NCBI RefSeq assembly: GCF_003675855.1
Contig: NZ_RCIH01000008.1
Coordinates: 124,001 to 188,000, forward strand
Length of the DNA: 64,000 nucleotides
Origin: Halostella salina
Lineage (GTDB): Archaea; Halobacteriota; Halobacteria; Halobacteriales; Natronoarchaeaceae
Reading direction: 5' to 3'
Positions 1 to 64,000 of the stretch are shown in pieces. Position 1 is the stretch's first letter, and every line of letters begins with the position of its first letter. The notes beneath the pieces are model-generated. The model had not been told where the DNA came from. It saw nothing but the letters and a program-made list of their open reading frames with translations, and ran no database searches. The position numbers were made by a program, and so were the translations under genes.

Positions 1-169
1 CACGTCGTCGACCGTCGTCAGCGAGTAGATCTGAACTATCACGACAGCCGATTTCGAGGCGACTACAATAAGGGTCACGGGCGGGTCAGGATCGACGGCT
101 GATCCGATTCCGTCGCGATTTCGCATCATACTCAAGGTTTTTATGCTGCTATGCAAACGTACACCATGA
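1..169. other. Upstream intergenic region with promoter
   Basis: No gene is visible here. A T-rich TATA-like element (TTTTTATG, about 138-144) lies 26-32 nt before the first start codon. This is the usual haloarchaeal spacing for a nearly leaderless transcript of the amidohydrolase gene that follows. Confidence 0.5.
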
Positions 170-1408
170 ATGACGTTCACACTGACCGAGGACCGGCTAG
201 TCGAGACGATGCGGACCCAGGCGACGATCGGCGGGACCGAAAACGGCGGCCTCCACCGGCTCGCCCTCTCTGACGAGGACCGCGAGGTCCGCGACTGGTT
301 CATGGCGCAGATGGAGGCGGCCGGGCTGGAGACGCGCGTCGACGAGTTCGGCAACATGTTCGGACGGCGGGCGGGCGCGGACCCGGACGCCGACCCCGTA
401 CTCGTCGGATCGCACCTCGACTCGCAGCCGTACGGCGGCATCTACGACGGCGCGCTCGGCGTCGTCGCCGCGCTCGAACTGGTGCGCGAACTGAACGACC
501 GGGATATCACGACCGAGCGCCCGGTCGAAATCGTCAACTGGACCAACGAGGAGGGGTCCCGCTTCCAGCCGGCGATGCAGGGCAGCGGCGTCTGGGCCGG
601 TGCCCACGACATCGAGGCGGAGTACGCGAAGACCGACGTCGACGGCACGGCGCTCGGGGACGAACTGGAGCGGATCGGCTACAGGGGCGACGTTCCCGCC
701 GAACCGCGGGAGGCGTACGACGCCTACCTCGAACTCCACGTCGAGCAGGGGCCGTATCTGGAGGAGTGGGGCAGCGACGTCGGAGTCGTCACCGGCATCG
801 TCGGGTTCGTCTGGGGCGCGACCACGTTCCACGGCGAGGCCGACCACTCCGGGCCGACGCCGATGCACTACCGCGAGGACGCGCTCGTCGCGGCGGCCGA
901 CGTTATCGGGGGGGTCCGGCGCATCCCCGGGACGCTCGGCGAGCGCACCGTCGGGACTGTCGGCTACATGGACGTGTCGCCGAACTCCATCAACGTCATC
1001 CCGGACGAGGTGACGTTCACCTGGGGCTTTCGCGACCCGGACCCGTCGGTGCTGGACGAGGCGAAGGCGCGGGTGCTCCACGAGTGCGAGGCCGCGGCCG
1101 AGCGCGAGGGCGTCGACTGGGAGTGGGAGGACCGGATGCGCGTGGACCCGGTCCACTTCGCCGACCGCTGTGTCGACGCCGTCGAGGACACGGCGACCGG
1201 CCTGGGGTACGACGCGAGCCGCATCTTCAGCGGGGCCGGCCACGACGCCACGCACGCCAACGCCGTCTGCGACACGGCGATGGTGTTCGCCGTGAGCGAG
1301 GACGGCAAGAGCCACAACGAGGACGAGTACACGAGCTGGGCGGACTGTTACAGGGCGGCCAACACGGTCGCGGGGGCGGCGCTGGAACTGGCGGGACGGG
1401 CCGACTGA
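170..1408 (+). CDS. M20-family N-carbamoyl amino acid amidohydrolase (beta-ureidopropionase candidate)
   Basis: This 412-residue protein belongs to the Zn-dependent N-carbamoyl-L-amino-acid hydrolase / allantoate amidohydrolase / beta-ureidopropionase branch of peptidase family M20. Visible metal and substrate positions are H82 and D84 (GSHLDS), D93, the E127-E128 pair in TNEEGSRF, H190 (LELHVEQG), H226 in the dimerisation segment, and H382 near the C terminus (KSHNEDE). The length is normal for the family. The chosen ATG has a TATA-like box 26-32 nt upstream; another ATG at 166 is in a different frame. It converges on a dihydropyrimidinase gene, with an aminotransferase and a semialdehyde dehydrogenase close by. 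The likely reaction is therefore N-carbamoyl-beta-alanine to beta-alanine, CO2 and ammonia. Allantoate or hydantoin-derived carbamoyl amino acids remain possible substrates. Confidence 0.85.
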   Translation: MTFTLTEDRLVETMRTQATIGGTENGGLHRLALSDEDREVRDWFMAQMEAAGLETRVDEFGNMFGRRAGADPDADPVLVGSHLDSQPYGGIYDGALGVVAALELVRELNDRDITTERPVEIVNWTNEEGSRFQPAMQGSGVWAGAHDIEAEYAKTDVDGTALGDELERIGYRGDVPAEPREAYDAYLELHVEQGPYLEEWGSDVGVVTGIVGFVWGATTFHGEADHSGPTPMHYREDALVAAADVIGGVRRIPGTLGERTVGTVGYMDVSPNSINVIPDEVTFTWGFRDPDPSVLDEAKARVLHECEAAAEREGVDWEWEDRMRVDPVHFADRCVDAVEDTATGLGYDASRIFSGAGHDATHANAVCDTAMVFAVSEDGKSHNEDEYTSWADCYRAANTVAGAALELAGRAD

Positions 1409-1429
1409 ATCGCTCTCCTCCGACCGAAT

Positions 1430-2809
1430 TCAGGGCGACCAGTCCGGGATCTCCCGTTCGAGGAACTCGCCGTGCCCGCGGTCGGCGACTATCTCGCCGT
1501 CGTCGGCGACCAGGGTCCCGCGGACGAACGTCTTCGTGACCCGTCCGGTCACCTCGCGGCCCTCGTAGATCGAGAAGTCGGCCTTCGACTCGTTGTCCTC
1601 GGCGGCGACGGTGTACGTCTCGTCCGGATCGAACAGGACCACGTCCGCGTCGGTACCGGGGTCTAACGTCCCCTTCCGCGGCATCCCGAAGACCTTCGCG
1701 GGGTTGGTACACATCGCGCGGACGAGGAACGGGTACGAGAGGCCGCGCTCGTTGACGGCCTCGTCGTGGAACACCGGCAGGCTCGTCTGGAGCGCGTTCG
1801 CCCCGAACGTGCTGTCCCACCAGTCGTCGACCGCCTTGCTCTCCAGCTTGTAGCCGCAGTGGTCGGTCGACACCACGTCGAGCGTCCCGTCGCGGAGGTG
1901 CTCGAACATCGCCTCCACGTCGTCCGGCTTCCGGATCGGCGGGGCGATCATCGGCTGGTTCCCCAGCACCTCGTAGACGGAGTCGTCGAGGGTCGTGTAA
2001 TGCGTGCACGTCTCCGCGCGGACCATGCTCCCGTCGTCGCGGTAGCGGTCGACGACTTCCGCCGACTTCCGGCAGGACGTGTGGATCCCGTAGTACTTCG
2101 TCCCCGTCGCCTCGGCCATCCGAAGTGCGTCGTCCGCGGCCATCGCCTCGGCGTAGTCCGGCCGGGACTGCGGGTAGTACGTGGCGTCGCCCTTGCCCGC
2201 CGCCTGAAAGCGCTCCGTCAGGTCGTCGCAGACCGACCCGTCCTCGGTGTGGAGCACCGCGACGGCGTCGAGGTCGGCCAGCCGCTCGAACACGCGGTGC
2301 ATGAACCCGTTGGAGAGGCCGATCTCGTATGCGGTGAACATCTTGATCGACGGAACGCCAGCCTCCACGACGGCCTGCAGGTCGTCGAGCACGGCCGGGT
2401 CCTCGCGCGTGACTGCGCCGTGCAGGCCGAAGTCGATCAGTGCCCCCTCGCCCCGTGCCTTCGCCTCCTCGACGGCCTCGGGGAGGGTGGTATCGCCCTC
2501 GAACACGCCCATCTCGCCGCCCCACGCCTGGAAGGCGAACCCCACCATGGTGGTCGTCCCGCCGACGGCGGCGGCCCGCGACGCCGACTCGTACGTGTCC
2601 AGGGAGAACGGGTCCGCGACGTGGACGTGGGGGTCCACGACCCCGGGAAGCACCAGTTGACCGCTCGCGTCGACCGTTTCGCGGGCCTCCGGGAGGCGCT
2701 CGCGGTCGCCGACCCCGACGATCTCCTCGCCGTCGATGGCGAGGGCAGCGTCGATCGTTCCGTCCGCGGTCACCAGCGTCCCGCCGTGTACGACGATGTC
2801 GATTGCCAT
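1430..2809 (-). CDS. Dihydropyrimidinase / hydantoinase (amidohydrolase superfamily)
   Basis: This 459-residue cyclic amidohydrolase should open dihydrouracil, dihydrothymine or hydantoin rings to N-carbamoyl amino acids. The binuclear metal centre is complete: H61 and H63 (DPHVHV), K156 (IKMFTAY, the carboxylated bridging lysine), H187 (VLHTEDG), H243 (GIHTSC) and D316 (STDHCG). The length matches dihydropyrimidinases and D-hydantoinases. The gene is convergent with the carbamoyl-hydrolase and about 150 bp downstream of the Lrp regulator on the same strand. Dihydropyrimidine is favoured over hydantoin because the neighbours finish a beta-alanine route. Sequence alone does not separate dihydropyrimidinase from hydantoinase or allantoinase. 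Confidence 0.88.
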   Translation of the reverse strand: MAIDIVVHGGTLVTADGTIDAALAIDGEEIVGVGDRERLPEARETVDASGQLVLPGVVDPHVHVADPFSLDTYESASRAAAVGGTTTMVGFAFQAWGGEMGVFEGDTTLPEAVEEAKARGEGALIDFGLHGAVTREDPAVLDDLQAVVEAGVPSIKMFTAYEIGLSNGFMHRVFERLADLDAVAVLHTEDGSVCDDLTERFQAAGKGDATYYPQSRPDYAEAMAADDALRMAEATGTKYYGIHTSCRKSAEVVDRYRDDGSMVRAETCTHYTTLDDSVYEVLGNQPMIAPPIRKPDDVEAMFEHLRDGTLDVVSTDHCGYKLESKAVDDWWDSTFGANALQTSLPVFHDEAVNERGLSYPFLVRAMCTNPAKVFGMPRKGTLDPGTDADVVLFDPDETYTVAAEDNESKADFSIYEGREVTGRVTKTFVRGTLVADDGEIVADRGHGEFLEREIPDWSP

Positions 2810-2956
2810 GGGTATTCATCTCATCGTAGTCAAATAAACAATTCGGTGGCCGAACTGTCGAACAACGTTCGAAGAAGCACTGTATTTATGAACGAATGCG
2901 ACAGGGAACTCAGGCGCGGCTGCGGGGCCGGCCGAACGGCGCACCGGCGTGTCGCG

Positions 2957-3478
2957 CTACCCGTCCTCGCCGAGCACCGCGGCGCGGGCCTCATCGGTGA
3001 GGTCCGCGGCGACCGTCCGGTCGTTGTCGAACTCCTGCATCACGAACTTCGACGACGTCTCGTTGATGCCGTCGATGGCGACGATCCGGTCGATCAGGTC
3101 GTTCAGCTGGTCCCGCGACTGGACGCGGCTGATGGCGACGAAGTCCACGTCGCCCATCGTGTAGTACACCTGCTCGACGCCGTCCAGTTCGTTCAGTCGC
3201 TCGCCGATCGCTTCGGAGTAGCCCCGCTCGTGTGTCACCGACACGTCGGTGATCGCGACCATCTCCAGCCCGAGCGCCAGCGGGTCCACGTCGGCGGTGA
3301 TCCCCGTGATCACGTCCGCCTCCTTCAGCTTGTTCAGCCGGTAGTGGATCGTCGACTTCGAGATGTCCAGATCCTCGGCCAGCGTCTCCAGGCTCACGTC
3401 GAAGTCCCGCTCGACGCGTTCGAGGATGGCGAGATCCGTCTCGTCGAACTCCGGCGCGGTCAGGTGAGATTCGTTCAT
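2957..3478 (-). CDS. Lrp/AsnC-family transcriptional regulator
   Basis: This 173-residue regulator has an N-terminal AsnC-type winged helix at about residues 12-70 (FDETDLAILERVERDFDVSL..., recognition segment ISKSTIHYRLNKL). An RAM/AsnC ligand-binding domain follows, with the typical pattern ending in VYYTMGDVDFVAI. It sits between the dihydropyrimidinase and the aminotransferase on the same strand. It is therefore a candidate local regulator responding to an amino acid such as beta-alanine; that effector is inferred. About 20 residues after the RAM core form an acidic tail. Confidence 0.88.
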   Translation of the reverse strand: MNESHLTAPEFDETDLAILERVERDFDVSLETLAEDLDISKSTIHYRLNKLKEADVITGITADVDPLALGLEMVAITDVSVTHERGYSEAIGERLNELDGVEQVYYTMGDVDFVAISRVQSRDQLNDLIDRIVAIDGINETSSKFVMQEFDNDRTVAADLTDEARAAVLGEDG

Positions 3479-3562
3479 ACCGACCCAAACGACCTCCTCG
3501 GGGTTAATCCTGTCATCTGCGTGCCCGGATCCGCCGGGTGCTCCGACGCGTGGACCGCCGGG

Positions 3563-4909
3563 TCACTCCGGCGTCTCCATTGCCGCGTCGGACACTTCCA
3601 GCCCGGCGTCCAGCGCCGCCATCGCCTCGTCTATCTCCGCCTCCGTGATCGTCAGCGGCGGGGCGACGATCAGCGTGTTGATCATGTTCGCCACGTAGGT
3701 GCCGTGGTCGGCCGCCCGCGCGGCCACCTCGTCGACCACGGTGTTCCCCTCACCGATCTTGTCCTCGCGCTCGCCGAACGGGACCCGTTTCTCCGGGTGT
3801 TTCGTCAGTTCGATCCCGCGGAACAGCCCGACGCCGCGGGTGTCGCCGACGCTCGGATGGCGCTCCCCCAGTTCCTCGATGCGCTCGCCGAGGTACTCGC
3901 CCACCTCGGCGGCCCGCTCAATGAGGTTCTCCTCGCGGTAGGTCTCGACGGCGGCCAGCCCCGCCGCGACCGCGACGGGATGGCCCGAGTACGTGTGCCC
4001 GTGACAGAACATGTTCTCCTCGAAGTGGTCGGCGATCTCGTCGGTGACGACCGTCGCGCCGAGGGGCTGGTACGCGCCGGTCAGCCCCTTCGCCATCGTC
4101 ATGATGTCCGGTTCGACGCCGAACACGTCGGTGCCGAACCACTCGCCCGTGCGGCCGAACCCGGACATCACCTCGTCACAGACCAGCAACGCGCCGTGGT
4201 CGTGTGCCACCTCCTTCAGGCGCGGCAGGTACTCGTCGGGCGGGACGAGGATGCCGTTGGACCCGACGATGGGTTCGACGAGCACCGCCGCGACGGTGTC
4301 GCCCTCCAGTTCGAGCATCTCGTCGATGTAGTCGACGCTCTCCATCGGGTCCATGCTCGACCCGTACGCGTACGGGTCCGGAGCCTTGATCGTGCCGGGA
4401 ATGCCCGGCTCGGCCGGGAGGCGGCGCGGGTCGCCCGTGACGCTGATCGAGCCGTAGGTCGCCCCGTGGTAGGAGCGATAGCGGGAGACGATCTTTCGCT
4501 TTCCCGTGTAGAACCGCGCGATCTTGATCGCCGCCTCGACCGCCTCCGTGCCGCTGGTCGAGAAGAACGTCTTCGAGAGGTCGCCGGGCGTGACCTCGGC
4601 GAGGGCTTCGCCCAGTTTCGCCCGCGCCTCCGTCGTGTACCCCGGGGCGACGTACGGCGTCTCCCTGACCTGCTCCGCGACGGCGTCGGCGACCCCTTCG
4701 GCCTCGTGGCCCAGGTTCGAGCACATCAGCTGGCTTGAGAGGTCGATGTACTCGTCCCCGTCCGCCGTCGTGAACCGCACGCCCTCCGTCGACACGACCT
4801 CGGTGGGGTCGACCTCCTTCTGGTAGGACCACGTCCCGAACACGTGCTCCCTGTCCGTCCGTTCGACCTCGTTCGGCCCGGTATCTGCCGGTGAGTCACG
4901 TTCTGCCAT
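3563..4909 (-). CDS. Class III PLP-dependent aminotransferase (beta-alanine transaminase candidate)
   Basis: This 448-residue omega-aminotransferase of the ornithine / beta-alanine:pyruvate class contains FFSTSGTEAVEAAIK (residues 115-129) for cofactor phosphate binding. It also has LLVCDEVMSGFGR (D245 contacts the pyridine nitrogen) and TMAKGLTGAYQPLG with the Schiff-base lysine K274. The length is normal. It is transcribed divergently from the CoA-acylating semialdehyde dehydrogenase across about 167 bp, an arrangement typical of beta-alanine degradation. The inferred reaction is beta-alanine (or 3-aminoisobutyrate) plus a keto acid to malonic (or methylmalonic) semialdehyde. Taurine or GABA are alternative donors. 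Confidence 0.87.
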   Translation of the reverse strand: MAERDSPADTGPNEVERTDREHVFGTWSYQKEVDPTEVVSTEGVRFTTADGDEYIDLSSQLMCSNLGHEAEGVADAVAEQVRETPYVAPGYTTEARAKLGEALAEVTPGDLSKTFFSTSGTEAVEAAIKIARFYTGKRKIVSRYRSYHGATYGSISVTGDPRRLPAEPGIPGTIKAPDPYAYGSSMDPMESVDYIDEMLELEGDTVAAVLVEPIVGSNGILVPPDEYLPRLKEVAHDHGALLVCDEVMSGFGRTGEWFGTDVFGVEPDIMTMAKGLTGAYQPLGATVVTDEIADHFEENMFCHGHTYSGHPVAVAAGLAAVETYREENLIERAAEVGEYLGERIEELGERHPSVGDTRGVGLFRGIELTKHPEKRVPFGEREDKIGEGNTVVDEVAARAADHGTYVANMINTLIVAPPLTITEAEIDEAMAALDAGLEVSDAAMETPE

Positions 4910-5076
4910 TCGTGGTTGCGCTTCGCACCCCGCTATGATTAATCTTTGGCTATAACGCGTTTCTGTTGGATCTTATCCTAATATAGATTCTAACTTCTGA
5001 TTCTGTATCGTATTCACCGTAATTTGAGAACGCTGTTGAAAAGGTTTATTGCGTTGGCTGTGGTTGGTGATGTCGA
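4910..5076. promoter_or_regulatory. Divergent promoter region: aminotransferase / semialdehyde dehydrogenase
   Basis: This AT-richer spacer separates two divergent starts. On the plus strand TTTATT (5045-5050) lies 27-32 nt before the dehydrogenase ATG, as expected for a TATA box with a minimal leader. On the minus side, AT-rich blocks near 4935-4990 could serve the aminotransferase. As the only divergent control region in the cluster, it is the natural place to look for binding by the nearby Lrp protein. Confidence 0.45.
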
Positions 5077-6555
5077 ATGACTATCGACACGTCCCCGCCG
5101 TGGGACGACGTACGGAACTACGTGGACGGCGAGTGGCGGACGCCGTCGGGGACCGACGGGCGGGCCGTCACGGACCCGGCGACCGGCGAGGCGCTCACCC
5201 GTGTCGGCTTTAGCTCCGCAACCGACGTGGACGAGGCCGTCCGCGCGGGCCAGGCGGCGTTCGAGACGTGGGGGTCGACGCCCGTCGAGGAGCGCATCCA
5301 GCCGCTGTTCGAACTCAAGCGCCTGCTGGAGGACCATCAGGACGAACTCGCGGAGGTGCTCGTCCGGGAGCACGGGAAGACGTTCGACGAGGCGAAGGGG
5401 GAGCTCCGGCGCGGCATCGAGAACGTGGAGGTGGCCTGCGGCGTCCCGACGACGATGCAGGCGGGGCACCTGCCGAACGCCGCACCCGACATCGACGAGA
5501 CGGCGGTCCGGAAGCCCCTCGGCGTGTTCACCGCGATCACGCCGTTCAACTTCCCGGGCATGATCCCGCTGTGGTTCCTGCCGTACGCCGTCGCCACTGG
5601 CAACGCGTTCGTGCTGAAGCCGAGCGAGCAGGACCCCGTCGTTGCCGAGCGGATCTTCGAACTGGTCGACCGCGCCGGCTTCCCGGACGGCGTCGTCCAG
5701 CTGGTCAACGGCGGCGTCGAGACGGTCAACCACCTCCTCGACCACGACGGCGTCCACGGGGCGTCGTTCGTCGGCTCCACGCCGGTCGCGCGGGAGATAT
5801 ACGAGCGCGCGGCGGCGAACGGCAAGCGCGTCCAGGCGCAGGGCGGGGCGAAGAACCACATCATCGTCACGGAAACGGCGGACCTGGAGTTCGCGGCGCG
5901 CAAGACCGTCTCGTCGGCGTGTGCCTGCGCGGGCGAGCGCTGCCTGGCGAACGACGTGGTCGTCGTCGAGAGGGCCGTCTACGACGAGTTCGTGGACCTG
6001 GTCCTCGACGAGGCGCGGGACCGAACCGTGGGCTACGGACTCGACGACGGCACCGACATCGGCGCGCTGATCACGCCGGAACACGAGACGCGGGTCCGCG
6101 ACATGATCGCCGCCGGCGTCGACGAGGGTGCGGAACTGCTGCTCGACGGCCGCGACGTGACCGTCGAGGGCTACCCCGACGGGAACTTCCTCGGCCCCAC
6201 CGTCTTCGGCGACGTGGACCCGTCGATGTCCATCGCCCGGGAGGAGATATTCGGGCCGGTGCTCGGTCTGCTGTCGGTCGCGGACATAGACGAGGCGGTC
6301 GACGTGCTGAACCGCAGCGACTTCGGCAACGCGGCCAGCCTCTTCACCGGCAGCGGCGCTGACGCCCGGACCGTCCGCCACGAGGCGGACGTGGGGAACC
6401 TCGGCGTGAACGCCGGGACGGCAGCACCCATGGCCTTCTTCCACTTCGGCGGCTGGAAGGACTCCTTTTTCGGGGACCTGCACGCGCAGGGGGAGGACAT
6501 GATCCACTTCTACACGGACACGATGACCTACATCGAGCGCTGGCCGGACGCCTGA
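5077..6555 (+). CDS. CoA-acylating (methyl)malonate-semialdehyde dehydrogenase
   Basis: This 492-residue ALDH-superfamily enzyme has the signature of the CoA-acylating malonate / methylmalonate semialdehyde branch. The catalytic cysteine is C289 in the segment AGERCLAND. The usual glutamate of hydrolytic ALDHs is absent: the equivalent stretch reads QAQGGAKNH at residues 253-261. The enzyme should convert malonic semialdehyde to acetyl-CoA plus CO2, or methylmalonic semialdehyde to propionyl-CoA plus CO2, with NAD reduction. It closes the pathway formed by the dihydropyrimidinase, amidohydrolase and aminotransferase. Valine or inositol degradation is an alternative role, but no genes of those routes are adjacent. 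Confidence 0.9.
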   Translation: MTIDTSPPWDDVRNYVDGEWRTPSGTDGRAVTDPATGEALTRVGFSSATDVDEAVRAGQAAFETWGSTPVEERIQPLFELKRLLEDHQDELAEVLVREHGKTFDEAKGELRRGIENVEVACGVPTTMQAGHLPNAAPDIDETAVRKPLGVFTAITPFNFPGMIPLWFLPYAVATGNAFVLKPSEQDPVVAERIFELVDRAGFPDGVVQLVNGGVETVNHLLDHDGVHGASFVGSTPVAREIYERAAANGKRVQAQGGAKNHIIVTETADLEFAARKTVSSACACAGERCLANDVVVVERAVYDEFVDLVLDEARDRTVGYGLDDGTDIGALITPEHETRVRDMIAAGVDEGAELLLDGRDVTVEGYPDGNFLGPTVFGDVDPSMSIAREEIFGPVLGLLSVADIDEAVDVLNRSDFGNAASLFTGSGADARTVRHEADVGNLGVNAGTAAPMAFFHFGGWKDSFFGDLHAQGEDMIHFYTDTMTYIERWPDA

Positions 6556-6660
6556 CTAGATCAGTCGTCGAAACCGCTCCGTACAAAACAGCTGAACGTC
6601 GCCGGAAACGGGGAAAACGCGCTGAACGGCAGAGGCAGGGGGCGTCGCCGCCCGAGGTAC

Positions 6661-7836
6661 TCACTCGTAGACGTGCACGTCGCCGGTCGTGTTGTCCGCG
6701 ATGTAGTCCCAGTCGTACTCGACGCCGAGGCCGGGGCCATCCGGCACGGCGACGGTCCCGTCGTCGTCGACGGCGTCCATCATGTCGGAGTAGCCGCCCT
6801 CGTACACGGGCGGCTGGGTGTTCTGGCAGTGCGGGTGGACCAGCGCCATCTCGTAGTAGTTGGAGTTGCGGCACGCGGCGATGCAGTGGCGCTGTGCCGG
6901 GCCGGGCGCGTGGAACTCCACGTCGAGGCCGTACGCCTCGGCCATGTGTGCGACCTTCATCGCGCCGGTGACCCCCGCGTCGTACTCGGGGTCGGCCCGG
7001 AGGAAGTCGGTCGCCTCGTTGCTCGCGAAGTCGGACTTGATCTCCAGGCCGCGGATGTGCTCGGTCTGGAGGATCGGCGTGTCGAGCTTCCGGGCGAGCT
7101 TCCGGTGGGCGTGCTGGGAGATGCCGCCGTCGCGGAACGGGTCCTCGTACCAGAAGAAGTCCTGTTCGTCGCAGGCGCGACCGAGCTCCAGCGCGTCCGC
7201 GAACGTCTCCAGCTCGCAGGCGGGGTCGTGCATCAGGTCCATCTCGTCGCCGACGCGCTCGCCGACGGCGTGGACCGCCTCGACCTCCCGGGTGAGGTCG
7301 CGCGACTCGTCGCCGCCGCCCCAGCCGTGGATCTTGAAGCCGCCGAACCCCTCGTCGCGGCACGTCTCGGCGAAGTCAGCGAAGGCCTCGGGCGAGTCAA
7401 GCCCGCCGGCGTCGTCGCCGTGGTACGTCGACGCGTAGGCGGGGATGCGCTCGCGGTACGTGCCGAGCAGTTCGTGGATCGGCGCGTCGTAGTACTTGCC
7501 CGCGAAGTCCCACAGCGCGATGTCGATCGGGCCGATCCCCATCCGGTCGTACTTGCGGAGCGCGCGCTTGATCTCCGACCAGTGCTTCTCGCGCTTGAGC
7601 GGGTCCTTGCCGATCAGGTACTTCGCGATGATGTTGTACTGGGCCGCGGCCGGGGAGTTCCCGCCCACGTACTCCCCGGTGATCCCCTCGTCGGTGTGGA
7701 TCTTCACGCCGAACAGCTTCCGGTAGGTCGTCTCTCCCGGCTCGTACACCAGGTTGAAGCCGTGCTCGTCCGTCCCCACGTCCTCCAGGGGGTACTCGAA
7801 CTCGCGGCTCTCTATCTTGGTTATCGTCGGTGCCAT
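6661..7836 (-). CDS. xacD: Enolase-superfamily sugar-acid dehydratase, D-xylonate dehydratase-like (XacD-like)
   Basis: This 391-residue mandelate racemase / muconate lactonising group protein carries metal ligands in MHDPACE (Asp), WYEDPF (Glu) and LQTEHIRG (Glu). The candidate bases are the lysine of FKIHGW and the histidine of EFHAPG. The overall sequence closely recalls the Haloferax pentonate dehydratase XacD, from memory rather than alignment. The expected reaction is D-xylonate or L-arabinonate to 2-keto-3-deoxypentonate. The start chosen is the ATG at 7836, because residues before it do not resemble the family. It lies downstream of the lactonase, dehydrogenase and ketoglutarate-semialdehyde dehydrogenase genes on the same strand. 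A gluconate or other aldonate dehydratase is the main alternative. Confidence 0.8.
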   Translation of the reverse strand: MAPTITKIESREFEYPLEDVGTDEHGFNLVYEPGETTYRKLFGVKIHTDEGITGEYVGGNSPAAAQYNIIAKYLIGKDPLKREKHWSEIKRALRKYDRMGIGPIDIALWDFAGKYYDAPIHELLGTYRERIPAYASTYHGDDAGGLDSPEAFADFAETCRDEGFGGFKIHGWGGGDESRDLTREVEAVHAVGERVGDEMDLMHDPACELETFADALELGRACDEQDFFWYEDPFRDGGISQHAHRKLARKLDTPILQTEHIRGLEIKSDFASNEATDFLRADPEYDAGVTGAMKVAHMAEAYGLDVEFHAPGPAQRHCIAACRNSNYYEMALVHPHCQNTQPPVYEGGYSDMMDAVDDDGTVAVPDGPGLGVEYDWDYIADNTTGDVHVYE

Positions 7837-7913
7837 GACCCGACGTTCCGCGGAGCGGATAATAAAACTGTCCACCCTGTCCGGGGACGGGTCCCGTCAG
7901 AGGGCGACTCCGC

Positions 7914-8780
7914 TCAGTCCCCGTCGAGCGCCCCGATCCGCTGGATCCCGTGCTCGCCGAGGCGGAACGAGCAGCCGACGTGGGGCGGTTCGATGACTCG
8001 CGGGTACTCGTGGGAGGTGGCGTGCTCGTGGAGCACCTTCGGGTCCGCGCCGACGCCCTGCCACATGTCGTGGTGCGAGGGGACGAGGCGGTCGAGTTCG
8101 AGCTGGTTGGCCGCCTCGATCACCTGGTTCTCGTCCATGTACCACTTCGTGCGCTCGCCGTGGCCGAGTTCCGGCTTGTATATCTGCCCGACCGAGCCGA
8201 ACGCGAGCGCGCCCACGTCGAGGTCGAACTCGCCGGCGACGGATGCGAACGCGTCGGCCGGCCGGCTGTCGCCCCCGTGGAAGAAGGTGCCCGCCTCGTG
8301 CTCGACGACGTAGCTCACCGGCTCGATTGCGTCCGGGTCGTTCGCGCCCCGGACGTGGACCGTGAAGTCGCCGACCTCGAAGTCGTCGCCCGCGGCGACG
8401 ACGTTGCGCCGGTCCTCCGGCGCTTCCAGGTCGCTGTCGTAGTCCGGCGACTCGTAGGACGCGCTCGGTGCGTACAGGTCGGCCCCGCAGTCCTCGACGA
8501 GCGGGCCGTACGACGGCGGGTGCATGTGGTCGATGTGCTCGTGGGTGACGAGCACGCCGTCGCAGTCCGTCGCGTCAGCCGGGTCCAGCGGTACCGGGAT
8601 CATCCGGACGATGTTCGGCGGGTCACCGGTCCCGAAGTACGGGTCGACGTACAGCGTCGTCGACGCCGACCGAAGCACGAAGCCGTTGCAGCCCAGATAC
8701 CAGACGATCACGCCGTCACCGGGGTCGGCTCCCTCGATCTCGTCGCTGACGAACCAGTCGTCCCAGGTCGAGTCTACCAT
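7914..8780 (-). CDS. xacC: Metallo-beta-lactamase-fold hydrolase, pentonolactonase candidate (XacC-like)
   Basis: This 288-residue MBL-fold protein of the UlaG type (L-ascorbate-6-phosphate lactonase-like) contains the Zn motif VTHEHIDHMH, a later aspartate in FHGGDSRPAD and a histidine in VPSHHDMW. Its position between the pentose dehydrogenase and pentonate dehydratase genes suggests hydrolysis of the pentono-1,4-lactone produced by the dehydrogenase. The haloarchaeal pentonolactonase XacC is, as I recall, an MBL-fold enzyme; the assignment here rests mainly on context. The ATG at 8780 is used because upstream sequence in the same frame is the shadow of the next gene. Confidence 0.7.
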   Translation of the reverse strand: MVDSTWDDWFVSDEIEGADPGDGVIVWYLGCNGFVLRSASTTLYVDPYFGTGDPPNIVRMIPVPLDPADATDCDGVLVTHEHIDHMHPPSYGPLVEDCGADLYAPSASYESPDYDSDLEAPEDRRNVVAAGDDFEVGDFTVHVRGANDPDAIEPVSYVVEHEAGTFFHGGDSRPADAFASVAGEFDLDVGALAFGSVGQIYKPELGHGERTKWYMDENQVIEAANQLELDRLVPSHHDMWQGVGADPKVLHEHATSHEYPRVIEPPHVGCSFRLGEHGIQRIGALDGD

Positions 8781-8854
8781 ATCGCTGAGGTCGTCCGGGC
8801 GGCCCAAAAACGTTGCTGCCCGGGCGACGCGGGGCGGAGGTGTCGGGGCTGTTC

Positions 8855-9937
8855 TCAGCGCAGGTCGACCGTTTCGCCGGTTTCGGAGGCCTCGTAGACC
8901 GCCTTGATCGCCTCGATGTCGACGAGGCCGTGCTCGCCGTCGGGGTACGGGTCGTCGCCGGCCAGCAGGCAGTGCGAGAAGTACTCGAACTCCTCCTCCA
9001 TCTGGTCGGCCTGCTCGAAGCCGACATCGAACGTCGTCCCGCCCCGGGAGACGGTGAGCGCGCGGTCGTCCCACGGGTAGAACGCGGGTTCGACCCGGAC
9101 GCGCCCCTCGGTCCCGATGACGGAGATGTGGCTCGCCATGTAGGCGTTCTGGCTGGCAGTACAGACCGCGTACACGTGCCCCGGGAAGTCGAGCTGGAAC
9201 GCGCCGTGTTCGTCCGGCACGTCGTCGAACTCCTCGTTGACGGACGCGACCGTCCCGCGCACGCTGACCGGGTCCGCACCCAGCAGGAACCGGCTGGTGT
9301 TCAGCGGATACAGGCCGATGTCCATCACCGCACAGCCGCCCGACAGCTCGCCGTCGAGTCGCCACTGGTCCGGGTCGGGTACGAGGTCGAGGATCGGCTC
9401 GGTCATGTTGCCGTTGACGAACACCGGGTCCCCGATCACGCCCTCGTCGATGAGGTCCTTCGCGCGTCGGACCGCCGGTTCCGTGTGCATCCGGTAGGCG
9501 ATCATCAGCGTCGCGTCGTGCTCGTCGCAGACCTCGACCATCCGCTCGGCGCGCTCGATGGTCGCCTCCATCGGCTTCTCGCAGAGGATCGCCTTGTCGA
9601 GCTTCGCGGCCGTCTCGACGAACGGGAGGTGGAGCGCGTTCGGCGTGACGACGTAGACGGCGTCGTACGCGTCGCTCGCTTTCCCCTCGTGGAACTCGTC
9701 GTAGGTGATCGCGTGCTCGACGGTCGGGGACGACGCCGCGATTTCCTCCGCCTTCTCGCGGTCCCCGCTGACGAGCACGGTCGTCTCGCAGAGGTCGCCG
9801 TTCGCGACGGCCGGCATCGCCTGCTCGCGGGTCCACCACCCGACGCCGATCATTGCGAACCGGACCGGGTCGTCGGTCTCGGTGATCTCCTGCCAGTCCC
9901 GTCGGTCGAAGTCGTCGGCGAGCGCCTCTAGCTCCAT
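8855..9937 (-). CDS. xacA: Gfo/Idh/MocA oxidoreductase, D-xylose/L-arabinose 1-dehydrogenase (XacA-like)
   Basis: This 360-residue protein has an N-terminal Rossmann domain (MIGVGWWTREQAMPAV at about residues 29-44), the conserved ILCEKPMEAT and the C-terminal substrate domain with SGGCAVMDIGLYPLN. The sequence agrees strongly with what I recall of Haloferax XacA, an NADP-dependent pentose 1-dehydrogenase. That enzyme oxidises D-xylose and L-arabinose to the lactones, the first step of the oxidative pathway. The gene stands upstream of the lactonase and dehydratase on the same strand, about 74 bp from the former. Specificity between xylose, arabinose and glucose cannot be read from the sequence. 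Confidence 0.88.
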   Translation of the reverse strand: MELEALADDFDRRDWQEITETDDPVRFAMIGVGWWTREQAMPAVANGDLCETTVLVSGDREKAEEIAASSPTVEHAITYDEFHEGKASDAYDAVYVVTPNALHLPFVETAAKLDKAILCEKPMEATIERAERMVEVCDEHDATLMIAYRMHTEPAVRRAKDLIDEGVIGDPVFVNGNMTEPILDLVPDPDQWRLDGELSGGCAVMDIGLYPLNTSRFLLGADPVSVRGTVASVNEEFDDVPDEHGAFQLDFPGHVYAVCTASQNAYMASHISVIGTEGRVRVEPAFYPWDDRALTVSRGGTTFDVGFEQADQMEEEFEYFSHCLLAGDDPYPDGEHGLVDIEAIKAVYEASETGETVDLR

Positions 9938-10007
9938 GTCGGGACCGTCACGGGCGGCCGTAATAGTCGTTGCGTCGAAACGCGGGAGAGGCGAACTGAC
10001 TACCCGC

Positions 10008-11447
10008 TCAGTAGTTGTCGTACACCGTCTTGGAGATGGTGTAGAAGTCGAGGCCAGCGTCGCCCTGCTCGCGGTAGGTCTCGCTGGAGGACGCCTTCAT
10101 CCCGCCGAACGGGACGTGCAGCTCAAGCCCGGTCGTCTTCTCGTTGACCTTCACGACGCCCGCCTCGGCCTCGTCGACGTAGCGGTTGGCCTCGGTGTGG
10201 TCGTCGGTCACGATGCTGGCCGAGAGCCCGTAGTCGACGCCGTTCGCCACCTCGACGGCCTCCTCGTAGCCGCTGACGGGGATGACCGACAGCACCGGGC
10301 CGAAGATCTCCTCCTGTGCGATCCGATAGTCCGGCTCCACGTCGGAGAAGACGGCCGGCTCCACGAAGTAACCCTCGCCGTCTATCGCCTCGCCGCCGGT
10401 TTCGAGGGTCGCGCCCTCGTTCTGTCCGACCTCGACGTAGTCGAGCGTGCCCTCCAGTTCGGACTCGCTCACGTGAGGCCCCATGTCGGGCTCGTCCAGC
10501 CCGTGGCCCGGCTCGATCGCCTCGGCGCGCTCGACGACGGCCTCGACGAACTCGTCGTACACGTCCTCGTAGACGATGGCGCGGGAGCAGGCGGTGCAGG
10601 CCTGCCCGGTGACGCCGAACGCGCCCGAGGCGACGATGTCTGCGGCCTCCTCGACGTCGGCCGTGTCGGAGACGATGGTCGGGTTCTTCCCGCCCATCTC
10701 CAGCTGGACGCGCTTGCCGTCCTCGGTGGCGGTGTCGTACACGCCGTTGCCGACCTTCGTGCTACCCGTGAAGGAGATGGCGTCCACGTCGGAGTGGCTG
10801 GCGATGGTCCCGCCGACTTCGCTGCCGGGGCCGGTGACGACGTTGAGCACGCCGTCCGGGAGACCGGCCTCCTCGAGCGCCTTCGCCATCTCGTGGACGA
10901 CGCCGGGCGCGAGCGACGCGGGCTTGATGACCGCCGCGTTGCCGGCCGCAAGCGCGGGCGCGATCTTCCACGCCGGGATGGCGATGGGGTAGTTCCACGG
11001 CGTGATCAGGCCCGCGACGCCGACCGGCTCGTTTTTGGTGTACAGGTTCGTGTTCCGCGAACTGGACCCCTTGACCGTGCCGCCCAGGTCGCTTGCCTTC
11101 GCGCCGTAGTAGTCGAAGATGTCGATGGCGCGCTGGACCTCGCCGCCGGCCTCGGCGCGCGTCTTCCCCTCCTCGCGGACGAGGAGTTCGGTCAGTTCGT
11201 CCTTGCGCTCGGCCAGCAGCGCGCCGGTCCGCGAGAGGACGCGGCCGCGCTCGGGACCGGGCGTCGACCCCCACTCGTCGCTCGCGGCGACTGCCGCCTC
11301 GATGGCCGCCTCGGCGTCGTCCGCGTCGGACTGCGGGTACGTTGCGACGACCTCGTCCGGGTTCGCCGGGTCGTAGGTGTCGAACGTCTCTCCGGTGTTC
11401 GCGTCGGTCCACTCGCCGTTTACGTAGTTTTCGTACTCCGTCGCCAT
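10008..11447 (-). CDS. xacF: 2-oxoglutarate semialdehyde dehydrogenase (XacF-like ALDH)
   Basis: This 479-residue NAD(P)-dependent aldehyde dehydrogenase has the general base E250 (LEMGGKNP), the catalytic cysteine C284 (TGQACTAC) and the oxyanion motif PWNYP at 150-154. In the haloarchaeal Weimberg pathway this enzyme oxidises alpha-ketoglutarate semialdehyde to 2-oxoglutarate. It is divergent from the 2-keto-3-deoxypentonate dehydratase gene across about 90 bp and upstream of the dehydrogenase/lactonase/dehydratase series. Other semialdehyde dehydrogenases (succinate, glycolaldehyde) are alternatives from sequence alone; context favours XacF. Confidence 0.83.
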   Translation of the reverse strand: MATEYENYVNGEWTDANTGETFDTYDPANPDEVVATYPQSDADDAEAAIEAAVAASDEWGSTPGPERGRVLSRTGALLAERKDELTELLVREEGKTRAEAGGEVQRAIDIFDYYGAKASDLGGTVKGSSSRNTNLYTKNEPVGVAGLITPWNYPIAIPAWKIAPALAAGNAAVIKPASLAPGVVHEMAKALEEAGLPDGVLNVVTGPGSEVGGTIASHSDVDAISFTGSTKVGNGVYDTATEDGKRVQLEMGGKNPTIVSDTADVEEAADIVASGAFGVTGQACTACSRAIVYEDVYDEFVEAVVERAEAIEPGHGLDEPDMGPHVSESELEGTLDYVEVGQNEGATLETGGEAIDGEGYFVEPAVFSDVEPDYRIAQEEIFGPVLSVIPVSGYEEAVEVANGVDYGLSASIVTDDHTEANRYVDEAEAGVVKVNEKTTGLELHVPFGGMKASSSETYREQGDAGLDFYTISKTVYDNY

Positions 11448-11538
11448 ACCAACTGATCCGTCCCGTTCGCCTTTAACCCTTTACCCTCGCGGTCGGTGCG
11501 ACGGGGGATTTATGACGACCAAGGTTCACCGTTGCTCC
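11448..11538. promoter_or_regulatory. Divergent xacF/xacE promoter region
   Basis: A 91-bp spacer separates two divergent pathway genes. TTTATG (11509-11514) sits 25-30 nt before the xacE-like ATG. On the minus strand GGGTTAAAGG (about 11471-11480) sits 24-33 nt before the xacF start. Both fit haloarchaeal TATA boxes. The palindromes seen upstream of the IclR gene are not clearly repeated here. Confidence 0.5.
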
Positions 11539-12402
11539 ATGCGATACTATCGGCTCGACAGCGGTTCCGACGACAGACTCGTCGCCGCCGACGGCGACGC
11601 CGCTTACGATCTCACGGCAGTGAAGCCCCGACTCGACGGGTTCGCCGACCTCGCCGCGGCCGCAAACGTCGCGGGGACCGGCGTCGACGCGCTCGCCGAG
11701 GACCTGGTAGCCGACGCCCCGGTCGTCGACCGCCAGTCCGCCGAGACGGCGCTTCCGGTCGTTCCGGAGGAGGTGTGGGCGGCCGGCGTCACCTACGAGA
11801 TCAGCGAGGAGGCCCGCGAGGCCGAGAGCGGCATGCCCGAGATGTATCTGGACGTGTACGGCGCGGAGCGGCCGGAGATATTCTTCAAGGCGACGCCGAG
11901 CCGGACCGTCGGGCCGGGCGACGCCATCGGGGTGCGCGGCGACTCCGAGTGGGACGTGCCGGAGCCGGAACTCGGGATCGTCCTCTACGACGGCGAGACC
12001 GTCGGCTACACCGTCGGCAACGACGTGAGCAGCCGGTCGATCGAGGGCGAGAACCCGCTCTACCTACCGCAGGCCAAGGTGTACGACCGGTGTTGCTCGC
12101 TCGGTCCCTGCGTCGCCTCGGTCGACTCCGTCGGCGACCCGCACGACCTGACGATGTCGATGTCCATCGAGCGCGACGGCGAGACGCTGTACGACGAAGC
12201 CACCTCGACCGGCGAGATGGCCCGGTCCTGCGAGGAACTGGTCGACTACTGGACCGCCCACAACGCGGTCCCCGAAACCGGCGTGTTGCTCACCGGCACG
12301 TCGCTCGTCCCCGGGGACGGGTTCACCCTGCAGTCCGGCGACGACGTCGCTATCTCCATCGAGGGCATCGGCGATCTGACCAACTCGGTCGTCGAGGTCT
12401 GA
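11539..12402 (+). CDS. xacE: 2-keto-3-deoxypentonate dehydratase, FAH-family (XacE-like)
   Basis: This 287-residue fumarylacetoacetate-hydrolase-family protein starts at the ATG encoding MRYYRLDSG, chosen because a TATA-like box lies 25-30 nt upstream. An in-frame ATG nine codons earlier overlaps that box. Family motifs include the metal-binding segment of VPEPELGIVL and the conserved GNDVSSRSIEGENPLYLPQAK. The expected reaction dehydrates 2-keto-3-deoxy-xylonate or -arabinonate to alpha-ketoglutarate semialdehyde. It is divergent from the dehydrogenase that uses this product. An aldolase-type or fumarylpyruvate hydrolase role is less likely given the cluster. Confidence 0.82.
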   Translation: MRYYRLDSGSDDRLVAADGDAAYDLTAVKPRLDGFADLAAAANVAGTGVDALAEDLVADAPVVDRQSAETALPVVPEEVWAAGVTYEISEEAREAESGMPEMYLDVYGAERPEIFFKATPSRTVGPGDAIGVRGDSEWDVPEPELGIVLYDGETVGYTVGNDVSSRSIEGENPLYLPQAKVYDRCCSLGPCVASVDSVGDPHDLTMSMSIERDGETLYDEATSTGEMARSCEELVDYWTAHNAVPETGVLLTGTSLVPGDGFTLQSGDDVAISIEGIGDLTNSVVEV

Positions 12403-12460
12403 GACTGACTGTCGGGCCCGTTCCGGCCGTGGCAAGGCACCCTCCCTTCGGCTCACACCG

Positions 12461-12479
12461 AAAACGCGCGTTTTTCTTT
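12461..12479 (+). terminator. Palindrome plus T-tract downstream of xacE
   Basis: The self-complementary AAAACGCGCGTTTT (12461-12474) continues into a T-rich run to 12479, 58 nt after the xacE stop and before the convergent IclR gene. Poly-T stretches end archaeal transcripts, so this is a plausible terminator. The palindrome means it could act on both strands. Confidence 0.55.
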
Positions 12480-12527
12480 GCTGAACACCGAACCGGCGAA
12501 CTCACGCGGCCCGATGGCCCGGCGAGT

Positions 12528-13292
12528 TCAGGAGTAGGCGAGGTTGAGTTCGACGACGTTCGCGACGCTCTCCAGCAGTTCCGGGACCGTCGACTCCAGC
12601 CGCTCGCCCGTCATCCGGCTCTTCGGACCGGAGACGCTGATCGCGGCGATCGGTCGGTCATCGTCGTCAAGCACCGGCACCGCGGCACAGCAGAGTCCGG
12701 CGATCCGCTCCTCCCGATCGAACGCGACGCCGCGCTCGCGGACTTCGGCCAGCTGGCGCTTCAGTTCCGCCGGGTCGGTCGTCGTCCGCTCCGTGGCGGC
12801 GGGCAGCCCCTGCTCGGCCAGGACCTCGTCGACGTGGGAGTCCGGGCTGTGTGCGAGTATCGCCTTGCCGAGCGCTGTGCTGTGCAGGTAGACCCGATGC
12901 CCAGTACTCGCCGCGACGTTCACCGCCTGGTCGCCCCGGACGCGGCAGAGGTAGACGCCCTGGCCGTGTTCCTCGACGAGGAGGTTGACGAGTTCGCCCG
13001 TCTCGTCGGCCAGCGACTCCAGTTCCGGCCGTGCGGTCTCGTACAGGTCGTCGCGCTGGCGCGCGTATCGACCCAGACCGAGGAACCGTAGCCCGACGTA
13101 GTACTCGGATCCCTCCCTGACGACGTACTCCTCCTGTTCGAGCGTTTCGAGGTGGTTGTAGGCGCTGCTTTTCGGCACGTCGAGTTCCGAGGCGACGGCG
13201 GTGACGCCCGCGCCGTCGAGTCGACGGAGCGTCTCCAGCACCTCGAACGTCCGTTCGACCGACTTGATCGGTGACGCCGCGTTCTCTCCCAT
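12528..13292 (-). CDS. IclR-family transcriptional regulator (XacR-like)
   Basis: This 254-residue protein has an N-terminal winged helix (SVERTFEVLETLRRLDGAG..., helix-turn-helix near residues 25-50, VPKSSAYNHLETL). A GAF-like IclR effector domain follows, with the typical CAAVPVLDDDDRPIAAISVSGP near the C terminus. Its adjacency to all five pentose-pathway genes makes it the likely counterpart of XacR, the IclR-type regulator of xylose/arabinose genes in Haloferax. Two palindromes sharing CGTTA(C/G)TGAACG lie in its own upstream region, suggesting autoregulation. The effector cannot be read from sequence. Confidence 0.87.
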   Translation of the reverse strand: MGENAASPIKSVERTFEVLETLRRLDGAGVTAVASELDVPKSSAYNHLETLEQEEYVVREGSEYYVGLRFLGLGRYARQRDDLYETARPELESLADETGELVNLLVEEHGQGVYLCRVRGDQAVNVAASTGHRVYLHSTALGKAILAHSPDSHVDEVLAEQGLPAATERTTTDPAELKRQLAEVRERGVAFDREERIAGLCCAAVPVLDDDDRPIAAISVSGPKSRMTGERLESTVPELLESVANVVELNLAYS

Positions 13293-13571
13293 ACCCTTAC
13301 GTAGCGGCGTTTCGCAGAAATATCTATCCGTTCGCCGTTACTGAACGGACTATGCCGCCCTTCACAGTGTTCCCCCAGCAGACGCCGGTTGCACGCTGTC
13401 TCAGAACGATTTCGGTTGCTCGACGAAAGTACGCGCTCTCCGTTCTGCGTTAGTGAACGCAGTTCGTCCGCCAAATAGATTACAATGATATATCTGTAAA
13501 GCACGTTCGTTACATTGGCTGATCTCGATGAATCCAAAACCTATTAATGCCGAACGTGCATTCGGTAGGCC
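13293..13571. promoter_or_regulatory. Divergent control region between IclR gene and SMC-like gene
   Basis: A 279-bp spacer contains two inverted repeats with a common core. TCCGTTC-N9-GAACGGA (13327-13349) lies directly upstream of the IclR TATA-like element (GATATTT on the minus strand, about 13318-13325). CTGCGTT-AGTG-AACGCAG spans 13445-13462. Toward the plus-strand gene there is a TATA-like CTATTAA near 13541-13547 and a further palindrome CCGAA-CGTGCA-TTCGG just before its ATG. No gene is visible in the spacer. Confidence 0.5.
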
Positions 13572-15515
13572 ATGGACTCAGCCAGCATCGATATCGAGAA
13601 CATCGGCGGGATCGAGTCTATCGAGGCGGAGATCCCGCCCGGCGTGACGGTCCTCGCCGGACCGAACGCGTCGAACAAGACGTCGTTTCTGCAGGCGATC
13701 ATGGCGGGACTCGGAAGCGACCACGTACCCCTGAAAGGCGACGCCGACGAGGGTCGCGTGGCGCTGGACATCGGCGGCGAAACCTACGAGCGGACGTTCA
13801 CACGCGCCGGATCGGACATCGTGGCGGAGGGCGACCGGTTCCTCGACGACCCGGAACTGGCCGACCTGTTCGCGTTCCTCCTGAGTTCGAACGAGGCGCG
13901 CCGGGCGGTCGAAACCGGCGTCGACCTGCGCGAACTCATCATGCGCCCGGTCGACACCGACGCCATCCAGTCGGAGATAGAGCGCGTCCGGGGGGAGAAA
14001 GCCGATCTGGACGAGGAACTCGACCGCATCCAGTCGCTCAAGCGACGGCTTCCCGACCTCGAAGAGCGAAAGCAGTCCCTCGAAGCCGACATCGAATCAA
14101 AGCGCTCCGAGCTAGAAGCGGTCGAGCGCGAACTGGACGAGGTCGACACCTCCGTGGAGGACCGTCGCGAGGAGCAGGACGAACTCGAAACGAAGCTGTC
14201 GGAGCTGAGCGACGTCCGGTCGGAACTCGACGACGTCCGCTACGACATCGAGACCAAGCGGGAGAGCCTCGAATCGCTCCGGAGCGAACGCCGCGAACTC
14301 GCCGAACGCGAGGACGAACTCGACGCCGTCCCGGACGCCGAACTCGACACGATCGAGGACCGGATCGACGACCTCCGACGGGAGCAACAGACGCTGAACA
14401 GCGAGATCAGCGAACTACAGAACACGATCCGGTTCAACGAGAAGATGGTCGACGACGCCCGTCAGGGGAAACACCCGGCCATCGATACGGTGACCGACGG
14501 CGGCGAAGCGGCCGCGCTCACCGACCAGCTCGTCGAGAGCGACCAGCAAACCGTCTGCTGGACCTGTGGCTCGGAGGTGCAGGTCGACCGGATCGAGGAC
14601 ACCCTCGACAGCCTCCGGGACCTCCGGGCGGAGAAGATCGACGCCAAGGACGAGGTCGAGGCCGAACTCGACGAGTACACGGACCGCAAACGGGAGTACG
14701 AGCGCCGGCAACAGAACCGCGAGGAGATCCGGACCCGGCTCGCGCGGACCGAGACCGAGATCGAGGCGACGGAGGACGACCTGGCGGAACTGACCGACCG
14801 GAAGGAGACGCTCACCGAGGAGATCGAGGCGCTCGAACGCGAGGTCGAGACGCTCGAAACCGACACGTACGAGGACGTCCTCGACCACCACCGGGAGGCC
14901 AACGAACTGGAGTACGAACTCGGGAAGTTAGAGACCGAGCGCGACGAGGTCGCCGCGGAGATCGAGGAGATCGAAGACGAGATCGGACGCGAGGACGAGA
15001 TCGAGCGCCGTCGGGCGGAACTGGAGGAGGAACTGGTCGACCTCCGGACGCGGATCGACCGCATCGAGTCCGAGGCCGTCGAGGAGTTCAACGACCACAT
15101 CGACCAGGTGCTCTCCATCCTCGACTACGAGAACATCGAACGCATCTGGATCGAAATCGTCGAGCGCGAGGTCCGGAATGGCCGCCGGAAGACGACCGAG
15201 AACGGCTTCGAACTCCACGTCGTCCGGAGCAGCGAGAGCGGCGTCGCCTACGAGGACACCGTCGACCACCTGAGCGAGAGCGAGCGCGAGGTGACCGGCC
15301 TCGTGTTCGCGCTGGCGGGCTACCTCGTCCACGACATGTACGAGTCGGTGCCGTTCATGATCATGGACGCGCTGGAGCCGATCGACTCGGACCGGATCGC
15401 GGCGCTCGTCGACTACTTCTCCTCGCACGTCGACTACTTCGTGGTCGCGCTGCTTCAGGAGGACGCACAGGCGCTCGACGACGAGTACCACCGGGTGCCC
15501 GAGGTCGGGGCGTAG
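13572..15515 (+). CDS. Haloarchaeal SMC/Rad50-related ATPase with zinc hook
   Basis: This 647-residue protein has a head-coil-hook-coil-head layout. The Walker A position at residues 30-38 reads GPNASNKTS, degenerate against GxxGxGK(S/T). Long Glu/Arg-rich coiled coils (about 120-310 and 345-520) flank a central CWTC motif (C329, C332) like the Rad50 zinc hook. The C-terminal head has a signature-like LSESEREVTGLVFA and a Walker B-like VPFMIMDALEP in which D599 is followed by Ala600, not Glu. It matches the group named archaea-specific SMC-related proteins (Sph-like). In Haloferax a relative neighbours a cell-shape gene; no such partner is visible here. Function is unknown, with DNA or envelope organisation as the inference. 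Confidence 0.82.
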   Translation: MDSASIDIENIGGIESIEAEIPPGVTVLAGPNASNKTSFLQAIMAGLGSDHVPLKGDADEGRVALDIGGETYERTFTRAGSDIVAEGDRFLDDPELADLFAFLLSSNEARRAVETGVDLRELIMRPVDTDAIQSEIERVRGEKADLDEELDRIQSLKRRLPDLEERKQSLEADIESKRSELEAVERELDEVDTSVEDRREEQDELETKLSELSDVRSELDDVRYDIETKRESLESLRSERRELAEREDELDAVPDAELDTIEDRIDDLRREQQTLNSEISELQNTIRFNEKMVDDARQGKHPAIDTVTDGGEAAALTDQLVESDQQTVCWTCGSEVQVDRIEDTLDSLRDLRAEKIDAKDEVEAELDEYTDRKREYERRQQNREEIRTRLARTETEIEATEDDLAELTDRKETLTEEIEALEREVETLETDTYEDVLDHHREANELEYELGKLETERDEVAAEIEEIEDEIGREDEIERRRAELEEELVDLRTRIDRIESEAVEEFNDHIDQVLSILDYENIERIWIEIVEREVRNGRRKTTENGFELHVVRSSESGVAYEDTVDHLSESEREVTGLVFALAGYLVHDMYESVPFMIMDALEPIDSDRIAALVDYFSSHVDYFVVALLQEDAQALDDEYHRVPEVGA

Positions 15516-15832
15516 CAGACCTATAGATTTTCGATAATATAAGTAATATCGATATATCTGTTACAGCGTTTTCTCTCGGTTGCTCGCCGACTATAGCGAT
15601 CATCCCGATAAGTGGGATGAAACACGCTTATTCTCCGCTTCGGCTGTCCACGCCGAAATCGAACCCGACTACGGCGGAATCCCCAGGAAAAACGCCTGTA
15701 AGCAGCTAAACAACCGATCAGCCTATTGCTCGCTCAGATCGGACGATAACCTACAAACTATCGATACGTTACAGTACTTCCCATGAGTCATATAAATTGA
15801 TCGCGGACGCCCATGCCTCCGACGGCTCGCGT
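15516..15832. other. AT-richer intergenic region between convergent genes
   Basis: About 320 bp without a convincing gene. It starts with an AT-rich stretch (15522-15560) suited to transcription termination of the SMC-like gene, and contains CATCCC-GATAAGT-GGGATG (about 15601-15619), a 6-nt-arm inverted repeat. A 68-codon open frame across it lacks the acidic composition of real proteins here. It may be a decayed insertion but no family is recognisable. Confidence 0.4.
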
Positions 15833-16603
15833 TCAGACGTGGTCGCGGGGGAGCAGGTCCTCGAACCGCTGGTCGGCCAGCCACTCGCAGAGCGCGACGA
15901 GTTGTTCCGACGCGGCGTCGAACAGTCGCGCGCCCTTCTCGGCGGTCGCGTCGGTCTGGTCGCCGAGGACGCCGTTGGCCGTGTTGTCGATGGCGTCGTA
16001 GAACGTTCGCGCGCCGTGTTTGACCGTGTCCGCGTCCTCTACGCTCGGGATCCCACCGTCGCGCGCGTCGGCGAGTCGGTCGTCGTGGACCAGTTCGGGG
16101 TGGAGATGCTGGATCATCGCCGTCTCCTTCGGGCCGCCGTGGGGGCCGTTCCGCGCGAACGCCTCGTCGACGAGGTCGGGGATGCTCTCGTCCCACATCC
16201 ACTCGACGGCGTAGGCGGTCCCGTCGTCGCGGAGTCGGCGGCCGACCTCGCGGAGGTGTTCGACGTTGCCGCCGTGGGCGTTGACGAACACGATGCGGTC
16301 GATGCCGTGGTACGTGAGGTTCCGTGCGATCGACTCGACGTAGTCGCGGAACGCCGGCGCGTCGGCCCACATCGTGCCGTGGAACTGCCGGTGGTGCGGG
16401 CTAACGCCGACGGTGATCGTGGGCGTACAGAGATAGCCGGTCCGGTCGGCCACCTCCCGGGCGTACGCTTCCGCGATCAGGTGGTCGGTTCCCTCCGGGA
16501 GGTGCGGACCGTGCTGCTCGGTCGAACCGAGCGGCACCAGCGCGAGCGACTCCGCCTCGAAGTACGATTCAAGGTCCGGCCAGGCCTCGTCGGCGAGATA
16601 CAT
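15833..16603 (-). CDS. Creatininase-family amidohydrolase
   Basis: This 256-residue protein has the creatininase fold markers: GSTEQHGPHLPEGTDH at about residues 27-42 (Glu, His and Asp metal ligands), SPHHRQFHGT, and the conserved FVNAHGGN motif. Members include creatinine amidohydrolase, the formamide hydrolase ArfB and the mycofactocin protein MftE. No creatine, riboflavin or mycofactocin genes surround it, so the substrate cannot be named. It converges with the SMC-like gene and is divergent from the antiporter gene. It may relate to the amide and pyrimidine degradation capacity of the region, which is inference. Confidence 0.85.
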   Translation of the reverse strand: MYLADEAWPDLESYFEAESLALVPLGSTEQHGPHLPEGTDHLIAEAYAREVADRTGYLCTPTITVGVSPHHRQFHGTMWADAPAFRDYVESIARNLTYHGIDRIVFVNAHGGNVEHLREVGRRLRDDGTAYAVEWMWDESIPDLVDEAFARNGPHGGPKETAMIQHLHPELVHDDRLADARDGGIPSVEDADTVKHGARTFYDAIDNTANGVLGDQTDATAEKGARLFDAASEQLVALCEWLADQRFEDLLPRDHV

Positions 16604-16762
16604 TCGACCGACAAGTGGGACGCCTGCCGCTTGAAGGGTCCGGTCCGGACTCCCCGCTCGTTCGGCAGTGCCCTGGCCCAGTGTCAGCCGCTCCCGTGGT
16701 GTGGTAATACACTACACGAATCAAATCGTACTATTTAATTCCTTCAGGTAATTACCCCAGGT

Positions 16763-18211
16763 ATGGACTCAGCGAACGACGGAACGCGGTTCACCTTCGA
16801 CGCGGAGCGGCGGCCGCCGTTGCGGCAAGCGATCGTCCCGGTGCTCGGTGTCGTCGTCTTTCTGGGTGTCGGGTCGGGCGTGCTGAAACTGGCACCGCAC
16901 GGGCCGCTGCTGTGGAGCGCCGTGCTGACCGGGCTGGTCGGCCGCTACTGGATGGGCCTGACGTGGGACGACCTGTACGACGGGATCGCCCACAGCCTCC
17001 TGATGGGCATGGAGGCGATACTGATCCTCTTCGTCATCTACGCGCTCATCGCGACGTGGATCAGCGCGGGGACGATCCCGGGACTGATGTACTACGGCCT
17101 CGCCGCGCTCGGCCCGGAGATATTCCTGCCCGTGACCGCGCTGCTGGCGGCCGTCGTCGCGTTCTCGATCGGCTCGTCGTGGACGACCGCGGGCACGCTC
17201 GGTGTGGCGTTCATCGGGATCGGCTCGGGGCTCGGTGTCCCGGCACCGATGACCGCCGGTGCGATCCTCACCGGGGCCTACGCCGGCGACAAGCAGTCGC
17301 CGCTCTCGGACACGACGAACCTCGCCGCCGCGGTGACCGACACGGACCTGTACGACCACATCCGGGCGATGCGCAACGGCACGGCGGTCGCGCTCGGGCT
17401 CTCGGTCGTCCTGTACGCCGTCCTCGGGCTGACGGCCACCGGGGAGATCCCCGCCGGCAGGGTCGGGACCATCCAGACCGCGCTCGCGGGGACGTACGAC
17501 CTCTCCGTGCTCGTCTTCCTCCCGCTGATCGTCACGTTCGGGCTGGCGCTCTACGGGTATCCGGCGCTGCCGACGCTGGTCGCCGGCGTGTTCGCCGGCG
17601 TCGGGACGACGGTCGCGGTGCAGGGGCGACCGTTCACCGCCGCCTGGGAGACGTTCCTGAGCGGGACGGGGCCCGAAACCGGCGTCGAACTCGTCAACGG
17701 CCTGCTGACCAGCGGGGGGCTGGAGGGGTCCGCGTGGACCATCGCCGTCGTCGTGGCGGCGCTCTCCCTCGGCGGCCTCCTCGAAGCGACCGGCGTCATC
17801 GCCACGCTCGCGGCGCGTCTCGCCGGGGCCGTCCGCGGCCGGGCGTCGCTCGTCGCCGGGACGGGGGCCTCCGCGTTCGCCGTGAACCTGTTCTCGGCCC
17901 AGCAGTACATGAGCATCGTCGTCCCGGGGATGACGCTCCGGGAACTGTACGACGAGTACGGCCTCGATTCGGCCTCGCTGTCGAAGGCGATAGAGTCCGT
18001 CGGCACCCCGACGGGCGCGCTGATCCCCTGGCACGCGGGCGGCGTGTACATGGCCGGCGTCTTCGGCGTTGCCACGCTTGAGTACGCGCCGTACTACTTC
18101 TTCGCGTACCTCTCGCCGCTGGTGCTGTTCGTGTCCGCGGCCGCCGGACGCGGCTTCGTCCTGCAGGAGGGCGTCGCCGACGACCCCGAGCCAGCGACCG
18201 CGGACGACTGA
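16763..18211 (+). CDS. NhaC-family Na+/H+ (or carboxylate) antiporter
   Basis: This 482-residue polytopic membrane protein has about 11-12 hydrophobic helices and NhaC-family motifs: FSIGSSWTTAGTLGVAF near residues 133-149, GAYAGDKQSPLSDTTN near residues 172-187, and the C-terminal PLVLFVSAAAGRGF. It should exchange Na+ for H+ or couple Na+ to an organic substrate, as some NhaC relatives do. The ATG is preceded by TTTAAT at 16734-16739, 24-29 nt upstream, indicating a nearly leaderless mRNA. It stands alone as a transcript, divergent from the creatininase-like gene. Confidence 0.88.
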   Translation: MDSANDGTRFTFDAERRPPLRQAIVPVLGVVVFLGVGSGVLKLAPHGPLLWSAVLTGLVGRYWMGLTWDDLYDGIAHSLLMGMEAILILFVIYALIATWISAGTIPGLMYYGLAALGPEIFLPVTALLAAVVAFSIGSSWTTAGTLGVAFIGIGSGLGVPAPMTAGAILTGAYAGDKQSPLSDTTNLAAAVTDTDLYDHIRAMRNGTAVALGLSVVLYAVLGLTATGEIPAGRVGTIQTALAGTYDLSVLVFLPLIVTFGLALYGYPALPTLVAGVFAGVGTTVAVQGRPFTAAWETFLSGTGPETGVELVNGLLTSGGLEGSAWTIAVVVAALSLGGLLEATGVIATLAARLAGAVRGRASLVAGTGASAFAVNLFSAQQYMSIVVPGMTLRELYDEYGLDSASLSKAIESVGTPTGALIPWHAGGVYMAGVFGVATLEYAPYYFFAYLSPLVLFVSAAAGRGFVLQEGVADDPEPATADD

Positions 18212-18245
18212 TCCGCGACGAGGGACTCTACCCGTCCGGTCGCCG

Positions 18246-19466
18246 TCACCAGGCGTCGTCGAGGACTGCCTCGACGTCCTCCCGCGTGGGGTCGAGGTTC
18301 GCCGGCCCGTTGTCGACGAAACTGTCGGTGACGACCGCGTCCGCGACGGCGGGGAACGACTCACGGGACAGGTCCTCGATCGTCCGGAGCTGGGACGGGA
18401 GGTCCAGCGCGTCGCGGACTGCGACTACTTCCTCGACGACGGCATCGGCGAGGGCGTCGTCGGAACGGCCCTCGGCGTCCGCGCCGAGCGCCTCGGCGAG
18501 CAGCCGGCGGCGACCGTCGACGCGCTCGAACAGGTAGCGAAGGACGTGGGGCGCGACGATGGCGTGGGCCGCGCCCTGCTGGACGGTCGAGTGCGCCGTC
18601 AGCCCGTGGCCGAAGGCGTGGATCAGCGACAGCGTGGTCCCGTCGGGCCGCGAGATGCCGTACTGGACGAGCAGGGTCCCCTCCACCACGCGCTCCAGCG
18701 CCTCGCCGTCGTCGTGGTCCTCGGCGAGCGCCGGAAGCCCGTCCCGCAGGAGCGAGAGCCCTCGGGTGGCCGTCGCGTCGGTGACCGGCGCGGCAGTTCG
18801 GGCGTACAGCGTCTCGATCCCCTTGTCGAAGCCGTTCATCGCCGACCCGGCGAGCACCCCCCACGGCGTCGTCGCGAACAGGTCCGGGTCGTAGAACGCC
18901 GCGGCGGGCATCAGTTGCGCGTCGCCGATGCCGCCGCTCACCGGCTCGTCGACCAGGCCACCGGCGGGCGCGGCCGTGAGTCCGGCGACCTGCGAGAGGT
19001 CCGCGCCGGCGAGCGTCGTCGGCACCGCGACGATCGGCGGGACGCCGTCCGGTATCGAGAGCGTCCCACGCTCGGCGAACTCCCCGCCCGCGTCGGCGGG
19101 CGACCGGTCCGACGCCGCGAGCACCGCGACGGCCTTCGCCGTGTCGAGGCTGCTCCCGCCGCCGAGGCTCAGGACGGCGTCCGCGTCCGCCTCCCGCATC
19201 GCGACCGCGCCGTCGACCGCGGTTCGCAGGCGCTTTTCCGGCGTCGTCTCGGCGAAGACGCTCCCGAGGCGGTCCCCGAGTCCGTCGAGCACCGGGTCGA
19301 TGACCTCGGGCGTGTTCCCGACCGTCTCCCCGCAGACGACGAGCACGCTGTCGATCCCCTGCCGGTCGAGTTCGGGGGCGAGCGAGTCCACGACGCCGCG
19401 GTCGAACCGGAGCACCGGCGAGTCGTATTCGAAACGGTCGGTCCCGTCCGGGCGAAGCTCGGTCAT
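18246..19466 (-). CDS. Iron-containing-alcohol-dehydrogenase-fold protein with altered metal ligands
   Basis: This 406-residue member of the Fe-ADH superfamily has the NAD-binding GGGSSLDTAK (Rossmann-like half). In FucO-type enzymes iron is held by Asp and His in DALTH and by two later histidines. Here the first site reads GFDKGIE, keeping Asp but lacking the His. The HGxANA site reads QGAAHA, with Gln in place of His. HAFGHGL is retained. Catalysis may therefore use a different metal geometry or none. The ATG at 19466 is preferred because TTACGTA lies about 30 nt upstream. A GTG at 19535, overlapping the upstream stop as GTGA, would add 23 residues. Confidence 0.8.
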   Translation of the reverse strand: MTELRPDGTDRFEYDSPVLRFDRGVVDSLAPELDRQGIDSVLVVCGETVGNTPEVIDPVLDGLGDRLGSVFAETTPEKRLRTAVDGAVAMREADADAVLSLGGGSSLDTAKAVAVLAASDRSPADAGGEFAERGTLSIPDGVPPIVAVPTTLAGADLSQVAGLTAAPAGGLVDEPVSGGIGDAQLMPAAAFYDPDLFATTPWGVLAGSAMNGFDKGIETLYARTAAPVTDATATRGLSLLRDGLPALAEDHDDGEALERVVEGTLLVQYGISRPDGTTLSLIHAFGHGLTAHSTVQQGAAHAIVAPHVLRYLFERVDGRRRLLAEALGADAEGRSDDALADAVVEEVVAVRDALDLPSQLRTIEDLSRESFPAVADAVVTDSFVDNGPANLDPTREDVEAVLDDAW

Positions 19467-19531
19467 GTCTGTCCACTGGGCCGGACTGTACGTAACCCTC
19501 GGGGTTCTCCCGCCGACGGTTGGCTCGTCAC

Positions 19532-20419
19532 TCACTCGTCGCCATGGGTGACTGTCAGCACCGGGACTTCCGCGTGTCGGAGGGTTCGCTCGGCCGTGCT
19601 CCCGAGGAGGACCCGTTTCAGCCCGGTCCGGCCGGCAGTTCCCATGGCGATCAGGTCGATCCCGTGGTCCTCGGCGTACGCCAGCACGTCCCGGGAGGGG
19701 GACCCCTCAACGACGGCGGTGACGGCGTCGACACCAGCTTCCCGTGCTCGCTCCGCGACCGCCTCCGTCGCCTTCTCCCCCTCCGCTTCGAGGCGCTCGG
19801 TGAGTTCGGCGGGCGGCCGCAGGTTCGGGCTGGCTGCGACCCTGGAGAAGTCGACGACGTTCAGCGCGTGAACGCGGGCGTCCATGGCCTGCGCGATCCC
19901 GACGGCGTGCTCGGCCGCGGCGGCCGCGTGGTCGCTGCCGTCGGTCGGGACGAGGATATCGTCGTACTGCCCCTCGCCCCCGTCATCTTCGACCGGCTTC
20001 GCCGTCAGGACCGGCACGTCCGCGAGCCGGACGACGCGCTCCGTGACGCTGCCGGCGACGTACCGGTCCACGCCGGTCCGGCCGTGGGTCCCCATGGCGA
20101 TCAGGTCCGCGTCGTGGTCGTCGGCGTAGTCGAGTATCGCCTCGGCCGGCGACCCCCTGACGACTGCTGTCTCGACCGCCGTCTCCCCCGTGACGAGCGC
20201 CTCGACGGACTCGACGGTTTCCGCCGCGTCCGCTTCGAGCCGGTCGACGAACTCGCTGTCGACGCCGCCCGCGTTGAACATCCCGCCGGCAGTCACCAGG
20301 TCGACCGCGCTGATCACGTGTACCGTCGCGTTGAACCGCCGCGCGAGCGCCTGTGCGTGCCCGGCCGTAGCTGCCGCGTGGTCGCTGCCGTCCGTCGGAA
20401 TCAGAATCGTGTCGTACAT
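19532..20419 (-). CDS. Two-domain universal stress protein (UspA)
   Basis: This 295-residue protein is two tandem UspA domains. Each begins with the family opening (YDTILIPTDGSDHAAA; YDDILVPTDGSDHAAA). Each ends with the ATP-binding glycine pattern: GTHGRTGVDRYVAGSVTE in the first, GTAGRTGLKRVLLGSTAE in the second. Both should bind nucleotide. The physiological role is not visible. The downstream Fe-ADH-like gene is 66-69 bp away on the same strand. Confidence 0.9.
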   Translation of the reverse strand: MYDTILIPTDGSDHAAATAGHAQALARRFNATVHVISAVDLVTAGGMFNAGGVDSEFVDRLEADAAETVESVEALVTGETAVETAVVRGSPAEAILDYADDHDADLIAMGTHGRTGVDRYVAGSVTERVVRLADVPVLTAKPVEDDGGEGQYDDILVPTDGSDHAAAAAEHAVGIAQAMDARVHALNVVDFSRVAASPNLRPPAELTERLEAEGEKATEAVAERAREAGVDAVTAVVEGSPSRDVLAYAEDHGIDLIAMGTAGRTGLKRVLLGSTAERTLRHAEVPVLTVTHGDE

Positions 20420-20475
20420 GGATGGGGTCTGCGTGTCGGTTGACCGCGTTCGGACTTAAATCGGGGGCCGGGCAC

Positions 20476-21099
20476 TCACTGCGAGTTGATGCCACGGGCA
20501 CGGGTACGGACGAGCTTTCGTTCGATCGCGTTCAGCCGCTGTGACACGGCCGAGGGCGTCACACCGAGTTCCCCGGCGAGGTCCGACAGCGAGGCGTTCC
20601 GCGGCTGCTCGTAGTAGCCCGCCTCGATGGCCAGCGTGAGCACTTCGCGCTGTTTTGCCGTCAGCGCGACGCCGTCGACCGACGACCCGTCGTCGGCGCT
20701 GTCGGCCCGGATGCGTTCCAGCGACACCGACGCGCCGACGCCCCGGAGGTCGCTAACGACGGCCCGAAGCTCCTCGCGGCTCGGGACGACGACCGAGTAC
20801 AGCAGACGACCGTCCTCGACGGATTCGATCTCCGGGATACAGTCGTGGTCCGCCAGCACCGAGCACGGACAGGTCTCGCCGACCGTGGTGCGCTCGTAGT
20901 CCGCGTCCCCGTCGCCTTCGACGACGACCTGACACGTCTCGTCCACGGCCGACCGGCTCAGCGACTGTCTGATCTCGTCCGCGTCGCGCTCCCGGAGCGG
21001 ACAGACCGAGGCGGAGTCGACCTCGACGGCGAGCTGTACCTCCAGTGGCCCCACCCCCATCGCCGTCTCGTTCGCGTTCGCGGTGTCCCCGATCATCAC
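20476..21099 (-). CDS. Bat-type helix-turn-helix regulator with Cys-rich N-terminal domain
   Basis: This 207-residue protein ends in the bacterio-opsin activator-type HTH (HTH_10) at about residues 150-205 (LTAKQREVLTLAIEAGYYE ... LGVTPSAVSQRL). The preceding domain contains five cysteines in the first 95 residues, including TCPCSV, which suggests a metal, Fe-S or redox sensor; this is inference. It sits upstream, on the same strand, of no other gene except the stress protein, and downstream of the DoxX pair. A TTCTC-N7-GAGAA palindrome lies upstream of its TATA-like box. Confidence 0.82.
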   Translation of the reverse strand: MMIGDTANANETAMGVGPLEVQLAVEVDSASVCPLRERDADEIRQSLSRSAVDETCQVVVEGDGDADYERTTVGETCPCSVLADHDCIPEIESVEDGRLLYSVVVPSREELRAVVSDLRGVGASVSLERIRADSADDGSSVDGVALTAKQREVLTLAIEAGYYEQPRNASLSDLAGELGVTPSAVSQRLNAIERKLVRTRARGINSQ

Positions 21100-21141
21100 A
21101 TCTGGGGGTTGGACCGGCTCCGCCTATATACACGGCCCCTG

Positions 21142-21158
21142 TTCTCCGAACCTGAGAA
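21142..21158. promoter_or_regulatory. Inverted repeat upstream of the bat-type regulator promoter
   Basis: TTCTC-CGAACCT-GAGAA has two 5-nt perfect arms, placed just upstream of a strong TATA-like sequence (TATATAGG on the minus strand, about 21124-21131). The position fits an activator or autoregulatory site for the HTH_10 protein. Confidence 0.35.
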
Positions 21159-21244
21159 TCGGGAGGTTCGCACTTATCACCCGCCAGCCGGTGACCTCGT
21201 CGGAAAAAACCCGAACGCAGGGGACCCCCGCCGTCCAGTCCGGA

Positions 21245-21541
21245 TCAGTCGGACGGTAGCTCGGCGCTCCGGGCGTCCTCCGTTCTGGGTTCGGGCGTCG
21301 CCATCCGGTAGATTCCCCACAGCACTAGGACCACGAGCCCCGCGATGACGAGCCCGGTCCGCAGTACCGGGTCGACGGCCGGGGACGCCAGCACCTCGCC
21401 GGCGTCGTTGGTGATCGGGACCGGACTGTACGGCTCGCCCGCGATCAGTTCCACGATTCCGAGGACGACGACCCCCAGCAGCATGAGCGCGCTGCCGAGT
21501 GCCATCGCCGCCTTGTCGACGGTGTCGTACTGTGATTTCAT
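21245..21541 (-). CDS. Small two-helix membrane protein linked to DoxX
   Basis: This 98-residue protein has two hydrophobic helices, at about residues 12-34 (ALGSALMLLGVVVLGIVELI) and 64-84 (TGLVIAGLVVLVLWGIY), joined by an extracytoplasmic loop. It starts 13 nt after the DoxX stop on the same strand, so the two are almost certainly co-transcribed. No enzymatic motif is visible. It may be a partner subunit of the DoxX protein in the membrane. I do not recognise a named family. Confidence 0.75.
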   Translation of the reverse strand: MKSQYDTVDKAAMALGSALMLLGVVVLGIVELIAGEPYSPVPITNDAGEVLASPAVDPVLRTGLVIAGLVVLVLWGIYRMATPEPRTEDARSAELPSD

Positions 21542-21554
21542 GTTTTGTCCCTCC

Positions 21555-22079
21555 TTAGCCGAGCAGGTACCGCAGTCTGGGGCGTTGCTTGACGAACTCC
21601 GTGCGTTCGATGACCGCGTCCAGGCCGTAGTAGCGGCCGGTCGCCAGAACCGCCATCGTCACGAACAGCAGCAGGCCCATGAAGTCGCCGTTCACCAGCC
21701 CGTTGCCGAAGCCGGCGTTGCCGATCCAGAACAGGACCATGAAGAACGCCCCGAAGAAGGACGCCAGCCGGACCAGAACCCCGAACAGCAGCCCGAGTCC
21801 GATCAGCGTCTCGCCCAGCGGCACCATCGGCTCGATGAACCAGGCGAGGTTGTTCCCCATCCACACCGGGATGGGACCGAGCGCCGTGCCCTCCATTCCC
21901 TGCAGGTACGCCGGCCCGTAGCTGTACGCCAGGCCGTCCTCGATCAGTTTCGTGATCCCCGCGTGGAAGAACCACCAGCCGGTGACGACCCGCAGGAACG
22001 CCAGCCAGTACCCCGCGAGCGGCCCCGACAGTTCGAACTCGAACTCGTCCGACAGCGGATTGGCCGCCTGATATGACAT
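21555..22079 (-). CDS. DoxX-family membrane protein
   Basis: This 174-residue protein has four predicted transmembrane helices and the DoxX pattern: WLAFLRVVTGWWFFHAGITK at residues 28-47, then PLGETLIGLGLLFG and a final helix with MAVLATGRYYGLD. DoxX/DoxD relatives are linked to thiosulfate:quinone oxidoreductase and to redox stress complexes; the substrate here is unknown. It leads a two-gene transcript with the small membrane protein. The bat-type regulator, read in the same direction further downstream, is a candidate controller. Confidence 0.86.
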   Translation of the reverse strand: MSYQAANPLSDEFEFELSGPLAGYWLAFLRVVTGWWFFHAGITKLIEDGLAYSYGPAYLQGMEGTALGPIPVWMGNNLAWFIEPMVPLGETLIGLGLLFGVLVRLASFFGAFFMVLFWIGNAGFGNGLVNGDFMGLLLFVTMAVLATGRYYGLDAVIERTEFVKQRPRLRYLLG

Positions 22080-22196
22080 GGTTATCTCACCTCACACGTA
22101 CTCCTACCACGGGGAGGGTCGAATGCGCGTCCCACCAGTTTACAGGGTTTTAAGTACGCACACCGGCGCACCGTCACGACCGGGAGGATCGGCCCT

Positions 22197-23309
22197 TCAC
22201 TGGACGCCGGTCGACCCCGACCGGGGGCCGCGGCCCGACTCTCCGGTCGTCCAGTCCCCGACGTTCGTCACCCGAGGCCGTCCGTCGGGCGGTGACGCCG
22301 CGTCCGCCTCGCCAGTCCGCCGGACCGCGCGTCGCTGCCGCTTCCCAACCTCGTTCGTGACCGCGTCGACGAACGCGGCATACGCCGCCCGCGTCCGGTC
22401 GTCGTCGCCTTCGCCGTCCGAACCATGCCGCAGCCGCCGGTCGACGGGGAGCGGGCCGAGGGGCCGCCGGTCGACCGCCGTCGCAAGCGCTTCACCGCCG
22501 GCCCCGTCGGTCGACCGACCACCGCTCGCCCGCTGGAACGACCGCACCGTCTCCGCGATGCCCAGGACCGGTATATCGTGTTCAGCGAGCGTTGAGACGG
22601 TGCGGATCGCGGCGTTTCCCTCGTCGGGCATCGTCGTAGTCGCCAGGACCGCCCCGGCCATACCGACCTCCCCGACTCCCGACCCGGCTTCGCCGCCCGG
22701 CGGGAGGCTGACGAACAGGTAGTCGAGTGGCCGCCACTCCACGTCGCAGACGAGCGCCGTCAGCAGCCCGTCCTCGGGGGGTCGCCCCGCTGTCGGCCGA
22801 CCGTCGGTGCGGAACCAGTCCGCACACAGCAGTTTCAGTCCGTCCGTCTCGGCCGGGACGAACCGCTCGGCGGCGTCGCGCCGTCGGTCGTCCGGAAGCC
22901 CGACCAGCTCCGCCGCGCTCGGTCCGTTCCCGTCCGCGTCGAGGACGCCGACGCGAGCGCCGCGACCCGCGAGCTCCGTCGCGGCGTTGACGGCCACTGT
23001 CGTTTTCCCGACGCCACGGTCCCCGGCGGTCACAGCGACGGCGTTGGCGTGCTGGAGCACGCCGGGGTCGCCCGCACCTTCGGCGTAGATCCGGACCTCC
23101 CGCCCAAGGTCGGCCAGCTCGGTTCGGATGCGGTGCTGGATCAGTCGCTCGTCGGGGGCGTACGGGGCGCGCAACGCCGCCGTGACGTGCACGGTCGCCG
23201 GGTCGACCCGGACTCCGCGTATCAGCCCGAGGTCGACGATGGATCCCCCGAGTGCCGGGTCTTCGACCGCGTCGAGGCGTTCGAGCACCGTGGATTCGCG
23301 TATCGTCAT
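22197..23309 (-). CDS. Mrp/ApbC-like P-loop ATPase with N-terminal DUF59 domain
   Basis: This 370-residue protein begins with a MIP18/DUF59-like domain (residues about 5-85, VLERLDAVEDPALGGSIVDLG). A ParA/MinD-type P-loop follows (VTAGDRGVGKTTVAVNAATEL), with Mrp-like VLDADGNGPSAAELVG and YLFVSLPPG. Mrp/ApbC proteins carry or deliver Fe-S clusters. The C-terminal CxxC common in that family is not present and the last about 80 residues are a low-complexity, charged tail. It may therefore have drifted from Fe-S scaffolding. The open frame extends upstream of the ATG but only as non-homologous sequence. Confidence 0.78.
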   Translation of the reverse strand: MTIRESTVLERLDAVEDPALGGSIVDLGLIRGVRVDPATVHVTAALRAPYAPDERLIQHRIRTELADLGREVRIYAEGAGDPGVLQHANAVAVTAGDRGVGKTTVAVNAATELAGRGARVGVLDADGNGPSAAELVGLPDDRRRDAAERFVPAETDGLKLLCADWFRTDGRPTAGRPPEDGLLTALVCDVEWRPLDYLFVSLPPGGEAGSGVGEVGMAGAVLATTTMPDEGNAAIRTVSTLAEHDIPVLGIAETVRSFQRASGGRSTDGAGGEALATAVDRRPLGPLPVDRRLRHGSDGEGDDDRTRAAYAAFVDAVTNEVGKRQRRAVRRTGEADAASPPDGRPRVTNVGDWTTGESGRGPRSGSTGVQ

Positions 23310-23467
23310 GGTCCTGTCGGGGTCGCCGGCGGTCCAGCGTCGTGGACTGCGCGAACCGGTCTCCCTGTGTCGGATCGTCGGTCCGCCACGGGCACCACGG
23401 TTCCGCACGAAAATACAGGGGTTTATTTCGGGGGGTAATACGCCGTCCGAACCGACCTGAGTCGGCC

Positions 23468-23488
23468 GATTCCCGTACCACGGGAATC
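23468..23488. promoter_or_regulatory. Perfect inverted repeat between divergent Mrp-like and usp genes
   Basis: GATTCCCGT-ACC-ACGGGAATC has 9-nt perfect arms and a 3-nt centre, 50 nt before the UspA start. It could be an operator for one or both divergent genes. No second copy was noticed in the window. Confidence 0.4.
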
Positions 23489-23537
23489 CCCCCCGGCCTT
23501 TTGAGAGCGGTCGCGGTAGATGCAAACGGGGATCGCC

Positions 23538-24164
23538 ATGTACGACCACATCCTGGTCCCGACGGACGGTAGCGAGGGAAGCCGGCGGGCGATCGAACAC
23601 GCCGTCGCGGTCGCCGACGAGGTCGACGCGACGGTCCACGCTCTGTTCGTCGTGGACGCGACGGAGTACCGCGCGCTGGGCGGAGCGGCGCTCGAAACGA
23701 TCGAGACGAGCGGTCGGGAGGGGTTGGCCGCCGTCGAGAAGGCGGCCGAGCGGGCGGACGTCGAGGTGGAGACTGAGGTTCGACGCGGCGAAGTCGACAG
23801 CGAGATCCTGGCCGCAGTGACCGACACCGACGCGGACGCCATCGTCATGGGAACCCACGGGCGGACGGGGCTGGACCGCGTTCTCCTCGGAAGCGTGACC
23901 GAACGCGTGGTCCGGGAGGCGACGGTCCCGGTGATCACGGTCCGGATGGTCGACGAGACGCCGGCGGTCGACACCCCGGGAGCGGCCATCGAGCGTGCGG
24001 AGGCCGCCCTCGCCGACGCCGGCCACGCACCGGTCGAACCGCTGGAGGAGCCCTACCGCGGGACGAGCGCGTGGATCGTCCCGTTCCGAGCCGAGGGCGG
24101 AGAGTTCAGGGTTCACATCGACGCCACGACCGGCAACACCCGGATCGCGCGAACTGACGACTGA
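23538..24164 (+). CDS. UspA-domain protein with a C-terminal extra domain
   Basis: This 208-residue protein starts with a standard UspA domain (MYDHILVPTDGSEGS; ATP-binding GTHGRTGLDRVLLGSVTE near residues 107-124). About 60 further residues follow (SAWIVPFRAEGGEFRVHID... at the end), resembling a small beta-rich PepSY-like module. The extension is not part of ordinary Usp proteins and may sense a ligand. The start is set at the codon for MYDHIL because UspA homologues begin there. Confidence 0.82.
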   Translation: MYDHILVPTDGSEGSRRAIEHAVAVADEVDATVHALFVVDATEYRALGGAALETIETSGREGLAAVEKAAERADVEVETEVRRGEVDSEILAAVTDTDADAIVMGTHGRTGLDRVLLGSVTERVVREATVPVITVRMVDETPAVDTPGAAIERAEAALADAGHAPVEPLEEPYRGTSAWIVPFRAEGGEFRVHIDATTGNTRIARTDD

Positions 24165-24217
24165 TCCGCGAACGCCGGGAGGCGGCGGGCCGGTAGCGGG
24201 CAGAACGACGGCCGGCG

Positions 24218-24955
24218 CTACGCCGACTCGTCGTCAGTCCCGTCGACGTCGGCCGGCTCCCGGTTCTCGGTTGTTCCGTCCGGGCCGGACCGTTCGTCGG
24301 CGACGTCGAGGAGGGCGGCCGTCACGGCGGCACCGGTTTCGGCGAGCCAGTTCAGCAGGTGGAGCCCCACGAACGCGCCGACGACGCCGACGCCGCTGAC
24401 GGCCAGTGCGGTCTCCAGCGTCGAGACCGTGTAGCCGCCGAACTGGTACGTGACGCCGGGCTGGTTGTACAGCAGCGGCGCGCCGAGCGCGCTCGCGACC
24501 GTCGCGCCGACGGCGACCAGCGCGCTGAACGCGACCACGCCGAAGACGAACTTGACGAGGACGAGCAGGAGGCTCGTCCACGTCGTGGGCCGTAGCAGGA
24601 ACCGGACGACGGCGGCGATGACGCCGTTGCCGGGACGCGGGATATCGGCGGGGTCGAACCCCCGCAGGGAGGCCGGGGCGGGCGCGTCGGTGCCGACCAG
24701 CCGCCGGGCCAGCGCCGCCTCGAACCCGGCGATGACGGTCGCGGCGGCGATCGTTCCCAGCAGTATCGGGACGCCGACCCAGACGATGACGAGGGCACCG
24801 CCGAAGGTGAGGCCGATCGTGATCCCGATGAAGTACGCCATCCCGAGCGGGAACGCCAGCGCCAGGTACGCGAGGTTGCTGTACGTCTGCGGACTGAACG
24901 GAGCGCCGAGGAACCGCCGGAGCGGTCCGCCTCGGTCGGGGGTAGCGGTGGACAT
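24218..24955 (-). CDS. Putative-sensor-domain membrane protein
   Basis: This 245-residue protein has the layout of the 'putative sensor' family: an N-terminal GAPFSPQTYSNLAYLALAFP segment followed by two helices, a cytosolic connector, and two further helices in the second half. There is no kinase or DNA-binding domain, so it may be a stand-alone membrane module. A paralogue lies at 36532-37299, sharing the QTYxNLxYLALAFPLGxAYFI core. A short acidic C-terminal tail follows the last helix. Confidence 0.75.
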   Translation of the reverse strand: MSTATPDRGGPLRRFLGAPFSPQTYSNLAYLALAFPLGMAYFIGITIGLTFGGALVIVWVGVPILLGTIAAATVIAGFEAALARRLVGTDAPAPASLRGFDPADIPRPGNGVIAAVVRFLLRPTTWTSLLLVLVKFVFGVVAFSALVAVGATVASALGAPLLYNQPGVTYQFGGYTVSTLETALAVSGVGVVGAFVGLHLLNWLAETGAAVTAALLDVADERSGPDGTTENREPADVDGTDDESA

Positions 24956-25041
24956 CGTCGGACGGGTACACCTTTCGGCGGACGGCCCGTATAAGGGGCC
25001 ACAGGGTTGCCAACCCGGCGACCCGACGAAACGGTTAAGTA

Positions 25042-25314
25042 TCAGTTCCGGAGGGTCGCGTAGATCACGACCAGGCCGAGGGTGTGCGAGACCAGCACCG
25101 CGAGCAGGGCCTGGGCGTCGGTCAGGCTGACCACGGACCCCCCGACGTTGATGACGAGGAACGGCACGACGGCGATGCAGACGACGCCCGCGGACAGCGC
25201 CCGCATGACCGGGCTGGCGTTCTGTCGGTACCCGCGGAACGCGAGGTACGCGACGTACAGCCCGACGACGGCGGTGAGCGCTGTCGCGGCGTCGGCGATG
25301 GATTGGGATATCAT
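25042..25314 (-). CDS. Small three-helix membrane protein (DUF7521-like)
   Basis: This 90-residue protein has three hydrophobic helices: residues about 7-27, 38-58 and 66-86. It shares the (A/V)FRGYRQ-type segment after helix 1 with the next gene upstream (CVRGYRQS), so the two are tandem paralogues. Its ATG overlaps the preceding stop by four bases (ATGA), showing translational coupling. Such proteins in haloarchaea are often labelled DUF7521; function unknown. Confidence 0.78.
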   Translation of the reverse strand: MISQSIADAATALTAVVGLYVAYLAFRGYRQNASPVMRALSAGVVCIAVVPFLVINVGGSVVSLTDAQALLAVLVSHTLGLVVIYATLRN

Positions 25315-25667
25315 GGGTCGTACACCACGTACAGTATCGTCAGCAGCCCGGCCAGTTCGGTCACCGCGACGACGAAGATTCGCGTCGCGGGCGTGACTGC
25401 GTGGAGGTTCCCGAGCAGGAGCCGCAGGAACATCGGCGCGCTCGCGAGCAGGAACACGCCGACCGCGAGGAACAGCATCGGCCGCCGGCGGGACTGCCGG
25501 TAGCCCCGGACGCACTGGTACGTGACGAGCACCGACAGCGCCAGCGCGACGAAGAACGTCACGAGCGCCGCGGCGGCGACGGCGGCCGACCCGCCGGTGA
25601 CCTCGACCTGTGCCGGGACGACCCGGGTGAGCGCGCCAGCGGCCGTGAGTGGTGTGATCCCGGTCAT
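25311..25667 (-). CDS. Small membrane protein, paralogue of the downstream gene (DUF7521-like)
   Basis: This 118-residue protein has a first hydrophobic segment in TGGSAAVAAAALVTFFVALAL, then VRGYRQSRRR on the cytoplasmic side, and two more helices. It is coupled by 4-nt ATGA overlaps both to the HTH gene upstream and to the smaller membrane gene downstream. The unit HTH - membrane - membrane suggests a regulator whose activity or product is tied to the membrane; this is inference. Confidence 0.78.
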   Translation of the reverse strand: MTGITPLTAAGALTRVVPAQVEVTGGSAAVAAAALVTFFVALALSVLVTYQCVRGYRQSRRRPMLFLAVGVFLLASAPMFLRLLLGNLHAVTPATRIFVVAVTELAGLLTILYVVYDP

Positions 25668-26023
25668 CCTGCGAACTCCTCGTACAGTCTCGTGAAGCGG
25701 TTCGCCGCGTCCTCCTCGGCGCGGTCGACCTCGACCACGAACCCGTCGTCGGTCAGCTCCACCGACACGCGCCGGAGCGTCGCCACGAACACCTCGCGGT
25801 GGTGGCCGTCCGGGTCCAGCTGCTGACGGCTCTCGACGAGTCCATGGTCCTGCAGGCGTTCGATGCGTCTGTAGATGGTCGAGCGCGAGGCGTCGCAAGT
25901 TTCGCTCAGCGCCCGCGCCGACCGCGGCTCCTCGTGCGTCTCGACGAGGATCTCGCGGGCGTACTCGTCCTCGAGCAGCGTGAACAGGGCCTCGTCCGGC
26001 TCCTGCCCGTCGCCCGCACTCAT
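25664..26023 (-). CDS. ArsR-like winged-helix regulator
   Basis: This 119-residue protein has a winged helix at about residues 12-75 (LLEDEYAREILVETHEEPRSARALS, recognition helix around DASRSTIYRRIERL), a wing with HHREVFVATL, and a short helical tail. It belongs to the haloarchaeal HTH_20/ArsR-like group that opens operons with small membrane proteins. No metal-binding cysteine pair is present, so it is not an arsenical sensor of the classical type. It is the first gene of a three-gene overlapping transcript. Confidence 0.8.
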   Translation of the reverse strand: MSAGDGQEPDEALFTLLEDEYAREILVETHEEPRSARALSETCDASRSTIYRRIERLQDHGLVESRQQLDPDGHHREVFVATLRRVSVELTDDGFVVEVDRAEEDAANRFTRLYEEFAG

Positions 26024-26075
26024 CGTCGACTCCTTCCGTCGGATGGTATAAAAATCCGGGACACTCGGGGCCGCG

Positions 26076-26483
26076 TCACTCCGTCCCGTCGGCGTCGAGC
26101 GGAACCCGATCGAGCCCGACCGACTCGTAGTCCGTCTCGGTCGTGAGGACGCGTTCGTCCCGAGTCGCTGCGATACCGGCATGAACGGCATCGAACGGCG
26201 TCAGATCGTCCTCCTCGATGAACGCCGCGGCGGCGAGCACGGCGTCCTCGTGGTGTTCGGGGACGATCGGCACGAGTTCGAGGAGGTTCGTGACCGCCCG
26301 CGGCGCGTCGATCTCGTACGCCCCGTCGTCGCGGTCGTAGAACAGCACGAGCAGCTCTGCATACGCCAGCAGTGAGGTGTGGATGTCGTCGCGCTCCTCC
26401 AGCGCCCGGACGGCGGCCTCGCGGAGCCAGTCGTCGTCTTTCACCAGGGCAGTGAGGAAGTCGGTCTCAACGTACACGGTCAC
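26076..26483 (-). CDS. PIN-domain ribonuclease toxin (VapC-like)
   Basis: This 135-residue PIN domain has the acidic catalytic positions in VETDFLTAL (Asp near residue 7), YAELLVL (Glu), LTPFDAVHAGIA (Asp) and TTETDYES (Asp). The GTG start overlaps the antitoxin stop codon as GTGA, a hallmark of a two-gene toxin-antitoxin unit. VapC toxins cut tRNA or rRNA in the cytoplasm; the target here is unknown. The four acidic residues appear intact, suggesting an active nuclease. Confidence 0.85.
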   Translation of the reverse strand: MTVYVETDFLTALVKDDDWLREAAVRALEERDDIHTSLLAYAELLVLFYDRDDGAYEIDAPRAVTNLLELVPIVPEHHEDAVLAAAAFIEEDDLTPFDAVHAGIAATRDERVLTTETDYESVGLDRVPLDADGTE

Positions 26484-26740
26484 TCCTCCCGCTCCCCGTC
26501 GTCGGCATCCGCGGCGGCGTCCCTCGCGACGGCGGCTCGCGCGTCGGCCTTCAACTCGTCCGGGTCCGCGCCCGCAAAGGCGTCGCCGACGGCTTCCCGA
26601 ACCCCCGTGAGCGGGTCCGGGTCGACCGGAAACAGCGCGACGTGGCTCGGCAGTTCGACGATCCGATACCGGTCACCGAACCGCTCTCGGACCTCCTTCG
26701 GCAGGTAGATCCGCCCCCGTTTGTCGGTCGACTTCGACAT
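26480..26740 (-). CDS. AbrB/SpoVT-family antitoxin (VapB-like)
   Basis: This 86-residue protein has an N-terminal swapped-hairpin AbrB domain (MSKSTDKRGRIYLPKEVRER, residues 1-20). A C-terminal acidic, flexible region probably wraps the PIN toxin. It precedes and overlaps the PIN gene. In this family the antitoxin dimer normally binds its own promoter, so autoregulation is expected; no obvious palindrome was located upstream. Confidence 0.83.
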   Translation of the reverse strand: MSKSTDKRGRIYLPKEVRERFGDRYRIVELPSHVALFPVDPDPLTGVREAVGDAFAGADPDELKADARAAVARDAAADADDGEREE

Positions 26741-26988
26741 CGAACGGGCGTAGTACGTGAGGATACTAAATTCTTCCCGTAAACTGGATCTACTTCCTGT
26801 CTCGGAGCGCCCGGCGGCTACACCGACAGGGCGGTACTGGACAGCGCGAACGGCGGGGGCGACACCCGATCGTTCGATCACGGCAACGCTTTTGCCCGAA
26901 CCGGGCCGTGAGAACTGTAGACACAGAGGATGCTCGAAACCGATACTCCGACACGGCCGGGCGACGCGACCGACGAGGTGACCGCCGC

Positions 26989-28998
26989 GTGAGCGGCGTT
27001 CGGGTGGGCGTCGACGTGGGCGGCACGTTCACCGACGTGGTACTGGTCACGGACGACGACCTCGTGACGGCGAAAGTGCCCACGACCGAGAACGGGAGCG
27101 TCGGCGTGATCGAGGGGATCCGGAAGGCCTGCGGGACGGCGGGGATCGACCCCGGCGAGGTCGGCGAGTTCGTCCACGCCACGACCGTCTCGGTCAACGC
27201 CCTGCTCGAACGCGACGGCGCGACGACCGGCCTCGTCACCACGGACGGGTTCCGCGACGTGCTGGAGATCGGCCGGCAGGCCCGCCCGGCGCTGTACGAC
27301 CTCGACGCCGAGAAGCCGGCCCCCCTCGTCCCGCGGCGACGGCGCTACGAGGTGACCGAACGGACGACGCCGGACGGCGTCGAGACGGCCGTCGACGAGA
27401 GCGAACTGCGCGAGGTGGCCGCCGAGCTACGAGCCGCCGGCGTCGAGAGCGTGGCGGTGGCGTTCCTCCACGCCTACGCCCACCCCGAAAACGAGCGCCG
27501 CGCGGCCGCGGTGCTGCGCGACGAACTCGACGTGCCGGTGTCGGCGTCTCACGAGGTGCTCGCCGAGTTCCGGGAGTTCGAGCGCACGGCGACGACGGCC
27601 GTCGACGCGTACGTCGCGCCGCTCGTCGACGCCTACCTCGGCAGCCTCGTCGAGCGCGCGGCCGATGAGGGTGTTCCGTCGCCCCGCGTCATGCAGTCCA
27701 ACGGCGGGGTCGCAACCGCCGAGGCCGTCCGGAACCGCCCGGTCGGAACGGTGCTCTCGGGGCCGGCGGCGGGCGTCGTCGGCGCGAACCGTGTGGGCGA
27801 GCCGGTCCGGGACGACCACGACCTCGCCGGCCTCGTCACGTTCGACATGGGCGGCACGTCGAGCGACGTGAGCCTCGTCCGCGACGGGCGGGCGGAGCGC
27901 ACCGCGGACGCGGACGTGGACGGCATCCCGGTCCGGACGCGGATGGTCGACGTGCACACGGTCGGCTCCGGCGGCGGGAGCGTCGCGTGGGTCGACGCGG
28001 GCGGCGCGCTCCGGGTCGGCCCGGAGTCCGCCGGAGCCGACCCCGGGCCGGCATGCTACGGCCGGGGCGGCGAGCGCACCACCGTCACGGACGCCGCGGT
28101 CGTCCTCGGCTACGTCGACCCGACGGCGGCGCTCGGGGGCGAACTCGAACTCGACGCCGCGGCCGCCCGCGACGCGCTCGCCGACCTCGCCGACGAGGCG
28201 GGGCTGGACGGCGCGATAGCGGCGGCCCGCGGCGTCTACCGCGTGGCGAACGCGACGATGACGCGGGCGATCCGCGAGGTGACCGTCGAGCGCGGGATCG
28301 ACCCGCGCGAGTTCGGCCTCGTGGCGTTCGGCGGCGCGGGACCGATGCACGCCGCGGCGCTGGCTGCCGCGCTGGACATCGACCCCGTCGTCGTCCCCCT
28401 GCCATCCGGCGTCCTCTCGGCGTACGGCCTGCTCGATGCCGACGAGGAGCACGACGCAGTGCGTACCCGGCTGGTCCGACTCGCCGACGCCGACCCGACG
28501 GCGATGGACGACGCGTTCGCCGCCCTGGCCGACGAGGCGCTGGCCGAGGCGACCGACCCGGACGCCGCGACCGTCGAGCGGGCGGTCGACTGCCGGTACG
28601 CCGGCCAGAGCTTCGAGCTCGAAGTCACGGTCGATGGCGGGTTCGACCCAGCAACGGTCAGGGAGCGGTTCCACGCCGCCCACGAGCGGGCGTACGGCTA
28701 CAGCGTCGACGAACCGGTCGAGGCCGTCACGCTCCGGGCGACCGCCCGGATCGAGCGAGGCGTCGCCGAGACCGACCACGGGGGCGACGGGGACGCCCGT
28801 CAGGGAACCCGCGAGGCGTGGTTCGACGGCGAGCCACGCGACGCGACCGCGTACGACCGGCGCGCGCTGGCCCCGGGCGACCGGGTGGACGGGCCGGCCG
28901 TCCTCGACGGCCCGGAGAGCACGACTGTCGTGCCGCCGGGGTGGGCCGGCACGGTCAGGGGGGACGGGGCCGTGGTTCTCACGGAGGGGTCGCCGTGA
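26989..28998 (+). CDS. hyuA: Hydantoinase / oxoprolinase subunit A (HyuA)
   Basis: This 669-residue ASKHA-type ATPase subunit opens with VGVDVGGTFTDVVLV. It contains VMQSNGG and TFDMGGTSSDV, both standard in HyuA, and FGGAGPMHA toward the C terminus. HyuA with HyuB hydrolyses a cyclic amide (5-oxoproline or hydantoin) using ATP. The GTG at 26989 is chosen because GAGGTGA stands 7 nt before it as a clear ribosome-binding site. A GTG at 26908 is possible but adds 27 basic residues. The stop overlaps the hyuB start (GTGA). The first two genes of the window use a different hydantoinase family. Confidence 0.88.
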   Translation: MSGVRVGVDVGGTFTDVVLVTDDDLVTAKVPTTENGSVGVIEGIRKACGTAGIDPGEVGEFVHATTVSVNALLERDGATTGLVTTDGFRDVLEIGRQARPALYDLDAEKPAPLVPRRRRYEVTERTTPDGVETAVDESELREVAAELRAAGVESVAVAFLHAYAHPENERRAAAVLRDELDVPVSASHEVLAEFREFERTATTAVDAYVAPLVDAYLGSLVERAADEGVPSPRVMQSNGGVATAEAVRNRPVGTVLSGPAAGVVGANRVGEPVRDDHDLAGLVTFDMGGTSSDVSLVRDGRAERTADADVDGIPVRTRMVDVHTVGSGGGSVAWVDAGGALRVGPESAGADPGPACYGRGGERTTVTDAAVVLGYVDPTAALGGELELDAAAARDALADLADEAGLDGAIAAARGVYRVANATMTRAIREVTVERGIDPREFGLVAFGGAGPMHAAALAAALDIDPVVVPLPSGVLSAYGLLDADEEHDAVRTRLVRLADADPTAMDDAFAALADEALAEATDPDAATVERAVDCRYAGQSFELEVTVDGGFDPATVRERFHAAHERAYGYSVDEPVEAVTLRATARIERGVAETDHGGDGDARQGTREAWFDGEPRDATAYDRRALAPGDRVDGPAVLDGPESTTVVPPGWAGTVRGDGAVVLTEGSP

Positions 28999-30641
28999 GC
29001 GACGGCGGCCCCGGGGGAGACTCCGACGGCGATCCGGCCGACGGCGGGGTCGATCCGGTGACGCTGGAGGTGTTCCGGAACCGGCTGTCCGGGATCGCCG
29101 AGGAGATGGGGTCGGTGCTGATCCGGGGCGCGTACTCGCCCAACATCAAGGAGCGCAAGGACTGCTCGGCGGCGCTGTTCGACGCCGACGGCCGGATGGT
29201 GGCACAGGCCGAGCACATCCCGGTTCACCTCGGCGCGATGCCGGCGGCCGTCGACGCGGTCCGCGAGCGCGACCCGGCACCCGGCGACGCGTTCGTCCTG
29301 AACGACCCGTTCGCCGGCGGCACGCACCTGCCGGACGTGACCGTCGTCTCGCCCGTCGCACCAGAGGGCCGGATCGTCGGCTACGCCGCCACCCGCGCCC
29401 ACCACGCGGACGTGGGCGGGACCGCGCCGGGGAGCATGCCCGCCGGCGCGACCGAGGTGTACCAGGAGGGCCTCCGGCTCCCGCCCGTCAGGCTCCGGGC
29501 GGACGGCGAGGTCGTCGACGACGTGCGCGACCTGTTCCTGGCGAACGTCCGCAACCCTGACGAGCGCCGCGCCGACCTCCGGGCGCAGCTGGCGGCCACC
29601 GACCGCGCCGAGGAGCGCGTGGGCGAACTGCTCGCCGAGCGCGGCCGTGACCGCCTGACGGCGGCGTTCGACGCTGTGATCGACTACTCCCGCCGGCGCG
29701 TCGCGGACGAACTCGCCGCGATCCCGGACGGCACGTACCGCGCCCGCGACGCACTTGAGGGCGACGGCCTGACGGACGACGACGTGCCGGTGGCGGTCGA
29801 ACTCACCGTCGACGGGCCGACCGTCGCGGCCGACTTCGCGGACACCGCGGACCAGGTGCCGGGCAACGTGAACGCGCCGCTCGCCGTGACGAGAAGCGCC
29901 GTTTACTTCGTCCTCCGGGCGGTGACCGACCCCGAGATCCCGCCGAACCACGGCTGTTACGAGCCGGTGACCGTCGACGCGCCGGAGGGGAGCCTGCTGA
30001 ACCCACGGCCGCCGGCCGCCGTCGTCGGCGGCAACGTCGAGACCAGCCAGCGCGTCGCGGACGTGACCCTCGCGGCGTTCCGCGAGGCGATGCCCGGCGA
30101 ACTGCCGGCCGACGGGCAGGGGACGATGAACAACCTCGTGGTCGGCGGCCGCGGCGCGGACGGCTTCACCTACTACGAGACGGTCGGCGGCGGGTTCGGT
30201 GCGCGGCCGGACGCCGACGGGATGGACGGCGTGCAGGTCGGAATGACGAACACGCTCAACACGCCGGTCGAGTCGATCGAGACGGAGTACCCCCTCCGCG
30301 TCGAGCGGTACGCGCTCCGCCCGGACAGCGGCGGCGACGGCGAGCACCGCGGCGGACTCGGACTGGAGCGGGCCGTCACGGTCCAGACGGACGCGGTCGT
30401 CTCGCTGCTGACCGAGCGCCGCCGGCACGCGCCGGCCGGCGTCGACGGCGGTGCGGACGGCGCGACCGGCGAGAACCGCATCGGCGGCGACGCGGTGCCC
30501 GCGAAATGCACGCGCGAGGTCCCCGCCGGCACGACCGTCACGGTGCGGACGCCGGGCGGCGGCGGGTACGGCGACCCGGCGGACCGCGACCCGGACGCGC
30601 GAGCGCAGGACCGCGCCGACGGAACCGTCGAGGACCGATAA
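28995..30641 (+). CDS. hyuB: Hydantoinase / oxoprolinase subunit B (HyuB)
   Basis: This 548-residue HyuB subunit has VTLEVFRNRLSGIAEEMG near residue 20, SPNIKERKDCSAALFDADG, NDPFAGGTHLPD and the C-terminal glycine motif TPGGGGYGDP. It is translationally coupled to hyuA and is expected to form the catalytic A/B complex. The substrate (5-oxoproline, hydantoin, N-methylhydantoin, acetone-like carboxylation in the related family) cannot be decided from the sequence; the absence of a third subunit argues against acetone carboxylase. Confidence 0.88.
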   Translation: MSDGGPGGDSDGDPADGGVDPVTLEVFRNRLSGIAEEMGSVLIRGAYSPNIKERKDCSAALFDADGRMVAQAEHIPVHLGAMPAAVDAVRERDPAPGDAFVLNDPFAGGTHLPDVTVVSPVAPEGRIVGYAATRAHHADVGGTAPGSMPAGATEVYQEGLRLPPVRLRADGEVVDDVRDLFLANVRNPDERRADLRAQLAATDRAEERVGELLAERGRDRLTAAFDAVIDYSRRRVADELAAIPDGTYRARDALEGDGLTDDDVPVAVELTVDGPTVAADFADTADQVPGNVNAPLAVTRSAVYFVLRAVTDPEIPPNHGCYEPVTVDAPEGSLLNPRPPAAVVGGNVETSQRVADVTLAAFREAMPGELPADGQGTMNNLVVGGRGADGFTYYETVGGGFGARPDADGMDGVQVGMTNTLNTPVESIETEYPLRVERYALRPDSGGDGEHRGGLGLERAVTVQTDAVVSLLTERRRHAPAGVDGGADGATGENRIGGDAVPAKCTREVPAGTTVTVRTPGGGGYGDPADRDPDARAQDRADGTVEDR

Positions 30642-30649
30642 GTCGCTTC

Positions 30650-31498
30650 TTACGACTCGAACGGCGCGAGCATCGCGTCGTCGTACGCCACGGGGTTCCC
30701 GTCGCGGTCGAAACAGCCGTACTCGGTGACGCCCTCGATGTTGGTCCGGCCGCCGCTGGACAGCTCGTGTGCGACCCGGATCCGCTCCGGAGTCACGTCG
30801 ACCACGTCGCAGTCCACGGTCAGCGTCGACTCGAACAGCACGGGCGACTGGAACTCCCAGCGCCAGTCACGGAGCTTGTACGGTCGCTTCTCGTCGTTCA
30901 GTTCCGCGAGGCCGGTGCCCTGCTCCGTCAGGAACTCCTCCATCGCCACGTCGGCGAACCGCGGGTACTCCTCGAAGTAGGCCAGTTCGGCTCCCTCGAT
31001 GTGCGGACTGCGGATCGGGACCGACTTCGAGAACGACGGGTAGTCGTCGGCCGCCGAATCACCTTCAGCGTCGTCGGGTCCGACCGCGGGGTCGCGGTCG
31101 ACGCACGCGTCGTCCAGTGCCGACTGCGCAGTCTCGGGCAGCGGGAGGGCGGAGCCGTCGGTCCCGATCGTCACATGGGTCATCCGCGCCGTCGACACCG
31201 GGTCGCCGTCGCCGTCGACGGTCTCGTACACCAGTTCGACGCTCGACTCGCCGACCTCACGGGGCACCGTCTCGACGGAGACGCTGTCGCCGATGGCGGG
31301 GTAGCGGTCGACCGAGGTGCTGACGACGACGGGGGCGTACGGGATGCCGTCGTCCGCGAGGATCGTCTCGAACGGGTAGTCGACCGCCGCGGCCAGCTCC
31401 TGTGTCGAGCGCAGTTGCCAGTCGAAGAAGGTCGCGCCGTGGACGAGCGGCCCGGCGAACTCGCCGAACTTCACTCGGTGGTCGCTGATCGTTTGCAC
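30650..31498 (-). CDS. Double hotdog acyl-CoA thioesterase-like protein
   Basis: This 282-residue protein looks like two hotdog halves joined by an acidic linker (residues about 130-160). The first half resembles 4-hydroxybenzoyl-CoA thioesterases (VKFGEFAGPLVHGATFFDW; the histidine and aspartate lie in this segment). The second has YFEEYPRFADVAMEEFL. It uses a GTG start. It converges with hyuB and is divergent from the GTPase gene, so no operon partner is evident. Substrate unknown. Confidence 0.72.
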   Translation of the reverse strand: MQTISDHRVKFGEFAGPLVHGATFFDWQLRSTQELAAAVDYPFETILADDGIPYAPVVVSTSVDRYPAIGDSVSVETVPREVGESSVELVYETVDGDGDPVSTARMTHVTIGTDGSALPLPETAQSALDDACVDRDPAVGPDDAEGDSAADDYPSFSKSVPIRSPHIEGAELAYFEEYPRFADVAMEEFLTEQGTGLAELNDEKRPYKLRDWRWEFQSPVLFESTLTVDCDVVDVTPERIRVAHELSSGGRTNIEGVTEYGCFDRDGNPVAYDDAMLAPFES

Positions 31499-31633
31499 GT
31501 CCGTGGGGTCGGGACCGGGGGTTACTACAGTACAGGAAACGGCAAACGAGACGGGCGGTCGCCGTGACGGGAGATCGGCCCGTCGTCTCGACGCCGGGGT
31601 TTGATTACCGTGGGGACCGTGTGAACGTCCGAC

Positions 31634-32752
31634 ATGAGCGCACCTGACGACGCGGTCCCGATAACGGTGGTCAGCGGGCCGCTGGGGGCGGGGAAGACGA
31701 CACTGGTCAACCGGCTGCTGAACGACCCCGGCGACCGCCGGATCGCGGTCGTCGTCAACGACATGGGCGAGGTCAACGTCGACGCGGAACTGTTAGACGG
31801 CGAGACGGAGGAAGGGGTGGTCGACCTCTCGAACGGCTGCATCTGCTGTCGGCTGCAGGACGACCTCGTCACCGAGGTCACGGAGCTGGCGGAATCCCGG
31901 TCGTTCGACTATCTCGTCGTCGAGGCGTCCGGGATCAGCGAGCCGATCCCCATCGCGCGGACGCTGACGGGGGCGGACGGCGACGAGGTCCCCGACCGCC
32001 TCCGGCTCGACACGACGGTGTCGGTCGTCGACGCCTACGGGTTCTGGAAGGCGTTCGACCCGGACGCGTCGCTGCCAGACGCTGCCCCGGACCCGGAGCG
32101 CCCCCTGACGGAGGTGCTCGTCGACCAGATCGAGTTCTGCGACGTACTCCTGCTGAACAAGTGCGACATGGTGCCCGACGAAGAACTCGACGCCGTCGAG
32201 GCGGCGGTCAGGGAACTCCAGCCGCGGGCGAAGCTCCACCGAACGACCTACTCCGAGGTGGATCCCGGCGAGGTGCTCGGAACCGGGCTGTTCGACTTTG
32301 AGGATGCACGACGACGGCAAGGGTGGAAGCAAGCGCTTGCGGAAAGCGGGGACCACGGTGGCGACGACAACGGGCACGGTCACGACCACGGCGAACAGCC
32401 GGCCGCCGCGGCCCACGGCGTCGAGTCAGTCGTGTACCGGAGCGACCGCCCGTTCCACCCGGAGCGGTTCGACGCGTGGCTGGACGAGTGGCGCGGCGAC
32501 GTGGTCCGGGCGAAGGGGTTCGCGTGGGTCGCGAGCCGCCCCGACGAAGTATTCGGGGTCAGCCAGGCCGGTCCCGCCGTCCAGGCCGGCCCGATCGGCG
32601 AGTGGGGCGGCGACGACCCGGCGACGCGGCTCGTGATCATCGGTCGGGAATTGGACCGTGACGCGCTGACCGCCACCCTCGACGACTGCCTCGCGACGGA
32701 CGCGGAGCGGTCGGCGTCGTACGACGAGGACCCGTTTCCGCGGGAGTCCTGA
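31634..32752 (+). CDS. COG0523 (CobW/ZigA-type) metal-handling GTPase
   Basis: This 372-residue G3E GTPase has Walker A GPLGAGKTTL near residue 17, the diagnostic metal-binding SNGCICC, LNKCDM for guanine binding, and a CobW C-terminal domain. A His/Gly/Asp-rich insertion around residues 233-256 separates the domains and probably binds zinc or another divalent metal. Members act as metallochaperones for zinc, cobalt or nitrile hydratase. A convergent 52-residue CxxC protein begins immediately downstream on the other strand and is a possible client. TTGATTA about 26 nt upstream fits a TATA box. Confidence 0.88.
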   Translation: MSAPDDAVPITVVSGPLGAGKTTLVNRLLNDPGDRRIAVVVNDMGEVNVDAELLDGETEEGVVDLSNGCICCRLQDDLVTEVTELAESRSFDYLVVEASGISEPIPIARTLTGADGDEVPDRLRLDTTVSVVDAYGFWKAFDPDASLPDAAPDPERPLTEVLVDQIEFCDVLLLNKCDMVPDEELDAVEAAVRELQPRAKLHRTTYSEVDPGEVLGTGLFDFEDARRRQGWKQALAESGDHGGDDNGHGHDHGEQPAAAAHGVESVVYRSDRPFHPERFDAWLDEWRGDVVRAKGFAWVASRPDEVFGVSQAGPAVQAGPIGEWGGDDPATRLVIIGRELDRDALTATLDDCLATDAERSASYDEDPFPRES

Positions 32753-32771
32753 GGAGTCGAGAACGGTGCCG

Positions 32772-32930
32772 CTACGCGCCGTAGCCCACGTCCTCCCGGA
32801 CCTCGTCCCACGACTCGTGGAACCCGTACGTCGACTCGGAGTCGCCGCCCGTCGCCGCCTGATACACGTCGTCGTAGGCGAGCAGTCTGGCCCAGTCGTC
32901 GTGGTATCGGTAGCTACAGTACTGGCACAT
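32772..32930 (-). CDS. 52-residue CxxC micro-protein
   Basis: A very short open frame encodes 52 residues starting MCQYCSYRYHDDWARLLAYD and ending in GYGA. It has a single N-terminal CxxC (C2, C5), high acidity and aromatic content, and a normal GC-rich codon pattern. The ATG is followed by a clean frame to TAG at 32772-32774. It lies tail-to-tail with the COG0523 GTPase, 19 nt from its stop. Haloarchaea have many uncharacterised CPxCG or CxxC micro-proteins with zinc-binding motifs; a dimer would supply four cysteines. Function unknown. Confidence 0.65.
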   Translation of the reverse strand: MCQYCSYRYHDDWARLLAYDDVYQAATGGDSESTYGFHESWDEVREDVGYGA

Positions 32931-32996
32931 CGGACGGGCAACCTACGACGGCCGGCTGTTTAGTCGTGTCGCCGAAAAAAGGATTCCGCGGGCGGG

Positions 32997-34160
32997 TCAG
33001 GGCTCCAGCAGGACCTTCGTGACGCCCTCCTCGCGGTCGTCGAACGCCTCGTACATCTCCGGCGCTTCGTCGAGGTCGACGCGGTGGGAGACGACCCAGC
33101 TGGGGTCGGCGCGGCCCTCGATGATCAGGTCCCGAAGCTCCCGGTTGTACTCCTTGACGTTGCACTGCCCGGTGCCGAGCGCCTGCCCCTTCTCGAACAG
33201 CAGGCCGAAGTCGATCCCGAGGCGGCCCTGCGCGGCCATCTCGTCGGGCGCGCCGGGGTCTTCCGGGACGTACAGCCCCGGGATGCCGAGTTCGCCCGTC
33301 GGCTTGACGGTCCGGATGAGGTTGTTGATGACGACTGCCGGGTTCTCCCGGGCCGGGTCGTAGGCGTCGTCGGCCTCCTTGTCCGGGTCGATCGCCTGAT
33401 AGCCGACGGCGTCGACGCCCTTGTCGACCCCGCCACCGTGCGCGTCCTTTATTTGATCGACCGGGTCGCCCTCCTCGAAGTTGATCGCGGTGGCGTCGCA
33501 GTGTTCCTCGGCGAGGTCGAGTCGGCTCGGCACGCGGTCGACGACGTAGATCTCCGCAGCGCCCTTGATCTTCGCGCTGTAGGCGGCCATCAGGCCGACC
33601 GGTCCCGCGCCGTAGATGGCGACTGAGTCGCCCGGTTCGAGGTTGGCGAGTTCGGTCCCGTGCCAGCCCGTCGGGAAGATGTCCGCCAGCAGCGAGAACG
33701 CGTCCTCGTGCTCGTCGCCCTCGGGCAACTGGAGCGCGTTGAAGTCGGCGTAGGGGATCCGGAGTTTCTCGGCCTGTCCACCCTTGTACGGGCCCATAGC
33801 GACGTAGCCGTACGCGCCGCCGGCGAACCCGGGGTTGACGTTCGTACAGAAGCCGGTGTACCCCTCCTCGCAGTTCTCGCAGAACCCGCAGGCGACGTTG
33901 AACGGGGCGACGACGCGGTCGCCCTCCTCCAGCGAGGTCACGGCGTCGCCGACCTCCGTGACGATCCCCATGTTCTCGTGGCCGAACACGATCCCCGGCT
34001 CCGCGGCCGTCCGTCCCTCGTACATGTGGAGGTCGGAGCCACAGATACACGTCGTCGTGATGTCGATCAGCACGTCGTTCGGGTGTTCGATCTCCGGTTC
34101 GTCCACTTCCTCGACCGCTACCTCATGTGGGCCTTTATAAACGACGGCGTCCATTGACAT
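32997..34160 (-). CDS. Glutathione-independent formaldehyde dehydrogenase (Zn-dependent MDR)
   Basis: This 387-residue medium-chain dehydrogenase has catalytic zinc ligands in TCICGSDLH (Cys) and GHENMG (His, Glu), four structural-zinc cysteines in CGFCENCEEGYTGFC (about residues 91-105), and the NAD motif YGAGPVGLMAA. The large insertion near residue 230 (EEGDPVDQIKDAHGGG) is typical of Pseudomonas-type formaldehyde dehydrogenase (dismutase). It oxidises formaldehyde to formate in the cytoplasm, possibly with other aldehydes. Translation may start at the second ATG (34154, MDAVVYKG). TATA-like AT blocks lie at 34177-34203. Confidence 0.87.
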   Translation of the reverse strand: MSMDAVVYKGPHEVAVEEVDEPEIEHPNDVLIDITTTCICGSDLHMYEGRTAAEPGIVFGHENMGIVTEVGDAVTSLEEGDRVVAPFNVACGFCENCEEGYTGFCTNVNPGFAGGAYGYVAMGPYKGGQAEKLRIPYADFNALQLPEGDEHEDAFSLLADIFPTGWHGTELANLEPGDSVAIYGAGPVGLMAAYSAKIKGAAEIYVVDRVPSRLDLAEEHCDATAINFEEGDPVDQIKDAHGGGVDKGVDAVGYQAIDPDKEADDAYDPARENPAVVINNLIRTVKPTGELGIPGLYVPEDPGAPDEMAAQGRLGIDFGLLFEKGQALGTGQCNVKEYNRELRDLIIEGRADPSWVVSHRVDLDEAPEMYEAFDDREEGVTKVLLEP

Positions 34161-34458
34161 TAGTTAGTACACCACTGTATAACTGTAGGTCGTACAATAT
34201 AAGTATCGTTTGTGTAAATTTGGTAGTACCAGGTCAGTTATACCACGGTCGCCGGTGGCCCGTCGGCTCGGGAACCCGTCGGCGGCCACCGGCTCGCAGG
34301 GGTTCCCTCGAGGGCTAACACGAACACGTTCGACAGAAGGACTTTGATCACCACTCGGACAGATCAAACCGTATGTATTTAGGCAAGCCTAAAAACTCAC
34401 TGGGGCTGAGACCTCGTGAACTAGCATCGACGGCCACCAGTACGGGAGGTACCGGCCG
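34161..34458. other. Divergent intergenic region with hairpin and palindromic operator
   Basis: About 300 bp without a gene. It contains AT-rich promoter sequence for the dehydrogenase (34170-34210), an inverted repeat GCCGGTGGCC (34251-34260) / GGCCACCGGC (34284-34293) enclosing a smaller CGGG-AA-CCCG hairpin, and the TTAGG-N4-CCTAA site described separately. A ribosome-binding site GGGAGGT (34444-34450) precedes the next ATG, so the metal-operon mRNA has a real leader. Confidence 0.5.
34379..34392. promoter_or_regulatory. DtxR-like palindrome (TTAGG-N4-CCTAA) at the metal-transport operon promoter
   Basis: TTAGGCAAGCCTAA is a perfect 5-nt-arm palindrome (6-nt arms if the outer T and A are counted) that overlaps a TATA-like TATTTA at 34377-34382. 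Half-sites TTAGG/CCTAA are those of metal-dependent DtxR/IdeR-type repressor boxes. The same TTAGG-N4-CCTAA arrangement occurs twice before the NifU-domain gene near 39.9 kb. The downstream operon carries a ZIP metal transporter, so metal-dependent repression is a reasonable inference. Confidence 0.6.
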
Positions 34459-34713
34459 ATGATCCGCGAGCACGTCCACCACCTCCACCACGCGATCGAC
34501 GACCAGTCGCTGCCGGTGCGGGGTGCGATAACCCTGGGTGCGCTCCTGGCGCTGCCCCTGTTCGGAACTGCCGTCCGAACCCTCGGAAGCGCGCTGGGGC
34601 TCGGTCGGCTCGTGTTTCCGCTGCTGGTCCTCGCGCACGTCCCCGTGGTCGTGGCGCTGATCGCCGTCTGGTCGATCGGCTGTGACGTCTGCCGGACAGA
34701 GGGGTCCGCATGA
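34459..34713 (+). CDS. Small two-helix membrane protein with His-rich start and CxxC end
   Basis: This 84-residue protein starts MIREHVHHLHHAID, giving a cluster of histidines before two hydrophobic helices (residues about 23-42 and 50-74). It ends CDVCRTEGSA with a CxxC on the far side. The GGGAGGT sequence 9 nt before the ATG is a clear ribosome-binding site. Its stop overlaps the cupin ATG (ATGA). The His cluster and CxxC suggest metal contact; this is inference and no family was recognised. Confidence 0.7.
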   Translation: MIREHVHHLHHAIDDQSLPVRGAITLGALLALPLFGTAVRTLGSALGLGRLVFPLLVLAHVPVVVALIAVWSIGCDVCRTEGSA

Positions 34714-35093
34714 CGGCGACGGACTTCGACGCAGAACGCACCTACGGCGACGGCCAGTTCTCCGCCGTCCAGGTGTTCGAAAGCGACCGGATGAAAATCG
34801 TCTGCGGGTACTTCGAACCGGGCCAGTTCATTCCGGTGCACGCGCCGGCAAGCGACGTGGCGATCCACGTTCGGTCCGGCACGGGCATAGTCCGGGACGG
34901 GGACGACGAACACCGGGTCGACCCCGGTGACGTTGTCGTCGTCGCAGCGAACGCTGACCGCGGCGTGAAAGCCGACGCGGACGAGCGGCTGGAGGCGCTG
35001 CTCGTCACGGCACCGCCGCCGACCGACGCCGAGCACGACCCCGTTCGGAAGGGACTTCGGACCGGACAGTTCGATCCGCTCGACGACGGGTGA
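34710..35093 (+). CDS. Single-domain cupin protein
   Basis: This 127-residue cupin has the beta-barrel motif with PVHAPASDVAIHVRSGTG near residues 37-54 and DPGDVVVVAANADRG near residues 71-85. Only two histidines remain in the metal-binding region (H39, H48), so metal binding may be partial. It is coupled to the upstream membrane gene and precedes the ZIP transporter by 96 bp. It may act as a small sensor or metal-buffering protein in the same operon; no enzymatic role can be assigned. Confidence 0.78.
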   Translation: MTATDFDAERTYGDGQFSAVQVFESDRMKIVCGYFEPGQFIPVHAPASDVAIHVRSGTGIVRDGDDEHRVDPGDVVVVAANADRGVKADADERLEALLVTAPPPTDAEHDPVRKGLRTGQFDPLDDG

Positions 35094-35188
35094 CCGGTTT
35101 CCGCGGCGGGCGTTCCGGGACGTGAGTAGCTTCAAGAGTCCGGGCGTCGACAGGTGACCCAACCAATGACCGCTCCCGGGTGGCGCGG

Positions 35189-36016
35189 ATGGTAGCCGAG
35201 CAGTTCGTCGAGCTGTTCGGCAGCGATCCGGTCGTCCACGGGTTCGTCGGCGGCCTGTTCATCGCGACGCTGAACCTCGTCGGCGCGTCGCTCGTGTTCG
35301 TCTGGCGGAACCCCTCCGAGCGGTCACTGGACGGCGTGCTCGGCTTCGCCGCGGGCGTGATGCTCGCCGCCAGCTTCACGAGCCTGATCATCCCCGGGAT
35401 CGAGACGTACTCGGGCGGTGATCCGATCCCCGTGCTGCTTGGCGTCGCGCTCGGCGCGGTGGCGCTTGACCGGTCCGACGTGCTCGTCCCCCACGCACAC
35501 TATCTCGTCACCGGGCGGCGACGGACGGACGCCGCGAACCCCTCGGAGAGCCTCCCGGTCGACGACAAACGGCTCGCGGGCGTCGTGCTGTTCGTGCTGG
35601 CGATCACCATCCACAACATGCCCGAAGGGCTCGCCGTCGGCGTCGGCTTCGGCAGCGGCGACCCGGCCGCCGCCATCCCGCTCATGCTCGCGATCGGGAT
35701 TCAGAACATCCCGGAGGGGTTCGCCGTGTCGGTCGCCGCGGTCAACGCCGGGCTCGACAGGCGGTTCTACGCGGCAGTCGCAGGGATCCGCGCGGGCGTC
35801 GTCGAGATACCGCTGGCCGTGCTCGGCGCGTTCGCCGTCCAGCGGGTGTCCGCGCTGCTCCCCTACGCGATGGGGTTCGCTGCGGGCGCGATGCTGTTCG
35901 TCATCAGCGACGAGATCGTCCCCGAGACCCACACGCGGGGCAACGAGCGGGTCGCCACGCTGGGTACGATCCTCGGCACGATCGTGATGCTCTATCTGGA
36001 CATCGCGCTCGCGTAG
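35189..36016 (+). CDS. ZIP-family divalent metal transporter (GufA-like)
   Basis: This 275-residue ZIP protein has about eight transmembrane helices and the paired metal-path motifs HNMPEGLAVG and QNIPEGFAVS. It should import or equilibrate Zn2+, Fe2+ or Mn2+ across the membrane. It starts at ATG 35189; a GTG at 35180 would add three residues. It is the third gene after the TTAGG-N4-CCTAA site, which suggests repression when its metal is plentiful. The specific metal cannot be deduced. Confidence 0.87.
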   Translation: MVAEQFVELFGSDPVVHGFVGGLFIATLNLVGASLVFVWRNPSERSLDGVLGFAAGVMLAASFTSLIIPGIETYSGGDPIPVLLGVALGAVALDRSDVLVPHAHYLVTGRRRTDAANPSESLPVDDKRLAGVVLFVLAITIHNMPEGLAVGVGFGSGDPAAAIPLMLAIGIQNIPEGFAVSVAAVNAGLDRRFYAAVAGIRAGVVEIPLAVLGAFAVQRVSALLPYAMGFAAGAMLFVISDEIVPETHTRGNERVATLGTILGTIVMLYLDIALA

Positions 36017-36063
36017 GGCGTCCGGTCGAAAGCTCCATGGTCCTCACACGCGTCCATGGGAGT

Positions 36064-36438
36064 ATGAGTTCCGACGACAGACCGACCGTCGAAGACGTGA
36101 TGTCCTCGCCGCTGGAGACGATCCCCGCCGACGCCACGGTGATGGAAGCCACCCAGCGGATGCGCGAGAAGGACATCAACGCGCTGGTCGTGCCGACGAC
36201 GCCACGGGCCATCATCAGCAGTACGGACGTGCTGGACGCCGTCGCCGACGGCCGTGACGTGACCGAACTGGCGGTGAGCGACGTGATGACGACCGACGTC
36301 GAGACCGCCGCGCCGGACCTCTACATGGAGGAGGTCGCCGCGATGATGACCACGTACGGGATCAAACACCTCCCGGTCGTCGACGACGACTACGTTGGGA
36401 TGATCTCCTCGACAGACGTGACCGCGCATCTGTCCTGA
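36064..36438 (+). CDS. Tandem CBS-domain protein
   Basis: This 124-residue protein consists of two CBS motifs (VEDVMSSPLETIPADATVME and VSDVMTTDVETAAPDLYMEE) forming one Bateman module. Such modules bind adenosine nucleotides or S-adenosylmethionine and regulate partners. It starts at the ATG for MSSDDRPT, 48 nt after the ZIP gene, so it may be expressed with that operon. Confidence 0.85.
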   Translation: MSSDDRPTVEDVMSSPLETIPADATVMEATQRMREKDINALVVPTTPRAIISSTDVLDAVADGRDVTELAVSDVMTTDVETAAPDLYMEEVAAMMTTYGIKHLPVVDDDYVGMISSTDVTAHLS

Positions 36439-36531
36439 CCGCCGTCGGGGGCGACTTCACCGACCCGAGAGATCCGGCCGGTAGAGACGTTCCCTAACGT
36501 TTATTGGCTGTGCCCCGGTCAGGTCAAACGA

Positions 36532-37299
36532 TTGATGTCCCTCCGAACCCCCTCCAACCTCCGGGGTAAGCGGCCGACGGTCCGGTCCGTCGTCGGCGTG
36601 CCGTTCCGGGCGCAGACCTACAAGAACCTGCTGTACCTGGCGCTTGCGTTCCCGCTCGGGCTCGCGTACTTTATCGCGCTGTCGGTCGGGCTGTCCCTCT
36701 CGCTGGCGATGATCGTCCTCGTCGTCGGCGTGCCGTTGACCGCGCTCGTGCTGGTCTGTGCGGTCGGCGCTGCCCGGTTCGAATCGATACTGGCGAGCGT
36801 GCTGCTCGGCGTGGACATCGACACGCCCGAGCGAGTGTGGCTCCGCGAGGAAGGGGTCCTGACCCGCGCGAAGGGCCTGTTCCTCTCGGTGAACACGTGG
36901 AAGGCCGTGCTGTACCTCGCGAGCAAGTTCGTCGTGGGGATCCTCTCGTTTATCCTCCTGCTGACGCTGTTCGTGACCAGCGGCACGCTGATGGCCGTCC
37001 CGCTGTTCTACGACCAGCCCGGCGTCCACGTCGGTCTCATCATGCACGGGCCGGTCCAGTTGACGCCCTCCCTGTACGTCCCCTGGGATAGCCTGCTCAT
37101 CGGCGTCGAAACGGTGGTGACAATCACCTCGTGGGAAGTGACCACCCTGCCGCAGGCGCTGTTGATGTCGCTGCTGGGCTGTTGTCTCCTGCTCGCCGCC
37201 ATGAACGTCACGAACGCCTTCGCCTGGATCACCGGTCGCTACGCGCAGTTCATGCTCGGCGAGGCGTCGGTCAACCCGGTCGTCGACAGGGATATCTGA
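36532..37299 (+). CDS. Putative-sensor-domain membrane protein (paralogue)
   Basis: This 255-residue membrane protein shares the QTYKNLLYLALAFPLGLAYFI segment (residues 24-44) and helix pattern with the protein at 24218-24955. It has four to five hydrophobic helices and no attached output domain. A different C-terminal helix, ending ITGRYAQFMLG, parallels LNWLAETGAA in the other copy. Function unknown; the conserved family name 'putative sensor' comes from fusion to kinases elsewhere. Confidence 0.75.
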   Translation: MMSLRTPSNLRGKRPTVRSVVGVPFRAQTYKNLLYLALAFPLGLAYFIALSVGLSLSLAMIVLVVGVPLTALVLVCAVGAARFESILASVLLGVDIDTPERVWLREEGVLTRAKGLFLSVNTWKAVLYLASKFVVGILSFILLLTLFVTSGTLMAVPLFYDQPGVHVGLIMHGPVQLTPSLYVPWDSLLIGVETVVTITSWEVTTLPQALLMSLLGCCLLLAAMNVTNAFAWITGRYAQFMLGEASVNPVVDRDI

Positions 37300-37306
37300 C
37301 CGACGG

Positions 37307-37471
37307 TCAGCGACCCCACTCGTAGAACCACCACGCCGCGCCGAACAGCAGCAGCCCCGCGCCGAGCACGGACGTCGTCGGTTCGGGAACGACGAACAGC
37401 ACGAACCCGACGAGAAGCACCGCCGTGGGTTCGATCTCGTTCCAGTACTCGCTCCAGGTCGGTAGCGCCAT
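37307..37471 (-). CDS. Short two-helix membrane protein
   Basis: This 54-residue protein starts MALPTWSEYWNEIEP, followed by two hydrophobic helices (residues about 17-31 and 34-49) and a basic end EWGR. It converges on the sensor-domain gene with 7 nt between stops. The composition and length are typical of small haloarchaeal membrane proteins. No named family recognised. Confidence 0.6.
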   Translation of the reverse strand: MALPTWSEYWNEIEPTAVLLVGFVLFVVPEPTTSVLGAGLLLFGAAWWFYEWGR

Positions 37472-37547
37472 ACGCTGTGGACCACGTGGAGGCGGAAAAA
37501 ACGGAACCGTGGGGATCGGTGACACCCGAAAGACCGAGCGGCCTGTG

Positions 37548-37973
37548 TCAGCGGACGACCGTCACCGGGACTTCCGACCGTCGCATCACCGACTCCGCGA
37601 CGCTGCCGAGCAGGAGCCGTTCTATCCCGTCGCGACCGTGGCTCCCCATGACGATGCCCTCGGGATCGTGCTCCTCGACGTAGGAGATGATGGCGTGTCG
37701 GGGCCGGTCGACTTCCGTGAGCGTCGTCAGTTCGGCGTCGTACTCCGCGGCGATCTCGCGGGCGCGGTCGTGGATCCCGTCGGCCCGTTCCTTGGCGCTC
37801 TCGTACCACTCCTCGCCCATCGGCACGGTCTCGACGTTCGCCGGGTACGCCGCCTCGACCGGGTCGATGACGTACAGCGTCGTCACGGAGTCGTCGGGGA
37901 AGTGCTCCAGCGCGTATTCGAGCGCACTGTACGACAGCGGCGACCCGTCGATCGGGACCAGAATATCCGTCAT
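37548..37973 (-). CDS. Universal stress protein (UspA)
   Basis: This 141-residue single UspA domain opens MTDILVPIDGSPLSYSALEY and ends with the nucleotide-binding pattern GSHGRDGIERLLLGSVAE. The start is the ATG at 37973; upstream residues in frame are not conserved in the family. It stands between the small membrane gene and the recombinase gene, all on the minus strand, with no evidence of a shared function. Confidence 0.88.
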   Translation of the reverse strand: MTDILVPIDGSPLSYSALEYALEHFPDDSVTTLYVIDPVEAAYPANVETVPMGEEWYESAKERADGIHDRAREIAAEYDAELTTLTEVDRPRHAIISYVEEHDPEGIVMGSHGRDGIERLLLGSVAESVMRRSEVPVTVVR

Positions 37974-38045
37974 GGATCGACCTACACGGAGGGATGACAA
38001 GTATCTGGCTCCGCGACCGATGAGCAACCGGCGGGACCGACGCCG

Positions 38046-39164
38046 TCACTCCCCGTCGATCTCCTCGAACGCGTCCGTCATGCGGTCGGCCATGTCGCCG
38101 GCCTCGATGTGGGAGTAGTGTTCCCGGACGATCTCCTCCGAGTTGTCGAGCGCCCGCGCCGCGGCAGCGTGCCCGAAGGTTCGGACCAGTACCTCGCCCG
38201 CGCCGCGCCGCGCGCCGTGGGGCTGGAGGTAGTCGTTGTCGTCGTCGAGGTTGATGTCGGCCTCGTCACAGAGTCGACGAAGTATCCGGCGTCCGGCGTC
38301 CGTCGTGATCGACGGCGGGGCCACGTCGAGCGCCAGGCACGTCTCGAACACCGTTCGGTCGGCTCGGGCGTCGGCGATCGCCGCGTCGTCGTACCCGCGA
38401 TCCGCGAGTTCCGTCTCGATCCGGTCGGCCAGCGTCGGCCGGTGGAACGTCGGAAACACCGGCCAGTCGTCGCTCGGCGGGTCGAGTTCAGTTCGATATC
38501 GTCGTATTGGGTTTACGACCGGTTCGGGGAGACCGCGGTCGTCGAACCGCTGTTTCTTGGCGAACACCGTCAGGTAGCGGTCGTCGAGTTCGACATCGCG
38601 CCAGCGGACCCCGTCCCGCCGGTCGTCGTTCCGGTCGGCGAGCACCTCGGCCCCACGAACCCCCGAGTACGACAGGAGGTAGACGAGCGCGCGGTCTCGA
38701 CAGGCCGCGATGGCGGCGCGGGAGTCCTCGCCGGCGAATGCTTCCCGGACGCGCTCATCGACGAACGACGTGAGCGCCCGTCGGTCCGCGGGACTCCACG
38801 CCTGCTGGTCTCCGCTCGTTCGGCCGTTCTCCGCCGGTAGCGGCTCGGTCGCCTCGCGTCGCTGGGCGATGTTCTCCGGGAGGAAGCCCTCGCGGACCGC
38901 CCAGCCGCAGAACGACGAGACGTAGGCGTAGTACGTCCGTACGGTGCCGGCTGTCCACCCCTGCCGGGCGAGCTGCCGGGCGTACGCCCGGAGGTCCGAC
39001 GGCGACAGGTCATCGAACTCGGTCGGACGGTTCTCGTCGTCGAGAAACGACACGAACCGGTCGAGTTCGCGAGCAGCGTCGCGCCGATAGTTGCCCGATT
39101 CGCCGCCGCGACCCTTTCCCTTGTCCGCGAGGAAGTCGTCGACCACGGCGTCGATCCGCGTCAC
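38046..39164 (-). CDS. Tyrosine-type site-specific recombinase / integrase
   Basis: About 372 residues from the GTG at 39164. The N-terminal SAM-like core-binding domain is followed by the catalytic domain: first Arg in SYSGVRGAEVL, a Lys in FAKKQRF, HGARRGAGEVLVR for the His-x-x-Arg box, and the Tyr nucleophile near the C terminus in VREHYSHIEAG. All catalytic positions appear present. An in-frame GTG at 39290 lies upstream of the TATA-like box and is therefore unlikely to be used. No tRNA is adjacent and no virus or plasmid genes follow, so it is an orphan of a mobile element or a domesticated recombinase. Confidence 0.85.
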   Translation of the reverse strand: MTRIDAVVDDFLADKGKGRGGESGNYRRDAARELDRFVSFLDDENRPTEFDDLSPSDLRAYARQLARQGWTAGTVRTYYAYVSSFCGWAVREGFLPENIAQRREATEPLPAENGRTSGDQQAWSPADRRALTSFVDERVREAFAGEDSRAAIAACRDRALVYLLSYSGVRGAEVLADRNDDRRDGVRWRDVELDDRYLTVFAKKQRFDDRGLPEPVVNPIRRYRTELDPPSDDWPVFPTFHRPTLADRIETELADRGYDDAAIADARADRTVFETCLALDVAPPSITTDAGRRILRRLCDEADINLDDDNDYLQPHGARRGAGEVLVRTFGHAAAARALDNSEEIVREHYSHIEAGDMADRMTDAFEEIDGE

Positions 39165-39257
39165 GGGGAGTCCCCTCCGAGAACGGTCGGTTCCGCACCG
39201 GTATCCGGTGATCCTTCCGATCGCATCGTGTTCGCTTCGGACGAGGGCAGGTGGGCC

Positions 39258-39298
39258 CTTATATTTACTCGTGCTTACCTCACTAAGCACGAGTAAAT
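39258..39298. promoter_or_regulatory. Integrase promoter with a long palindrome
   Basis: The perfect inverted repeat ATTTACTCGTGCTTA / TAAGCACGAGTAAAT (arms 39263-39277 and 39284-39298, 6-nt centre) overlaps the TATA-like AAATATAAG (39258-39266 on the minus strand) that drives the recombinase. A protein bound here would block the promoter, as in autorepression by integrase or an accessory regulator. It could also be a recombinase recognition site. Confidence 0.6.
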
Positions 39299-39299
39299 G

Positions 39300-39926
39300 T
39301 ATTCCACAGAGAAAAGGCGTATGTGGGTCTGTTACGGCGGGAAACGTGGTTTTTCAGATTTATAAAGTTCATAGTGATATACCAAATTGTCCACGCCCCC
39401 GGTACAAAAACGAGAACGGCGCGTCGTACCCGAGACCGGTCGGATACCCTGAACGCTGATACGCCTCCCCGTCCGATCCGACAACGATATCCGTTCGATG
39501 CTCACCGATACCCCCGGAATCCACCACATCACAGGGGATGATCGGGTCGTTCATAGAACAACTCAGTGAACAGTCGCGTTCGTAACCCGGATTCGACAGG
39601 CAGTGGGTCGGATACATCCGGGAAACTGGCGAACCACAGGACAGAAATCAGAAATATCCGAACCCAGCGTCACCGACCGACCCACGATACGTATCGTCAG
39701 CGAGTTGTGTAGCGCGGATCCGGGGAAGACGTGTTGCGGTCTGGACCCGTTTTTCACGCCTGATACTCCGGTACGCAACATCGTGGTCGGTCTCGCGTGT
39801 TTGCAGAGGCAGTCCCGTCGCACCGCGGCCACAAACAGGATGACGAAATCGCGGGTGCCGTTTTTAGGCGACACGAAAAATATCATAGAGGTAGTACCTG
39901 TTCTGGTATTCGCGTATGAGTGCTCT
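39300..39926. other. Gene-poor AT-richer segment
   Basis: About 630 bp with lower GC than its surroundings and no open frame of haloarchaeal composition. The longest frame on the minus strand (39563-40078) is basic and cysteine-rich, unlike real proteins here. Together with the orphan recombinase on one side and the IS-type end on the other, the segment looks like the remnant of an integrated element. Confidence 0.5.
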
Positions 39927-39964
39927 TTAGGAGCCCCTAAACACCAGTTTTTAGGATCCCCTAA
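39927..39964. promoter_or_regulatory. Two DtxR-like palindromes upstream of the NifU-domain gene
   Basis: TTAGGAGCCCCTAA (39927-39940) and TTAGGATCCCCTAA (39951-39964) are two TTAGG-N4-CCTAA palindromes spaced 24 bp start to start, within a longer direct repeat. The second lies about 10 nt before a TATA-like TTTTATG (39974-39980) that precedes the NifU ATG at 40007. The same palindrome class overlaps the promoter of the ZIP operon. Confidence 0.6.
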
Positions 39965-40006
39965 TACCACAGTTTTATGATACTTGCGGGAATATGCTGA
40001 ACTGCA

Positions 40007-40333
40007 ATGAGCGCAGAAGGGCTTGAACGACAGACGCGAAACTTCCTGAGCAACAACGTTCCGCAGATCCAGCAACACGGCGGCAATTTCGAAGTGCGTG
40101 ACGTCGACGAAGCGGCCGGAACTGCGACCGTCGCCATCGGCGGCGCGTGTTCCGGGTGTGGCATCGCCCCGATGACGATGAAAGCCATCGAGCGCCGTCT
40201 ACCCGAAAGCGTCGACGGCCTCGAAGACGTCGAGGTCGTTCGCTCGGGCGGCCCGAGCGCCGCGGTGATGCCATCGAAAACCGAGGACATGGAGGACATG
40301 GACGAGTACGAGGATTACAATCCCCCGTTCTAA
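40007..40333 (+). CDS. NifU C-terminal-domain Fe-S cluster protein
   Basis: This 108-residue NifU-like domain has the cluster-binding CSGCGIAPM motif near residues 46-54, MTMKAIERRLPE, and an acidic Glu/Asp/Met-rich tail. Such proteins scaffold or carry 4Fe-4S clusters. The only nearby partners are the two TTAGG palindromes upstream, so its expression may follow iron or manganese status, which would be unusual for an otherwise housekeeping protein. The TATA-like box lies 27-33 nt before the ATG. Confidence 0.88.
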   Translation: MSAEGLERQTRNFLSNNVPQIQQHGGNFEVRDVDEAAGTATVAIGGACSGCGIAPMTMKAIERRLPESVDGLEDVEVVRSGGPSAAVMPSKTEDMEDMDEYEDYNPPF

Positions 40334-40400
40334 CTGACGGGTGTCGTCGTCGAGCGTCGCATCCACCGGCGTCTCGATAGGCGTCGCAGGTCGGGATCTG

Positions 40401-40455
40401 TTTTTACAGCGGTAGCGAGGCGAAAGCCACGGCTTTAGCCGTGGGAGGAGGTCAA
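40401..40455 (+). mobile_element. Solitary IS200/IS605-type right end with reRNA-like hairpin
   Basis: The sequence around GCGAGGCGAAAGCCACGG contains the hairpin CCACGGCT-TT-AGCCGTGG (40427-40444) followed by GAGGAGGTC. Haloarchaeal IS200/IS605 and IS1341-type elements end in this motif, which also forms the 3' scaffold of the TnpB guide RNA (omega/reRNA). No transposase or TnpB frame, intact or broken, is visible beside it. It is probably a relic left by excision or decay. Recognition is by memory of the motif, not alignment. Confidence 0.6.
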
Positions 40456-40530
40456 GAGCGTCTCCGAACTGGCGGCAATAGCACGAGTCCGGAGTCCGAC
40501 CCCACGTTCACCGGATTCGAACTGGAACAG

Positions 40531-41313
40531 TCACGAAAGCGAGGTCTCGTGGAACGTTCGGAGGACCGTCGAGTCGACGCTCGTCGGAAGCTTTCGGACC
40601 GCGAGTTCAGCGTCCGCCCGTCGGCGCTGGGCACGCTGGCGGAGCCGCCGGTCCTCGGCTTCGAACCGGACGTGTGGAAACCCGGTAGCGTCGGGGTCGA
40701 GGGCGGACTGGAGCAGTCTGGCGGCGGCAAGCCCCTCGCCGAACTCCGCGATGGCATCGTGCCGATCCGCGTCGACGCCGGCCAGTGTCGCACCGATGAC
40801 AGCAGCACACGCACCGAGACTGCCCGCCAGCCGGTCAGGAAGCGGTCTGTTCGGGTCGGCCGACGCCTGCGCGTGTTCGGCGTAGAACGCATCAGTGATC
40901 CCTTCGATCGCCGCGGTGAGTGCACGGAAGCAGTCGCCGAGGGCCACGTGGTCGGGCGAACCCAGGGCTGCGTACGCCGACGTTGAGAGATAATCGCCGG
41001 CCAGTAGCGCCGTCGTCGGGTCCCATGAGGGGGAACGACCGGGATCAGCGGCGATGTCTCCGAGCAGTTCACATCGGAGCCGGCAGTAGCCCCGGAGGAG
41101 TTCGATCGCTGCCCCCGCAGGGACCACCATGTCGGGGTCGGTCGTACCCACGACCGACTCGTACGTCACCGCCACGAACCGGCCGTACCATTCGTCATCG
41201 GCCGCTCGAACTGCCTCGCGGGCAACCGCCATCGCGCTTCCATCCTTCCCGTCAAGCAGGTTCCCGATCAGGTCGTCGACCTTCACACACCGGTCGTTGG
41301 CCTGCGGGTCCAT
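40531..41313 (-). CDS. Polyprenyl-synthase-like protein lacking the aspartate-rich motifs
   Basis: This 260-residue helical protein has the pattern AAIELLRGYCRLRCELLGDI and LLAGDYLSTSAYAAL, recalling the regions around the first metal motif and the LAGD segment of class I isoprenyl diphosphate synthases. The first DDxxD is absent and no second one is visible. It may be a non-catalytic or repurposed prenyl-synthase homologue, of the kind labelled DUF7114 in haloarchaea. It lies directly downstream of the MATE gene (3 nt apart) on the same strand, suggesting co-expression. Confidence 0.55.
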   Translation of the reverse strand: MDPQANDRCVKVDDLIGNLLDGKDGSAMAVAREAVRAADDEWYGRFVAVTYESVVGTTDPDMVVPAGAAIELLRGYCRLRCELLGDIAADPGRSPSWDPTTALLAGDYLSTSAYAALGSPDHVALGDCFRALTAAIEGITDAFYAEHAQASADPNRPLPDRLAGSLGACAAVIGATLAGVDADRHDAIAEFGEGLAAARLLQSALDPDATGFPHVRFEAEDRRLRQRAQRRRADAELAVRKLPTSVDSTVLRTFHETSLS

Positions 41314-41316
41314 CGC

Positions 41317-42753
41317 TCAGTCACCACCTGCCGAGGTCGACGTGCTCGGGTCGTCGAGGTCGACCCTGGACTCGGTGAGGTCGCCCTCGCGCCACGTCCC
41401 GCGCCGATACCACGCGTAGGCGACCGCCGCCCCGACGACGTTCGACACCGCGAACGACAGCCAGATGCCGGTCTCGCCGATCTCGCCGGCGGCGACCCAG
41501 GCGATCGGGAACCGGACGAGCCCGAGCATCAACACGGAGATGGCGGCGGCAGTGAGCGTCTTGCCCGCTCCGCGGAAGCTTCCGGTGTACGCGCGCATGA
41601 TGCCGATGAACCCGAACGTCAGCGCGACGTAGCGCAGGAAGCCGGCGGCGATGTCGACGACCGCGGGGTCGGTCGTGAACACGTCGGCGATCGGCGCGGC
41701 GAGCAGCCAGACGAGGACTCCCGCGCCCGTGAGGACGGCAAAGAGGACCGTCGCCGCGAGCCCGGCCGCCCGATCGGCACGGTCGGGCTTGGCCGCGCCG
41801 ATGTTCTGCCCCGTCATCGTCTCGACGCCGCGGGCGACGGCGATCGCCGGCAGGAAGACGACCGAGAACACGCGCGTTCCGATACCGTAGGCGGCGACGA
41901 CCGCGTCCGGGAACAGCGCGACGATGAACAGGAGCAGGTTCATCGACAGCGCCCGTCCAGTTCCCTCGACCGACGCCGGCAGCCCGATGCGGAGGAGCCG
42001 GCGGAGGTAGGTGAAATCCGGGGCCATGTCACGGAGGTTGATCTCGACGCCGCGTGTCCCCCGGAACATGATCGCCAGCCCGACGAAAAGCGCCAGCGCG
42101 CGCGAGAACACGGTCGCGATGGCGGCACCCTCGATGCCGAGTCGCGGGAACGGCCCCCACCCGAAGATGAGGAACGGGTCGAGGACGATGTTGAGGACGA
42201 CCGACCCGAACATGACGAGCATCGGGGTGATCGTGTCGCCGTAGCCACGCATGAGCGAGATGAACACCGCGAACCCGAACATGAACAGCAGTCCCAGCGA
42301 GATGACCTCCATGTAGCTCGACGCGAGGGGCAACACGTCGTCGGACGCGCCCATGAGTCCGAGGAAGTCCTCGACGAGGAAGTAGCCGATACCGCCCAGT
42401 AGCACCGACGCGGTAACGGCGAACGTTACGGTCTGTGAGGCCGCGTACTCGGCCTCTCGCTCCTCGCCGGCCCCGGTGTACTGGGCGACGAGGACGCTCC
42501 CGGCGACCGATATACCCATGCCCAGGGAGATGAGCAGGAACACCATCGGGAACGCGAAGCTGATCGCCGCCAGCGCGTCCGTGCTGTACTGGCCCAGCCA
42601 GAACGTGTCCGCGAGGTTGTAGGCCGTCTGAAACAGGTTCGTCACGACGATCGGCATCGAGAGGAAGAAGAGGGGTTTCCCGATGCCGCCGGACGTGAGG
42701 TCGAACTCCTCGGGCCCTTTGAACAGCGCGCCGAGACGACTCCGCACCCCCAT
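41317..42753 (-). CDS. MATE-family multidrug efflux transporter
   Basis: This 478-residue transporter has twelve hydrophobic helices and NorM/DinF-type repeats (YNLADTFWLGQYSTDALAAI; PILM-type second half GRALSMNLLLFIVALFPDAV). It should export organic cations or drugs using Na+ or H+. The ATG overlaps the stop of a 17-codon upstream reading frame (TGATG). Upstream of that is an ACTAACCAGTTAGT palindrome placed between TATA-like sequence and start, fitting repression by the divergent TetR protein. Confidence 0.9.
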   Translation of the reverse strand: MGVRSRLGALFKGPEEFDLTSGGIGKPLFFLSMPIVVTNLFQTAYNLADTFWLGQYSTDALAAISFAFPMVFLLISLGMGISVAGSVLVAQYTGAGEEREAEYAASQTVTFAVTASVLLGGIGYFLVEDFLGLMGASDDVLPLASSYMEVISLGLLFMFGFAVFISLMRGYGDTITPMLVMFGSVVLNIVLDPFLIFGWGPFPRLGIEGAAIATVFSRALALFVGLAIMFRGTRGVEINLRDMAPDFTYLRRLLRIGLPASVEGTGRALSMNLLLFIVALFPDAVVAAYGIGTRVFSVVFLPAIAVARGVETMTGQNIGAAKPDRADRAAGLAATVLFAVLTGAGVLVWLLAAPIADVFTTDPAVVDIAAGFLRYVALTFGFIGIMRAYTGSFRGAGKTLTAAAISVLMLGLVRFPIAWVAAGEIGETGIWLSFAVSNVVGAAVAYAWYRRGTWREGDLTESRVDLDDPSTSTSAGGD

Positions 42754-42806
42754 CAGCTTGGGGCCTCCGTCACGTTCGGACTGCCGGTTGCTACGTGGTC
42801 GGTCAT
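42753..42806 (-). CDS. 17-codon upstream ORF coupled to the MATE start
   Basis: The frame MTDHVATGSPNVTEAPS ends in TGA that shares its A with the MATE ATG (TGATG). Its own ATG is 20 nt downstream of the ACTAACCAGTTAGT operator, where a leaderless transcript would begin. If used, MATE translation would depend on termination-reinitiation. It might instead be an accidental frame in the leader. Confidence 0.4.
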   Translation of the reverse strand: MTDHVATGSPNVTEAPS

Positions 42807-42825
42807 AGCGGTAGTTGTCCGACTT

Positions 42826-42839
42826 ACTAACCAGTTAGT
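42826..42839. promoter_or_regulatory. TetR operator candidate 1 (ACTAACCAGTTAGT)
   Basis: ACTAAC-CA-GTTAGT is a perfect palindrome in the MATE/tetR intergenic region. It lies between a TATA-like CCTTTTGAC (minus strand, about 42842-42850) and the leader ORF. An identical 14-mer occurs at 43948-43961, on the far side of tetR. Confidence 0.7.
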
Positions 42840-42910
42840 CAAAAGGCTTTGGAACCCGGTCCGAACGTGGGTCAAAACCGTTATGCGGTCACGGACGAAC
42901 GCGGTACGTA

Positions 42911-43507
42911 ATGGCCGACCCATCGGAGCATACGTTCTCCGAGCCCAACGAGGAGATAATGCAGGCGACTTACCGGGCACTTCGTACCCACGGGTACGCC
43001 GACCTCACGGTCAAGCGGATCGCCGAGGAGTACGGGAAGTCGACCGCGGCGGTACACTACTACTACGACACGAAAGAGGAGTTACTCGCCACGTTCCTCG
43101 ATTACCTCCTGGAGCGGTTCGTCGACTCGATTCAGGGGATCGAGACGACCGACCCCGAGCAGCGACTCGACATCCTGCTCGACGAGTTGCTGCTCAAGCC
43201 ACAGGAGAACCAGGACCTCGCGGTCGCGTTACTGGAGATGCGGAGTCAGGCACCGTACAAGGAGGCGTTCAGCGACCGATTCCGGCAGAACGACGAGTAC
43301 ATCCGTTACATGCTTAAGGCGGTGATCAACCACGGGATCGACGAGGGCGCGTTCGCGGACGCCGACGCGGACCACGTGACGCGCGGACTGATGACAATTG
43401 TCGACGGCGCTCGTACCCGTGCCGTGGTTTTCGACGATATGGAGGCGCTCGAAACAGCCAGACAGACAGCCGACGAGTACGTCGAGGCGACCCTGCTGGA
43501 GAACTGA
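42911..43507 (+). CDS. TetR/AcrR-family repressor
   Basis: This 198-residue protein has a TetR HTH at about residues 16-60 (IMQATYRALRTHGYADLTVKRIAEEYGKSTAAVHYYYDTKEELL). A helical ligand domain follows (LLLKPQENQDLAVALLEMRSQ). It is divergent from the MATE exporter, the classic pairing for drug-responsive repression. Two identical palindromes flank the gene. TTATG at 42881-42885 about 26-30 nt upstream is its probable TATA box, so operator 1 is closer to the MATE promoter than to its own. Confidence 0.9.
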   Translation: MADPSEHTFSEPNEEIMQATYRALRTHGYADLTVKRIAEEYGKSTAAVHYYYDTKEELLATFLDYLLERFVDSIQGIETTDPEQRLDILLDELLLKPQENQDLAVALLEMRSQAPYKEAFSDRFRQNDEYIRYMLKAVINHGIDEGAFADADADHVTRGLMTIVDGARTRAVVFDDMEALETARQTADEYVEATLLEN

Positions 43508-43511
43508 CCGG

Positions 43512-43940
43512 CTACCGTTCGGAACCCTCGTCCGCCGGCGTCGCCACCTCGACGTCGGCCAGGTCCGTCGAACACCACTGGCAGAAGTCGAGGTCACCGT
43601 CGAGTTCCTTGCCGCAGTTCGGGCAGTGCGTGAACTCGCCGTCCCCGTTCGGGGTTATCCGGGCGACGAAGTTCCCTGCCCGGGCGAGGAGGTAGGCGTC
43701 GATGACGCTCACCGCCCCGACGACGTAGATCGGCGCGATCGCAAGCGGGTCCACGGAGCCGCCGGTCGCGAACGCGTTGACGGTGGCCGGGTCGACGAAC
43801 AGGACGGTCACGGCGAACAGCACGAGTAGCCACCCGAGGGCGCGCCGCCACCGCCGGAGATACAGGTGGCCAAGCCCCGTGACGAACGCCGCCAGCAGCG
43901 CCGCGAGCCACGGTCGTTTGTCCGAGATGGGTCGGGACAC
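43512..43940 (-). CDS. Membrane protein with C-terminal zinc ribbon, TetR-regulon member candidate
   Basis: This 142-residue protein has three hydrophobic helices, the first near residues 10-30 (WLAALLAAFVTGLGHLYLRR). A C-terminal zinc ribbon with two CxxC pairs follows (CPNCGKELDGDLDFCQWC). It uses a GTG start with an ACTAACCAGTTAGT palindrome only 7 nt upstream and a TATA-like CTTATGG behind it. It converges with tetR (stops 5 nt apart). It is therefore likely to be controlled with the MATE gene. Confidence 0.78.
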   Translation of the reverse strand: MSRPISDKRPWLAALLAAFVTGLGHLYLRRWRRALGWLLVLFAVTVLFVDPATVNAFATGGSVDPLAIAPIYVVGAVSVIDAYLLARAGNFVARITPNGDGEFTHCPNCGKELDGDLDFCQWCSTDLADVEVATPADEGSER

Positions 43941-43947
43941 GGATCCA

Positions 43948-43961
43948 ACTAACCAGTTAGT
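43948..43961. promoter_or_regulatory. TetR operator candidate 2 (ACTAACCAGTTAGT)
   Basis: This is identical to candidate 1 and extends to the 16-nt palindrome AACTAACCAGTTAGTT. It sits between a TATA-like CTTATGG (minus strand, about 43964-43971) and the GTG start of the zinc-ribbon membrane gene, the same architecture as the MATE promoter. Confidence 0.7.
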
Positions 43962-44062
43962 TAGCCATAAGCCTTCCCCTCGTTCAGGTCCCCTCGCGTC
44001 CGTCGGTACCCCACGGCTCCCCGTGTCGGTAGACCTTTACGGCGCGGTGACCGCGACCAAAC

Positions 44063-44662
44063 GTGGATTCTCACGAAGTCCGGCGCGCCTGGGCGGACCG
44101 CTCCGGCGAGTACTCGCCGACGTACTACGCCCACTACGGGCCGGACGCGACGAGCGAGCTGATACAGTCGGTCCTGGAGCGACGTGCGGGGCGCGAGGCG
44201 AGCGTGCTGGAGGTGGGCTGTAGCGCCGGCCGCCACCTCGCCGCACTCGCCGACGCCGGGTTCTCGGACCTGACCGGCGTCGACGTCAACGGGGAGGCGC
44301 TGGACGTGCTCGCGGAAACGTACCCCGACCTCGCCGCGACGGGTACCTTCCACGAGACGACCATCGAGGAGTACGTCACCGGACTCGACGACGCCTTCGA
44401 CGCGGTCTTCTCCGTGGAGACGCTACAGCACATTCACCCCGACGCAGAGTGGGTGTTCGACGAGCTGGTCCGGATCACCGACGGGGTGCTCGTCACCGTG
44501 GAGAACGAGAGCGGCGCTGCCGGGGCTGTGAACTACGTCGATCAGGACGTGCCGCTGTACTATCGTGACTGGAACGGGGTGTTCACCGACCGCGGGCTGG
44601 TCGAGGTCGAGTCGACCGAAACGAAACGGGACACCGCCAGGGTGTTCCAGCCCCCGGAGTGA
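44063..44662 (+). CDS. Class I SAM-dependent methyltransferase
   Basis: This 199-residue protein has motif I VLEVGCSAGRHLAALADAG near residues 48-66, LTGVDVNGEALDVL as motif II, and FDAVFSVETLQHI as motif IV. The acceptor is unknown. The start is a GTG at 44063. Its short length suggests a small-molecule or side-chain methylase. It is divergent from the zinc-ribbon membrane gene and convergent with the dihydrofolate reductase gene. Confidence 0.84.
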   Translation: MDSHEVRRAWADRSGEYSPTYYAHYGPDATSELIQSVLERRAGREASVLEVGCSAGRHLAALADAGFSDLTGVDVNGEALDVLAETYPDLAATGTFHETTIEEYVTGLDDAFDAVFSVETLQHIHPDAEWVFDELVRITDGVLVTVENESGAAGAVNYVDQDVPLYYRDWNGVFTDRGLVEVESTETKRDTARVFQPPE

Positions 44663-44682
44663 GCGTCCGGGGGACCCTCGTC

Positions 44683-45159
44683 CTACCCGTCGGCCCGCCG
44701 CCATTCCTCTAGCGTGTACCCGTCGTACGCCGTCTCCTCGGCGAGAACCCAGTCGTCGCGGTCGAAGTCGGGGAACCGTGCGTCGCCGTCGTACTCGCCG
44801 TGGACCCGACTCAGCAGCATCCGGTCGTAGTGGGGCAGGAGCGCCCCGTACACTCCGCTTCCGCCGAGAACGTACAGCGTCGAGCGACCCCGGTCGCGAG
44901 CGATCTCGATCGCCGTCTCCGGGGCACCGGCGTGCGTGACCGACGGGTCGTCGTACGACCGGTCGCTCCGGCTCAACACGATCTGTTCCGCGCCGGGCGG
45001 GTCGTCGAACATTCCGAACGTCTTCCGCCCGATCAGCACCGTCTCGCCGGCGACGCGTTCCCGGTAGCGTCGCACCTCCTCGGGGAGGTTCCAGGGGAGC
45101 GTCGGTCCGTCGCCGATGACGCCGTTCTCGCTGACGGCCGCGACCGCGATCACTTCCAT
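44683..45159 (-). CDS. folA: Dihydrofolate reductase
   Basis: This 158-residue DHFR has IAVAAVSENGVIGDGPTLPW (the first beta strand and loop), VLIGRKTFGMFD, and LYVLGGSGVYGALL for NADPH binding. It reduces dihydrofolate to tetrahydrofolate for thymidylate and purine synthesis. The usual substrate-binding acid after the PW motif is Glu here (NLPEEVRRY). Haloarchaea such as Haloferax have two DHFRs; which one this corresponds to was not determined. Confidence 0.88.
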   Translation of the reverse strand: MEVIAVAAVSENGVIGDGPTLPWNLPEEVRRYRERVAGETVLIGRKTFGMFDDPPGAEQIVLSRSDRSYDDPSVTHAGAPETAIEIARDRGRSTLYVLGGSGVYGALLPHYDRMLLSRVHGEYDGDARFPDFDRDDWVLAEETAYDGYTLEEWRRADG

Positions 45160-45216
45160 GGGTCGGCGTTCGCGCTCCGGGGAGTAATTCCCATCGCTCC
45201 GGGACCGCTGTAGCTC

Positions 45217-45549
45217 CTACCGCCGCCGGGGGAGCACCTGCCCCCAGAGGAGTTTGTCAAGCAGGCGCACCGTCAGCGGCTCCTCGACGGTGAGACAGCA
45301 GGAGAGTCGGGGGTAGCCAAAGCGGAGCGCGGCGGCGTCGTGCCAGTGCGTCGGCTCCGGGGCCGGGTCGACCTCGACGGTGCAGGTCGCACACAGCCCG
45401 CGACCGCCGCAGTTCGCGTGCTTCGAAACCGTCCCGTACACGGGGAACCCGCGGTCGAGCAGCGCGTCACGGAGGGTCTCGCCGCGCTCGACGGCGACGG
45501 TCCGTTCCCCGTCCCCCGTCACGACGGTCACGGGTATCTCCTCGGCCAT
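45217..45549 (-). CDS. Plant-type 2Fe-2S ferredoxin
   Basis: This 110-residue ferredoxin-like protein has cluster ligands in HANCGGRGLCATC (three cysteines) and a fourth Cys in PRLSCCLTVEEP. It should carry electrons in the cytoplasm. The ATG at 45549 (MAEEIPVTVV) is preferred; an in-frame ATG eight codons earlier adds no conserved sequence. It ends about 57 nt from the dihydrofolate reductase gene, on the same strand. Confidence 0.86.
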   Translation of the reverse strand: MAEEIPVTVVTGDGERTVAVERGETLRDALLDRGFPVYGTVSKHANCGGRGLCATCTVEVDPAPEPTHWHDAAALRFGYPRLSCCLTVEEPLTVRLLDKLLWGQVLPRRR

Positions 45550-46049
45550 GGTGTCCCGTTCGCACGCCGTCACCGTGTGCCTACCGGTGGACGGTGTGCG
45601 TTCGACTGGCCACCACAGTTCGGCGGCGAAAGAGGGGGTCGGAGCTTACAACGCATCCCGGGAAATTGCCGGTTTCGAGGACCGTTGGACCAGCGTGGGT
45701 ATCCATCCGGTTGGAGCACCGTTCTACGTCGGGTCGACGACGGAATCTACGCCATCGGCGATGACGGCCGTCTCGGTTCTGGAACGAACGAATCGACGAA
45801 ACCGACTCTCTTCCGTAGTGACCAGGTTGCGACCACGCGACGGCAGGCGCTGGTCACACGGCACGACCGAACCGCCCACGCAACCGCCCGAGGACCTCGG
45901 CGGGTAACGTTTATTTACCCGGACGAGAGCCGATAGGTAGAGCTGACCGATGACCGTATCCCCCCGTTTCTGACCCGTCTGCCGCCCACGTAGCGCGGCT
46001 CCGGGCCATGACACAGTCCCGCCAGCGAAGCGACTCCCACCGAGAACGC
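45550..46049. other. Intergenic region without convincing genes
   Basis: About 500 bp. TTTATTTAC near 45910-45918 is a plausible TATA box for the downstream acetyltransferase, implying a leader of about 110 nt or an earlier start. Several open frames cross the region but none has coherent composition or motifs. Confidence 0.4.
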
Positions 46050-46625
46050 ATGCCAGGACCGACGTTCATCGACTGCGACCGCATCGAACTCAGCCCGCCC
46101 GAGGAGGCCGACATCGAGTTCCTCCAGAAGGGCGTGAACCATCCGAAAGTCCGCCGGTACGTCACCGTGTTTCGGACGCCGTACAGCGAGGAGAACTATC
46201 GCGAGGAGCTGTGGCCGCTGGACACCGACGAGGACAGCGTCACGCTGCTACCCGTTCCGAAGGACGGGGAGTTCGAGGGCGAACCGGTCGGATCCGTCCA
46301 GTTAGCCCCCATACAGGACCGGGACGGGTACGCCAACTTCGGCGTCTGGTTCCACCCCGACGCCTGGGGCGAGGGGTACGCGCTGGAGGCAGGCGCGAAC
46401 CTGATCGAGTACGGCTTCCGCGACCTTCGGCTCCACCGCGTCTCGGCGACGGTGATGGCCCCCAACGACGCCTCCCGGCGGCTCTGCGAGCGACTCGGGT
46501 TCACCCACGAGGGGACGACCCGCGAAACGCAGTTCGCCGACGGCGAGTACGTCGACGTGGAGCGGTACGGACTGCTGGTCGACGAGTGGGACGGCCCCGA
46601 TACAGTACTCGGAAGTCGGGGGTAA
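46050..46625 (+). CDS. GNAT-family acetyltransferase (RimJ/RimL-type)
   Basis: This 191-residue N-acetyltransferase has the RimJ/L pattern: GVWFHPDAWGEGYALEAGAN for acetyl-CoA binding and NDASRRLCERLGFTHEGTTR in the C-terminal half. Substrates in this group are protein N-termini or small amines. The ATG coding MPGPTF is chosen because homologues begin at IDCDRIEL-like sequence; an ATG 14 codons earlier is possible. Confidence 0.82.
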   Translation: MPGPTFIDCDRIELSPPEEADIEFLQKGVNHPKVRRYVTVFRTPYSEENYREELWPLDTDEDSVTLLPVPKDGEFEGEPVGSVQLAPIQDRDGYANFGVWFHPDAWGEGYALEAGANLIEYGFRDLRLHRVSATVMAPNDASRRLCERLGFTHEGTTRETQFADGEYVDVERYGLLVDEWDGPDTVLGSRG

Positions 46626-46772
46626 CTCGGGGGCTGCGACGCCCCATAATCGCCGGCCGCTGTGACAGGGGTAGAACGACTCGGATCGCGGTGGAGGCGG
46701 GCGATACTCCGGTGCGGAGTGTCGACGGCGAGATCGAACGTTTCTACTCGGTCCGCAAGACAGGTACGGCCG

Positions 46773-47810
46773 ATGGTAACTGGAGGGTTCCTGCCCGACT
46801 CACCGGCGGTCCATATCGCGGCGATCATCGTCGCCACGGGAGTCATCTGGCTCGGGAGCGGGTGGCTGGAGGAGTCCGCCGAGCGGCTGTCGGCCTACTA
46901 CGGTCTACCGGCGGTGGTCCAGGGGTCGATCGTGGTCGCAGTCGGGTCGAGCTTTCCGGAGCTGGCGAGCGTGGTGTTCACCGCGCTGGCCGGCGTGTTC
47001 GACATGGGCGTCGGCTCGATCGTCGGGTCGGCGATCTTCAACGTGCTCGTGATCCCGGCGCTGTCGGCACTCGGATCGGAGGGGGACCTGGAGACCAATC
47101 GCACGCTCGTCTACAAGGAGGCGCAGTTCTACATGATCGCGGTGTCGGCGGTCGTGGTGACGTTCGCGCTCGCCGTCATCTACGTCCCCGTCGGCGACGG
47201 ACGGGCGCTCGCAGGGGAGATCACGCGACCGCTGGCGGCGATTCCCCTGCTGCTCTACGGGCTGTACCTGTTCATCCAGTGGCAGGACGTGAGCGACCAC
47301 GAGGCCGAGGCGTACGATGGCGAGATCGCCCTCCGTCGCGAGTGGACGAAGCTCGCTGCCGGGCTGGGCCTCATTCTGGTCGCCGTCGAGCAGCTGGTCG
47401 GCAGCGTCGACTCGCTTTCCGCGACGGTCGGTATCCCGGAGTTCCTCGCCGGCGTGACCATCGTCGCGGCGGCGACGAGCCTCCCGGACACGCTGGTGAG
47501 CGTCCGGACGGCCCGCGACGACCGGGCGCTCACGAGCCTGGGCAACGTCTTCGGCTCGAACACGTTCGACCTGCTGGTGGCGATCCCGGTCGGCGTCATG
47601 CTCGTCGGCACCCTCGCGGTGGACTTCGCCGTGGCGGTCCCCATGCTCGGCGTGCTGACGCTCGCGACCGTCGTTCTGTTCGCCTTCCTCCGGACGGACC
47701 TCTCGCTGTCGAACGCGGAGTCGTACGTGTTGCTCGCGGCGTACGTCCTGTTCGTGGTCTGGATCGTCGCCGAGACGGCCGGCGTGACCGGCTTCCTCAA
47801 AACCGGCTGA
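46773..47810 (+). CDS. Sodium/calcium exchanger-family membrane protein
   Basis: This 345-residue CaCA-superfamily antiporter has two inverted alpha-repeats. The first contains GSSFPELASVV and GSAIFNVLVIPAL; the second contains ATSLPDTLVSV and GSNTFDLLVAIPVG. Ten hydrophobic helices are expected. It exchanges Na+ for Ca2+ or other cations. The first repeat keeps its Glu, while the second has Asp in the equivalent position, a family variant. The start is the ATG for MVTGGFLPD. Confidence 0.87.
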   Translation: MVTGGFLPDSPAVHIAAIIVATGVIWLGSGWLEESAERLSAYYGLPAVVQGSIVVAVGSSFPELASVVFTALAGVFDMGVGSIVGSAIFNVLVIPALSALGSEGDLETNRTLVYKEAQFYMIAVSAVVVTFALAVIYVPVGDGRALAGEITRPLAAIPLLLYGLYLFIQWQDVSDHEAEAYDGEIALRREWTKLAAGLGLILVAVEQLVGSVDSLSATVGIPEFLAGVTIVAAATSLPDTLVSVRTARDDRALTSLGNVFGSNTFDLLVAIPVGVMLVGTLAVDFAVAVPMLGVLTLATVVLFAFLRTDLSLSNAESYVLLAAYVLFVVWIVAETAGVTGFLKTG

Positions 47811-47863
47811 CCGCACGACCGCCCAACACCGCCCGCGTCCGGGTGAGGGGTTACGCCCCCGAC

Positions 47864-48070
47864 TCAGACCTTTTCGAGCGTCCCGGACCGACACTGCGAA
47901 CACGCCTCGCTGGGCGGTTCGATGAGCACCGACTCGCACGCGGAGCACTCGTAGAGGTCGACGGATCGTGCGTCGGCGATCGTGCCGCCGGTGACCGACG
48001 TGCCGGGGGCGGTCCGCGACGACAGGAGGTCGGTCCACCGTGACCGCAGTCGGGACAGGATCTCGCGCAT
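47864..48070 (-). CDS. Small zinc-ribbon protein
   Basis: This 68-residue protein has a C-terminal treble-clef-like ribbon: CSACESVLIEPPSEACSQC, two CxxC pairs separated by 12 residues. The N-terminal part (MREILSRLRSRW) is basic and amphipathic. The chosen ATG is at 48070. It converges with the exchanger gene. It may bind nucleic acid or a partner protein; function unknown. Confidence 0.75.
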   Translation of the reverse strand: MREILSRLRSRWTDLLSSRTAPGTSVTGGTIADARSVDLYECSACESVLIEPPSEACSQCRSGTLEKV

Positions 48071-48259
48071 ACCGAAACGGAACGGACACGGCCGAATGAG
48101 TCCGCGGCCAAAACGAATTGGTATCACATGAGAACGCACACCGCGGACGGGAAGGGGAACGAGTTAAACCGTCGGTCCACGAACGTGAATCCATGGGGAG
48201 CACGCCATTGCTGAAGCCGAAACCGCGATACGTCCGGGCGTCTCGCCCGGTGATGTCGG

Positions 48260-48706
48260 ATGAGTGATCCGCTCTTTCGCCGGGTCGTCGTCCCGGTCGC
48301 GAGCGAGGAAGACGCCGCGGCGACCGCCGCCTCGATAGCGCCGCACATCGACGCGGCTGGCGGGGAGGTGGTCGCGGTGTTCGTCGTCGAGAAGGCCGGC
48401 GGCGCGCCGGACAAGGCGTCCGTCGAACAGCGCGAGCAGCACGCCGAGACGGCGTTCACCCGGTTCCGGGCGGACCTCGGGGACGTGAACATCGAGACGG
48501 AGATCCGGTACGGAACCGACGTGGCGGCGGCGATCGTCGAAGCGGCACGCGACGCCGACGCGAACGCCATCGCCTTCACGCCGCGCGGCGGGAGCCGGTG
48601 GGTGAAACTGCTCACCGGCGACGTGTCGGCCGACCTGATCGCCGCGAGCGACCGCCCGGTTGTCGTCCTCCCGGACCGAACGGAGGACGGCGAGCGCGGC
48701 GCGTAG
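48260..48706 (+). CDS. Universal stress protein (UspA-like), divergent type
   Basis: This 148-residue Usp-fold protein opens FRRVVVPVASEEDAAATAAS. The usual GxxGR...G(S/T) loop is replaced by RGGSRWVKLLTGDVSADL, so nucleotide binding may be weakened. It heads a group of three plus-strand genes with an HTH protein and a HalOD1 protein. Confidence 0.78.
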   Translation: MSDPLFRRVVVPVASEEDAAATAASIAPHIDAAGGEVVAVFVVEKAGGAPDKASVEQREQHAETAFTRFRADLGDVNIETEIRYGTDVAAAIVEAARDADANAIAFTPRGGSRWVKLLTGDVSADLIAASDRPVVVLPDRTEDGERGA

Positions 48707-48791
48707 CGCCCCCGGCGGTGACTACCCGGGACGTTTCCGCACCTTTCCGGCCACCAGAGTCTATACGCTGGACGGGCTTGTCCCGATAGCA

Positions 48792-49184
48792 ATGGCGGTG
48801 GACGCGAAACGGGACGAACGGCAGGTGATCGAACGGTGGGACACGGTGTTTCAGGCATTGACGGCGGAGCCGCGACGACAGATGATCGTCGCCCTGCTGG
48901 AGGCACCGCCCGACCGGGAGCTACCGCTCCCGGAGGCGGCGAACCCGTCGTACCTGCTCATGGACCCGGAGGACCTGTATCTGGAACTCCGGCACACGCA
49001 CCTTCCGCTGCTGGCGGCGGAGGGATACGTCCGCTGGGACGACGACCCGCTCGTGGTCCGCCGGGGCCCGAACTTCGACGAGGTCGCTGTCGTGTTTGAG
49101 TCGTTACAGTCCGCCGCCGAGCGACTCCCCGACCAGCTAGTCCAGGGCTGCCAGCGCCTCGAAGAACGGAGGCGTCGCTCGTGA
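48792..49184 (+). CDS. ArsR-like winged-helix protein (DUF7344-like)
   Basis: This 130-residue protein has a winged helix with FQALTAEPRRQMIVALLEA near residues 20-38 and a second half LRHTHLPLLAAEGYVRWDDD that resembles haloarchaeal DUF7344 regulators. It overlaps the downstream HalOD1 gene by 4 nt (GTGA), so the two proteins are made together. It is a probable transcriptional regulator without visible ligand residues. Confidence 0.75.
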   Translation: MAVDAKRDERQVIERWDTVFQALTAEPRRQMIVALLEAPPDRELPLPEAANPSYLLMDPEDLYLELRHTHLPLLAAEGYVRWDDDPLVVRRGPNFDEVAVVFESLQSAAERLPDQLVQGCQRLEERRRRS

Positions 49185-49441
49185 CCCGCGACCGCCGAGT
49201 CGTACTGGAGGTCCTCGAGGCGCTCGCCGCGGCGGAGGGGGTCGAACCCCACGAACTGGACTACAGTCTGCAGGAACACGTCGATACGGACAGTCTGGAG
49301 CGCCTCGCCGAGATGGAGGATGCGGAGTGGACGCTGACGTTCTCGGTGCCGGACCACGAGGTGACGGTCGACAGCGACGGCGGGATACTCGTCGACGGGG
49401 AGGCGGCGGCGTCGGACGAAGTCGACCAGCTCGAACGGTGA
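49181..49441 (+). CDS. HalOD1 output-domain protein
   Basis: This 86-residue protein is a stand-alone halobacterial output domain 1. It has VVLEVLEALAAAEGVEPHELDYSL and the C-terminal beta strands around FSVPDHEVTVDSDGGILVDG. HalOD1 is usually found alone or at the end of signalling proteins in haloarchaea. Translational coupling to the winged-helix gene suggests they form a regulatory pair. Confidence 0.84.
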   Translation: MTRDRRVVLEVLEALAAAEGVEPHELDYSLQEHVDTDSLERLAEMEDAEWTLTFSVPDHEVTVDSDGGILVDGEAAASDEVDQLER

Positions 49442-49513
49442 TCGAGGGTCGGACCGTCGGCAAGCGCCGCTCCCACGCACAGGTTCTTGGGACGGTCACG
49501 AGAACGTCCCGGC

Positions 49514-50743
49514 GTGACCGAGTCGACCGACGACGGCACGGATGCGGGATCGATACGCTCGCGGAGCACACGGGCCCGGTGGACGCTCGTCGCCGGTGCG
49601 AGCCTGATCTCCGTCGCGCTCGGGGCGTACGAGATCTCGCCGGCCAGCGTCACGCCGCTCGTCCGCGACTCGCTCGGGATCGGCTCCTCGGCCGCCGGGC
49701 TGATCGTCAGCGTGATGTTCGGCACCGCGGTCGTCGCGAGTCTCCCGGTGGGGGCAGTGCTTGACCGGACGAACTCCCGACGCGCAGTTGCGGTCGCCGT
49801 GCTCGTCCTGTTCGTCGCCGGGGTGTGGGGCTGGACGGCCGGCGAACGCGGGTCGTTCGCCTCGGTGCTCGGCTCCAGAGTCCTCGGCGGCGTCGCCTAC
49901 GTCGTCGTCTGGAACGCCGGCATCGACATCGTGAGCGAGGCCGTCGACGGCGCGCGCCGGGCCACCGCCGTCGGCGTGTTCACCGCCAGCGGTCCGGTCG
50001 GCTTCGCGATCGGCCAGAGCACAGCGCCGCTCATCGCCGCCCGCTTCGGGTGGCCCGCCATCTTCCTCGCGTTCAACGGCCTCGCGCTGGTCGGGCTGGC
50101 TGTCTTCTGGCCGACGAGCCGGGGGCTCGGCCGCGTCGGCGGGGACGCGCCGCCATCGCCGGGCGAGTTCGGCGACGTGCTCCGGAGCCGGGCGGTGTGG
50201 ACCGTCGGCCTGCTCGGCTTCCTGGGCTACTCGCTGTACCTGTTCGTCAACAGCTGGGCACCGTCGTACCTCACCGACGTGGTGGGGCTGTCGCTCGGCG
50301 TCAGCGGCCTGCTCGTCGCGGCGTTCCCGGCGGTCGGCGTCCTCGCGCGGGTCAGCAGCGGACTGCTCTCGGACCGGCTGTTCGGCGGGCGACGACGGCC
50401 GGTCGTGCTCGCCTCATTCGTCGTCGCCGCGCCGCTGGTGGCGAGCGTCGTCGCCACACGCTCGGTCGTCGCCCTGCTCGCCGTGTTGCTCGTCGCCGGT
50501 TTCGCCGTCCAGTTGACGCTCGGCCTCTCGTTCGCGTACGTCCGCGAACTCGTCGACCCGCGCGTCGCGGCGACGGCGGTCGCGTTCCAGACGAGCGTCG
50601 GGCTGGCCGGTGCCTTCGCCGCCCCGATCGTCGGCGGCGCGGTGATAGAGCGCGCCGGCTACACGGCGGCGTTTCTGGCCGCCAGCGCGCTGGGCGTCCT
50701 CGGCATCGTCCTCGCCTGGCGAGCGCCCGAACCCGGAGGCTAA
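49514..50743 (+). CDS. Major facilitator superfamily transporter
   Basis: This 409-residue MFS protein has twelve hydrophobic helices and the loop 2-3 signature GAVLDRTNSRRAVAV (residues about 80-94). The GTG at 49514 is chosen; a TTG 27 nt earlier is unlikely. The substrate cannot be predicted. The family also includes nitrate/nitrite, sugar phosphate and drug carriers. No operon partners are evident. Confidence 0.86.
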   Translation: MTESTDDGTDAGSIRSRSTRARWTLVAGASLISVALGAYEISPASVTPLVRDSLGIGSSAAGLIVSVMFGTAVVASLPVGAVLDRTNSRRAVAVAVLVLFVAGVWGWTAGERGSFASVLGSRVLGGVAYVVVWNAGIDIVSEAVDGARRATAVGVFTASGPVGFAIGQSTAPLIAARFGWPAIFLAFNGLALVGLAVFWPTSRGLGRVGGDAPPSPGEFGDVLRSRAVWTVGLLGFLGYSLYLFVNSWAPSYLTDVVGLSLGVSGLLVAAFPAVGVLARVSSGLLSDRLFGGRRRPVVLASFVVAAPLVASVVATRSVVALLAVLLVAGFAVQLTLGLSFAYVRELVDPRVAATAVAFQTSVGLAGAFAAPIVGGAVIERAGYTAAFLAASALGVLGIVLAWRAPEPGG

Positions 50744-50970
50744 CCACAATTCTCAGCCGGTCTGACAGGCCGACCTGTTTACTCACCAGTTATTACTCCC
50801 CACCGCGCCTACTCGGCTACGCCGCAGCGGCACCCCACCAGCTGATCTGTCATCCGGACGTGGCCGGGACTCCCACCCCCGCCCATCTCGATACCTGACG
50901 GCGAGTTCTTCCAGTGAAAACCAGGCGCGTCGGAGAGCCGCCGGAGAGCGGTACCTCCGTCGCCGGCGGA
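50744..50970. other. Intergenic region between convergent genes
   Basis: About 230 bp with no gene of normal composition, between the MFS gene and the copA 3' region. It includes a short AT-rich stretch (50779-50797) suited to transcription termination. The copA tail copy follows it. Confidence 0.4.
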
Positions 50971-51021
50971 TCAGCGAAGGCCGCCGAGCAGTCCGTAGTC
51001 GTGGTCGGGCGTGTACCGCCG
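50971..51021 (-). pseudogene. Decayed copy of the copA 3' end
   Basis: Immediately downstream of the copA stop, the minus strand encodes RRYTPDHDYGLLGGLR followed by TGA. The real copA ends [14 protein letters not shown]. The DNA agrees over most of the first 27 bases of this block. Upstream of it an in-frame stop interrupts the frame, so it is not expressed as a protein. It looks like the residue of a second copA or of a recombination between two copies. Confidence 0.6.
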
Positions 51022-51045
51022 TCTGACGAATCAGACGAGGTACAC
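51011..51045. terminator. Nested inverted repeat downstream of copA
   Basis: GTGTACC (51011-51017) pairs with GGTACAC (51039-51045). Inside it, GTCTGA (51021-51026) pairs with TCAGAC (51031-51036) around a CGAA loop. The resulting stem lies 12 nt past the copA stop and partly overlaps the tail copy. It may stabilise or terminate copA mRNA. Confidence 0.4.
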
Positions 51046-51056
51046 GCGGCCCCGGA

Positions 51057-53681
51057 TTACCGCCACAGCGGACGGTAATCCTCGTCCGGCGTGTACCGCC
51101 GGAACAGCAGGCTGTTCGACAGCACCGACACCGAGGAGAACGCCATCGCCCCGGCGGCGAGCACCGGCTGGAGCAGGCCGAGCGATGCGAGGGGGATCAT
51201 CGCCGTGTTGTACCCCAGCGCCCACACGAGGTTCTGCCTGATCTTCTGGAGCGTCGCGTCGGAGATGCGGATCGCTTTCACCACGTCCAGCGGGTCGTCG
51301 CGCATCAGCGTCACGTCGGCCGCCTCGATGGCCACGTCGGTGCCGGAGCCGATGGCCGTCCCGACGTATGCGACGGCCAGCGCCGGCGCGTCGTTGACGC
51401 CGTCGCCGACCATCATCGCCCTCCGACCGTCGTTCTGGATGGCCTCGACCGCGTCGGACTTGTCCTCCGGGAGCACCTCCGCGCGGACGTTGTCGGGGTC
51501 GATCCCGACCTGCTCGGCGACGGCGCGGGCGGTTCGCTCGTTGTCGCCGGTGATCAGCATCACGTCGACGCCGCGGGTCTGCAGTTCGCTCACCGCCTCG
51601 GCCGCGCTTTCCTTGACCGTGTCGGCGTTTGCGACAACGCCCACGAGTTCGCCGTCGGCGTCATCGCTTCGCTCCGAACCGGCCAGCGCGACCAGCATCG
51701 CCGTCTTGCCCTCCGATTCGAGGCGCTCCATCGTGTCTTCGGCCGGGGAGGGGTCGACCCCGCTGTCCCGCAGCAGCGTCCGGTTGCCGACGAGTACCTC
51801 GCGCCCGTCGACCGTCGCCCGCACGCCCTGGCCGGGCACGTTCTCGAAGGCGTCGGGGTCGCCAACGTCGATGCCGCGTTCCTCGGCCCCCTCGACGATG
51901 GCGCGTGCGAGCGGGTGTTCGCTCCCGCGCTCCGCCGTCGCCGCGAGCCGAAGCAGCTCGTCCTCCGAGAGCCGGTCGCGGCCGGTCAGCTGTCCGCCGT
52001 CGGCCGCGGCGTCACCGCCGTCAGCCCGCTGGGGGTCCGGCCCGTCGTCGAGAACGACCACGTCGGTCAGCTCCATCTCGCCCTCGGTCAGCGTGCCGGT
52101 CTTGTCGAAGACGACGGTGTCGACGTCCTTCGCGCGCTCCAGCACGTCGCCGCCCTTGAACAGGACGCCGTTCCCCGCGCCGATGGTGGTCCCGACCATC
52201 GTCGCGGCCGGCGTCGCCAGCCCGAGCGCGCAGGGACAGGCGATCAGGACCGAGGAGGCGAACACGACGACGGCGAACTCGAAGGTCGTCACTGTCCCGC
52301 CGGCGACCGCCGGGCCGCCGGCCACGAGCCCCCACAGCGGGATCCAGTCGACGAGTCCGGCCAGCGCTTCGGGGGCGGCGAACCAGACCAGCCCCCAGAG
52401 GAGCGCGTTCGCGATGACCGCGGGGACGAAGTACGCGGAGATGCGGTCGGCGAGGTTCTGGATGTCCGGCTGGCGGGACTGGGCCTCCTTGACCGTGCGG
52501 ACGATCTGCTGGAGCGCGGTGTCCTCGCCGACCTTCGTCGCCTCGACGACGAGGACGCCGTTCTCGTTGATGGTTGAGCCGACCACCTCGTCGCCCTCGC
52601 TCTTCTCGACGGGGACGGACTCGCCGGTGACCATCGACTCGTCGACCGCGGACTGGCCGTCGACGACGACGCCGTCCGTGGGGATCCGTTCGCCCGGCCG
52701 GACCTTCATCCGGTCGCCGACTTCGACGTCCTCAAGCGGGATTTCCTCCTCGGTGCCGTCGTCGTCGACGACGGTGGCCGTGTCGGCCTCCATCTCCAGC
52801 AGCGTCCGCAGGGCCTCGCCGGCCTGCCCCTTGGAGCGCGCCTCGAGGTAGTTACCGAGCGTGATGAACACGAGGATGAGCGCCGCCGTGTCGAAGTACA
52901 GCCCGCCGGCGATGAGATCGGCGAGCACCGCGACGGAGTAGACGTACGCCGTCGTCGACCCGAGCGCGATGAGTACGTCCATGTTGGCGCGGCCGTTCTT
53001 CACGAGCGCCTTGTAGGAGTTCCTGTAGAACGGCCACCCGAGGACGACCTGTACGGGCGTCGCGAGCGCGAACGCGACCCAGCCGGTCGACAGGCCGAAG
53101 AGTTCGTCGCCGACGAGACCAAGCTCCAGCAGGTGGTCGACCATGAACAGCAGCAACGGGGCCGACAGCGCCGCGCCGAACAGGGTGAGCCGTTGCTGCT
53201 TGCGGATCTCCCCCTCGCGGGCGGCGTCGCGGGCGTCGCCGTCGGCGTCGTCATCGCCCCCCTCCCGGACCGGCGAGTAGCCGGCGTCCTCGATTGCGTC
53301 GTACATCGCCTCGCGCGAGGCGTCGGCGGGGTTGTAGGTGACCTGCGCCTCGTCGGTCGCGTAGTTCACCTCGGCGTCGACGACGCCGGGGACGGCTTCG
53401 AGCGCCTCCTCGTTGGTGTCGGCGCAGTTCGCACACGTCATATCGGAGATGGCGACCGTCGTCGTCTCGGAGACGACGCCGTAGCCGGCCGCGTCGACGG
53501 CGTCGTAGATCTCACGAAGCGATACCTCGTCGGGGTCGTACTCGACGGAGCCCTCGTCGGTGGCGTAGTTGACGTTCGCCTCCGTCACCCCGTCGAGCGA
53601 CGCCAGGGCGTCCCCAACCGTCTCCGAACAGTTGGCACAGGACATCCCCGTGATGTCGAGGTGTGCAGTTCGTGATTCCAT
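51057..53681 (-). CDS. copA: Copper-exporting P1B-type ATPase with two N-terminal HMA domains
   Basis: This 874-residue ATPase has two heavy-metal-binding domains ([11 protein letters not shown] near residue 13; [11 protein letters not shown] near residue 80), eight membrane helices and the ion-path CPC ([12 protein letters not shown]). It also has TGES in the actuator, DKTGTLT for phosphorylation, SEHPLA and [11 protein letters not shown]. It exports Cu+ (or Ag+) from the cytoplasm. Start: the ATG for MESRTAHLD; the upstream frame is not conserved. It is 114 bp downstream of the Lrp-TRASH regulator on the same strand. A decayed second copy of its last codons follows the stop. Confidence 0.93.
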
Positions 53682-53794
53682 CTTGTGTTGAAGTACGGGG
53701 TCCACACTTACCGCGTTTGCTGCTTCGGATCGAATCTCCGCGCCGCGGCAGATCTTGGGATCCAAAGCTCGGCACGGACAGCGGCCCGCCGCCG

Positions 53795-54385
53795 TTACGT
53801 TCCCTCTTCGATCCGACGGTACTGTTCCTCGAACTGGCTCCGGCAGGATGGGCAACAGAAGTGATAGACGCCCCCGTCTATCCGGGCCGATTCGCCCTCG
53901 CTGTCAACCGTGTTCCCGCACTCGGCACAGGTGATCGCGAACTCGGTGCCGTCCAGCGACGGCGTCCACTCCAGATCGTCGACGAGCGTCACCGAGTACT
54001 CGGCCGACTGCACGTCACCGAGCAGGCCGTCGACCCACTGCCGAACGGCTCCACCCTCGGTCCGGCCGTAGAACCAGACCTCGCCCTCGGCCGTGACGAA
54101 GAGGTGTTCGACGCCGTCGGCCCCGCTGACCCGCGACCGGACCGCCTCGGCGTCAGCCGACCGACACTCCACCTGCACGAACACCGGGACGCCGGCTTGC
54201 AGTTCGCCCCGGTCGACGTTGACGGTGAAGTTCGTGATGATGCCGGCCTCCTGAAGCCGGGTGACGCGGTCCGAGACGGCCGGGCCGGAGAGGCCGACCT
54301 GCTCGCCGATGTCGCTGAACGGCCGGCGTGCGTCCTCCGCGAGGAGCGTGAGGATCTCCATGTCGGTCTCGTCGAGGTCGCGCAT
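53795..54385 (-). CDS. Lrp-TRASH copper-responsive regulator
   Basis: This 196-residue protein has an AsnC-type winged helix ([27 protein letters not shown], residues 3-29). A ligand-like domain follows, then a C-terminal TRASH metal-binding module (CAECGNTVD ... [17 protein letters not shown]). In Halobacterium the homologue of this architecture (VNG1179C) regulates the copper ATPase gene. Its position immediately upstream of copA fits activation of that gene by copper through the Cys residues. Confidence 0.9.
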
Positions 54386-54551
54386 ACGCCACGTAGCCGC
54401 CCCCGACTACAAGACTGTTTCCCGTGGTGCTTTCGAACGGCAACCAGAACGGGTTCTGTCCTTTCGATGCAAAAGCAGAGGCGCGTCGACACTGTGTCGA
54501 ACCGGCGAGACCTGTTGACTCCGGCGGGCAATCGGTGCCCGAACGCGTGAG

Positions 54552-56504
54552 CTATTCGAACGGCGGGTCACCGTACAGCGCGGATCCGGACGGGCCATCG
54601 CCGGCAAGCGCGTCCGCGCCGCCGACGACGGGCACCGGGAACGTCGAATCGGCGAGGTGGAGCGTCAGGGTCGGCGACGACGGCGGACGCTTCGTGAACG
54701 CTGCGTCGCTGGAGTAGATCATGACCCCGAGACGATGCCCCGCCTGAAAGACGTGGTCCGCCGGGTTCGTCTCGAACGACACGTCGTATCGATCGCCGGG
54801 GACCAGCGGCTCCGACTCGGACCGGGAGTTGCGGTTCAGGAGGTTCATCCAGCCCCGACTGACGATGCGACCGCCCCCGTCCGGCCCGTAGTCGACGAGA
54901 GCCGTACTGAGGAGGGCTGCCTCAGAATCGACCGAGACGGTCACCTGCGGCGATATCGTGCCGCTCACGCGGACCGGGCCGTCCAGCGGCTCCGTCCGGT
55001 AGACGACTCGGCTGTCCGTCGCTTCCTCGCCGGTCAGCGTCGCCGGCGTGACGCTGGAGTCGTCGACGAACCGCTCGGCGGTCCCGGGCTCCGGGCCGTC
55101 CGGTCCGAGCGTCCCGAACGGGTCGCCGGGGCGCGGCCGGAGCGACACCGTCTCGATCCGCGGCGAAGGCCACGCGTCCTCGCCGGCCAGGTCCCCGTCC
55201 GGCGTTTCGACGATAGCCGTCGGCCCGTCCATCACGCCGGTCGACTCCCCTTTCACCCAGTAGTCGAACCAGTCGAGCAACAGGTCCTCCCAGCGCTCCT
55301 CGTACGGGGAGAGTAATCCCGGCTCATCGCCGTGGGACCCCTGGCCGACCCACATCCTGTGCGGAATGTCGTGACGGCGAAGCGCCTCGGCGTACACCGA
55401 CAGCTGGCGGGGACTCATCGTGTGGTCACGGAGGTTGTGCACCAGGAGAACGCTCGCGTCGACGCCCCCGAACTCGGCGACGTACTCGCGGTCCGCCCAG
55501 TAATCGTTGAAGTTCCCGGAGTCCCAGTCGACGCCCTCGGCCATCCGGCGGAGCACGTCGGTACACCGCTGCCTGTTGACGCCGGTCGTCCAGCCGGCAG
55601 CGAACTCGGTCGTGGGGCGCTCGACGATAACGGCACCCTGCGACCGGTTACCCAGATATCGGCTGACCATCCCGGCCTTCGGGACGATCGTTTCGAGGCC
55701 GTCGACGCCGGTCACGACGACGTTGTTCTGGATACTCCCCAGATACGACTGGCCGACCATCCCGGCGCTCCCGGTTGCCCAGTCGGCGGCGACCGACTCG
55801 TCCCCGTCCCGGCTGTCGAACGCCGGCTGGCGGCCGTTCAGCCAGTCGATGGCGGCGACGACGCTTTCCGCTTCCGGTTCGCCACCGAGCGTGTTGCACC
55901 CGGTCGAACGGCCCGTCCCGACCGGGGAAACGTCCACGTAGGCGTACCCCTCGGGCACGAACGTCCGGACGTACGCCCGGCGCACCGCTTCGACCCGCCC
56001 CGCCGCGGCGAACCGTCGGTCTGGCGGGGTAACGCCTGCGTCCTCCCCGGACGCAGTCCCGGACTCGGGGACGTACAGCTCCACCTCACGCGACCCGAAT
56101 GCGTCGTCCGAGGCCTCCGGGGGCGCTACGCCGTCGAGGTCCAGCGCGTCGACCGGCTGGCTGGCGATGTCGTACGGATCCGCGCGGACGACCGCGGGGA
56201 GGGGCTCCGTCGGCGGTTCGGGCCGTACGACGTACACCTCGACCCGGTCCGAGCGGCCGGTGCCGTCAGTGTCGGTCCCGGTCTCGACCCACACGCTCTC
56301 GGTGCGGACCGGTTCGTCGATATCGTACTCGTCGGGGTTGTCTTCGCTTGACGGGGCCGTCTCCGTCGGGGGGACATCCGTAGCGGTCCCTTCAGGGTCA
56401 GTCGATGTGGTCGTACCGTCAGAGAGGGCCGAACAGCCGGCGGTCATCGCACTCAGGGCGGCCAACACCGACCGTCTCCGGAGGGATCGGTCTCCGTCGG
56501 ACAT
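54552..56504 (-). CDS. Secreted Tat-lipoprotein hydrolase of the CocE/NonD (X-Pro dipeptidyl-peptidase) family
   Basis: This 650-residue protein starts with a twin-arginine signal (RRRSVLAALSAMTAG, residues 9-23) and the lipobox TAGC with Cys24, then a Thr/Ser/Pro-rich linker: an exported, lipid-anchored enzyme. The alpha/beta-hydrolase domain has GMVGQSYLGSIQ with the nucleophile Ser, and GQGSHGDEPG with the His. A jelly-roll C-terminal domain follows. Family members hydrolyse X-Pro dipeptides, cocaine or esters; the substrate here is unknown. GTTAA 26-33 nt upstream fits a TATA box. Confidence 0.85.
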   Translation of the reverse strand: MSDGDRSLRRRSVLAALSAMTAGCSALSDGTTTSTDPEGTATDVPPTETAPSSEDNPDEYDIDEPVRTESVWVETGTDTDGTGRSDRVEVYVVRPEPPTEPLPAVVRADPYDIASQPVDALDLDGVAPPEASDDAFGSREVELYVPESGTASGEDAGVTPPDRRFAAAGRVEAVRRAYVRTFVPEGYAYVDVSPVGTGRSTGCNTLGGEPEAESVVAAIDWLNGRQPAFDSRDGDESVAADWATGSAGMVGQSYLGSIQNNVVVTGVDGLETIVPKAGMVSRYLGNRSQGAVIVERPTTEFAAGWTTGVNRQRCTDVLRRMAEGVDWDSGNFNDYWADREYVAEFGGVDASVLLVHNLRDHTMSPRQLSVYAEALRRHDIPHRMWVGQGSHGDEPGLLSPYEERWEDLLLDWFDYWVKGESTGVMDGPTAIVETPDGDLAGEDAWPSPRIETVSLRPRPGDPFGTLGPDGPEPGTAERFVDDSSVTPATLTGEEATDSRVVYRTEPLDGPVRVSGTISPQVTVSVDSEAALLSTALVDYGPDGGGRIVSRGWMNLLNRNSRSESEPLVPGDRYDVSFETNPADHVFQAGHRLGVMIYSSDAAFTKRPPSSPTLTLHLADSTFPVPVVGGADALAGDGPSGSALYGDPPFE

Positions 56505-57115
56505 CGATCTTTCGTTCGGCTGAACGGAAGTTAATCCTCCGGTGGTTCGGGTGGTCCAAACGCGTGGCGACCCCGCCGCAGCGCCCTGGCCTGTCGAGGA
56601 TGCGATGGGTCCGGAATCCGCCGTCGCTTGGCTGGGCGAGGCTGTTCCGTGCAGCGTAGTATCGACGGTGGGCCGGACGCGGTGCGGATCACTTCCCGTC
56701 GCGGTGACGGTCCGTGTTCAGTAATTCCTGGCAAATCGCTGAGGAGATTTATCTTGTAGTTATAATACAATTCTACAGGCACGGATCCGGTACATAGGCG
56801 GGTATCACGGCTCCGTCGACAACCGGAGCCTTTCTTCGGCTTATTTGGCTCTATTCCGTGTTTTAAGTCCGTTATCCAGTGTTTGAGCTTTTATTGGCCC
56901 GAAGGTAGCTTCCGAGCCGCTACACGGTTTCAAACACTCTTTCCAGCAGTATTACCGTTTTTAAACCGGTTGAGGTATCGGTCGGTGAGATCAAGGTCGG
57001 ATGATGAGATAATGCTGCTAAATAGTGGGTCTATTATTCAACTTTGTCCGGCCCTGTAGGCACGCTGACGACCTACGGGAGGCTCACGGTCACCGGTGGC
57101 TCGCCGTCCTGTCAC
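56505..57115. other. Long low-GC intergenic region
   Basis: About 610 bp without a gene. The stretch from about 56720 to 57060 is clearly AT-richer than surrounding DNA (for example TTTATCTTGTAGTTATAATA and TAAATAGTGGGTCTATTATT). It may be an old insertion-sequence remnant or a broad promoter region, but no transposase motif or terminal repeat could be confirmed. Confidence 0.4.
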
Positions 57116-57712
57116 TCAGTCGCGTTCGGCGGGCGGTCGCTGCACGCGCTCGGCGACCGGTTGCTCCAGGGAGAGTTCCATCTCCAGGTCCGAGTGCATT
57201 CGCTCGACCACTTCGAACCCGACGTTCTCGTACACCGTGACGGCGCGGCGGTTCCCTTTCGACACCTCCAGCGTGAGCGCCTCGTGGTCGCGGTCGTCGG
57301 CGTAGGCGACGACCTGTTTCATCAGCTCCGTCCCGATGCCGCGGTCCTGATACTCCTGATGGATGAAGACCACGAACTTCGGGTCGGGGCGGTCGGCCGG
57401 CACGACCGCGACGTGGCCGACGACGCGGTCGCCGTCGAGCGCGACGAGGTTCCAGCCGTTCTCGCGGAGGCGGTCCAGCCACGACTCGATCTGTGGCATC
57501 GTCGCCGGCGGCAGCCCCATCGTTCGGCTGTACGAGTCGATGTCGTCGTACATCGCGACGGCGGCGTCCCGGTCCGAGTCGCGGAAGGGGCGAACGACGA
57601 GCGGCACGCCCTCGCCGTCGGTGAACCGCGGACACCGCGGCGGACAGTACGGCGTCCCCTGGCACTCCGTGTTGTCCCAGGCCGAGCAAGCCCCACCGGT
57701 TCGCGTACCCAT
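57116..57712 (-). CDS. GNAT acetyltransferase with an N-terminal cysteine cluster
   Basis: This 198-residue protein has a GNAT core with QEYQDRGIGTELMKQVVAYA for acetyl-CoA binding (near residues 120-139) and NRRAVTVYENVGFEVVERM. Before the core are four cysteines within residues 9-28 (C9, C17, C24, C28: pattern CX7CX6CX3C), as in a zinc knuckle, which is unusual for this family. The acetyl acceptor is unknown. Confidence 0.8.
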   Translation of the reverse strand: MGTRTGGACSAWDNTECQGTPYCPPRCPRFTDGEGVPLVVRPFRDSDRDAAVAMYDDIDSYSRTMGLPPATMPQIESWLDRLRENGWNLVALDGDRVVGHVAVVPADRPDPKFVVFIHQEYQDRGIGTELMKQVVAYADDRDHEALTLEVSKGNRRAVTVYENVGFEVVERMHSDLEMELSLEQPVAERVQRPPAERD

Positions 57713-57827
57713 GCGAACGTGTTGTTACGTGCCCCCGCTAAACGCTTTGGCGAACGTGTTCGCACCCGAGGGAGTGCGGAGTTTCGCCCGGGAGAACCAT
57801 TATAATCCATGCGGTCGAAGCTGTCGT

Positions 57828-58229
57828 ATGTACGAAATACTGGTCGCGATAGACGACGATGTGGACGGCGCACACGCGCAGGTCGACGCAATCGAGGAAC
57901 TGGTCGACGTCGCCGACGAGGTCGTCGTCCACCTCCTGCACGTGTTCACGGACAACCCCTCCGGCGCGTCGATCATGCAGGTCGAAGCCGCACGCGAGGC
58001 GTCGGAACGGCTGGAGGAACTGGGGGTCGAGGTCCGCGCCGAGGAGACGAGCGGCGACCCGGCGACGCAGGTCCTCGAACGCGCCGAGGTAGAGGACGTG
58101 GACCAGATCTGCGTCGGCGGCCGAAAGCGGTCCCCGACGGGCAAGGCGCTGTTCGGGAGCGTCACGCAGAGCGTGATCCTCGGCACCGAACGCCCGGTGC
58201 TGGTGTGTGGCCGGCGCACGGAGGCGTAG
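57828..58229 (+). CDS. Universal stress protein (UspA)
   Basis: This 133-residue UspA domain opens MYEILVAIDDDVDGAHAQVD and ends with GGRKRSPTGKALFGSVTQSV, in which the nucleotide loop keeps GG..S..G...GS. TATAAT at 57801-57806 is 22-27 nt before the ATG, a good leaderless promoter. It precedes the acyl-CoA gene cluster by about 100 bp on the same strand but has its own promoter. Confidence 0.88.
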   Translation: MYEILVAIDDDVDGAHAQVDAIEELVDVADEVVVHLLHVFTDNPSGASIMQVEAAREASERLEELGVEVRAEETSGDPATQVLERAEVEDVDQICVGGRKRSPTGKALFGSVTQSVILGTERPVLVCGRRTEA

Positions 58230-58331
58230 CCCACGCGCTGCGGCGGTCGGCTACGGCCCGCGGACCGCGGCGCAGCGCCCGTCACGGCGGAGTCGACAGT
58301 ATAATGTGAATGGTTGTGCACTGTCCGATCG

Positions 58332-59215
58332 ATGCGTGTTACCGTACTCGGCGCGGGAACGATGGGTCACGGGATCGCACAGGTCGCCGCGACGGCGGGC
58401 TACGACGTGACGATCCGGGACATCGACGAGGAGATCATCGAGGACGGACTGGCCGCCATCGAGTCGAACCTCCAGGGCGGCGTCGACCGCGACAAGCTGA
58501 CGGCCGACGAGAAGGCGGCGGCGCTCGACCGGATCGACGCGACCACCTCGCTGGAGGAGGCCGTTGACGACGCGGACCTGGTCGTCGAGGCGGTGCCCGA
58601 GGACATGGAGATCAAACAGAGCACGTTCGAGGACGTGGCGGCAGCCGCGCCCGACGATGCCGTGCTCGCCTCGAACACGTCGTCGCTGTCGGTGACCGAG
58701 ATCGCGAGCGTCCTCGACCGCCCCGGTCGCGCGATCGGGCTCCACTTCTTCAACCCGGTCCACATCATGGGACTGGTCGAGATCGTCGTCGCCGAGCAGA
58801 CGGACGAGGAAACCGTCGACGCCGCCACGGAGTTCGTCGAGGCGATCGACAAGGAGCCGGTGACGGTGCGGGATTCGGCCGGCTTCGCCTCCTCCCGGCT
58901 CGGCGTCGCGCTGGGCGTCGAGGCGATCCGGATGCTCGAGGAGGGCGTCGCCAGCCCGCGGGACATCGACGCCGCGATGGAACTCGGCTACAACCATCCG
59001 ATGGGACCCATCGAACTCGGTGACGTGGTCGGGCTGGACGTGCGCCTCGACATTCTGGAGTACCTCCGCGAGGAACTGGGCGAGCGGTTCCGCCCGCCGC
59101 AGTTGCTGAAACAGAAGGTCCGGGCCGGCAAGCTCGGCAAGAAGACCGGCGAGGGGTTCTACGTCTGGGAGGACGGCGAGATCGTCGGCGTCAGCGGCGA
59201 CTGGGGTGACGACGA

Positions 59216-59219
<4 letters not shown>
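58332..59219 (+). CDS. 3-hydroxyacyl-CoA dehydrogenase
   Basis: This 295-residue enzyme has the Rossmann motif VLGAGTMGHGIAQVAA (residues 5-20), ASNTSSLSVTEIA, GLHFFNPVHIMGLVEIV, and the C-terminal helical domain with EGVASPRDIDAAM and NHPMGPIELGDVVGLD. It oxidises 3-hydroxyacyl-CoA to 3-oxoacyl-CoA with NAD. The ATG for MRVTVLG is used. Its stop overlaps the enoyl-CoA hydratase ATG (ATGA). Confidence 0.9.
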
Positions 59220-60030
<811 letters not shown>

Positions 60031-60031
<1 letters not shown>

Positions 60032-60112
60032 TAGTGTTTGCTCTCACTGTTTACCGGTGGTCGACCACACCGTTACCGTCGACCACCGGTAATTGGCGAG
60101 AGCAAACACTAT
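60031..60112. repeat. 82-nt nested inverted repeat between convergent genes
   Basis: The outer arms ATAGTGTTTGCTCTC (60031-60045) and GAGAGCAAACACTAT (60098-60112) match perfectly over 15 nt. The inner arms TACCGGTGGTCGAC (60052-60065) and GTCGACCACCGGTA (60078-60091) match perfectly over 14 nt. They are separated by 6-nt unpaired stretches and a 12-nt loop. It lies between the crotonase gene and the convergent MaoC gene. It may be a two-sided terminator or a miniature transposon. Confidence 0.7.
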
Positions 60113-60143
60113 GAGTCACGCCGGCCAGCCGTAGTCGGCGGTG

Positions 60144-60614
60144 TCAGTCCGCCCCGTTCCGGCGGGCCACCAGTTCGTAGTTCTCCAGCGTCAGCACCGT
60201 CTCGCCGTCGCCGTTGGTCACGGTGATCGACTCGTGGACGACGCCGCTGGTCGCGTCGCTCTCCGAGGGGCGCGTGTCGAGGATCTCGTTCTCGACGTGG
60301 AGTTCGTCGCCCGGCCGCACCGGCGCGTGCCAGCGCACGTCGTCGATGCCGAGCCCGCCCACGACCGCCCGCTGGCTCCGGACGGCGTCGACGAGCAGGC
60401 GGACCGACAGCGAGAGCGTGTGGTAGCCGCTCGCGATGATCCCGTCGAAGCGGCTCTCGGCCGCCGCGTCCGGGTCGGTGTGGATGTCCAGCGGGTCGAA
60501 CTCCGCGGCGAACTCCCGGATATCGGTCTCAGTGACAGTCGTCGCCCCGCAGTCCGTGACGGTGCCCGGTTCCACGTCCTCGAAGTAGACGGTCGCGTCC
60601 GAATCCTCGCTCAT
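60144..60614 (-). CDS. MaoC-family hydratase (tandem copy 1)
   Basis: This 156-residue hotdog protein has a MaoC dehydratase pattern FDPLDIHTDPDAAA with catalytic Asp and His, then IIASGYHTLSLSVRLL and VRPGDELHVENEIL. It should hydrate (R)-enoyl-CoA. It is a close paralogue of the next gene, sharing the IHTDP, IASG and VRPGD cores. It converges with the crotonase gene. Confidence 0.84.
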   Translation of the reverse strand: MSEDSDATVYFEDVEPGTVTDCGATTVTETDIREFAAEFDPLDIHTDPDAAAESRFDGIIASGYHTLSLSVRLLVDAVRSQRAVVGGLGIDDVRWHAPVRPGDELHVENEILDTRPSESDATSGVVHESITVTNGDGETVLTLENYELVARRNGAD

Positions 60615-60658
60615 GGCGGGTGATGCTCACCCCCGAGCCTTCACCGTTTCGCTCGTGG

Positions 60659-61102
60659 CTATTCCCGGGCGATGATATTGATGCCGGTCCATCGGAGGAC
60701 CTCGTCGCCGTCGCCGTTGTACGCCCGGGTCTGGTTGCGGACGTAGCCGCGGTCGTCGCGGCTCTCGGAGGCCGTGGTTTCGAGGATTTCGTTCTCGACG
60801 GTCAGCACGTCGCCGGGCCGAACCGGCGTCTCCCAGCGCAGTTCGTCGACGCCGATCGCGCCCATGCTCGCCGCCTCGCAGAGGAAGCCGTCGGCGAACA
60901 GACGCATGCAGACGCTGGCAGTGTACCAGCCCGAGGCGATGACGCCGCCGAACATGGAGTCGCGCGCCATTTCGGGGTCCGTGTGGATCGGCTGGGGGTC
61001 GTACCGTTCGGCGAAGCCGATCATCTCCTCGCGGGGCACCTCGTAGCTCCCGAGTTCGCGCACCGTGCCGGCCTCGATATCCTCGAAGTGGAGTTGGGTC
61101 AT
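60659..61102 (-). CDS. MaoC-family hydratase (tandem copy 2)
   Basis: This 147-residue MaoC-like protein has YDPQPIHTDPEMA (Asp and His), VIASGWYTASVCMRL and VRPGDVLTVENEILET. The ATG at 61102 (MTQLHFEDIE) aligns with the start of its tandem relative. The 44-nt spacing and shared strand indicate co-transcription. The two copies may form a heterodimer with shared acyl-CoA specificity. Confidence 0.84.
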   Translation of the reverse strand: MTQLHFEDIEAGTVRELGSYEVPREEMIGFAERYDPQPIHTDPEMARDSMFGGVIASGWYTASVCMRLFADGFLCEAASMGAIGVDELRWETPVRPGDVLTVENEILETTASESRDDRGYVRNQTRAYNGDGDEVLRWTGINIIARE

Positions 61103-61250
61103 GCGTCGTGGCTCGAAGGCGGCCGGCATAAAATCGATCGAAACGGGACGGCCCGCTGTCTGGCGGGTGGCGGGCAGGCGTCCCGATCGCGAGTGTGAAC
61201 CGGACGGGAGCGAACCAGCCCGTCCCCCGACACTGGGGCCGCGACCCCGG

Positions 61251-62066
61251 TCAGCCGTCCTTGTCCCACTCCGGGTCGCGGTCGTCCATGAAGGCCGCCA
61301 GCCCCTCCTCGAACACGGCGGAGTCGCTGACCCGCTTTATCGTGTCGCGCTCCTCCTCCAGATGCTCGTCCAGCCGTCCTGCGAACGTCGAGTCGATCAG
61401 CGCCTTGGTCTCCTCGTACACCGTCGTCGGGCCGTCGGCGAGCGAGGCGGCCCACTCCGTCGCCGCGTCGACGAACTCGTCGTCCGGGCGGTCGATCCGC
61501 CGGTTTGCCAGCCCCATCTCGACCGCCTCCGCGGCGTCGATGGGCCGCGGGTCGAACAGGAGTTCCCGCGCCCGGTAGGGACCGACCGTCTTGGCGAGGA
61601 AGAACGGCGTGGCGTTGTCCGGCGTCAGCCCGACGCGGGCGTAGCCGGTGTCGAGGACGGCGTCGCGGTGGAGGACGACCAGGTCGCAGGCCAGCGTGAA
61701 GCCGAGCCCGCCCCCCGCCGCGACGCCGGACACCGCCGCGATGACGGGTGCCGGGAACCGCCGGAGCGTCCGGATGAACCGGTTCGACGCGGCGGCGATG
61801 GTGTCGACCTTCGCCGCGCGCATCTCCTCGGGCGCGGACTCGACCGAACGCAGGTCGGCACCCCCCGAGAATTCCGGCTCGCCGTACAGGACGAGCGCGC
61901 CAACGTCCCCGGCGAGCGCCTCGACGGCTTCGGACATCGCCTCGACCTGCGGCGGCGTGAACACGTTCAGCGGCGCGTCGCCGCGCTCCATCACGAGCCG
62001 GGCCACGTCGCCGCCCTCCACGAACTCAAGGCGAACGCCGTCGTGGACGCGCTCGACGCGGATCAT
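61251..62066 (-). CDS. Enoyl-CoA hydratase/isomerase family protein (PaaG-like candidate)
   Basis: This 271-residue crotonase-fold protein has GEPEFSGGADLRSVES and SGVAAGGGLGFTLACDLVVL as the oxyanion-hole segments. The NVFTPPQVEAM N-terminal pattern differs from the other crotonase in this window, so it is likely a different function such as an isomerase or ring-opening enzyme. Its start overlaps the gamma-carbonic-anhydrase stop (ATGA). Confidence 0.82.
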   Translation of the reverse strand: MIRVERVHDGVRLEFVEGGDVARLVMERGDAPLNVFTPPQVEAMSEAVEALAGDVGALVLYGEPEFSGGADLRSVESAPEEMRAAKVDTIAAASNRFIRTLRRFPAPVIAAVSGVAAGGGLGFTLACDLVVLHRDAVLDTGYARVGLTPDNATPFFLAKTVGPYRARELLFDPRPIDAAEAVEMGLANRRIDRPDDEFVDAATEWAASLADGPTTVYEETKALIDSTFAGRLDEHLEEERDTIKRVSDSAVFEEGLAAFMDDRDPEWDKDG

Positions 62067-62599
62067 CGTCCCTCCCCGCTCGTTCCATCCCGGTCCAGCG
62101 GTGCCTCCGCGTCGCGGTACCGCTCGGAGAGGTTGAGGTACTCCTCGCAGTACCACCGGATCTGCTCTTTCCGGTCCTCGCCGATCGGCTTCGTTTCGGG
62201 CGGCGAGCCGTACGCCATGTGGCCGTCCGGGATCTCCTGCCCCTCGCGGACGACGGTCCCGGCGGCGACGATGCACTCGTTGCCGACCGATGCCTCGGGC
62301 AGGATCGTGCTCGACATCCCGACGAGCGTGTCGTCGCCGACGGTCGCCCGGTCGACCACGACGTTGTGGCCGACGGTCACGCCCGACCCGAGCGTCGCCT
62401 CGTGGAGCATCGTGAAGTCCTGCACGTTCGTCTCCCGGCCGACGCTGACCGGGCCGTAGTCGCCCCGGACGCAGACAAAGGGCCAGACGCTCGCCCGCTC
62501 CGCGACGGTCACGTCGCCGACGAGGTACGCCATCTCCGAGACGAACGCGGAGTCGGCCACCGCGGGGCGGTCGCCCTCGAACGGTCGGGTCGGGGGCAT
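62063..62599 (-). CDS. Gamma-carbonic-anhydrase-family protein (PaaY-like)
   Basis: This 178-residue left-handed beta-helix protein has hexapeptide repeats, including VRGDYGPVSVGRETNVQD, MLHEATLGSGVTVGHN and VGMSSTILPEASVGNE, with the histidine ligands of the family (HEATLG, VTVGHN). Related PaaY proteins act as thioesterases in phenylacetate degradation. The ATG at 62599 shares its A with the LivF stop (TGATG). Its neighbours (crotonase and MaoC genes, ABC transporter) support a role in acyl-CoA metabolism. Confidence 0.8.
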   Translation of the reverse strand: MPPTRPFEGDRPAVADSAFVSEMAYLVGDVTVAERASVWPFVCVRGDYGPVSVGRETNVQDFTMLHEATLGSGVTVGHNVVVDRATVGDDTLVGMSSTILPEASVGNECIVAAGTVVREGQEIPDGHMAYGSPPETKPIGEDRKEQIRWYCEEYLNLSERYRDAEAPLDRDGTSGEGR

Positions 62600-63312
62600 C
62601 ACTTCACCCCCAGGTAGCTCTCCATCGCCTCGCGGTCGGCCAGCAGTTCGCCGGCCGGCGCGTCGTGGACGACCTCGCCGGTTTCGAGGACGTACGCCCG
62701 GTCGGCCAGCTCCAGCGCCATCTCGGCGTTCTGCTCGACCAGCAGGATCGTGACGCCGTCCTCGTTCAGGTCGCGGATGATGTCGGCCACGTCGTCGACG
62801 ATCTGCGGCGCGAGCCCCTCGCTCGGCTCGTCGAGCAGGAGCAGGTCCGTCTCCGGGCCGAGCAGGCCGCGGGCGATGGCGAGCATCTGCTGCTCGCCCC
62901 CGCTCATCGTGCCCGCCTTCTGGTCCCGGCGCTCGTCGAGACGGGGGAACCGCTCGTACACGTCCTCGAACCGGTCATCGCCGCCGTCGCCGGAGTGGGC
63001 CGCCAGCCGGAGGTTCTCCTCGACAGTGAGGTCGCCGAACACGCGGCGCTCCTCGGGCACCCACGAGACGCCGCGCTTGCGGACGCCGTGGGGTTCCAGC
63101 CCGTGGATCGGCTCGCCATCTTTCGTGATCTCGCCGGACGTAACCGGCGTCAGACACATGATGCTCCGCAGCGTCGTCGTCTTGCCCGCGCCGTTGCGGC
63201 CGACGAGCGCGACGACCTCGCCGCGCCCGACCGAGAGGGACACGTCGAACAGGACGTGGCTCTCCCCGTAGTGGGTGTCGATGCCGTCCACGGACAGCAT
63301 GTCCTCGGCCAT
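62599..63312 (-). CDS. livF: Branched-chain amino acid-type ABC transporter ATPase (LivF)
   Basis: This 237-residue ATPase has Walker A VGRNGAGKTTTLRS, the signature MSGGEQQMLAIARGL and Walker B DLLLLDEPSEGLAP. It has no C-terminal extension, as in LivF. The ATG at 63312 follows the LivG stop by one nucleotide; a GTG at 63321 would overlap it. In this setting, with aromatic/acyl-CoA genes, such transporters often import branched-chain amino acids, short acids or aromatic acids. Confidence 0.88.
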   Translation of the reverse strand: MAEDMLSVDGIDTHYGESHVLFDVSLSVGRGEVVALVGRNGAGKTTTLRSIMCLTPVTSGEITKDGEPIHGLEPHGVRKRGVSWVPEERRVFGDLTVEENLRLAAHSGDGGDDRFEDVYERFPRLDERRDQKAGTMSGGEQQMLAIARGLLGPETDLLLLDEPSEGLAPQIVDDVADIIRDLNEDGVTILLVEQNAEMALELADRAYVLETGEVVHDAPAGELLADREAMESYLGVK

Positions 63313-63313
63313 C

Positions 63314-64000
63314 TCACCCACCTCCGAGGTACGCCTTCTGGACGCGTTCGTCCTCCCGGATCTCCGCGGGCGGGCCCCACGCGAGCAGTTCGCCGCCGTT
63401 CATCACCGCGATGTGGTCGGATATGTCCATGACGATCTCCATGTCGTGTTCGATGAGGACGATCGTGATGTCCTCGGCGATCCGCTCTATCAGTTCGACC
63501 GTTTCGACGGTCTCCTCCGGGCTCATGCCCGCCGTCGGCTCGTCCATCAGGAGCAGATCCGGGTCCGCGGCCAGCGCGATCCCGATCTCCAGGTGGCGGC
63601 GCTGGCCGTAGGAGAGGTTCGACGCTTTCCGGTCGGCCACGTGGCCGAGGCCGATCCGCTCAAGCGCGGCCTCGGCGTCGTCCAGCGCCCCGTCGAGGCT
63701 GTTGTAGTGCCGGACGAAATCGGAGACGCCGAACCCGCTGTGCCGTGCCTGCGTCGCGAGGCGGACGTTCTCCAGCGCGGTCAGGTCGTCGAAGAAGTTC
63801 GTGATCTGGAACGACCGGACGATCCCGCGGGAGACGATGTCGTGTGGATCCTCGCCGTCGATGCGCTCGTCGCGGAACTCGATGTGACCGTCGGTCGGTT
63901 CGTGCTTGCCGGTAAAGAGGTTGAACAGCGTCGTCTTGCCGGCCCCGTTCGGGCCGATGATCGACGTGATCTCGCCGGCGGGCACCGACAGCGACACGTC
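63314..64000 (-). CDS. livG: Branched-chain amino acid-type ABC transporter ATPase (LivG), 5' end outside window
   Basis: At least 228 residues are visible. The protein has Walker A IIGPNGAGKTTLFNLFTG, the LivG-specific GIVRSFQITNFFDDLTALENV, signature LSYGQRRHLEIGIALA and Walker B DLLLMDEPTAGMSP. The gene continues past base 64000: the residue encoded at 63997 is an internal Val rather than a start. Permease and binding-protein genes are expected further upstream of it, outside the window. Confidence 0.88.
   Translation of the reverse strand, partial: DVSLSVPAGEITSIIGPNGAGKTTLFNLFTGKHEPTDGHIEFRDERIDGEDPHDIVSRGIVRSFQITNFFDDLTALENVRLATQARHSGFGVSDFVRHYNSLDGALDDAEAALERIGLGHVADRKASNLSYGQRRHLEIGIALAADPDLLLMDEPTAGMSPEETVETVELIERIAEDITIVLIEHDMEIVMDISDHIAVMNGGELLAWGPPAEIREDERVQKAYLGGG

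Follow-up and report, generated by a model that had tools for sequence, protein, structure and literature searches.

Genes and predicted elements of the locus

The window is the whole 64-kb stretch of Halostella salina DNA that we analysed; other places in the same genome are given by contig and position (C2, C5 and C10). The features of the window used in this analysis are listed below.

34321..34332, + strand: CGAACACGTTCG, box of the denitrification type that differs from CGAAYATDKTYG by one mismatch
34342..34349, + strand: CTTTGATC, putative TATA element at an inferred position, about 30 nt 5' of the ATG that opens the mini-ORF
34373..34462, + strand: mini-ORF MYLGKPKNSLGLRPRELASTATSTGGTGR, whose TGA overlaps the next ATG (ATGA)
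34379..34392, + strand: TTAGGCAAGCCTAA, predicted DtxR-type operator, in codons 3-7 of the mini-ORF
34459..34713, + strand: gene for a small membrane protein of 84 aa without a Pfam match, also in L156
34710..35093, + strand: cupin gene (PF07883), the conserved target of the promoter
35131..35138, + strand: TTCAAGAG, possible promoter element of the ZIP gene itself, suggested by TTCAA-like elements before several orthologues
35180..36016, + strand: ZIP (ZupT-like) transporter gene (PF02535), probably not a target
38046..39290, - strand: integrase-like gene adjoining NifU (PF02899)
39864..39877, + strand: TTAGGCGACACGAA, degenerate box kept 5' of NifU orthologues
39927..39940, + strand: TTAGGAGCCCCTAA, second NifU box, position poorly conserved in orthologues
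39951..39964, + strand: TTAGGATCCCCTAA, conserved predicted NifU operator, 9 bp 5' of the TATA element
39973..39982, + strand: TTTTATGATA, NifU TATA element
40007..40333, + strand: NifU-like (Nfu-type) gene, 108 aa, CxxC (PF01106)

The Pfam matches to PF07883, PF02535 and PF01106 bear out the labels cupin, ZIP and NifU that had been given from the sequence alone. The small membrane protein gene overlaps the cupin gene through a further ATGA. The NifU-like protein has the NifU domain with CxxC of Nfu-type Fe-S carriers, and its nearest solved structure by sequence is the chloroplast NifU-like protein 2 (2z51). A sigma-70 promoter scan of the window is uninformative, the host being an archaeon, and a repeat search 5' of NifU gave nothing useful.

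Exact palindromes and a probable haloarchaeal iron regulon

The sequence-only reading placed three TTAGG-N4-CCTAA sites in the window, and all three are exact where it put them: TTAGGCAAGCCTAA at 34379-34392, TTAGGAGCCCCTAA at 39927-39940 and TTAGGATCCCCTAA at 39951-39964. The motif is absent from 100 dinucleotide shuffles of the window. When up to two mismatches are allowed, the 64-kb window has 5 sites against 3.8 expected, which is the chance level, so by count the exact sites alone stand out, and the motif claim rests on the exact sites and on comparison. The genome-wide search suggested by the same reading finds enrichment, with 11 exact palindromes in the Halostella salina genome (3.74 Mb, 17 contigs), concentrated at iron genes, and none of the reversed control. 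The motif is present in every one of 80 haloarchaeal genomes, with 1070 exact sites against 99 for the reversed control, and it outnumbers the control in 78 of them. In G022 and G315, opposite to the other 78, the reversed control is commoner than the motif (9 vs 4 and 5).

The half-sites had been likened to DtxR/IdeR boxes, and the palindrome is indeed the same 14-mer as the published core, TTAGGNNNNCCTAA, a 14-bp consensus that PMC8464063 proposes as the site of a single IdeR/DtxR dimer. In our genome and five family relatives, 70 of the 71 motif sites are intergenic according to a simple ORF caller that uses a composition score; at many of the sites in these six genomes the box centre lies 10-24 bp 5' of the start codon, single box-to-start distances being possibly off because the caller is simple. 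The genes adjoining boxes include a DtxR-family gene, a FecCD permease, an ABC permease, solute-binding lipoproteins (Peripla_BP_2 among them) and a small gene that lies beside a ferritin-like gene. Iron promoters also have boxes with a CCAAA half next to exact ones. As judged from sequence, it is well supported that the three window sites belong to a DtxR-type iron regulon of haloarchaea, because sites with the TTAGG-N4-CCTAA operator core are nearly all intergenic in the family and are enriched 5' of iron-uptake genes.

Other box arrangements were seen along the way. Within 22 kb, the region C2:118999-141401 holds an asparagine-synthase-like gene, an ABC uptake system and six iron-type boxes, of which one is exact and the other five have a CCAAA half. 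A conserved gene for a 54-aa small protein (L022, L082, L069, L088, L095) has an iron-type box pair beside its start, TTAGGYCGACCAAA followed at about 26 bp by an exact box; in L022 this gene adjoins a ferritin-like gene. Paired iron-type boxes recur in the family (L072, L076, L078, L085, L099, L100 and others) with a start-to-start distance of 34-37 bp, unlike the NifU box pair of the window, which is spaced by 24 bp.

DtxR-family regulators

The regulator was expected to lie outside the window, as it does: DtxR-family genes are found at C5 and C2 instead. Three proteins of the genome match both DtxR domains to some degree, all three with PF01325.

C5:188462: DtxR-family protein with FeoA
C5:197954: DtxR-family protein, 143 aa
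C2:231293-231652: short DtxR paralogue, 120 aa, on another contig than the window

The short paralogue is preceded, at a distance of about 200 bp, by an exact palindrome. Its N-terminal DNA-binding domain (PF01325, E 4e-12) is above the Pfam cut-off, and its C-terminal domain (PF02742) scores below it. Aligned to solved relatives, it retains few of the usual DtxR/MntR metal ligands, and equivalents of His79, Glu83 and His106 are missing. As the canonical ligand set is absent, we label it DtxR-related and not a metal-sensing DtxR; it may need a partner or respond to another cue. We rejected it as the only reader of the motif. It is missing from 31 of the 80 genomes, yet all 80 have the motif, so another protein must read the wider regulon, probably a relative of the C5:197954 type, which has a match in nearly all 80 genomes. 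Idr1/Idr2, SirR and TroR of Halobacterium and Haloferax are cited as DtxR-family regulators of iron homeostasis in PMC11349517 and PMC11218638.

A box at fixed spacing 5' of the NifU-like gene

Two of the sites precede a NifU-domain gene, as the sequence-only reading said, and one of them occupies a place that is conserved across haloarchaea. A box starting 53-57 bp before the NifU ATG is found in 45 of 54 distinct promoters, which are related, so that the counts are not independent; the bases between the elements nevertheless vary. The gap between box and TATA is 9 bp in 38 of these 45, and in 43 the TATA element begins 31-34 nt 5' of the ATG, which means that NifU transcripts should be near-leaderless. 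Among named haloarchaeal NifU loci, 24/34 have a box at that position; shuffled upstream sequences have none. The right half of the box reads CCAAA in 23 and CCTAA in 18 of the 45 promoters, and both NifU boxes of the window have an unusual centre, A..C where C..G is usual. Further 5', a second degenerate element, TTAGGC-N4-CGAA, is conserved before NifU; its copy at 39864 in the window stands out despite the chance-level count because it is conserved in orthologues.

The gene itself is patchy. It occurs in 49 of 391 genomes of the class, in 21 of 86 genera. We rejected it as a core gene of the genus: it was not found in the other eight genomes of the family, own genus included (E 1e-24), yet the protein is up to 93% identical in a different family. 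In PLSDB the gene is on 24 haloarchaeal plasmids; in Halobacterium salinarum, too, a plasmid carries it. This spread, the plasmids and the integrase-like neighbour together indicate horizontal transfer of NifU. Compared with plasmid DNA, the region gives short partial matches only and no close relatives.

Orthologues of the short DtxR (cut-off E < 1e-28) are present in 37 of 40 genomes with NifU and in 12 of 40 without it (Fisher p 8e-9, for related genomes with kinship ignored), and in 26 of the 37 genomes where both occur they lie within about 2 kb of each other, in several orientations. As part of an explanation that we consider probable as a whole, the NifU-like gene would be a module that spreads horizontally, usually together with the short DtxR.

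The cupin operon and its mini-ORF

Cupin orthologues are found in 149 of 391 genomes of the class. With up to one mismatch, the box is present in 21 of 73 cupin promoters, in 7 directly before the cupin start and in 14 further 5'. In all 14 promoters that can be compared, an ATG stands exactly 6 nt before the box and opens a mini-ORF beginning M-x-L/F-G-x-P-K; iron boxes of other genes are without an ATG at that place. The stop of the mini-ORF overlaps the next start (ATGA or GTGA) in 11 of the 14, though the distance varies. The peptide is conserved at the operator part and the ribosome-binding end and not in its C-terminal half, for which reason we see the mini-ORF as a leader and not as a functional protein. 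Overlapping ATGA gene pairs can couple translation in archaea (PMC6728339). Cupin orthologues have a T-rich element at the same spacing as CTTTGATC. The 34379 site had been described as overlapping the promoter, which is slightly off: it lies just 3' of the predicted TATA, around or after the start site.

The ZIP gene, on the other hand, drops out of the picture that had the box govern a ZIP operon and so metal import. None of 30 ZIP orthologues has a box within 300 bp, and a cupin neighbour occurs only at the ZIP copy of the window. We rejected ZIP as a target on these grounds: the conserved unit is the cupin operon, and ZIP is probably not governed by the 34379 box. Transcription may read through from the cupin operon into ZIP.

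A denitrification-type box in the cupin promoter

Mutagenesis of CGAAYATDKTYG affects the nor and nosZ promoters of Haloferax mediterranei (PMC10062603). Box-bearing cupin orthologues have an element similar to CGAACACGTTCG at the same position as the window. Orthologues of the cupin adjoin nirK-like, NO-reductase-like (COX1 family) and DUF2249 genes, where nirK and NO reductase are interpretations of family-level Pfam matches and no specific model; the link of the cupin to denitrification is through these neighbours only. Elsewhere in our genome, at C10:71841-111001, CGAACACGTTCG and CGAATATGTTCG boxes cluster around a second cupin, a COX1-like protein and the gene of a nirK-like multicopper protein; this is probably the denitrification cluster of Halostella salina. 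Other CGAANACGTTCG-type boxes in the window are at 47557-47568 and, on the opposite strand, at 1525 and 57751; no denitrification gene was recognised beside these three. The word cupin is absent from both PMC10062603 and PMC11218638. Iron and denitrification signals may meet at the cupin promoter.

Proposed mechanism and alternatives

We consider it probable that the three sites serve as operators in an iron regulon which haloarchaea control through DtxR-family proteins, acting at NifU and at the cupin operon as follows. Motif enrichment, gene context, conservation, spacing and the mini-ORF are computed results, from which we infer the binding of protein to DNA, the response to metal, activation or repression, and the action of the denitrification-type box. 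Many iron-uptake genes have the box between the TATA element and the start codon, where a bound regulator would block initiation, and repression at these genes and at the cupin start region would follow from where the box lies. The NifU box, 9 bp 5' of TATA, would set the regulator next to the TFB/TBP site, and activation there would tie an Fe-S carrier to iron status; the position of the box suggests that the regulator activates the NifU-like gene, and we lean towards this. The cupin operon would be switched on through its upstream denitrification-type box, and a DtxR-type protein sitting just past the start site, in the first codons of the mini-ORF, would block its transcription, while the mini-ORF would hand ribosomes to the operon through the ATGA overlap. 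In a joint reading, a denitrification-type box and a DtxR-type operator inside a near-leaderless, translationally coupled mini-ORF would gate the cupin operon together, and NifU and DtxR would form a mobile unit in which the regulator switches on the Fe-S gene from its fixed position 5' of TATA; we put this forward as tentative and rather doubtful in its entirety. If true, it would wire iron status, Fe-S assembly and anaerobic respiration directly together.

Bacterial NfuA helps under iron starvation, and archaeal activators use a near-fixed spacing to TATA, upstream of the BRE. These two facts pull apart at NifU, the second counting against a repressive box and the first for it. Within the same regulon, the NifU box could cover the BRE and exclude TFB, so that NifU would be induced on iron starvation for an iron-sparing Fe-S repair. 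The box ends just 9 bp before TATA, adjoining the BRE, and iron-uptake genes have their boxes where a repressor would sit, but those repressor boxes lie 3' of TATA. Repression by itself is quite possible, and the fuller account with induction on starvation a little less so. The short DtxR raises another question, whether the NifU boxes are read for a signal other than metal, the paralogue having lost metal sensing and taken up another cue or become a partner of a second DtxR. The several missing DtxR/MntR ligand equivalents and the C-terminal domain below the Pfam cut-off are in keeping with this, as is the CCAAA right half in 23 of 45 NifU promoters, unlike the palindrome of the general regulon. 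We find it unlikely, however, given that the same box stands at iron-uptake genes and that CCAAA variants lie beside exact boxes in iron promoters.

For the cupin promoter, the mini-ORF might be untranslated, with an ATG that simply belongs to a longer DNA motif 5' of the cupin. Conservation limited to the operator part and the ribosome-binding end would fit that, but the ATG 6 nt before the box in 14/14, the overlapping stop in 11/14 with lengths differing by multiples of three, and the iron boxes of other genes that have no such ATG make it improbable. Much less probable still is that the palindromes arose by chance or serve an unrelated regulator. The counts in single genomes are low and the control is high in G022 and G315, but the motif is enriched in 78 of 80 genomes, and its position between genes, the iron genes beside it and its conserved spacing also speak against this reading.

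Comparison with known systems

The operator and the regulators are of a known kind. In the accessible literature, key comparative genomics aside, we found neither the NifU-DtxR module nor the fixed position 5' of TATA, nor an operator in a mini-ORF under a denitrification-type box; part of this may be known. In H. mediterranei, iron-uptake genes are repressed under denitrifying conditions, a connection left open in PMC11218638. The conserved dual-box promoter and a NifU gene with its own DtxR-related regulator make this connection between iron and denitrification testable, and the near-fixed 9-bp spacing is a natural test of how one archaeal regulator may activate or repress by position.

With the actinobacterial IdeR/DtxR boxes (PMC8464063) the sites share the 14-bp core TTAGGNNNNCCTAA and the position 5' of iron genes. 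They differ in lying in archaeal, near-leaderless promoters with TATA, in NifU variants with a CCAAA half, and in that the full 19-bp box is apparently not required. Closer at hand are Idr1/Idr2, SirR and TroR, which like the proteins proposed here are haloarchaeal DtxR-family regulators of iron homeostasis. Idr1/Idr2 of haloarchaea both repress and activate. With NfuA and the chloroplast NifU-like proteins, the NifU-like protein has the NifU domain and the CxxC motif in common, whereas the haloarchaeal form is a stand-alone protein of 108 aa, patchy in distribution and linked to a DtxR-family gene.

The H. mediterranei motif CGAAYATDKTYG (PMC10062603, PMC11218638) differs by one mismatch from CGAACACGTTCG of the window, which is just 5' of a TATA-like element, and the cupin orthologues are likewise beside denitrification-type genes; in the cupin promoter, this box is combined with a DtxR-type box. 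Finally, the ATGA-coupled gene pairs of PMC6728339 have the same overlap geometry and come from the same archaeal group, whereas here the upstream partner is a mini-ORF that carries a predicted transcriptional operator in its first codons.
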